Notes under the pieces: generated by a model
Databases searched by the model: none
What the model was told of the DNA's origin: nothing
The model's input: only the letters and a program-made list of their open reading frames with translations
Source of the DNA: a virus
DNA length: 29,574 bases
Virus record (IMG/VR): IMGVR_UViG_3300020162_000336
Location: 1-29,574 of that record
Reading direction: 5' to 3' (one strand)
Translations under genes and position numbers: made by a program
In this document: one piece after another, positions 1-29,574 of the stretch
Numbering within the stretch: position 1 is the stretch's first letter
Layout: each line of letters starts with the position of its first letter

Positions 1-9
1 AACAACGGC

Positions 10-363
10 TTATTCAGCCGCTGCTTCAAGTTGTTCAACTTTAGCTAGATGTCTAACATTAGCTGGCATATCAGTAGATTGTGACCAGTACTCACGCTTA
101 ATCCAACATGGCATAATACTTAACTTAGGTAGCATTACTTTCAACACTTCATCGTGATTGTACGTTATACGTTGGTTTTTGTTGTTAACAAACGTTATTA
201 CTTGATTGCGACCTAGCCAAGATTTTCTGACTACAAAATTAGCTCGTTCGATCGGCGGATAGATAGCGGCCAATTCTTCAGCACTTAGTTTAGCGATTGC
301 TTGAGCGATTAATTCTTTGCTTGTTAAAGCTACTTCAACTGTTTTTTCAGATTTTTTAGACAT
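10..363 (-). CDS. Hypothetical protein, only leftward gene
   Basis: A complete 117-aa reading frame on the complementary strand, with its ATG at 361-363 and TAA at 10-12. Residues 1-35 are rich in Lys, Glu and Ala and should be helical. Residues 43-59 (FVVRKSWLGRNQVITFV) look like a beta hairpin, and the C-terminal half carries several Trp residues. I do not recognise a family. It is the only gene on this strand and diverges from the late genes, so it is probably the first gene of the opposite transcription arm, which in crAss-like phages usually carries replication and expression genes. That placement is inference from orientation alone. Confidence 0.7.
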   Translation of the reverse strand: MSKKSEKTVEVALTSKELIAQAIAKLSAEELAAIYPPIERANFVVRKSWLGRNQVITFVNNKNQRITYNHDEVLKVMLPKLSIMPCWIKREYWSQSTDMPANVRHLAKVEQLEAAAE

Positions 364-391
364 AATTATTATATTTAATTGTTATTAGTTA

Positions 392-435
392 TTTACATTT
401 ATATTATCAATTTAACTTCGTATTGGTTTTGTAAG
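392..435. repeat. 44-bp repeat, copy 1
   Basis: First of four copies of a 44-bp element with 6-base inverted ends. Its ends read TTTACA and TGTAAG, so the outer pair is a T-G wobble. It shares the core TTATATTATCA and the central ACTTCGT with the other copies. Confidence 0.75.
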
Positions 436-477
436 AACTTTTATTTTAATTTATTTATTTTGTTATTTACTTGGTTA

Positions 478-521
478 CTTACATTTATATTATCATTTTC
501 ACTTCGTGTTCAGACTGTAAG
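478..521. repeat. 44-bp repeat, copy 2
   Basis: Perfect inverted ends CTTACA/TGTAAG flank the shared core TTATATTATCA and a small inner dyad, CAC-TTC-GTG. It is exactly the same length as the other three copies. Confidence 0.8.
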
Positions 522-625
522 ATCAAAAATAGTGTATAGCAAAAGACGGAGTGTAACGGAGTCTACTCTTCCGATCGTATTACAGGACCAGGCCATTCAT
601 TTGTTACAAGAAACAACGTTTGTAT

Positions 626-669
626 CTTACACTTATATTATCATAATCACTTCGTGTTCGTCTTGTAAG
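626..669. repeat. 44-bp repeat, copy 3
   Basis: Perfect inverted ends CTTACA/TGTAAG, core TTATATTATCA and inner dyad CAC-TTC-GTG. Like copy 2 it is followed within about 15 bases by GTGTATAGCAA, so the similarity between units extends past the 44 bp. Confidence 0.8.
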
Positions 670-675
670 GTGTGT

Positions 676-837
676 ATAGCAACGCGAGCGAAGCGAGCAC
701 AGCGCTGCCTGTTCATTCCGTCACACAGAGTATTGCTTACACCTGTATTATCACCACCACGTCGTATTGGTCTTGTAGGTAATGCTATACGCGTATGCTA
801 TACGCTACGCTTCGCGTTGCTCCGCTTCGCTTGCTAT
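676..837. repeat. G+C-rich inverted dyads around repeat 4
   Basis: The segment 676-699 (ATAGCAA, then GCGAAGCG and AGCA) has a related copy in inverted orientation at 818-837 (TGCTCCGCTTCGCTTGCTAT). Between them lie repeat 4, the perfect palindrome ATACGCGTAT (787-796) and the mini-hairpin ACGC-TTC-GCGT (around 806-816). These could form a large cruciform or be binding sites. The role is unknown. Confidence 0.55.
736..779. repeat. 44-bp repeat, copy 4 (most diverged)
   Basis: Ends read CTTACA and TGTAGG, which keeps pairing through a T-G wobble. The core is changed to CTGTATTATCA and the centre to CACGTCGT. The length is still exactly 44 bp. Confidence 0.7.
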
Positions 838-959
838 CGTATCGTGTACACATACACCATGCACGTACACATGCCACTGCTACGTAACCGAATCGTATCA
901 CACCAGCTACATATATATATCCTACACAATATCTCGATCGTACGCACGTATCACGACCG

Positions 960-978
960 AAAAGGTAAATCCTTTTTT
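960..978 (+). terminator. Weak terminator-like hairpin
   Basis: AAAAGG (960-965) pairs with CCTTTT (971-976) around a TAAAT loop, and the T run continues to 978. The stem has only two G-C pairs, so it may be incidental. If active, it would stop rightward transcription entering from the repeat region. Confidence 0.25.
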
Positions 979-1071
979 CACGATCCCAAATCGGACCGGG
1001 GGCTGGGTCATTTCAAAGTCGTTTCCGTTGGGGGTCTACGGTTTTAAAATTCGTATATAACCCGTTACTTC

Positions 1072-1079
1072 TATATTTG
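1072..1079 (+). promoter_or_regulatory. Candidate Bacteroidetes-type -7 box
   Basis: TATATTTG matches the Bacteroidetes -7 consensus TAnnTTTG exactly, about 150 bases before the first rightward gene. No clear TTG box is found at the usual distance upstream (the nearest similar string is GTTTT at 1041), so this may be a weak or phage-modified promoter, or chance in AT-rich DNA. Confidence 0.3.
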
Positions 1080-1119
1080 TAATACAATTTTTTTTAAACC
1101 ACTCTTATTATATATAAAA

Positions 1120-1173
1120 ATAGTGTGACGTTAGGTTATTAAGTATAATACTAGTAGGCTAATGTCGCACTGT
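1120..1173 (+). promoter_or_regulatory. Long stem-loop before the first late gene
   Basis: The arm 1122-1134 (AGTGTGACGTTAG) pairs with 1159-1171 (CTAATGTCGCACT) over 13 positions, two of them G-U. The pairing extends by two more pairs at the base. Inside, UAUU pairs with AGUA and AGUA with UACU around a UAA loop, giving a nearly continuous hairpin of more than 20 pairs. There is no T run after it, so it does not resemble a standard terminator. The two G-U pairs mean it is better paired as RNA than as DNA. It could be a 5' leader structure, an RNase site or a small structured RNA. Confidence 0.6.
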
Positions 1174-1226
1174 AAATATGGTGTACTATGCGTGATAGTA
1201 TAAACTATAACTTAAAATATTTTATT

Positions 1227-1733
1227 ATGAGAACATCAGGAACTAAACCAATGAAAAATACAATGAGAAAACAATCACCAATTAAAATGTCTACAACTAA
1301 AACTACAAAGCAATCACCGTTAAAATTTATAGCCGTTTCACAAGCAATTAAAGATAGCGAAAGAAGAGTGGAGGATGCAGCTTATGCAATGAGAGAAAAG
1401 CAACGAAGTGGTGCATCAAGTGCTAAGACTACAAAAGCAGAGTATTTAAAAGGTAAAAAATCAGCTACTACTGAGACTGCTGCTGACGCTAAAGCAAGGC
1501 AAGAAAAAGTTAAAGCAGACAGAGCAGGGTCTAAGATGGATCGCGCTGCCGCTGCTAAAGCTAAAATGGATAAATACAAATCTGGTTCTAAGAGTACAAC
1601 TAGTACGGAAACTTCAACTAAAGAGGTCGCTCCTAAATCTAATCCTGCTGGTAAGCCTGCATCAAGCACAGAAACTTCAGCTAAAGTGCCCACGATGCAA
1701 ATGAAGAAGTCTAATATGAAAAAAAAGTGTTAA
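1227..1733 (+). CDS. Small basic Lys/Ala/Ser/Thr-rich protein with Cys C-terminus
   Basis: 168 aa from the ATG at 1227. The frame is open from 1188, but the downstream start, after AT-rich TATTTTATT, fits this phage's other starts and gives the N-terminus MRTSGTKPMKN. The protein is strongly basic and low in complexity. It carries two copies of a KQSPxK motif (residues 15-20 and 28-33), a long helical Ala/Lys/Asp/Arg stretch in the middle and a Thr/Ser/Glu linker. It ends in MKKKC, an ending also seen at the end of the 48-aa protein at 12654-12800. No enzymatic domain is visible. A packaged or DNA-associated virion protein is a guess from composition and from the shared motif. Confidence 0.6.
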   Translation: MRTSGTKPMKNTMRKQSPIKMSTTKTTKQSPLKFIAVSQAIKDSERRVEDAAYAMREKQRSGASSAKTTKAEYLKGKKSATTETAADAKARQEKVKADRAGSKMDRAAAAKAKMDKYKSGSKSTTSTETSTKEVAPKSNPAGKPASSTETSAKVPTMQMKKSNMKKKC

Positions 1734-1736
1734 GCT

Positions 1737-2597
1737 ATGGCGTTTAAATTAAGAAATCAATCTCCTGTAACACAGTCAAAGCCGGATAGTAACCCATTTA
1801 AGTCTCCTCCCATCCCAAAAAAGGGAGATAAAATAGGAACTAGCGAGGACCTTGACCGCAACGGGAAAGCAAAAACACGCTATTATCTTGGTGATAGGGA
1901 ATTAAACGAGAAAGAATCAACGCTATTTAGAAATCAGGATGCTCAAAAAGCTACACATAAACGTCAAGACTATAATAGATCACAGCCTCATGCGACTACT
2001 AGAGCATTAATGGATGTTACTGGAGTTAGCCAATGGGATGAAGCTGGATTAGCTGCTAGGGATTTAAAACAAATGACAAAATCAGCGTTAGGGTTTAAAA
2101 GTGCTGAAGGATATAAATGGAATACGGACCGTGCAATTGCAGATGCTTTTGATATAATCGGAGCTGTTCCTATTTATGGAAGAGTTAAAGCTGCTCAATC
2201 CGGGCTTAAACTTGCAAAAAGCGCTGTAAAGCCAGCTGCTACTATTGCAAAAAAAATAGCCGGTCACGCGGCAGTAACTTTAACAGGAGCTGCGGCTAAT
2301 GCTAATATTGAAAAAAATAAAAAGAAATCGCCGGCACAACAAAACTCACCTTTGTTGAAACAAAAGTTATCTGCAAAAGCTGCTAAAGCAAAAGCGGTAA
2401 GAGACTTAAGATATGCAAAAACCGATGACAGAAGAACAAAGAAAGCTCACTCACAAAGGATGCATCGTAAACATCCGGGTAACAATGGTAAAGACTATGA
2501 CCACGAGGATGGCAGATTTGAAAGCGTAAAACAAAACCGCGGTAATGAGGGGGAGGGCACTAAAAAAGAAAGTGGTAAAAAATACAAGTTGAAATAA
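1737..2597 (+). CDS. Basic multi-segment protein with DYDHEDGRF...NRGN C-terminal motif
   Basis: 286 aa. The N-terminus carries NQSPVTQ (residues 7-13) and a low-complexity Pro/Lys region. Residues 85-165 contain a Trp motif (GVSQWDEAG) and DAFDIIGAVPIYGRVKAA, which resembles the linker found before toxin domains in polymorphic toxins. Residues 165-190 are an Ala-rich helix that may touch membranes. The C-terminal 60 residues are very basic and carry DYDHEDGRF (253-261) and QNRGN (266-270), a pattern I associate with phage and toxin-like proteins but cannot assign. It could be an ejected virion protein or a nuclease-like effector. The neighbour at 2597 starts inside its stop codon (TAATG). 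Confidence 0.6.
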   Translation: MAFKLRNQSPVTQSKPDSNPFKSPPIPKKGDKIGTSEDLDRNGKAKTRYYLGDRELNEKESTLFRNQDAQKATHKRQDYNRSQPHATTRALMDVTGVSQWDEAGLAARDLKQMTKSALGFKSAEGYKWNTDRAIADAFDIIGAVPIYGRVKAAQSGLKLAKSAVKPAATIAKKIAGHAAVTLTGAAANANIEKNKKKSPAQQNSPLLKQKLSAKAAKAKAVRDLRYAKTDDRRTKKAHSQRMHRKHPGNNGKDYDHEDGRFESVKQNRGNEGEGTKKESGKKYKLK

Positions 2598-2854
2598 TGG
2601 CTACGCAAAGATTTATGGGTAAAGGCCAATTAGTTGATAGATTAATGGCACAAGTTGGTAGTAGATCATTAGCTATGGGTATATTAAAGAAGAGAGGTGA
2701 TATGACTGATTCTGGGGAACTAACAGTTAAAGGTAGGAAAAGAAATAATATGACCGCTGAGGAAAGAGCAAAAGACCGCGCCTCAAAAGCTAGTGGTAAA
2801 CCGGATAGTAGTTTTATATATAATCCAAGAACTAATACAACAAGATTAAAATGA
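2597..2854 (+). CDS. Conserved small basic phage protein (function unknown)
   Basis: 85 aa, starting in TAATG with the preceding gene. The sequence GKGQLVDRLMAQVGSRSLA followed by ILKKRGDMTDSGELT and MTAEERAKDRASKASG is of a type I have seen repeatedly in small proteins of marine phages. It is Lys/Arg rich, has no transmembrane segment, and ends with a short SFIYNPRTN strand. The first 35 residues look like a compact helix-turn-helix-like unit. Its function is unknown. Its place among other small basic proteins upstream of the tail fibres suggests a minor virion or morphogenesis role. Confidence 0.65.
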   Translation: MATQRFMGKGQLVDRLMAQVGSRSLAMGILKKRGDMTDSGELTVKGRKRNNMTAEERAKDRASKASGKPDSSFIYNPRTNTTRLK

Positions 2855-3216
2855 ACATGAAAGGCATAGGCCCTCAGGGATTGGGCACAAGTAAAACCAA
2901 CGGATACACTATTGGCGAAGGCAAAGATTGCGGGTGTAGTCCTTTACATAAAACTGCTGCGTGGACACGCAAAGAAGGTAAAGATCCTAAAGGCGGATTA
3001 AACGCAAAAGGTGTTGCAAGTTATAGAGCAGCTAATCCTGGAAGTAAATTGCAAACAGCTGTTACTAAAAAACCATCGGAGTTAAAAGCTGGTAGTAAAG
3101 ATGCAAAGCGTAGAAAATCTTTCTGTGCTAGAATGTCTGGCATGCCGGGGCCTATGAAAAAACCGAATGGTGAGCCAACAAGAAAAAAATTAGCATTAGA
3201 CAAATGGAACTGTTAA
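2851..3216 (+). CDS. DUF6321-like small protein
   Basis: 121 aa. Its ATG overlaps the previous stop (ATGA). The order AWTRKEGKDPKGGLNAKG, then a stretch of basic residues, then RRKSFCARMSGMPGPMKK and a closing LALDKWNC matches a widespread phage and environmental protein family that I recall as DUF6321. It has several Cys residues (including CGC near residue 28, FCAR and the final Cys) and no obvious active site. The function is unknown. Homologues sit with structural genes in many marine phages. The family name is from memory and was not searched. Confidence 0.7.
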   Translation: MNMKGIGPQGLGTSKTNGYTIGEGKDCGCSPLHKTAAWTRKEGKDPKGGLNAKGVASYRAANPGSKLQTAVTKKPSELKAGSKDAKRRKSFCARMSGMPGPMKKPNGEPTRKKLALDKWNC

Positions 3217-3350
3217 AAAGAAAAGATGGATCTAAGTCAAGACGTGGACTTTGGGATAATATTAGAGAGAACAAAGGTAGTGGTAAAAAACCAACCAAAG
3301 CAATGCTATCGGAAGCAAAAAAAATAAAAGCTAAAACTAAAAAGAAATAA
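3204..3350 (+). CDS. 48-aa basic protein with GLWDNIR motif
   Basis: A short frame starting 13 bases inside the end of the preceding gene, in another frame, and ending 2 bases before the next ATG. The protein begins MELLKRKDGSKSRRG, contains GLWDNIRENKGSGKKPT and ends in a Lys-rich tail. I recognise the GLWDNIR-x-N-x-G-S-GKKPT core from small proteins of other Bacteroidetes and marine phages. The exact fit between its neighbours and the familiar motif support it as a real gene. Its function is unknown, and the Lys content suggests binding to nucleic acid or capsid. Confidence 0.7.
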   Translation: MELLKRKDGSKSRRGLWDNIRENKGSGKKPTKAMLSEAKKIKAKTKKK

Positions 3351-3352
3351 TT

Positions 3353-3664
3353 ATGAAACCATCAATATTAAAACATTGTTCTGGAAGAAACTATAACTCC
3401 CCTTTTCATCAAGAAAACAAAGAAAGAAGTTTTAGTGCAGATTTAAATATAGATAAAGAACAAAAAATGATTTCCCCCTCGCTAAGCGCCACGTCTGGAA
3501 ACTTAAGTGCAAATGCTGGAGCTAATATATCACCTATGGGTAAATCATACAATGCTGGAATTGGCTTTAATAAAGGTGGATTCCATGCTGGAGTAGGAAT
3601 ATCAGGTGCCGACAAAAGCAAACCTAATGTTACAGCTAATTTAGGTTATAGTAAAAACTTTTAA
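3353..3664 (+). CDS. Small Gly/Ser-rich protein with alternating repeats
   Basis: 103 aa. The N-terminal third has a CSGRNYNSPFHQE segment containing the shared [N/Q]-[S/T]-P-hydrophobic motif (NSPF, residues 15-18). The rest alternates short Gly/Ala/Asn-rich units such as SANAGANIS, NAGIGFNKGG and HAGVGISG, which look like beta-strand repeats with small side chains. It has no transmembrane helix and no signal peptide. I do not recognise a family. It is the last of the small basic or low-complexity genes before the tail-fibre cassette, so a minor virion component is plausible. Confidence 0.55.
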   Translation: MKPSILKHCSGRNYNSPFHQENKERSFSADLNIDKEQKMISPSLSATSGNLSANAGANISPMGKSYNAGIGFNKGGFHAGVGISGADKSKPNVTANLGYSKNF

Positions 3665-3674
3665 ATAATAAACA

Positions 3675-3983
3675 ATGGCAATAATATATAGTTATCCGCA
3701 CGCAACTCCTACTATAAATGATATGGTATTAGGAGCCAGGTTTAGAGAGAGTGAAGGCATATCTACTAATTCTTTTTATATATCTGACTTAGTAAATTTA
3801 ATGAGTACTACAACAGAGGTATATACTGGAGTAAGTCCATTAAGCAAAGCAGACTTAAATGAATTATACCCAAATGCAATGATTGGATTTAAAGTTCAAG
3901 CCATCGATCCTGAAGTATTGGTCATATATGAAAAAACCTCATCTAATGATTGGTTAATATATTCTATAGAAATAGTATCATAA
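3675..3983 (+). CDS. Fibre-anchor-like small protein (truncated adhesin N-domain)
   Basis: 102 aa. The start, IIYSYPHATPTINDMVLGA, parallels the N-terminus of the next gene (ISNSYPKGVPIEDQDLFVG). Both then run through a Ser/Thr segment to a helix ending in a hydrophobic LVNLM or VADYL motif. In this protein only about 50 more residues follow (including NAMIGFKVQAID and a WLIYSIEIVS strand), so it is the anchor domain with a small cap and no fibre shaft. I infer a tail-fibre connector or baseplate adaptor. It sits 4 bases before the fibre gene. Confidence 0.55.
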   Translation: MAIIYSYPHATPTINDMVLGARFRESEGISTNSFYISDLVNLMSTTTEVYTGVSPLSKADLNELYPNAMIGFKVQAIDPEVLVIYEKTSSNDWLIYSIEIVS

Positions 3984-3986
3984 AAA

Positions 3987-5321
3987 ATGCCAATATCTAA
4001 TTCATATCCAAAGGGCGTACCTATTGAGGATCAGGATTTATTTGTAGGAACTAAAGCTACTAATAATAGAACAGTAAATTATACTGCTCAGGGAGTTGCG
4101 GATTACTTGAATATAAATTCAAAGGTTTCTATTGGAGGACAAATGTCATTCCAGTTTGTTACCGTGCCTAACGTAGCTAAGACTATAGCGTTTGATGGTG
4201 GGGGCGGTGACAATACCGCGTTTTCAGCAATAACTAAATTAATTGTTTCGGCTGTTGATGCGTCTACTGCAAATATAACTATATTTTTAAACTATTTAAA
4301 CAATAGTCAAATATTATTATCAGAACAGAATCAACCAAACTTTTTTGGACATTATAAAATAACGGGGTATACGCAAATAGGTACATCGGCATTCTATGAA
4401 TTAGATTTAGAATTTATTGGCGGTAATGGAACTATTTTTGATAAACAGTATTATGATTTAGTCTCATTTGTTTTAAGTACTGAGGTTACTACTCCAACGC
4501 TTCAAGAAGTTACTGATGCAGGAAATATTACTACTAATTCAATAACTGTTGCAGGTATATATTCAGGAAATTTATATTCAGATGGATATAATTTTGGAAT
4601 TAGTGATAATTATGATACTAACTATAATTTATTGTATCAACCTTATAGTGGTTTAGAAATAACTAACACTTCTGATCATGTTTATATTTATCAAGACGCA
4701 AGTATAGGATTCCAAAATTTTGCAGGCGGATATGGTAATTTAAGATCAGATTTTGTAACAGGTTCTTGGTCTTGGCAGTTTCCTGACGCTTCAGGCACTT
4801 TAGCTTTAACTTCTAATGTAGGTACATGGGGAGCATTAAATTATCCTACATGGACTACAGGCACACCATTTGTAAAGATGACTGCTGCAGGAACATTTGC
4901 ATTAGACACTACATCATATTATCCTTATCCAACAGGTACAATATCTCAATATATCAGAGGAGATGGTACATTAGCTACATTTCCAAGTGTAGCTACCCCA
5001 ACACTTCAACAGGTAACAACAGCAGGTAATACTACTACAGATTCTATATTCCTTCAGAGTGGATTATCGCCTAATTCGGTAATTTTATCAAATGGCTATA
5101 TTTCTCTTTCCAATAATATTACAAATAGACAAATTACAATATCTACAAGTAATGACATCTCATTTTCAGATGGAGCGGGTAATAGTCTTTACTTAAAATC
5201 GCCTACTACTATTACAGCTACAAATACTCAAACACTACAAAATGCAAGTGGCACAATAGCTTTACTTTCTGACATACCAACAGTTGGATTTGAACAAAAT
5301 TTTTTATTAATGGGATCGTAA
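3987..5321 (+). CDS. Tail fibre / adhesin with internal repeats
   Basis: 444 aa. An N-terminal anchor segment (SYPKGVPIEDQDLFVGTKA, about residues 5-25) is followed by a beta-rich region. Two shaft modules begin with TPTLQEVTDAGN (about residue 168) and TPTLQQVTTAGN (about residue 337). Between them are FPDASGTLALTS and GTPFVKMTAAGTFALDTTSY, both common in phage fibre shafts. A second ASGTIALLSD closes the C-terminal end. These motifs, the Thr/Ser/Asn/Gly composition and the lack of any enzymatic signature point to a receptor-binding fibre. The receptor cannot be read from the sequence. Confidence 0.75.
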   Translation: MPISNSYPKGVPIEDQDLFVGTKATNNRTVNYTAQGVADYLNINSKVSIGGQMSFQFVTVPNVAKTIAFDGGGGDNTAFSAITKLIVSAVDASTANITIFLNYLNNSQILLSEQNQPNFFGHYKITGYTQIGTSAFYELDLEFIGGNGTIFDKQYYDLVSFVLSTEVTTPTLQEVTDAGNITTNSITVAGIYSGNLYSDGYNFGISDNYDTNYNLLYQPYSGLEITNTSDHVYIYQDASIGFQNFAGGYGNLRSDFVTGSWSWQFPDASGTLALTSNVGTWGALNYPTWTTGTPFVKMTAAGTFALDTTSYYPYPTGTISQYIRGDGTLATFPSVATPTLQQVTTAGNTTTDSIFLQSGLSPNSVILSNGYISLSNNITNRQITISTSNDISFSDGAGNSLYLKSPTTITATNTQTLQNASGTIALLSDIPTVGFEQNFLLMGS

Positions 5322-5324
5322 ATT

Positions 5325-5654
5325 ATGGCAAACGTATACAAAATACTAGGGCAGGTAAGTCCTTCAGCAACAACACCTACAGATTTATATACTGTACCTG
5401 CAGCAACGTCTGCTGTGTGTAGTTCTATATCAATCTGCAACTTAGCAGCAACACAAACTTCATTTAGAGTTAGTATATCTCAAGGAGGTGCTGCAACAAC
5501 AAATAAAGACTATCTTTATTACGATATACTTCTTGCAGGTAATGATACATTTATTGCAACAATAGGTGTTACATTAGCAGCAACAGACAAGATAAGAGTT
5601 TATTCAGGAAATAGTAGCCTAGCCTTTCAGGTATGGGGTACTGAAATATCATAA
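5325..5654 (+). CDS. Small beta-sandwich tail/adhesin-associated protein
   Basis: 109 aa. The sequence KILGQVSPSATTPTDLYTVPAA, then ICNLAATQTSFRVSIS, a DYLYYD strand and IRVYSGNSSLAFQVWGTEIS, matches a small beta-sandwich protein found beside fibre genes in many unrelated phages. Those proteins are commonly annotated as structural or tail proteins. The C-terminal FQVWGTEIS strand is characteristic. It lies between two fibre genes with only 2-3 base gaps. I infer a fibre-tip, decoration or host-contact role. The identification rests on remembered sequence pattern. Confidence 0.65.
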   Translation: MANVYKILGQVSPSATTPTDLYTVPAATSAVCSSISICNLAATQTSFRVSISQGGAATTNKDYLYYDILLAGNDTFIATIGVTLAATDKIRVYSGNSSLAFQVWGTEIS

Positions 5655-5656
5655 CT

Positions 5657-6907
5657 ATGGCACAGAACTATTCAGGTTACAGTATAATAGACCCAGATGT
5701 AGCTATCAGAGATAGTGCAAACCTGGATGCATTCAGTAGATTGAGAGTGTCCAATCCTCTTATTCTACATAATTCTCAGCTTACATATGACCTTGCTCCT
5801 ATTATTATGGAGCAAATAACAAATGGAACTGGCGCTACTATTACTCATGACTCTACAAATAGACAAGCGCTAATGACGTTTAGTTCTACTCCTACAGGAG
5901 GTAAAGCATTTATGCAGAGTTATGAATATTTACCATATCAGCCAGGTAGGTCTCAGCTTATATTTGTTACATTTAATATGATTGCTGATGTAGCTAACAC
6001 ATTAAAGTTTGCAGGATATTCAGATGGTGTAAATGGAATTGAGTTTCAGTTAAGTGGATCCACCAAACAATTTGTTGTTTATTCTGCTAGTTCTGCTGGT
6101 AATGAAACTGTTACACAATCTTCTTGGAATTTAGATAAGTTAGATGGTACAGGTGCTAGTGGAATAACACTTGACATAACTAAGACACAAATTTTAGTTA
6201 TAGATGTGCAGGCTTTATATGTTGGTAGAGTAAGAATGGGGTTTGATATTGGAGGTCAAATTATATATGCTCATGAATTTTTACACGCTAATATATTTTC
6301 TTCACCATACGTGCAATCAGCCAACCTTCCTGTTAGATGTGGTATGACTTGTACAGGAACAGTGTCTACAACAATGAATTTCATATGTTCTGCTGTAATA
6401 TCTGAAGGAGGCTCTGAAGACATTAATGTTTATGGATATACATTCCAACAAGACTCAGGTGTTATAAGTGTTACAACTGGAGGAACACACATGATTAGCC
6501 TTAGACCAAGAACAACATTTAATAGTATTGCAAATAGAACAAGGGTGGCATATATAGATGTTGAAATATACAATGCTGGAAACCAACCTATTCAATGGCA
6601 ATTATGTATTGGTCAGGCTTTAACAGGAACAACAACATACAATAATGTAAACACTGCATATAGCTCAAGCGAGTATAATATTTTAGGTACTCTAAGTGGA
6701 AGTCCTACAATCGTAATAGATGGAGGTTATGTAGCTTCTTCTGGAGGTGCTAAAGGTGTAACAAACACAGCTATTGTATCTCGTTATCCAATTACACTAG
6801 ACGCAGCAGGTTTACAAAGAACTTTAGGAACGCTAACTTTAAAAGCTACATCATTAAGTGGTACACAAACTGTTTATGCTTCAATAAAATTTAGAGAAAT
6901 TAGATAG
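5657..6907 (+). CDS. Large beta-rich tail structural / fibre protein
   Basis: 416 aa. The opening DAFSRLRVSNP (about residues 24-34), followed by YQPGRSQLIFVTF, DKLDGTGASGITLD, YVGRVRMGFDIGGQ and NLPVRCGMTCTG, is the hallmark of a widespread phage structural protein usually encoded in tail or head-fibre clusters. The C-terminal third (SLRPRTTFNS to YASIKFREIR) forms a further beta domain of the same family. There is no signal peptide or membrane segment. I infer a virion-exposed fibre or baseplate component acting with its neighbours. Its exact position in the particle cannot be told from the sequence. Confidence 0.7.
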   Translation: MAQNYSGYSIIDPDVAIRDSANLDAFSRLRVSNPLILHNSQLTYDLAPIIMEQITNGTGATITHDSTNRQALMTFSSTPTGGKAFMQSYEYLPYQPGRSQLIFVTFNMIADVANTLKFAGYSDGVNGIEFQLSGSTKQFVVYSASSAGNETVTQSSWNLDKLDGTGASGITLDITKTQILVIDVQALYVGRVRMGFDIGGQIIYAHEFLHANIFSSPYVQSANLPVRCGMTCTGTVSTTMNFICSAVISEGGSEDINVYGYTFQQDSGVISVTTGGTHMISLRPRTTFNSIANRTRVAYIDVEIYNAGNQPIQWQLCIGQALTGTTTYNNVNTAYSSSEYNILGTLSGSPTIVIDGGYVASSGGAKGVTNTAIVSRYPITLDAAGLQRTLGTLTLKATSLSGTQTVYASIKFREIR

Positions 6908-6908
6908 T

Positions 6909-7712
6909 ATGGCACAAGGAACAACAAGGGGAGTACCCATAGATATAGATCCACTATTAGCTGCAGATAGTGATCTTTTAGTACCTTCACAGAAGGCTGC
7001 AAAGTCATATATCGATAATGGTCTTAGTAATAAACAAAATGCTTTAGGTTTTACTCCTGAAAATGTAGCTAATAAAGAGAATACAACTTTAGATACATCA
7101 ACGACTAAATATCCAACTAATAGACTAACTAAAGAATATGCTGATGCAAAGGTAGCAGATAGTATTACAAATGGAGTTACAACCATTGCTCCAAGTCAAA
7201 ACGCAGTATTTGATGCATTAGCTTTAAAACAAAATGCTTTAGGATACACACCTTATCGATATGTAAACGCAACTAGAGCTACATATTTAGCAAGCGTTAT
7301 AGGTGTTGCAGAATATACTGTTGCTCAGACAACTATTCTTGGTAGCACGTTCAGTACCACTGATGTAATGAAAATGATTACAAGATTTAGTAAGCCCTCA
7401 GGAGCAGGAAGTGTAACTTTAAGAGTTAAAATTAATACAACAAATACATTAGTTGGAGCAACACAAATAGCTTTGTTGACTTTAGCAGCAGCAAACACCA
7501 CGTCCTTGTTAACTAGAACTTTTAATTTAAGTGGAGGTAATTTATATGGATACAATTTTGCATCATCATTAGCTCTTGACCTTATAGCTACAAACACAGT
7601 TGGATCTTCTACTGCTTATACAACTACAAGTGATTTATATGTATTTTTTACCGTACAAATTGCAAATGCCGCAGACTCTATAACATTTGAATTAGCAAAC
7701 ATTACAAATTAG
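6909..7712 (+). CDS. Tail fibre protein with coiled-coil shaft motifs
   Basis: 267 aa. The N-terminus TTRGVPIDID...DSDLLVPSQKAAKSYID echoes the anchor of the 3987 fibre. The phrases KQNALGFTPENVANKENTT and LKQNALGYTP, with NGVTTIAPSQNAVFDALALK between them, are standard phage fibre-shaft units. At the DNA level the 17-mer AAACAAAATGCTTTAGG occurs twice (7032-7048 and 7227-7243). The C-terminal half (about residues 120-267) is a beta-rich tip without recognisable family features. It probably forms a receptor-binding fibre with the preceding proteins. Confidence 0.75.
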   Translation: MAQGTTRGVPIDIDPLLAADSDLLVPSQKAAKSYIDNGLSNKQNALGFTPENVANKENTTLDTSTTKYPTNRLTKEYADAKVADSITNGVTTIAPSQNAVFDALALKQNALGYTPYRYVNATRATYLASVIGVAEYTVAQTTILGSTFSTTDVMKMITRFSKPSGAGSVTLRVKINTTNTLVGATQIALLTLAAANTTSLLTRTFNLSGGNLYGYNFASSLALDLIATNTVGSSTAYTTTSDLYVFFTVQIANAADSITFELANITN

Positions 7713-7713
7713 A

Positions 7714-8151
7714 ATGAAGACAATAATTAATAAATTATCAGGAAAAGTATTATTTGCAATTGAAAATTGGACAGATACAGAAACGGTGATTGGTATAGAC
7801 GAAATATTAATAGAGAATTTTGTAATTCCTTATTTCAATCAATCAACCCGAGTATTTTATGAGGGCGCAACGCAACAAGAAATTGATGAAGCTAATAAAC
7901 TTATTGTTTCTGATGAAGTACAACTTTGGAGAATTAGAACTATTTTAAATTTAATGAATTTAGTACCTACTATTGAAAGTGCTTTAGACCAATTAGAAGA
8001 ACCAACACAAACTGCTGCTAAAAATGTTTGGAACTATGGCACAACAGTAGAGAGATATAGCCAAACTGTTTTATTTATTCAATCTGTTTTAGGATTAACA
8101 GATGCACAAACTGATGATATATTTATACAAGCACAAAATATAACATTATGA
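7714..8151 (+). CDS. Small protein after the fibre genes, possible fibre-assembly factor
   Basis: 145 aa. It starts 1 base after the fibre stop. An N-terminal beta-rich part (about 1-60) is followed by a helical half with WRIRTILNLMNLVPTIESAL, VWNYGTTVERYSQTVLFI and a final LGLTDAQTDDIFIQA. This helical pattern is common in small proteins encoded directly after tail fibres in many phages. Such proteins often act as assembly factors, but I cannot place it in a named family. Its stop overlaps the next start (ATGA), linking it to the lysis cassette. Confidence 0.55.
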   Translation: MKTIINKLSGKVLFAIENWTDTETVIGIDEILIENFVIPYFNQSTRVFYEGATQQEIDEANKLIVSDEVQLWRIRTILNLMNLVPTIESALDQLEEPTQTAAKNVWNYGTTVERYSQTVLFIQSVLGLTDAQTDDIFIQAQNITL

Positions 8152-8492
8152 AATTAAGGGACAGCTTTCACATTTTTATTGGGTTTGCAATTATGTATTT
8201 AATTGGCAGCGTTACAGATTTCGCAGAATTTACACTTGACGGAAAAATTATAGGAGTTCCTATAGCATCCGCATTTATAGGTGCGATGATAGGATTCTTT
8301 TGGGAGTGGGCTCAGGCGGTAATTATAAAGTCTTACTTTGACGTTATGGATATAGTAAGGACAGGTGTTGGCACATTTGCGGGTGGGTTATTTAGTTTAT
8401 GGTTTCCAGATATAAAGTGGTTAATGATTAGCACTTGTGTTATATCAACGCTTTTAGTATTAAACGATTTAAAATATTTTTTAAAAAAATGA
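8148..8492 (+). CDS. Multi-pass membrane protein at head of lysis cassette
   Basis: 114 aa with hydrophobic segments at about 8-21, 33-52, 70-85 and 92-107, so three or four membrane passes. A conserved-looking GFFWEWAQ stretch (49-56) and DIVRTGVGTFAGG (68-80) sit between them. It is the first of four overlapping genes that lead into the endolysin, which suggests a holin or a holin-modulating role. The frame ends in A-AAA-AAA-TGA, a classic slippery sequence directly at the stop and at the next gene's ATG (see findings). Confidence 0.6.
   Translation: MKLRDSFHIFIGFAIMYLIGSVTDFAEFTLDGKIIGVPIASAFIGAMIGFFWEWAQAVIIKSYFDVMDIVRTGVGTFAGGLFSLWFPDIKWLMISTCVISTLLVLNDLKYFLKK
8483..8489 (+). promoter_or_regulatory. 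Candidate -1 frameshift slippery heptamer
   Basis: In the frame of the gene starting at 8148, the last codons read TTA AAA AAA TGA, so 8483-8489 is an in-frame A AAA AAA heptamer right before the stop. A -1 slip would place the ribosome on ATG AGT of the next gene. No stimulatory structure was identified. Confidence 0.35.
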
Positions 8493-8695
8493 GTAGAAAA
8501 AATTTAGACGCATTAATAAATAAATGGATAAGTAGAAAATTATTTGTTTTTTTAGTAGCTAGTGGTTTATTAATGTTTGCAGATCTAGAGTCATCCGACT
8601 GGGCGTTAATCGCGATAACATATTTAAGCAGCCAAACAATATTAGACTCTGTTATGGTATATTCTAAAATGAAAAACAATAATAGTAATGAATAA
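8489..8695 (+). CDS. Small two-pass membrane protein, holin candidate
   Basis: 68 aa from the ATG at 8489, which overlaps the previous stop as ATGA. The frame is open further upstream, but this start makes better sense because it avoids a long overlap. After a basic N-terminus (MSRKNLDALINKWISRK) come two hydrophobic helices, about 18-34 and 39-60, joined by a short acidic turn (DLESSD), and a polar KMKNNNSNE tail. Size, two helices and position before the endolysin fit a class II-type holin. The call is from topology, not from family identity. Confidence 0.6.
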   Translation: MSRKNLDALINKWISRKLFVFLVASGLLMFADLESSDWALIAITYLSSQTILDSVMVYSKMKNNNSNE

Positions 8696-8873
8696 CGTGC
8701 ACGACATAAGACTTCTAGTTGTAAACGGTTTTTTAATTAGTTTTACTTTTTCAAATGTGGAATTAGGGCTAAAGATATTGTCTTTATTGCTAGCAATCGG
8801 ATATACTGCAAGACGATGGTGGTTAATGGAAAAAAATAAAAAAAATGATAACACAGGAACAACTGATAACTAA
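8688..8873 (+). CDS. Small membrane protein in lysis cassette
   Basis: 61 aa. It overlaps the previous gene by 8 bases and the endolysin by 29. Hydrophobic segments lie at about 9-22 ([14 protein letters not shown]) and 26-41 ([16 protein letters not shown]), followed by RRWW and a hydrophilic Lys/Asn tail. Two short passes with a basic cytoplasmic end could make a second holin, an antiholin or an accessory lysis protein. No family is recognised. Overlap on both sides implies tightly coupled translation. Confidence 0.55.
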
Positions 8874-9303
8874 ATACGGAATACCAAACGAGAGTGGTAA
8901 AGGATATATTGTACCAATAACTTTACCATATCCAATGTACTATGACGGCAAAAAGGTAACTAAAATACGTTGTCATAAATTGGTCGCTGATAAACTATTA
9001 GCAATCTTTAATGATATATTAGAATTTTATGGGCAAGACGCCATTAGTGATTTAAAGATTGACGATTATGGTGGATGTTTTAATTATCGTTTAATGCGAG
9101 GCGGAACTAAATTAAGTGTGCATAGTTGGGGTTGTGCTATTGACTTAAACCCAAGTAGGAATTTATTAAAAGAAACGTCCAAGACCGCAAGATTTGCTCG
9201 TATGGAGTACAAACCAATGATTGATATATTTTACAAGCATGGTTTTGAAAGTCTAGGCAGAGAGAAGAATTACGATTGGATGCATTTTCAAGTTAAAGAT
9301 TAA
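8845..9303 (+). CDS. Endolysin, M15-family peptidase (D-Ala-D-Ala carboxypeptidase fold)
   Basis: 152 aa, a single catalytic domain. [13 protein letters not shown] gives the zinc ligands H93 and D100. DWMHFQV near the C-terminus gives D144 as likely catalytic acid and H147 as the third zinc ligand, and R82 sits where substrate-binding arginines lie in this family. This is the M15_4/VanY-like arrangement used by many phage endopeptidases that cut peptidoglycan cross-links. There is no signal peptide, so export depends on a holin from the preceding genes. The protein is close to the usual length for such minimal endolysins and has no separate wall-binding domain. Confidence 0.85.
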
Positions 9304-9312
9304 ATTTAAAAA

Positions 9313-9804
9313 ATGAAAAAAATATTATTTATTTTAGTTAGCATTGTATTTATATCTTGTTCTTCAAGAAAAGTATTGGTTGATAAAACTGATATAAAGA
9401 AAGATAGCATTGCAGAAACAAAAGTAGTAGTTACAAAAATAGATACTGTAAACAAAACAGACTCTACAAAAGTAATTATAAATACTGATAGTAGTGAAAT
9501 TGTTATCACACCTATAGATTCAAGTAAAACAATTATAGTTGACGGCAAGAGTTATAAAAACGTAGTTTTAAAGATTAAAAAAAATAAATCTAATACATTA
9601 TATACAAATAACAAAAAGGAAGTTAATATTAAGCGTATTGACTCCGCAACAGTGTCCACAGTAAAAACAAAAGAACACCAAGTTGAAAAAACAAAAATAA
9701 TTGATAAAGAACAAAATTATTGGAGTTTATTTTGGTGGATATTATTAATATTAATTATATATTTATTATGGCGAAACAAACCGCGGTTGTTAAACGTATT
9801 GTAA
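9313..9804 (+). CDS. Lipoprotein with C-terminal membrane anchor, unimolecular spanin candidate
   Basis: 163 aa. A lipoprotein signal (KKILFILVSIVFIS followed by Cys16) would attach the mature N-terminus to the outer membrane. Residues 17-135 are polar, rich in Thr, Asp, Lys and Val, and predicted beta-like. Residues 137-153 (WSLFWWILLILIIYLLW) form a single inner-membrane helix, followed by a basic cytoplasmic RNKPR. A protein tethered to both membranes directly after an endolysin is the defining topology of a u-spanin such as T1 gp11, which fuses the membranes at lysis. The next small gene starts inside its end. Confidence 0.75.
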   Translation: MKKILFILVSIVFISCSSRKVLVDKTDIKKDSIAETKVVVTKIDTVNKTDSTKVIINTDSSEIVITPIDSSKTIIVDGKSYKNVVLKIKKNKSNTLYTNNKKEVNIKRIDSATVSTVKTKEHQVEKTKIIDKEQNYWSLFWWILLILIIYLLWRNKPRLLNVL

Positions 9805-9899
9805 AAAATATTGCAAGACCGGGCATTCATGCTAAATCCAAAACATCTAATTTAAAAACATCTAAAAATTATAAAAAATTATCTAGAGGACAAGGATAG
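9768..9899 (+). CDS. 43-aa basic RPGIHAKSK protein
   Basis: The frame starts inside the end of the spanin gene and reads MAKQTAVVKRIVKNIARPG, then IHAKSKTSNLKTSKNYKKL, ending SRGQG before TAG. The core RPG-[IV]-HAKSKTS-x-LK-x-SKNY is a pattern I recognise from small proteins of many Bacteroidetes phages, including crAss-like ones. It is strongly basic with no membrane segment. Its function is unknown. The motif and correct spacing make it a real gene despite its size, and it accounts for most of the gap before groEL. Confidence 0.75.
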   Translation: MAKQTAVVKRIVKNIARPGIHAKSKTSNLKTSKNYKKLSRGQG

Positions 9900-9920
9900 G
9901 TAAAAAAAAATAAAAACAGG

Positions 9921-9939
9921 TGATATATAAGTTATATCA
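9921..9939. promoter_or_regulatory. Perfect dyad upstream of groEL
   Basis: TGATATA (9921-9927) and TATATCA (9933-9939) form a 7-base perfect inverted repeat around TAAGT, ending 18 bases before the groEL ATG. It could be an operator or a small 5' hairpin. It does not match the CIRCE element that controls many bacterial groE operons. Confidence 0.4.
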
Positions 9940-9957
9940 ATTTAATCAAATAAAATT

Positions 9958-11502
9958 ATGTCAGACGCTATAGTCAAAAACTTAAGTTTCGGGAAAGAAG
10001 CCAGCGATAAAGTATTTGCTGGAATAGAGAAACTAGCCAAAGCGGTTAGTTCTACATTAGGGGCAAGTGGTAAATGTGTTCTTTTAGAAGATACAACCGG
10101 CAGACCTATAATTACAAAAGATGGTGTAACAGTTGCGGATTCTATTATATTGTTAGATCCTGTAGAAAATATGGGAGCTACATTATTAAAAGAAGCAGCA
10201 AGAAAAACCGTTAGAGAAGCAGGGGATGGAACAACAACAGCAACAGTATTAGCTCACGCTATTTTAAAGAATGCTTACAAAGTTGAAAATCCAAACGAAA
10301 GAAAAATAAAAGAGGGTATAAACTCAGCGGTAGATAAAGTAATAGATTATCTAGAAAAGATAAGTATAACTGTTGATGATAATATGTTGGATCAAATTGC
10401 GACTATATCAACTAATAATGATCCTGAATTAGGCAAGTTAGTTGGAGACGCATTTAGATCTGTTGGAAATACAGGAGTTGTAATGATGGAAACATCATCT
10501 AATCCTGAATGCAGTTTAGAATTGGTTGAAGGTATTCAATGTGATATGGGATTAAAGAACATGCATTTTGTAACTAATCAAAAAAACAAAACCGCCGAAC
10601 TAGATAATCCATTAGTATTATTAGTTGAATCACCAATAGATAACATAAGACAAATACAATCAATATTAGAATATGTTATAAAGAATAACAAATCATTACT
10701 TATAATTGGGGATATGGAAGCAATGCCATTATCTACATTAGCAATGAATAAGTTAAAAGGTAACATAAAAATAAATGTTATTGATGCTCCTACATTTGGA
10801 GTGAATAGAAAAGAAATATTTGATGATTTAGCATTGCTTACAGGAGCAACCGTAATCAATGAAGATCTTGGCGATGATCTAGATTTAATACAGCCAGAAT
10901 TACTTGGTACTTGCGTTAAAAGTATCACTAGTCAAGAAGAGACAATATTACATATAAGCGAAACTCCTGAGAGAGTATTGGAAATAATAGACGATATTAA
11001 AAAATCTTTATTAGAAAATCCTACGGCGACAAAAGTAATAAAGTTAGAAAAAAGATTAGCAAGATTGACAGGTAGAATTGCTTTAGTTAAAGTCGGGGCT
11101 AATTCAGAGATAGAGTTAAAAGAAAAAGCAGATAGAATTGAAGATGCTATTTGCGCAACCAAGGCAGCGATTAAAGAAGGTATTGTGCCAGGAGGAGGAA
11201 TTGCTTTATTAAATGCTTCTCATAACATAGATACCTTCTCACTTGGTGAAGAAATATTATTAGATTCTATTAGAGCTCCATTTAATACTATATTAGATAA
11301 TGCGGGTATAGAAAATGCTCCTTTAGAAACAATATCAAAAGTAGGGTACGGTTTAAATGTTGTAACAGGTAAAACTGTTAATATGATTGAAGTCGGAATA
11401 ATTGATCCATTACTTGTTACTAAAAGTGCATTAAGAAATGCGGCATCTGTAGCAACAACTATATTATCAACTGATTGTGTAATTAATAATTTACGCGCAT
11501 AA
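9958..11502 (+). CDS. groL: Phage chaperonin GroEL (Hsp60)
   Basis: 514 aa. All core motifs of the ATPase are present: TLGASGKCVLL (33-43), TKDGVTVA with D55, EAGDGTTTATVLA with D90, and RIEDAICATKAA with D396 before PGGG (411-414). The C-terminal end (GIIDPLLVTKSALRNAASV) is also typical. The apical domain differs: the E. coli YLSPYF substrate/GroES-binding patch is replaced by GLKNMHF. The Gly-Gly-Met tail is missing, so the protein stops right after the last equatorial helix. It is shorter than the 548-aa E. coli protein mainly for that reason. The gene precedes groES, the reverse of the usual bacterial order, and overlaps it by one base. Confidence 0.95.
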   Translation: MSDAIVKNLSFGKEASDKVFAGIEKLAKAVSSTLGASGKCVLLEDTTGRPIITKDGVTVADSIILLDPVENMGATLLKEAARKTVREAGDGTTTATVLAHAILKNAYKVENPNERKIKEGINSAVDKVIDYLEKISITVDDNMLDQIATISTNNDPELGKLVGDAFRSVGNTGVVMMETSSNPECSLELVEGIQCDMGLKNMHFVTNQKNKTAELDNPLVLLVESPIDNIRQIQSILEYVIKNNKSLLIIGDMEAMPLSTLAMNKLKGNIKINVIDAPTFGVNRKEIFDDLALLTGATVINEDLGDDLDLIQPELLGTCVKSITSQEETILHISETPERVLEIIDDIKKSLLENPTATKVIKLEKRLARLTGRIALVKVGANSEIELKEKADRIEDAICATKAAIKEGIVPGGGIALLNASHNIDTFSLGEEILLDSIRAPFNTILDNAGIENAPLETISKVGYGLNVVTGKTVNMIEVGIIDPLLVTKSALRNAASVATTILSTDCVINNLRA

Positions 11503-11762
11503 TGAAAGCAGTTGGTAAAAGATTAATTATAGAAAAAGTAAAAGAAGGTACTACAGAAACAAAGGGAGGCCTTCTATTAGCTGAAAATCACAGAGAAGAT
11601 ATTAGATATATAGAAGCCAAAGTTATTAGTGTTGGCGATGAGGTAGTAGGCGTTAAAGAAGGTGATAGTATATTTTATGACAGACATAATGGTCATAAGA
11701 TAGAACCCGGGAAAGAAACTTATTACGTTATACGGTTAGACGATGTTGTAGTTGTATTATGA
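11502..11762 (+). CDS. groS: Co-chaperonin GroES
   Basis: 86 aa, starting in TAATG with groEL. KAVGKRLIIEKV opens the fold. A mobile loop (about 14-30) contains GGLLLAEN in place of the usual GGIVL tripeptide that grips GroEL. KVISVGDEV, VKEGDSIFYDR and the final YVIRLDDVVVVL complete the beta barrel. It is about ten residues shorter than E. coli GroES. Adjacent and translationally coupled to groEL, it presumably caps that ring, and the loop may be tuned to the phage's divergent apical domain. The next gene starts in its stop codon (ATGA). Confidence 0.9.
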   Translation: MKAVGKRLIIEKVKEGTTETKGGLLLAENHREDIRYIEAKVISVGDEVVGVKEGDSIFYDRHNGHKIEPGKETYYVIRLDDVVVVL

Positions 11763-12220
11763 GTCGTTTAGAACCTTCAGATATTAGAGACATAGGGTTA
11801 TTAAAACACTATAGAATAATACGTAGATGGGCTTGCAGGAATAATGATTTGACAGACGCGGATTTAGAATTACTAATCTATTTTGATTGTATGGAATTTT
11901 TTACCAAACAAGATTATAAAATAGGTACTTATGCTTACAGTTGGGACAATAAACGCTGGAACAATTTATTAAAAGAAGGGTGGATAGTGGTTTGGAGAAA
12001 TAGAAACCATACAACCCAAAAATACAATATATATAAAGTTTCATTTAAGTGTAAACAACTAATAAGTAGAATGTACCGTATAATGCTTGGTAAAGAAGAT
12101 CTGCCAACAAGCCATAGAAATATTATAATGAGTGGTAAAACTCATATGGACAAGCTTAGAATAACCGCTATAGAAAACGTAAATAAAGATAAAACAAGAA
12201 CACACTATGAAGATGATTAA
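11759..12220 (+). CDS. Conserved phage protein with winged-helix-like segment
   Basis: 153 aa, overlapping the groES stop. The run RRWACRNNDLTDADLELLIY, then KIGTYAYSWDNKRWNNLLKEGW, IVVWRNRN and KYNIYKVSFKCKQLISRMY, resembles a MarR-like winged helix: helices followed by a beta wing (GWIVVWRNR), then a dimerisation-type helix. I recognise this combination from other Bacteroidetes phage genomes, where it is conserved but not characterised. The C-terminal 40 residues are basic and polar. It may be a DNA-binding regulator or a virion protein with a wHTH fold. The assignment is by pattern only. Confidence 0.6.
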   Translation: MSRLEPSDIRDIGLLKHYRIIRRWACRNNDLTDADLELLIYFDCMEFFTKQDYKIGTYAYSWDNKRWNNLLKEGWIVVWRNRNHTTQKYNIYKVSFKCKQLISRMYRIMLGKEDLPTSHRNIIMSGKTHMDKLRITAIENVNKDKTRTHYEDD

Positions 12221-12431
12221 TCAAACACCTATAAATCCAAAGGGGTTTACAAATATGAATAATATACAGGGGATGTATGGCGCGCAAGTTCCAAACACAT
12301 TTACTAGGGATGTTAATAATCCTTATGATCCAACAAGCGCATTAGCGACTAATCCAGGGGTATCTCCAACACCACCACCAACTGATGTTGAAACACCTAT
12401 TGTTCCACCTTATGATATAAACAACTATTAA
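12207..12431 (+). CDS. Small Pro/Asn-rich protein
   Basis: 74 aa. It overlaps the previous gene by 14 bases if it starts at 12207, or 8 bases from the second Met at 12213. It begins with NQTPINPKGF, a form of the shared [N/Q]-[S/T]-P-hydrophobic motif. It then has a Gly/Met/Asn segment (NNIQGMYGAQVPN) and a Pro-rich tail (SPTPPPTDVETPIVPPY). It is predicted to be disordered and has no known family. Small virion-associated tail or linker protein is a guess from context. Confidence 0.55.
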   Translation: MKMINQTPINPKGFTNMNNIQGMYGAQVPNTFTRDVNNPYDPTSALATNPGVSPTPPPTDVETPIVPPYDINNY

Positions 12432-12433
12432 TT

Positions 12434-12652
12434 ATGAATTTAAACGCAAAAAAACATCCAATGACAGTTCTCGATAGAGAGGCTAAATTATCTGGGGTTG
12501 GAGCCAATGCGGTATGGGCTGGTCCATTTGACACAACCTCATTCCCAAAAGGTAAAGGATCAAGTTCAGGCAAAGATGGTATTGTATTCAATAACGTTAA
12601 ACCTGTTTGTGATCCAAGAGCAATTACACAACGAGCTAAAGGAAGATACTAA
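12434..12652 (+). CDS. Small hypothetical protein
   Basis: 72 aa, 2 bases after the previous stop. It contains HPMTVLDREAKLSGVGANAVW, a Ser/Gly/Lys-rich turn (PKGKGSSSGKDG) and a C-terminal VKPVCDPRAITQRAKGRY. It is basic, with no membrane helix or signal. I do not recognise the family. The tight fit between coupled neighbours and clean start support a real gene. Confidence 0.55.
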   Translation: MNLNAKKHPMTVLDREAKLSGVGANAVWAGPFDTTSFPKGKGSSSGKDGIVFNNVKPVCDPRAITQRAKGRY

Positions 12653-12653
12653 T

Positions 12654-12800
12654 ATGAAAAAGAAAGTTATATCTGAGTATGGAGGAAAAGAAAAGTATCC
12701 TTCAAAAGCCGCTAAAGCAAAGCACGAAAAAAAAGAAACCAAATCTTTTGAAAAGAAGGAAGCAAAAAAAATGCCTCCTACAAAAATGAAAAAATGTTAG
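12654..12800 (+). CDS. 48-aa Lys-rich protein ending KMKKC
   Basis: Starts at 12654, one base after the previous stop. The frame is open to 12498, but that would overlap the 12434 gene almost fully. About two fifths of the residues are Lys. The sequence begins MKKKVISEYGGKEKYPSKAA, has charged KEKKETKSFEKKEAKK and ends MPPTKMKKC. The Cys-terminal ending recalls the last residues of the 1227-1733 product. It may be a DNA-condensing or virion-cargo protein, inferred from composition only. Confidence 0.6.
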   Translation: MKKKVISEYGGKEKYPSKAAKAKHEKKETKSFEKKEAKKMPPTKMKKC

Positions 12801-12851
12801 TTATTAACATTCTTTATATATAAACAATAACCAAAACTAAAACTAAAAACA

Positions 12852-13139
12852 ATGTTCAAATTTATCTCAATCGCTACAACTGTAGCAGGTGCGCAACCAA
12901 TTCTTTTTAATGTAGCAAATATTACTGCAGTATCTTGGCTTAGTACAACTACTTTTGCTATTTATACGGGAGAAGTATTTTATACTTTTGTAACAAGCAC
13001 TGCTGGAGCTTCCAGTACTGTTGCCGCTGTAAACGCTGCTATTTTTGCACAAGGGCCAACATTAGCTCCTGTTGCAATACCTGCAGGCGTTACTATTGGT
13101 GCTTTGCCAACTGTACAACCTGTAGTTGTGCCAGCATAA
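12852..13139 (+). CDS. 95-aa beta-rich protein, possible abundant capsid-associated protein
   Basis: Preceded by an A-rich leader with no Shine-Dalgarno sequence and followed by a strong hairpin (13147-13184), so it can be made from its own short transcript. The sequence is uncharged and beta-like: FKFISIATTVAGAQPILFNV, NITAVSWLSTTTFAIYT, TAGASSTVAAVNAAIFAQ and a Val/Pro-rich end. Proteins of this pattern (short N-terminal strand, VENI/NITAV strand, TVAAVNAAI helix) occur in several phage structural clusters. A decoration-type virion protein is likely but unproven. Confidence 0.55.
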   Translation: MFKFISIATTVAGAQPILFNVANITAVSWLSTTTFAIYTGEVFYTFVTSTAGASSTVAAVNAAIFAQGPTLAPVAIPAGVTIGALPTVQPVVVPA

Positions 13140-13146
13140 TATTAAT

Positions 13147-13184
13147 TTAAATTCCCTATAGATATACTTTTATAGGGAATTTAA
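13147..13184 (+). terminator. Hairpin terminator after the 95-aa protein gene
   Basis: AAATTCCCTATA (13149-13160) and TATAGGGAATTT (13171-13182) are exact inverted copies around a GATATACTTT loop. Two further T-A pairs extend the stem to 14. An AT-rich tract follows, without a pure T run. It lies 8 bases past the stop and could work in both directions. Confidence 0.65.
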
Positions 13185-13201
13185 TAATATTTATTATTTA
13201 T

Positions 13202-13516
13202 ATGTCTTTTAAGATGAAAGGTTTTCCGTATAATGTGGATAACACTCCTGTTTATAGTACCGATATGGACGGCAATATTTTAGGTATGGCACAATCTAAT
13301 GGAACTATATTAGTGAATAAAAATATATCTCCTTTAGAATTAAAAAAGAATAAAACTATATCACACGAGAAAGTACATATAGATCAAATGAAACGGGGTG
13401 ATCTGGATTATAATGATTCGCACGTTATTTGGAAAGGCAAGAAGTATCCACGTTCTAAAATGAAAGAAGGGGCTAAAAATCTGCCTTGGGAAAAGGAAGC
13501 TTATAAAAAGCAATAA
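13202..13516 (+). CDS. Minimal HExxH metallopeptidase-like protein
   Basis: 104 aa. After KMKGFPYNVDN come short beta strands. HEKVH (residues 55-59) then supplies the two zinc histidines and the catalytic glutamate. LPWEKEAY near the C-terminus offers E97 or E99 as the third ligand, as in gluzincin-type peptidases. GDLDYNDSHVIWKGKKYPR separates the two. It is far shorter than most zincins, but this arrangement recurs in Bacteroidetes phages. Its role could be processing of virion or host-envelope proteins. There is no signal peptide, so action in the cytoplasm or virion is more likely. Confidence 0.7.
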   Translation: MSFKMKGFPYNVDNTPVYSTDMDGNILGMAQSNGTILVNKNISPLELKKNKTISHEKVHIDQMKRGDLDYNDSHVIWKGKKYPRSKMKEGAKNLPWEKEAYKKQ

Positions 13517-13559
13517 ATACGCGTAATAATAATAATATATAACTTTAATTAAATATATT

Positions 13560-13928
13560 ATGAAAAAATTATTAGTATTATTAGTGTGTTTAGGATTTTT
13601 TAGTGTTAACGCTCAGAAGATGTCTCCTGCTTTTTTAGAAGGTGATTGGACTTCAAGTGGGGAAGCAACTGAATTAACTTTTGAAAAAACAGATGGGGAT
13701 AAATTATTAATATCCGAAATTTCTTCTACATCAGGTATACCACTTAAAGTGTTAAGACACAGGATTAAAAAAAATAATTTATATATTGAATCTTTATTTG
13801 AGCCAAACAATTTTTTGTCAATATCAAGATTTATTATTATTGATCAAGATACCATGGTGGCAGATATAATTAGTGATGTGCCAGGACAGGTTATTTATAA
13901 AAGAATATTAAACTATAAAACAAATTAA
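13560..13928 (+). CDS. Secreted beta-rich protein with flavobacterial signal peptide
   Basis: 122 aa. Residues 1-18 (MKKLLVLLVCLGFFSVNA) are a standard Sec signal, and Q19 after the cut is typical of Flavobacteriia. There is no lipobox, so the product should be free in the periplasm or outside the cell. The mature part contains EGDWTSSGEATELTFEKTDG, SIPLKV-like strands and VIYKRILNY, a pattern of small beta-barrel or lipocalin-like host proteins (GxW near the start, alternating strands). It is out of place among virion genes. It may modify the envelope or block superinfection, but this is inference. Confidence 0.65.
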   Translation: MKKLLVLLVCLGFFSVNAQKMSPAFLEGDWTSSGEATELTFEKTDGDKLLISEISSTSGIPLKVLRHRIKKNNLYIESLFEPNNFLSISRFIIIDQDTMVADIISDVPGQVIYKRILNYKTN

Positions 13929-13931
13929 AAA

Positions 13932-14381
13932 ATGAATACTCCATTCAAAATGAACCCTGGCAGAGGCAATAACCCTAAAACAGGGTATGGCATTCCAACA
14001 CCATTCAAACAAAAGACTAACCCAAACACAAAAGAAGGTTACGCTAATATTTCTTCAAAGTCTGCCACAAACATGGATACAGAAATACAAGAAAATAAAA
14101 GAAGACTATTAGTAGAAGCACAAGCAAAAAGCGATAGTGTCTCAGCAGCTGGAACGCGAAAATTATCCGGAGGAAATAAATTTCAACAAGGATTACAAGG
14201 TAATTTAGCCGCCAATAGAACCAGAAGTGCAGGTGGAGCGGGCGATATGACGGTACTAAGAGGTAAATCAACTGGCTCTGGAGGGTTTTTATCAGGAGGA
14301 GATGTTACTTATACAAGACAAAATCCAGTAGAAAAAAACTTTACTAAACTAAGACAAAATAAAAAAACAGGGGAATATTAA
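13932..14381 (+). CDS. Low-complexity protein with two TPFK motifs
   Basis: 149 aa. It starts MNTPFKMNPGRGNNPKTG and repeats the motif as IPTPFKQK (residues 21-28). A central helix (TEIQENKRRLLVEAQAKSDS) is followed by Gly/Ser/Arg-rich sequence (SGGNKFQQGLQG, AGGAGDMTVLRG) and a polar C-terminus. No membrane segment or known domain. It belongs with the other small basic proteins bearing the S/T-P-hydrophobic motif and probably ends up in the virion. Confidence 0.6.
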   Translation: MNTPFKMNPGRGNNPKTGYGIPTPFKQKTNPNTKEGYANISSKSATNMDTEIQENKRRLLVEAQAKSDSVSAAGTRKLSGGNKFQQGLQGNLAANRTRSAGGAGDMTVLRGKSTGSGGFLSGGDVTYTRQNPVEKNFTKLRQNKKTGEY

Positions 14382-14383
14382 TA

Positions 14384-14623
14384 ATGAAAAATCTATCTAC
14401 AAAAGGTTATAAAAAAAATAGTCCTGACAAAGATAGACCTTATAATGTAATACCTAGCGGGGAAATCACTATGAAAAATGTGGAGTTTCCCGTTTTAGGT
14501 ATAGATAATAAAGGTAATTCAAAAGTAATGAAACCAGGTAAAGATTATAGTTATCCAGGTGATACTGTATTAGAGATACCTATGAAGAAATCAACAATAT
14601 ATAATAAAATATTTAAAAAATAA
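14384..14623 (+). CDS. Conserved small phage protein (KGYKKNSPDKDRPYNVIPSG)
   Basis: 79 aa. The opening GYKKNSPDKDRPYNVIPSG, then ITMKNVEFPVLGIDN and MKPGKDYSYPGD, is a pattern I recognise from crAss-like and related Bacteroidetes phages, where it sits near the terminase. It is basic and probably beta-rich after residue 25. Function unknown. It begins 2 bases after the previous stop and is 3 bases from the next gene, so the block 13932-15204 is a tight operon. Confidence 0.7.
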   Translation: MKNLSTKGYKKNSPDKDRPYNVIPSGEITMKNVEFPVLGIDNKGNSKVMKPGKDYSYPGDTVLEIPMKKSTIYNKIFKK

Positions 14624-14626
14624 ATT

Positions 14627-14932
14627 ATGGGACAATTTGGAAATCAACCAGATTTTGGAACAAGAGCAGCAAACGGAAATCCAGCAGGACGTGGAACTTC
14701 GGATTTAGAAGATACAAGACCTTTAAATGGGGCGGCTTTATATATAGGTAAAGGTGGCGACTTAGTGTGTAATGTAGTAGGAGGAAATTTCAACGACGCA
14801 GGCTTTCCTAATACAACAATTTTTACAAACATACCTGATGGTACATTTTTTCCAGTTATTGTAAACAATGTTTGGACAGATAATGGTAATGAGATAACCA
14901 CTACTTGTGATAATATTATAGCTCTTTACTAA
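14627..14932 (+). CDS. Small Gly-rich protein, probable virion component
   Basis: 101 aa. N-terminal polar GQFGNQPDFGTRAANGNPAG is followed by a compact beta unit: GAALYIGKGGDLVCNVVGG, TTIFTNIPDGTFFPVIVNNV and a final TCDNIIALY. The phrase IPDGTFFPVIV with a trailing DNIIALY recurs in small phage proteins thought to decorate particles. No signal peptide or membrane helix. It shares a TAATG junction with the next gene, so the two products may be made in matched amounts. Confidence 0.55.
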   Translation: MGQFGNQPDFGTRAANGNPAGRGTSDLEDTRPLNGAALYIGKGGDLVCNVVGGNFNDAGFPNTTIFTNIPDGTFFPVIVNNVWTDNGNEITTTCDNIIALY

Positions 14933-15204
14933 TGAGAATGGGTATTGGTATTGGTTGGCCTAATGCTAGTGCATCTAATACCTTCCAAGGTGTTTATTTT
15001 GCAATAGAGGCTATTTGCGAAGGAGACGTTCTCCCGGGTTATACTACTCAATTAGTAGATAATTCCTTATATCAGTCTGGTGATTTTGTTGATTTTGAAA
15101 TTGATGATCAAACTGGGAGACTTGCATTAGGGGATATAGTAGAGACTATTGGGGATACAGTATTTAATATAAGCGGACCGGTATATACAAGTTGTCCCAC
15201 ATAA
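14932..15204 (+). CDS. Small hypothetical phage protein
   Basis: 90 aa, overlapping the previous stop. A second Met lies at residue 3. It begins GIGIGWPNASASNT, then AIEAICEGDVLPGYTTQLVD, DFVDFEIDDQTGRLALGDIV and a closing ISGPVYTSCPT. It has two acidic beta strands and a Cys-rich touch (Cys near residue 29 and near the end). It resembles small partner proteins that follow the preceding gene type in other phages, but I cannot name a family. Confidence 0.55.
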   Translation: MRMGIGIGWPNASASNTFQGVYFAIEAICEGDVLPGYTTQLVDNSLYQSGDFVDFEIDDQTGRLALGDIVETIGDTVFNISGPVYTSCPT

Positions 15205-15226
15205 AATAAACAAACAATTAAATTAA

Positions 15227-15493
15227 ATGGAAAACACAAACAAAATTACAGACAAACAATTAGAAACTATTGTTAATCAACAAAAAGATATGAGTGCGCT
15301 ATTATCTAATATAGGGTTACTAGAATCACAAAAGCATGGGTTCTTACATCAAATTGCAGAAGTGAATAAAAGAGTAGAAGAATTCAAATCAGAATTACAA
15401 GCGCAATACGGAGATATTAATATTAATATTGAAGATGGCTCTTATACTTATATAGATAAACCTGAAGAGGTTAAATTAGAAAAAGTTGAATAA
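15227..15493 (+). CDS. Coiled-coil small phage protein
   Basis: 88 aa. Residues 8-62 form an uninterrupted helix (KQLETIVNQQKDMSALLSNI, KRVEEFKSELQAQYG) with heptad-like hydrophobics, followed by a short strand (INIEDGSYTYI) and an acidic tail. This coiled-coil-plus-beta-tip type is common ahead of packaging genes in Bacteroidetes and marine phages. It starts after an A/T-rich leader and shares TAATG with the next gene. Function unknown. Confidence 0.65.
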   Translation: MENTNKITDKQLETIVNQQKDMSALLSNIGLLESQKHGFLHQIAEVNKRVEEFKSELQAQYGDININIEDGSYTYIDKPEEVKLEKVE

Positions 15494-15720
15494 TGAGTTC
15501 TGTTATTAGAAAAATAAGTATAGGCACAGACTATAAAAATGACGCAATGCATTACTCTGTAGGCCAAAACGTTTACGGGGGCCATGCAATATGTAATATT
15601 ATATTTGACGATAATGACACATCGTATAATATATATATTAAAAAAGAAGATGAAGTCATGCCATGGAAGAAGTTTAATTCTAATATGGCTATTTCAGTTG
15701 AATACGATTTAGAATATTAA
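15493..15720 (+). CDS. Conserved small protein (SVIRKISIGTDYKNDAMHYSVG)
   Basis: 75 aa, joined by one-base overlaps to both neighbours. The opening VIRKISIGTDYKNDAMHYSVG and the C-terminal EVMPWKKFNSNMAISVEYDL are conserved in small proteins next to phage packaging genes, from memory. The body is beta-rich with IIFDDNDTSYNIYIKKED between them. No enzymatic residues stand out. Its coupling to the GroES-like gene suggests shared dosage. Confidence 0.7.
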   Translation: MSSVIRKISIGTDYKNDAMHYSVGQNVYGGHAICNIIFDDNDTSYNIYIKKEDEVMPWKKFNSNMAISVEYDLEY

Positions 15721-16328
15721 TGAGAAGTATATTTAGTTTTATTGTAAAGCCAGTAGGTGAAAGATATAACAATAAAGTTAAAGTTGCGGATAAAGAATTA
15801 ATAATCAATACTAAGATTGAAAGTTTTAAATCCGTAAATAATGTAGCAGAAGTCGTTGCAGTGCCTTTAGCTTATTCAACTGATATTAAAGTTGGGGATA
15901 TAGTTATAATTCACCATAATGTTTTTAGGGTATTTTATGATATAAGAGGAAATAAAAAAAATAGTAGATCATACTTTATGGATGATTTATATTTTTGTGA
16001 TCTGGATCAAATATACTTATATAAGAATACAGGTAAATGGAAAGCGTTTGGCGACAGATGTTTTATTAAACCAATTAAGAATAAAGACTATTTAAACGTA
16101 GCTAAAGAGCAAAGACTTATTGGTATACTAAAATATGGAAATAGTTCCTTAGAAACGCTTAAAATAAACGAGGGAGACCTTGTTGGATATACTCCTTATG
16201 GAGAATTTGACTTTGTTATTGATGGACAAAGACTTTATTGTATGAAATCTAATGATATTGTAATTAAATATGGACATAAAGGAAACGAAACAGAATATAA
16301 TCCAAGCTGGGCACAAAGCAGTTCTTGA
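15720..16328 (+). CDS. Tandem GroES-like beta-barrel protein
   Basis: 202 aa. Two units each resemble GroES: residues about 7-102 begin IVKPVGERY and contain IKVGDIVIIHH; residues about 108-185 begin KAFGDRCFIKPI and contain INEGDLVGYTP and a closing strand. The GroES at 11502 has matching KAVGKRLII and VKEGDSIFY. The first unit carries a loop insertion (GNKKNSRSYFMDD) and neither has an obvious IVL-type mobile loop. I infer a duplicated GroES fold, possibly a co-chaperonin variant or a structural use of the fold. The next gene starts 59 bases before its end. Confidence 0.6.
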   Translation: MRSIFSFIVKPVGERYNNKVKVADKELIINTKIESFKSVNNVAEVVAVPLAYSTDIKVGDIVIIHHNVFRVFYDIRGNKKNSRSYFMDDLYFCDLDQIYLYKNTGKWKAFGDRCFIKPIKNKDYLNVAKEQRLIGILKYGNSSLETLKINEGDLVGYTPYGEFDFVIDGQRLYCMKSNDIVIKYGHKGNETEYNPSWAQSSS

Positions 16329-16545
16329 ATTAATTAAAGTTGCAGAGGAAGCTATCTTAGATAATGGGGATGATGATTTATCCGCAGATAAATTAAAGAA
16401 TGCCGCAGCAACAAAGAAGTTAGCCATATTTGATGCTTTTGAAATTCTAAGTAGAATACAGGATGAAACCCGTATGTTAGAAGAAGAAGATAAAGATCCT
16501 ACAATAAAAACTTTTAAAGGTTTTGCAGAAGGGAGATCTAAATAA
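16270..16545 (+). CDS. Small-terminase candidate
   Basis: 91 aa. The start overlaps the previous gene by 59 bases, which is unusual here, but no later Met gives a sensible protein. The sequence is helical and acidic: AVLELIKVAEEAILDNGDDD, LKNAAATKKLAIFDAFEILS and ETRMLEEEDKDPTI. Its stop overlaps the TerL start as TAATG. Size, helical content and the position directly before TerL fit a small terminase subunit or a related packaging factor. There is no clear DNA-binding motif, so the call is by position. Confidence 0.55.
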   Translation: MDIKETKQNIIQAGHKAVLELIKVAEEAILDNGDDDLSADKLKNAAATKKLAIFDAFEILSRIQDETRMLEEEDKDPTIKTFKGFAEGRSK

Positions 16546-18767
16546 TGTACGAGCAAACACTTTATAAAATACTTCCTGACTACGTAAAACAATCGGTGAT
16601 TAAACAACAAAACCGATATAATAAATGGAAATACGGTTATAATAAAGAGCATGACTTAATTATTATAAGCAAAACAGGTAAGATTGGAGAAATATACGAG
16701 ATACAGAATTTAAGGATCGCTTTACCTTTAATTGACGAGTCTTATAAAAGAACTCCAAAGAAAGAAGAGCAATACTGGGAGCAATTAAAAATGCCAAAAG
16801 AACTTGAAAAAATAAAAAGCGTATTTGATTGGAATAAATATCCAGATAATTTCAAGGAAAAATGGTATGATTATGTAGATAATGAATTTAAACGTAGAGA
16901 AGAAGGCTTCTCGTTTTATAATAATGGAATTCCTACATATATAACCGGCACACATTATATGTACTTACAGTGGAGTAAAATTGATGTTGGTGCGCCAGAC
17001 TTTAGAGAATCAAATAGATTATTTTTTATATTTTGGGAAGCCTGTAAAGCAGATCCAAGATGTTATGGAATGTGCTATTTAAAGAATAGACGTTCCGGGT
17101 TTTCTTTTATGTCTTCTGCTGAGTTAGTTAATCAAGCAACTATATCAAGTGACTCACGATTTGGAATCTTATCAAAAGCCGGAGCAGACGCTAAAACAAT
17201 GTTTACAGATAAAGTTGTTCCAATCTCTCTTAACTATCCTTTCTTTTTTAAACCCATACAAGACGGTATGGATAGACCTAAAACAGAACTCGCTTATAGA
17301 GTACCTGCTTCAAAGTTTACAAGAAGAAAACTAGATAGTCAAGAAAATCCTGAAGAACTTGAAGGTCTTGATACAACAATAGATTGGAAGAACACTGGAG
17401 ATAACTCCTATGACGGTGAAAAACTTAAATTACTAGTTCATGATGAGAGCGGTAAATGGTTAAGACCTGATAATATATTAAATAACTGGAGGGTTACTAA
17501 AACCTGTTTAAGATTAGGTAGTCGGATTATTGGTAAGTGTATGATGGGTTCAACATCAAATGCTTTAGATAAAGGAGGAGACAATTTTAAAAAACTATAT
17601 TATGCTTCAGATGTCACGAAAAGAAACCGCAATGGCCAGACTAATTCAGGATTATATAGTTTGTTCATACCTATGGAATGGTCGTACGAGGGATTCATTG
17701 ATACTTATGGCCTACCTGTCTTCGACACTCCAAAAACCCCAATCAAAGGAATTGACGGAAACGAAATAGATTATGGTGTTATTGAACACTGGCAGAACGA
17801 GGTTGATGGTTTAAAAACTGATTCTGATGGATTAAACGAATATTATAGACAATTTCCAAGAACAGAACAACACGCTTTTAGAGACGAAACAAAACAATCT
17901 TTATTTAACCTTACGAAAATATACGAGCAAATTGATTATAATAATGATCTAAGAAATTCAAATATATTAACAAGAGGTAATTTTCAATGGGAAGGTGGTA
18001 TACAAGACACTAAAGTTGTATTTTATCCAAACAAAGACGGTAGGTTTTTAGTATCATGGATTCCTCCTTATCATTTACAAAATAAAATAATATTAAAGAA
18101 TAGTATGAAATATCCTGGTAATGAGCATATTGGCGCATTTGGTTGTGACCCTTATGACATATCAGGAACAACAGATGGTAAAGGATCCAAAGGGGCTTTA
18201 CACGGATTAACTAAATTTTCAATGGAAGATGCTCCATCTAATACATTCTTTTTACAATATATATCGAGGCCTCAAACAGCTGAGATCTTTTTTGAAGACG
18301 TGCTTATGGCGTGTATATTTTATGGTATGCCGATATTAGCGGAGAATAATAAGCCGAGGCTATTATATCATTTTAAAAGAAGAGGCTATAGAGGCTTCTC
18401 AATGAATAGACCGGATAGAATATTTAATAAACTATCTGCAACAGAAAGAGAGATAGGTGGAATACCAAACTCATCACAAGATATAATACAAGCCCACGCA
18501 GCAGCAATAGAAACTTATATAGAAGATTATGTGGGTTTAAATGAAGTGGGTTACGGAACAATGTATTTTCAAGATACGTTAGAAGATTGGGCAAGGTTTG
18601 ATATAAATAAAAGAACTAATCATGATGCTTCTATTAGTTCAGGATTAGCAATAATGGCTTGTAATAAAAACAAATATATGCCCACTGAAAAAAGAGAAAT
18701 AGTGTCTGTCCCTTTAGGTTTTAAGAAATATAATAATCAAGGAACTACATCAAAAATTATTAAGTAA
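16545..18767 (+). CDS. terL: Terminase large subunit (packaging ATPase-nuclease)
   Basis: 740 aa. The ATPase has an unusual Walker A (LKNRRSGFSFMSSAE, about 179-193), in which Gly is followed by Phe-Ser instead of Lys-Ser/Thr. Walker B is LLVHDESGKW (D300, E301) and the coupling motif is MMGSTSNAL (333-341). The RNase H-like nuclease has acidic residues in FGCDPYD (D535), ILAENN (E600) and TNHDASISSG (D694). Length and motif order match crAss-like and related Bacteroidetes phage TerL. It packages DNA through the portal encoded next. Confidence 0.92.
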   Translation: MYEQTLYKILPDYVKQSVIKQQNRYNKWKYGYNKEHDLIIISKTGKIGEIYEIQNLRIALPLIDESYKRTPKKEEQYWEQLKMPKELEKIKSVFDWNKYPDNFKEKWYDYVDNEFKRREEGFSFYNNGIPTYITGTHYMYLQWSKIDVGAPDFRESNRLFFIFWEACKADPRCYGMCYLKNRRSGFSFMSSAELVNQATISSDSRFGILSKAGADAKTMFTDKVVPISLNYPFFFKPIQDGMDRPKTELAYRVPASKFTRRKLDSQENPEELEGLDTTIDWKNTGDNSYDGEKLKLLVHDESGKWLRPDNILNNWRVTKTCLRLGSRIIGKCMMGSTSNALDKGGDNFKKLYYASDVTKRNRNGQTNSGLYSLFIPMEWSYEGFIDTYGLPVFDTPKTPIKGIDGNEIDYGVIEHWQNEVDGLKTDSDGLNEYYRQFPRTEQHAFRDETKQSLFNLTKIYEQIDYNNDLRNSNILTRGNFQWEGGIQDTKVVFYPNKDGRFLVSWIPPYHLQNKIILKNSMKYPGNEHIGAFGCDPYDISGTTDGKGSKGALHGLTKFSMEDAPSNTFFLQYISRPQTAEIFFEDVLMACIFYGMPILAENNKPRLLYHFKRRGYRGFSMNRPDRIFNKLSATEREIGGIPNSSQDIIQAHAAAIETYIEDYVGLNEVGYGTMYFQDTLEDWARFDINKRTNHDASISSGLAIMACNKNKYMPTEKREIVSVPLGFKKYNNQGTTSKIIK

Positions 18768-21176
18768 ATGAATATATACACAAATCCAAATAGCGCTTTC
18801 CCTAGTCAGGTTGTAGATGATGCTACTAAGGCTTCCGAAGAATATGGATTACAGGTATCTCGAGCTATAGAACAGGAATGGTTTAATCAAGGGAGGACTA
18901 GCGGTAATAGGTATTTAACACATTGGAATAATTTTAATAGATTAAGACTATACGCAAGAGGAGAACAATCCGTACAAAAATATAAAGATGAGTTATCAAT
19001 TAATGGTGATTTATCTTATTTGAATTTAGACTGGACACCAGTGCCTATATTATCAAAGTTTGTTGATATAGTTTCTAATGGCATTTCACAAAAAACCTAT
19101 GATGTAAAAGCATTTGCACAAGATCCAGATTCTTTAAAAAAGAGAATGGATTATGCCTCAGCTGTAAAATTTGATATGTTTGCCAAGTCAGATATTCAAG
19201 ACACTATGGAGGTTACGGGTATTGATATATCAAAATCAAATATCCCTCCAATGGATTTGCCAGCCACCTTGGACGAATTAGAATTACATATGCAACTTTC
19301 TTATAAGCAATCTATTGAGATTGCAGAAGAGGAGGCAATAAATACAGTATTAAAAACTAATAAATACGATCTTACTAGAAAAAGATTAAATTACGATTTA
19401 ACAACTATAGGGATTGCCGCAGTTAAAACATCGTTTAATAAATCAGAAGGAATTGTTGTTGATTATGTAGATCCTGCTTATTTGGTTTATTCATATACAG
19501 AAGACCCTAACTTTGAAGATATTTATTATGTTGGCGAAGTTAAAGCGGTAACAATACCAGAATTAAAAAAAGAATTCCCATATATATCGGAGGATGAACT
19601 TCTCAAGATACAACAAATGCCTGGTAATAGACAATATATTCAGGGATGGGGTAATTATGATGAGAATACAGTGCAAGTATTATATTTTGAGTATAAAACT
19701 TATATGAATCAAGTATTCAAAATAAAACAAGGTGATAATGGATTAGAGAAGGTTATTCAAAAAACCGATTCTTTTAACCCCCCACCAAATGATAACTTTG
19801 AAAAAGTATCAAGAACAATAGAGGTATTATATACTGGTGCTAAAATTATAGGTACTAATATGATGTTAGAATGGAAGTTATCAAATGATATGACACGTCC
19901 ATATGCAGATACAGCAAGAGTTAAAATGAATTATAACATAGTTGCTCCTAGAATGTACAAAGGTAGAATTGATTCAATTGTTACTAAATGTATTTCTTTT
20001 GCAGATATGATTCAACTGACTCACCTAAAACTTCAACAAGTTATGGCAAGAGTAGTGCCAGATGGTGTATTCTTAGATGTAGATGGTTTGATGGAAGTTG
20101 ATTTGGGTAATGGAACAAAATACAATCCGGCGGAAGCATTAAATATGTATTTCCAAACTGGTAGTATCGTAGGTAGATCTTTGACTCAGGACGGCGATAT
20201 AAATAGAGGCAAAGTGCCTATTCAGGAATTAACAACATCTAGTGGTCAGGGTAAAATACAAAGTTTAATACAAACTTATCAGTATTACTTGCAAATGATT
20301 AGAGATGTGACGGGGCTTAATGAAGCTGTTGATGGCAGTAAACCAGATTCTAATGCTTTAGTAGGATTACAGAAAATAGCTGCAAATGCCTCTAATGTAG
20401 CAACCCGCCATATAAAAGATGCAAGTATATATTTAACTACTAGAATTTGTGAAAATATATCTTTAAGAATAGCAGATTGTTTAAATAATCCATTAACAGC
20501 AAACTCATTAAAACAAAGTATATCAACTTATAATGTTGATGTTTTAAAAGAAATGGAAAAACTAAATCTACACGACTTTGGTATTTTTTTAGAAATTGAA
20601 CCAGATGAAGAAGAAAAACAACAACTAGAACAAAATATACAAGTTTCTTTACAAAACCAAGGAATTGATTTAGAAGACGCGATTGATATAAGACAAGTTA
20701 GAAATCTTAAATTAGCAAATCAGTTATTAAAGTTAAAAAGAAAAAGAAAGCAAGCTCAAGTACAAGAGCAACAGTTAGCAAATATACAAGCACAAGCAGA
20801 TGCTAATTCCCAAAATGCTGAGAAAGCCGCAATGTTTGAAGTACAAAAACAAGAGGCTTTAGCTCAGACACAAATACAAATAGCACAGACTAAATCTCAA
20901 CTTGAAATGCAAAGACTGCAAACTGAGGGGCAAATTAAAAAACAATTAATGGCAGAACAGTTTAATTATGATATGCAATTAGCACAATTAAAGGTTCAAG
21001 CAGAAACAACTAAGTTCAATCAGTTAGAAGATAGAAAAGATGAAAGAACTAAGATACAAGCTACACAGCAATCAGAATTAATAGATCAGCGCAAGAACGA
21101 TTCTTTACCAAAGGATTTTCAAAGTAACGCGCAAAATTTAATGGAAGATTTAGGAGGCATGTTACAAATGGAATAA
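18768..21176 (+). CDS. Portal protein with long C-terminal coiled coil
   Basis: 802 aa, starting on the base after the terL stop. The N-terminal body contains LYARGEQSVQKYKDEL, LNLDWTPVPILSKFVD and AVKTSFNKSEGIVVDYVDP, with the mixed alpha/beta pattern of phage portals. IRDVTGLNEAVDGSKPDSNA (about 512-531) fits the crown or stem region. From about residue 655 the chain becomes a Gln/Lys-rich coiled coil (QVQEQQLANIQAQADANSQN) and ends DLGGMLQME. Position and size fit the portal of crAss-like phages. The extended tail may reach into the capsid. Confidence 0.85.
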   Translation: MNIYTNPNSAFPSQVVDDATKASEEYGLQVSRAIEQEWFNQGRTSGNRYLTHWNNFNRLRLYARGEQSVQKYKDELSINGDLSYLNLDWTPVPILSKFVDIVSNGISQKTYDVKAFAQDPDSLKKRMDYASAVKFDMFAKSDIQDTMEVTGIDISKSNIPPMDLPATLDELELHMQLSYKQSIEIAEEEAINTVLKTNKYDLTRKRLNYDLTTIGIAAVKTSFNKSEGIVVDYVDPAYLVYSYTEDPNFEDIYYVGEVKAVTIPELKKEFPYISEDELLKIQQMPGNRQYIQGWGNYDENTVQVLYFEYKTYMNQVFKIKQGDNGLEKVIQKTDSFNPPPNDNFEKVSRTIEVLYTGAKIIGTNMMLEWKLSNDMTRPYADTARVKMNYNIVAPRMYKGRIDSIVTKCISFADMIQLTHLKLQQVMARVVPDGVFLDVDGLMEVDLGNGTKYNPAEALNMYFQTGSIVGRSLTQDGDINRGKVPIQELTTSSGQGKIQSLIQTYQYYLQMIRDVTGLNEAVDGSKPDSNALVGLQKIAANASNVATRHIKDASIYLTTRICENISLRIADCLNNPLTANSLKQSISTYNVDVLKEMEKLNLHDFGIFLEIEPDEEEKQQLEQNIQVSLQNQGIDLEDAIDIRQVRNLKLANQLLKLKRKRKQAQVQEQQLANIQAQADANSQNAEKAAMFEVQKQEALAQTQIQIAQTKSQLEMQRLQTEGQIKKQLMAEQFNYDMQLAQLKVQAETTKFNQLEDRKDERTKIQATQQSELIDQRKNDSLPKDFQSNAQNLMEDLGGMLQME

Positions 21177-21206
21177 ACTTATTAACCAATTTTATATTAT
21201 CATATT

Positions 21207-22379
21207 ATGTCACAAGAAGTAAAACAAGAAGGAGAATTTAAAATAAAAGCAAAGAAACCTTCGGTAAAAAAACTAACCAAAACAGATGAACCTATTAAGG
21301 TTGATTTAACACAGAAGCAAGAGGATCCAATAAAAGTAGTAATCCCTAAAGAAGAAACAAATGCCATTCAAGAGCAAGGAACAAATGAAAGCGTGTTACG
21401 CGATAAACAGCCCGAAATGGGATTGCAAGAAGTGGTCGAAGGAAACCAAGGGGCCACTGAAAATGTTATTGAAGAAATCTTTGAACAAGAAATAAAACAA
21501 GAAGTTGCAGATATTAAAGAAGAACTGCAATTTCATACTCAAGAGCAAACAAAGAATAATACAGAACTACCAGAAAATATAGAGAAGTTAGTTTCTTTTA
21601 TGCAGGAAACTGGTGGAACAATTGAAGACTATGTTAGGTTAAATGCTGATTATTCAAATATAAATAATGTTGCTCTATTAAAAGAATACTATAAGAGTAC
21701 CAAACCGCATTTAGATGCTGAGGAAGTAGAATTTTTATTGGAAGATAAATTCTTTTTTGATGAGGACATTGACGACGAAAGAGAAATCAAGTTAAAGAAA
21801 TTAGCATTTAAAGATGAGATTTCTAAAGCTAGGAATTTTTTAGAAGAAGCAAAGAAAAAATATTATGCAGAAATTAAGGCAAGGCCTGGAGTTAATGCAG
21901 AACAACAAAAAGCTGTTGATTTTTTTAACAGATATAATAACGAGCAAAACAAAGTGGCTCAACAACAAGATGCGTTTAAAAAACAAACATCTAGTCTTTT
22001 CAACAATGAATTCAAAGGTTTTGAATACAACTTAGGAGAAAAAAGATTTAGATACAATGTTCAAAATCCAAATCAAGTTGCCGAAACTCAATCAAATATA
22101 CAAACCTTCATCGGAAAGTTTCTGGATAAAGAGGGTAATGTAACGGATGTGCCGGGTTATCATAAGGCTTTGTATTCAGCAATGAATGCTGACAAAATTG
22201 CTGCTCATTTTTATGAACAAGGGAAAGCTGATGCTGTTAAACAAGTTGTTAGTAATTCCAAAAATCCAAGTATGGATGCTCCTAGAACTGCTAGTGAGCC
22301 ATTCATTAACGGATTTAGAGTCAAATCTATAAGCGGTCAGGATTCCTCAAAACTAAGGATCCAAACAAAAAAATTTTAA
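21207..22379 (+). CDS. Probable capsid scaffolding protein
   Basis: 390 aa, highly charged. Residues 1-110 are Lys/Glu-rich and probably disordered. The middle contains FMQETGGTIEDYVRLNADYS and LLKEYYKSTKPHLDAEEVEF, then RPGVNAEQQKAVDFFNRYNN in a helical stretch. The C-terminal part is a smaller folded unit. This layout between portal and major capsid genes is usual for scaffolding proteins of crAss-like phages, and the middle motif is familiar from them. It should act inside the procapsid and leave before packaging. TTATATTATCAT before its start also occurs in the 44-bp repeats. Confidence 0.75.
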   Translation: MSQEVKQEGEFKIKAKKPSVKKLTKTDEPIKVDLTQKQEDPIKVVIPKEETNAIQEQGTNESVLRDKQPEMGLQEVVEGNQGATENVIEEIFEQEIKQEVADIKEELQFHTQEQTKNNTELPENIEKLVSFMQETGGTIEDYVRLNADYSNINNVALLKEYYKSTKPHLDAEEVEFLLEDKFFFDEDIDDEREIKLKKLAFKDEISKARNFLEEAKKKYYAEIKARPGVNAEQQKAVDFFNRYNNEQNKVAQQQDAFKKQTSSLFNNEFKGFEYNLGEKRFRYNVQNPNQVAETQSNIQTFIGKFLDKEGNVTDVPGYHKALYSAMNADKIAAHFYEQGKADAVKQVVSNSKNPSMDAPRTASEPFINGFRVKSISGQDSSKLRIQTKKF

Positions 22380-22399
22380 CAATTAAAAATTAAACGATT

Positions 22400-23875
22400 A
22401 TGTCAAACATGATTAACTCGGTTACTGGAACTAATTTTGGTTCTATTAAACCGTCACAAAAACAGCAAGCGTTAGAAACAAACTACTTAAACTTTACAGA
22501 TGGTAGTGGTAATGACTTTGCGCAACAATATTTACCAGAAATCTACGAGCAAGAAATTGAGCGTTATGGTAATAGAACTTTATCTGGTTTCTTACGTATG
22601 GTAGGAGCTGAGATGCCAATGTCTTCTGATCAAGTTGTTTGGTCTGAACAAAACAGATTGCATATTGCTTATACTAATGTATCTTGTGCTACTGCAACTA
22701 CTTTAACATTTGCGGTAGGAGGTACTGGTATTAACTTTGTTCAAAACGTTATTTCTGCAGGTCAAACTTTAGTAGTTATGGATCCTGCAACTGGAAAAGA
22801 ATTAAAAGTTCTTGTTAATGCTTCTACTACAGCGGGTGGAACAGCAACTGTTACAGTTTATCCTTATACTCAAGCTAGCTTAACTTCTGGAAGTGTTTTA
22901 TTTCCAGTAACGGCAGCTCCTAACGGAACTCTTAAAATATTTGTTTATGGTTCTGAATTTATAAAAGGAAGTACAGATTCTTCTTTAAAATCGGTTACGC
23001 CTTCATTTACTCAATACAGTAATTCACCAATTATTGTTAGAGAAAAATATGAAATCAATGGGTCTGATACCGCGCAAATTGGATGGGTAGAAGTTGCTAC
23101 TGAGGATGGTGCGTCTGGATACTTATGGTATTTAAAAGCAGAATCTGAAACAAGATTACGTTTTGAAGATTACTTAGAGATGAGTGTAATTGAAGGAGAA
23201 TTATCAGCGGCTAGTTCAGGTGTATCGACTTTAACTCCTGCTACAGGTGTTACTTACAAAGGTACGCAAGGTCTTTTCTCTGCCGTTAGAGACAGAGGTA
23301 ATATTGTAAATAACTTTACAGCAGCTTCAGGTCTTAATGATTTTGATTCAATCTTAAAAGGGTTGGATACTCAGGGAGCTATTGAAGAGAACATGTTATT
23401 CTTAAACCGCGCAACCTCTCTTGACTTTGATGATATGCTTGCTTCATTATCTTCCGGTGCAGCTGGAGGTGTAGCTTATGGTTTATTTGAAAACTCTGAG
23501 CAAATGGCATTGAATTTAGGATTCTCTGGTTTCCGTCGTGGATCTTATGATTTCTACAAAACTGACTGGAAATACTTAAATGATGCATCTACTCGTGGGG
23601 GTATGAATACCACGTCTATTGATGGATTACTTGTTCCTGCTGGTACATCAACTGTATACGATCAACAATTAGGTACTAATATCCGTAGACCATTCTTACA
23701 CGTTCGTTATAGAGCTAACCAAGCTGACGATAGAAGAATGAAAACTTGGATTACTGGATCTGTTGGAGGCGCTTATACTTCTGATCTTGATGCAATGCAG
23801 GTACACTTCTTATCTGAAAGATGTTTAGTTACTCAAGGAGCTAATAACTTTGTGTTATTTACCGCTTCTACATAA
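22400..23875 (+). CDS. Major capsid protein
   Basis: 491 aa. The start SMINSVTGTNFGSIKPSQ-type segment and AQQYLPEIYEQEIERYGNRT are characteristic of crAss-like major capsid proteins. TYKGTQGLFSAVRDRGNIVN and FRRGSYDFYKTDWKYLND are further conserved-looking stretches. An HK97 fold is expected from the family. The gene uses CGT for arginine and TTC/AAC more often than its neighbours, which mostly use AGA, as expected for the most highly expressed product. It is followed by a strong terminator at 23883-23928. Confidence 0.88.
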   Translation: MSNMINSVTGTNFGSIKPSQKQQALETNYLNFTDGSGNDFAQQYLPEIYEQEIERYGNRTLSGFLRMVGAEMPMSSDQVVWSEQNRLHIAYTNVSCATATTLTFAVGGTGINFVQNVISAGQTLVVMDPATGKELKVLVNASTTAGGTATVTVYPYTQASLTSGSVLFPVTAAPNGTLKIFVYGSEFIKGSTDSSLKSVTPSFTQYSNSPIIVREKYEINGSDTAQIGWVEVATEDGASGYLWYLKAESETRLRFEDYLEMSVIEGELSAASSGVSTLTPATGVTYKGTQGLFSAVRDRGNIVNNFTAASGLNDFDSILKGLDTQGAIEENMLFLNRATSLDFDDMLASLSSGAAGGVAYGLFENSEQMALNLGFSGFRRGSYDFYKTDWKYLNDASTRGGMNTTSIDGLLVPAGTSTVYDQQLGTNIRRPFLHVRYRANQADDRRMKTWITGSVGGAYTSDLDAMQVHFLSERCLVTQGANNFVLFTAST

Positions 23876-23882
23876 CAATCAT

Positions 23883-23928
23883 GGTGATATTACCCCTGTT
23901 GAATTTGCAGGGGTAATTATTACCTTTT
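23883..23928 (+). terminator. Strong intrinsic terminator after the capsid gene
   Basis: ATTACCCCTG (23889-23898) pairs exactly with CAGGGGTAAT (23908-23917) around TTGAATTTG. An outer GGTGAT/ATTACC arm extends the stem past a single bulged base, and TTTT follows (23925-23928). It sits 8 bases past the stop and should define the 3' end of the capsid message. Confidence 0.85.
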
Positions 23929-23954
23929 AAAAATTTATTAAATTATATTATATT

Positions 23955-24806
23955 ATGGCAACAAAACAAACGACAAAAAAAGAATTAGAATCAAATGAAT
24001 TTAATATGGATACAATTACTGTAGAAGAAACAATTGTACCTAAAGAAACAAAACCAAAAACATTAAAAGATACTTGGGTAATAAAGGACAGAACTTATAT
24101 TATAGCTGATGGTTATTCTCCTTTAACTTATACTTTACAAAGTAGGCATTCACTGAGGTATCCTTTATTATGGTTTAATAAAGAAACAGGAGAGCAAGAA
24201 GAATTAAGATATGCGACTAATCAAAACTCCCCATTAGTGTCGCAACAAAAAGGGGCTGCGACTTTAGGCCATATTGTATTTGACAATGGAATATTAAATG
24301 TACCCAAAGAAAAGCAAAACCTACAAAAATTATTATCAATTTATCACCCTGGATTAAATGTTAAATATACGGAATTTGATCCAACATTAGAAGCTGAAGA
24401 TGAATTAGAAGATATTGAATTAGAAGTATTAGCATTAAATGCTGCTTTAGAGATGGATATTGATCAAGCAGAATCTATTGTTAGGGTAGAGGTTGGATCT
24501 AGAGTGAATAAGATGAGCTCTAAAGAAATAAAAAGAGACTTGTTATTACTAGCAAGAAACAATCCTTCTTTGTTTATAGAACTAGCAAATGATGATAATG
24601 TACAGCTTAGAAATATAGCTATTAGAGCTGTTGAAGCAAGTATAATAAAATTATCACCGGACAATAGAACATTCCATTGGGGTGAAAATAATAGAAAGTT
24701 AATGACAGTGCCTTTTGATGAAAATCCATACTCAGCTATGGCAGCATTCTTCAAAACAGATGAAGGTATAGAAATCTTTAAGTCTATAGAGAAAAAATTA
24801 AAATAA
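23955..24806 (+). CDS. Virion structural protein downstream of capsid
   Basis: 283 aa. After an acidic leader come TWVIKDRTYIIADGYSPLTY, SRHSLRYPLLWFNKETGEQE, ELRYATNQNSPLVSQQKGAA and KEKQNLQKLLSIYHPG. Later there is KMSSKEIKRDLLLLARNNPS and TVPFDENPYSAMAAFFKTDE. This combination is well conserved after the capsid gene in many marine phages. The exact role (head completion, auxiliary capsid or internal protein) is not known to me. It is transcribed between two hairpins, so it may be regulated apart from the capsid and connector genes. Confidence 0.7.
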   Translation: MATKQTTKKELESNEFNMDTITVEETIVPKETKPKTLKDTWVIKDRTYIIADGYSPLTYTLQSRHSLRYPLLWFNKETGEQEELRYATNQNSPLVSQQKGAATLGHIVFDNGILNVPKEKQNLQKLLSIYHPGLNVKYTEFDPTLEAEDELEDIELEVLALNAALEMDIDQAESIVRVEVGSRVNKMSSKEIKRDLLLLARNNPSLFIELANDDNVQLRNIAIRAVEASIIKLSPDNRTFHWGENNRKLMTVPFDENPYSAMAAFFKTDEGIEIFKSIEKKLK

Positions 24807-24824
24807 TACGTAATATTAATATAT

Positions 24825-24848
24825 AGGCGGTGGCTTTGGTTACCGCCT
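24825..24848 (+). terminator. Hairpin between the structural and connector genes
   Basis: AGGCGGT (24825-24831) and ACCGCCT (24842-24848) pair perfectly, with two further G-U pairs inside. The flanks are AT-rich without a T run, so it may be a weak terminator or an RNA-processing site. Confidence 0.5.
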
Positions 24849-24871
24849 TAATATTATAATAAATATACAGT

Positions 24872-25570
24872 ATGGCGGTAAATGTAAATACGGTTTATAG
24901 AACCGTTTTATTAATTATTAATAAAGAACAAAGAGGATATTTAACTCCAGATGAATTCAATAAAACAGCGACTCAAGTACAGCTTGAAATATTTAATGAA
25001 TATTTCGACGACCTTAACCAGCAACTCAGAGTGCCTGGTAATGATAGCGAATATAGTGATCGTATAAAGAATTTAGAAGAAAAAATTGCAATATTCCAAA
25101 CATCGGGAGCATGTACCCCCACTACAGGAGGATTTAATATACCTTCACCATCTACATTTTATAAATTAGGAACCGTTATATATAATGATGAAAAAGAAGT
25201 GCAATATGTTCAACCAAATGAACTATTAGAACTTAATCTTTCACCAATAACAAAGCCATCTAAATATTGGCCTGTTTATACATATAAAAATTTTAAAATA
25301 ACAGTATATCCTGATACTATTACAAATGGTATATCTTGCACATATATAAGAAAACCATTAGATCCAATTTGGAACTTTACTACAGCTCCTCCAGGATATC
25401 AATATACATATACTTCAACAGGTTCGCAGGATTTTGAATTACATCCAACAGAACAAGTAAATATAATAACTAGAATATTACTTTATTCAGGTATAGTTAT
25501 TAAAGACCCATTAATAATACAAGCCGCCGCACAACAAGTGCAGACGGAAAATATTAATTCAAAAAGTTAA
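24872..25570 (+). CDS. Head-tail connector / adaptor protein
   Basis: 232 aa. The N-terminal helical part (VNTVYRTVLLIINKEQRGYL, then NEYFDDLNQQLRVPGND) is followed by YVQPNELLELNLSPIT, a beta pair with YKNFKITVYPDTI, and YIRKPLDPIWNFTTAPPG. The C-terminal helix contains EQVNIITRILLYSGIVIKDP. This architecture recurs after the capsid gene in crAss-like phages and is thought to form a ring below the portal. The specific ring cannot be assigned without comparison. Confidence 0.65.
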   Translation: MAVNVNTVYRTVLLIINKEQRGYLTPDEFNKTATQVQLEIFNEYFDDLNQQLRVPGNDSEYSDRIKNLEEKIAIFQTSGACTPTTGGFNIPSPSTFYKLGTVIYNDEKEVQYVQPNELLELNLSPITKPSKYWPVYTYKNFKITVYPDTITNGISCTYIRKPLDPIWNFTTAPPGYQYTYTSTGSQDFELHPTEQVNIITRILLYSGIVIKDPLIIQAAAQQVQTENINSKS

Positions 25571-25576
25571 TAAAAA

Positions 25577-26794
25577 ATGCCTACACCTAATAATGGTTTA
25601 ATTACCGAAACAAATAGACAGTACTACGAAGGAGCACAAGGCTTTATAACTGTAGACAGCGCTACTGAATATACTACTACTTTTAATACTAGTTTAGTTT
25701 TTGGCAGTTGGGATCCAACGGATATAAATTATGCTTTAAATAATTTTAAATTATATACTAGTCCAACAGGATTGCCTGGGACTTTCGTGGAATACACATC
25801 GTCTTATAACGTCATTAATAATGTAATTATATTTTCATTCGCTCCGGTTGATGGAACTTATATAGTTGTTCAATTAAAAATATTAGACGGCGGTAATTAT
25901 GGCGATAAAGACGCTTTCGGCACCGCTGTAGAGGAAAACTATGGTAGTTACTCTTATATCTCCTTAAATGATATTATAAACAACTTTATGGTTGCTTATG
26001 TAGGTACAGGCAAATTAATTGGTGCTGCAAAAAGAACTGATGTTATATTCCATGCAAAACGTGGAATGCAGGAATTTAGTTATGATACATTAAAAAGTAT
26101 TAAATCCCAAGAATTAAATATACCACATAGTTTAAGTGTAGTAATACCTCAAGACTATGTTAACTATGTAAAAATGTCATGGATAGACCATCATGGCATT
26201 AAGCATCCTATATACCCCGTTAATGCTTTAACTACAAATCCATATGAAAATCCAATACAAGATCAAAGAGGAATACCAATACAGGATAACTTTGACGCAA
26301 ATATAGAAGGGGACTCTTTAACAGAGGAAAGATGGAATAGAAACAATATACTTCAAGATATTAACGAGGTTGACAACATAGGTAACGATTGGTACAATGA
26401 TGACAATTGGGTTATGGATAGATTCTATGGTAGATTATTTGGAATGGATCCTCAATATGCTAATATAAACGGGTATTTTTCTATAAATGATAGAGAAAAT
26501 AAAATATCTTTTAGCAGCAACTTAGTAGGCAAATTAATCGTATTAGAGTATATATCAGATGGTTTAGCTTATGATTTAGATTCTAGAATACCGAAAATGG
26601 CGGAAGACGCTATGTATGCTTATATTTTACATGCTATTATGGCACATCGCTCAACCTCAACAGAATATGTTGTTAGAAGGTTGCAGCAAGATAAATCAGC
26701 AAAATTAAGAAATGCTAAAATAAGACTTTCAAATATTAAATTAGAAGAGATAACCCAAGTATTCAGAGGTAAATCTAAATGGATTAAACACTAA
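25577..26794 (+). CDS. Tail tubular-type connector protein (P22 gp4-like in context)
   Basis: 405 aa. After an N-terminal beta domain (about 1-120) comes a helical core: ISLNDIINNFMVAYVGTGKL, IFHAKRGMQEFSYDTLKSIK and SLSVVIPQDYVNYVKMSWID. The C-terminus has LDSRIPKMAEDAMYAYILHA and a basic KSKWIKH end. The core helices followed by VIPQDYVNYV and HPIYP are familiar from the tubular protein of crAss-like phages. It lies between the adaptor and the P22 gp10-like gene, as expected for a tail knob component. Confidence 0.7.
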   Translation: MPTPNNGLITETNRQYYEGAQGFITVDSATEYTTTFNTSLVFGSWDPTDINYALNNFKLYTSPTGLPGTFVEYTSSYNVINNVIIFSFAPVDGTYIVVQLKILDGGNYGDKDAFGTAVEENYGSYSYISLNDIINNFMVAYVGTGKLIGAAKRTDVIFHAKRGMQEFSYDTLKSIKSQELNIPHSLSVVIPQDYVNYVKMSWIDHHGIKHPIYPVNALTTNPYENPIQDQRGIPIQDNFDANIEGDSLTEERWNRNNILQDINEVDNIGNDWYNDDNWVMDRFYGRLFGMDPQYANINGYFSINDRENKISFSSNLVGKLIVLEYISDGLAYDLDSRIPKMAEDAMYAYILHAIMAHRSTSTEYVVRRLQQDKSAKLRNAKIRLSNIKLEEITQVFRGKSKWIKH

Positions 26795-26797
26795 AAA

Positions 26798-29574
26798 ATG
26801 GCGGAATCAAAAAATATTTTTTTAAAGGGTAAAATGAATAAGGATCTTGATAATCGTCTTTTAGGTGAAGGCGAATATCGAGATGCTTTAAATATATCTG
26901 TAGGTAAATCTGAAGACAAAAATGTAGGGTCATTACAAAATATATTAGGCAATGAACTTTTACTAAAGCCAACTTCTGGCGGTAGTGTTCCATTTGAATC
27001 CAATACTAATTTAGTATGCATAGGATATGTAGTTGATAATGAACGCAATAGAATATTTCAATTTTTAACAGATTATGTTGATACAGCCCCGTCATTAATA
27101 AATCCACCTGGCGGCGGTGCGGAAATGAAGGTGACTGTTTATGATCCAACTAGTAATGGTAATCCATATTTAACTTTAGTTTCAGGTACATTTTTAAATT
27201 TTTCAACAACTAATTTAATTACAGGCGTTAACCTAGTAGAAAATTTATTATTCTGGACAGATAATAGAAACCAACCAAGGAAAATAAATGTTGATACAGC
27301 CATATCAAATTCAGTGGAATCTGGCAACCCTTATTATACAAACGCGGAACAAATAGCAGTTGCAAAATACGCACCTTTTAAAGCCCCTTCTTTATATTCA
27401 ATATCACCACTAGTGAATGTTGAGTTAGATACTACTAATTCTGTAACAGGTCCTGGTGGTTTTACAGTTATTACTGTCAATAATTCCGATATTACTGCTT
27501 ATAATATAGCGGTTGGTGATCAAATAATTAGTCAAGCAGCTTTGCCAGGAGGCATAGGCCAATCAGATAATGTAGTAATTACTAAAATTTTTGATAATGG
27601 AACTACATCTTCTGTATATATAACGGGAGTATGGACCACTATTGAGGATGCTCAATTTTACAAATGTACAATGGGAACCGCCGATACCGTATCAAATATT
27701 AATGGTAACGATAATTTTTTAGAGGATAAATTTGTAAGATTTAGTTATAGATTTAAATTTGACGATAATGAATATTCATTAATAGCTCCATTTACACAGC
27801 CAACTTTTATACCAAATCAAAAAGGGTATTTTATAAGCGGAGATGAGGACGCAGCATATAGATCAACTGTATTAGAATGGATGGAAAACTCTGTTAATGA
27901 GGTTAAATTAATAATAGAGCTGCCGGATACGGGGGGTAATATAGCTACATCGTATAAAATAAAAAGTATTGATATACTATATAAAGAATCAGATTCATTA
28001 GCAATTAAGGTAGTAGACACAATATTAGTATCTAAATTGCAGCAAGTATCCCCTAATACAAACATATATACATATAAGTATCAATCACAAAAACCAAAGA
28101 AAACATTAGCGGAAAACGAAACCCTTAGAGTATACGATAAAATACCGATAAGAGCATTAGGTCAAGAAAGTGTTGGTAATAGAATTATATATGGCAATTT
28201 TATTAATCAGAATACGCCTCCAGCTACTTTAAATTATAATGTAACCCTAGTTGAAAAGGGTAATGATTATACTCCTTTTGTAAGTTGGATAGAATACCCT
28301 AATCATAATTTAAAACAAAATAGAACATATCAAGTAGGTATTGTTTTAAGTGATAAATTTGGAAGACAATCTTCAGTAATATTATCATCTGCAGCACCAT
28401 ATATAGAAAATGCAAATACTGTATACGGAGGATCGTCTGTATTTATACCATATAAAAGTTCAGATTGGTCAACAGACGTTAGAGGTTGGTTTGGTGATGA
28501 ACTAGTGGTTGTATTTAACGAAACTATAAATTCAATTAGGAACGAGGGAGCAGGGACACCAGGTTTATATGCCACAGTTTCAGGAATAGTTCCCAATAGC
28601 CAAACCGGATTTGAAATAACTGCTGGAGTTGTTAATAATGCTGGTCCTTATACGTATACATACACATTGCAAACAGCCGCTGGGGCTCAAGTAAATAGGC
28701 CTTTTGCTAGTAAATATTTAAAAGGTAAGTATAAAGACTATGTAAAAGTACTAACTGCCTCGTATAGTCCTATTACCAGCATAGGATCATTGACTGCTGA
28801 TGGAGCTATAAGTGAAATATATAACTTTAATCCGCTTAGTGGGCCATTAACATTTCCTGATATAAAATTTTCATATTCAATAAACGAATTAGGGTGGTAC
28901 TCATATAAGGTAGTTGTAAAACAACAAGAGCAGGACTATTATAATGTTTATGTACCTGGAATGCTAGCTGGTTATCCAACTCAGACTCCGAGTACATTTC
29001 CTACAGGGGAGGATGATACTACGTGTCATTTCGTTTCTATAAATGATAATATAAATAAAGTACCACGAGATTTATCCGAAGTTGGTCCTAATCAAAGGCA
29101 ATACAGAAGTAGTGCGCAATTATGGCCAAGAGTTGAAAATATGGTTTCTGCATCAAATAGACAATATTTTCCAGGAACAGTATCTAATGTTGTTAATACT
29201 ATTGCTCCGTCAGATGATTTAAATTTTTTATCAACTGCTAGCACTGCTCCTAATAATCTTTACCAATTTGACACAGATCCATTAATAAACAGAGTATCAA
29301 CATCTAATAGAGTTGGTGTGCTGGCAGGAAGTATGACTCCTTATTTAGGAATATTTGAAACTGACCCTGATACTTCTTTAATAGATTTATTTTGGGAAAC
29401 ATCAACTACTGGGTATATTTCAGATTTAAATATAGATGTATTAACTGGATCTGATATTATTGTAAGCTTTTCAGATTTAGATTTTATATATAGAGAAGAT
29501 CAAGATTACCAAGGAAGTGATCCTAATGAAGGCACTCCAACATCACCATTTATAACAGAATGGTTTTATTTTAA
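26798..29574 (+). CDS. P22 gp10-like tail stabilisation protein, 3'-truncated by window
   Basis: Open from the ATG at 26798 to the window edge (925 full codons, no stop). KGKMNKDLDNRLLGEGEYRD (residues 10-29) and ENLLFWTDNRNQPRKIN (about 147-163) are hallmarks of this family. YQSQKPKKTLAENETLRVYD (about 428), RIIYGNFINQNTPPATLNY and NHNLKQNRTYQVGIVLSDKF (about 502) follow in the expected order. In crAss-like phages this is a large tail-hub or muzzle protein at the tip of the short tail. The remaining C-terminal part lies beyond the window. Confidence 0.85.
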   Translation, partial: MAESKNIFLKGKMNKDLDNRLLGEGEYRDALNISVGKSEDKNVGSLQNILGNELLLKPTSGGSVPFESNTNLVCIGYVVDNERNRIFQFLTDYVDTAPSLINPPGGGAEMKVTVYDPTSNGNPYLTLVSGTFLNFSTTNLITGVNLVENLLFWTDNRNQPRKINVDTAISNSVESGNPYYTNAEQIAVAKYAPFKAPSLYSISPLVNVELDTTNSVTGPGGFTVITVNNSDITAYNIAVGDQIISQAALPGGIGQSDNVVITKIFDNGTTSSVYITGVWTTIEDAQFYKCTMGTADTVSNINGNDNFLEDKFVRFSYRFKFDDNEYSLIAPFTQPTFIPNQKGYFISGDEDAAYRSTVLEWMENSVNEVKLIIELPDTGGNIATSYKIKSIDILYKESDSLAIKVVDTILVSKLQQVSPNTNIYTYKYQSQKPKKTLAENETLRVYDKIPIRALGQESVGNRIIYGNFINQNTPPATLNYNVTLVEKGNDYTPFVSWIEYPNHNLKQNRTYQVGIVLSDKFGRQSSVILSSAAPYIENANTVYGGSSVFIPYKSSDWSTDVRGWFGDELVVVFNETINSIRNEGAGTPGLYATVSGIVPNSQTGFEITAGVVNNAGPYTYTYTLQTAAGAQVNRPFASKYLKGKYKDYVKVLTASYSPITSIGSLTADGAISEIYNFNPLSGPLTFPDIKFSYSINELGWYSYKVVVKQQEQDYYNVYVPGMLAGYPTQTPSTFPTGEDDTTCHFVSINDNINKVPRDLSEVGPNQRQYRSSAQLWPRVENMVSASNRQYFPGTVSNVVNTIAPSDDLNFLSTASTAPNNLYQFDTDPLINRVSTSNRVGVLAGSMTPYLGIFETDPDTSLIDLFWETSTTGYISDLNIDVLTGSDIIVSFSDLDFIYREDQDYQGSDPNEGTPTSPFITEWFYF

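Follow-up and report, generated by a model that had tools for sequence, protein, structure and literature searches.

A phage-encoded group I chaperonin with a roofless GroES as its putative cognate lid, and a tandem Cpn10 protein linked to the terminase gene

An uncultured phage family related to flavobacterial phages carries an overlapping groEL–groES pair that, with a probability we put at roughly three in four, specifies a group I chaperonin cage dedicated to the phage, together with its own cognate lid, for large virion proteins. We analysed a virus record of 29,574 bases (hereafter, the window), in which terminase, portal and probable capsid genes, assigned by PHROG matches, lie downstream of the pair and mark the locus as phage-borne. 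The closest annotated relatives of its terminase are found in Elemovirus, Cellulophaga phages and Maribacter phage Panino, all flavobacterial, and in the podovirus MW202828. As originally predicted, both chaperonin genes are present and intact, with groEL first and a TAATG overlap between them, and both have Pfam matches that chance would not explain. The window encodes the following features.

9958..11502, plus strand: groEL, group I chaperonin, 514 residues (PF00118, E 1.3e-56; PHROG 5725, 6e-135; residue map; tree)
11500..11504, plus strand: TAATG stop–start overlap of groEL and groES (sequence; overlaps in related loci)
11502..11762, plus strand: groES, 86 residues, Cpn10 with a GGLLL mobile loop (PF00166, E 2.6e-13; alignment; AlphaFold; Foldseek)
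11759..12220, plus strand: orf153, a 153-residue ORF of PHROG 17028 (unknown function), directly 3' of groES in 114/114 related loci
15720..16328, plus strand: tandem (double) Cpn10 protein, 202 residues (PHROG 13932, co-chaperonin GroES, 5.7e-26; AlphaFold; 7ekq_R)
16270..16545, plus strand: orf91, a 91-residue ORF that follows the tandem Cpn10 gene and precedes the terminase gene
16545..18767, plus strand: terminase large subunit, TerL (PHROG 6681, 7.7e-167)
18768..21176, plus strand: portal protein (PHROG 6547, 2.7e-140)
22400..23875, plus strand: virion structural protein, 491 residues, candidate client and, judging from gene order, probably the major capsid protein (PHROG 13704, 6.4e-96)

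Besides these genes, four imperfect 52-nt direct repeats (65–100% identical to the first copy) occupy positions 385–780, a non-coding, promoter-like or origin-like stretch between oppositely transcribed genes. No Rfam families or tRNAs were found within the window. The orf153 gene may share a transcription unit with groES.

An intact phage GroEL and its origin

The groEL product scores 192.8 bits against Pfam Cpn60_TCP1 (cut-off 34.3), and the Cpn60 domain spans residues 26–510, that is, its full length. Residues are numbered according to E. coli GroEL, mapped by alignment. At the ATP site, T30, L31, G32, K51, D52, D87, GTTT, S151, D398 and D495 are all retained, bearing out the prediction of an intact ATPase with the exception of P33, which is replaced by alanine. 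D52, D87, D398 and the GDGTTT motif, by which we judged ATP binding and hydrolysis, are all present in the window protein, and the three catalytic aspartates are conserved in 80/80 relatives checked.

The anticipated change of the apical patch, from GYLSPYF in E. coli to GLKNMHF, was recovered in the residue map, along with substitutions beyond the patch (R197M, L234Q, V263A and V264M); Y199L, S201N and Y203H complete the set, and the groove residues F204, L237 and L259 are retained. These changes are largely a property of the family: S201N, V263A and V264M are fixed in all 80 members, Y203H and L234Q occur in 78 of the 80, and R197, part of the allosteric salt bridge of E. coli GroEL, is replaced by lysine or methionine in 79 of them. 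The polar replacements L234Q and Y203H could weaken binding of the lid or of clients, and an altered client specificity is plausible.

The protein also lacks the Gly-Gly-Met tail, as predicted, and ends in ...VINNLRA. Its equatorial segment is shortened at positions that make ring–ring contacts in E. coli; of these, E434 is deleted, R452 is changed to asparagine and V464 is not retained. In two contigs, L019 (801-2345) and L128 (3772-5329), groEL is broken into two ORFs, reflecting either frameshift errors or broken genes.

Recent capture of host chaperonin genes, which would provide spare capacity and have no special phage role, would fit a genuine group I chaperonin whose nearest bacterial GroELs come mostly from Bacteroidota. 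However, the best bacterial GroEL is only about 42–43% identical to that of the window, and the apical changes are fixed across the phage family. The phylogeny that had been proposed as a check does not place GroEL within a host genus: the window family forms a clade with support of 99/98 that sits among those of other flavophage GroELs, in a tree whose deeper joins are unsure owing to several long end branches of distant phages. Bacterial and archaeal bins (for example, Aliivibrio, Chloroflexi and Euryarchaeota) yielded GroELs of 55–73% identity; these are placed within the phage clade and resemble products of viral contigs that were probably binned with cellular ones. On sequence comparison, the low bacterial identity and the tree refute recent capture as an event, and we regard a host-derived spare as extremely improbable; because the best bacterial match is so distant, the pair is better described as an old trait of the phage family.

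A roofless GroES that varies with the apical domain

The groES frame is likewise intact and scores 50.2 bits against Pfam Cpn10 (cut-off 21.1). When aligned with E. coli GroES, it lacks the 9-residue roof hairpin and has a mobile loop that is longer by a net 3 residues, the two characteristics of a gp31-type lid. Neither this deletion, which extends across the phage family, elemo and MW202828, nor the tandem Cpn10 protein had been noticed in the original prediction, whose observations were confirmed and whose interpretation held in part. The mobile loop reads GGLLL (47/67 relatives) in place of the GGIVL of E. coli, preserving the hydrophobic triplet. The earlier reading of LLL as a specificity marker was therefore not retained: the sequence difference is real, but the change is mild and the triplet remains hydrophobic, so that by itself it is not evidence of altered specificity.

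An AlphaFold model of the lone GroES (pLDDT 85) shows a confident barrel without the roof hairpin and a lower-confidence stretch at residues 11–30, which is probably the flexible mobile loop. In Foldseek, the model matched GroES structures and, more weakly, gp31 (1g31, 8.5e-4). Profile searches with GroES listed bacterial, plastid and mitochondrial Cpn10 proteins and no gp31, and its sequence features suggest a protein that works like gp31 but is not assignable to the gp31 family. We relied on profile searches here and distrusted short-query negatives, as direct tblastn with the 86-residue GroES against phage records returned no matches although relatives exist.

The two genes are tightly coupled. 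Among 112 related loci, groEL is followed by groES in 111, the two genes overlapping by 1 to 23 nt in every case, and in a sample anchored on the terminase gene both were present in 6/7 contigs with 9.5 kb of upstream sequence. The gene order that was originally described as reversed is thus the norm in this family, but the wider group does not follow it throughout, since in Callevirus the Cpn10 gene lies upstream of that for GroEL.

We next compared protein distances across 52 contigs. GroES distance was tied to GroEL residues 191–290 (partial Mantel r 0.39, p 0.0002) after removal of all other GroEL segments, TerL and orf153. By contrast, the GroEL segment encoded nearest to groES gave r 0.02. 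In contigs L030, L034 and L099, residues 191–290 are 97–99% identical and GroES 97–98% identical, whereas the intervening C-terminal segment is only 73–85% identical; likewise, when L030 is compared with the window at the DNA level, identity falls over the apical domain and over groES but shows no such fall across the stretch that separates them. This co-variation owes most of its strength to 8 contigs whose GroES is divergent, and partial Mantel tests can be over-optimistic: when the 8 were dropped, residues 191–290 fell to r 0.14 (p 0.07) and the GroES signal appeared instead at residues 291–376 (r 0.23, p 0.0035) and also in the equatorial segment at the C terminus (r 0.20, p 0.0095). Plain linkage is disfavoured as a cause by the absence of signal in the intervening segment of the full set, an argument that weakens without those contigs. 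A sliding scan over the 52 contigs showed a second peak of GroES co-variation at GroEL residues 66–105 (r 0.74), off the lid-binding site. Separately, we observed that GroEL sites 83 and 327, which make a salt bridge in the E. coli protein, change together with GroES class.

Because GroES and the first half of the apical domain stay matched while the GroEL segment between them varies, a cognate cage and lid are supported, and the comparisons provide moderate evidence that groES encodes the cognate lid of the phage GroEL. The suggestion of a complete, dedicated machine is accordingly supported, in that both parts are phage-borne and GroES divergence follows the apical domain.

The altered ring–ring positions also raise the question of whether the phage GroEL is a single ring that needs no lid, with GroES mainly serving the host GroEL. 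The chaperonins of phages EL, OBP and AR9 work without a co-chaperonin (PMC9598537), and GroES-type genes occur without GroEL in phage phi18:3. Against this stand the translational joining of groES to groEL in nearly every locus, the divergence of GroES in step with the apical domain, and the tree, in which EL and PBS1 branch apart from the window clade; we consider a lidless ring of the OBP/AR9 kind quite unlikely.

In the favoured model of a dedicated cage with its own lid, groEL and groES would be produced as one translational unit. GroEL subunits would assemble into a ring that holds non-native chains in its altered, partly more polar apical groove and binds and hydrolyses ATP, and the lone GroES would cap this ring by way of its GGLLL mobile loops. 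Since this lid has no roof hairpin and a longer loop, the closed chamber would be larger and open-topped, as in the T4 gp31–GroEL complex. Such an enlarged chamber would suit large phage proteins, a candidate being the capsid protein of about 490 residues.

A tandem Cpn10 protein beside the terminase

About 4 kb downstream of groES, the window encodes a 202-residue protein in which PHROG 13932, the structural model and the match to 7ekq_R all indicate two Cpn10 folds in one chain. The AlphaFold model (pLDDT 80, pTM 0.77) has as its best solved-structure match the chloroplast Cpn20 chain 7ekq_R (E 1.7e-5, over 206 columns). The Pfam Cpn10 score is below the cut-off, so that PHROGs, the model and relatives form the basis of the assignment. 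In the alignment, the mobile loop of the first half is altered, with hydrophobic residues persisting at the loop position, and no loop is recognisable in the second half.

The location of this gene is invariable. It precedes orf91 and the terminase gene in 144/144 loci, a set partly selected by recruitment through groEL or the tandem gene itself; in loci recruited through the terminase, it was found in 53/53 contigs with 1.2 kb of upstream sequence. Its distances correlated with those of TerL (0.79), not with GroEL residues 191–290 (r -0.01) or, after controls, with GroES (r 0.13, p 0.09). The tandem gene is part of the block of packaging and head genes. As for orf91, similar small ORFs are present in MW202828 and phi18:3, and in elemo, Panino and phi38:1 the terminase instead has a longer N terminus; homology of orf91 to that N terminus was looked for and found no support.

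GroEL, a single Cpn10 and the tandem Cpn10 co-occur in Callevirus, elemo, MW202828, Panino and the window clade. The complete genome of phi18:3 encodes a single Cpn10 (L262, 31108-31362) and a tandem Cpn10 (L263, 6459-7061), and a profile search of the whole genome found no GroEL; the tandem protein therefore does not need a phage GroEL. Nor is it among the proteins labelled as structural by MS/MS in the phi18:3 record, which leaves a role as a virion protein unsupported. When viral contigs were scanned with the tandem protein of Panino, no relatives came up.

Two further observations concern Cpn10 genes in other flavobacterial phages. ORF64 of Flavobacterium phage MaF61 (L257, 1912-2475) encodes a 187-residue double Cpn10 directly before a divergent GroEL and differs from the terminase-linked tandem protein. 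CDS0109 of Panino (L247, 4191-4457), labelled hypothetical, scores above the Pfam cut-off for Cpn10 and is an unrecognised GroES near groEL.

How might the second protein act? Lone GroES and tandem Cpn10 could together form one seven-domain lid, for instance from three tandem proteins and one single, in the manner of Cpn20 and Cpn10. Mixed Cpn10/Cpn20 rings are known from chloroplasts (review PMC5780408), Cpn20 is the closest solved structure, and the two gene types occur together throughout the groups listed above and persist together in phi18:3 without GroEL. Yet the tandem protein tracks TerL rather than the GroEL apical segment or GroES, there is no mobile loop in its second half, and its gene lies well away from groES in the window. 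A mixed lid is therefore unlikely in our estimate, and we are similarly doubtful of a three-part system in which one GroEL uses single roofless and double lid subunits as mixed or alternative lids for different virion proteins.

Alternatively, the GroES fold may merely have been reused in a packaging or head-assembly factor that has no chaperonin partner, an explanation that concerns the second lid alone and is compatible with a dedicated groEL–groES pair. We give this a substantial chance, somewhat short of even. It would explain the fixed place before orf91 and the terminase, the co-variation with TerL, the altered or missing mobile loops and the existence of the protein in a phage without GroEL. 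However, the phi18:3 protein could use the host GroEL, as T4 gp31 does; the missing structural label indicates that it is probably not part of the virion; and the hydrophobic residues at the first-half loop position are retained. Overall, the tandem Cpn10 is most likely a second co-chaperonin-like protein with a putative role in assembly, not a routine lid of the phage GroEL.

Virioplankton chaperonins are reportedly treated by Marine et al. 2017, which others cite as prior art. In the literature searched, a partial set that did not include that study, we found neither the tandem protein nor a single-plus-double lid set described.

Relation to known chaperonin systems

The original prediction regarded phage chaperonin genes as often being a GroEL alone or a GroES alone. 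This fails in the wider group, where Elemovirus, immuto, Callevirus and Panino carry both. Phage chaperonins, the overlapping groEL–groES pair of Elemovirus and the presence of GroEL in 36 genomes of the wider phage group (Nishimura 2017, PMC5332604) were already known; GroEL and GroES have both been reported in Panino (PMC11590407), and cpn10 is a core gene of Pervagoviridae (PMC8776804). The GroEL of phi38:1 (gp054), a relative of the window protein, has been identified in infected cells and free virions by mass spectrometry (PMC13288928). New here are the roofless GroES with its longer loop, the matching of cage and lid, and the conserved terminase-linked tandem Cpn10; a three-part set with a matched cage and lid looks like an under-described variant.

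Elemovirus (NC_062741 and relatives) is similar in having annotated groEL followed by groES with a one-base overlap, a roofless GroES and a tandem Cpn10 gene immediately upstream of the terminase, but its GroEL is only about 39% identical and the pair lies on the strand opposite the packaging genes. The Cellulophaga Callevirus phages phi38:1 and Calle share the set of GroEL, single Cpn10 and tandem Cpn10, but differ in apical residues and in having one ORF between the upstream Cpn10 gene and that for GroEL.

Characterised phage chaperonins are either lid-free GroEL-like proteins or lids that work on the GroEL of the host. To the former belong EL, OBP and AR9, which resemble the window protein in being GroEL-like ATPases encoded by phages, with apical and ring contacts that are altered, but need no co-chaperonin, EL and PBS1 being far from the window clade in the tree. 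To the latter belongs T4 gp31, which matches the lone GroES in fold and in its absent roof loops and longer mobile loop, features considered to give the capsid protein gp23 a larger chamber (PMC6318259). Whereas gp31 relies on host GroEL, the window phage encodes a GroEL beside its lid. A widespread family in which a cage and its roofless lid co-evolve would offer a natural system for relating lid shape and apical residues to client size and specificity.

Chloroplasts likewise combine one chaperonin, Cpn60, with single and double Cpn10 proteins, and Cpn20 is the best fold match of the tandem protein; by contrast with Cpn20, the double protein of the phage has no canonical mobile loops, and its genetic tie is to the terminase rather than to GroEL. 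Whether a double Cpn10 bound to packaging genes represents a GroES fold turned assembly factor or a component of mixed lids in phages is, like the matching of cage and lid, testable in cultured relatives such as the elemo and phi38:1 phages. If true, one cage with mixed or alternative lids would be the phage counterpart of the chloroplast Cpn60/Cpn10/Cpn20 system.
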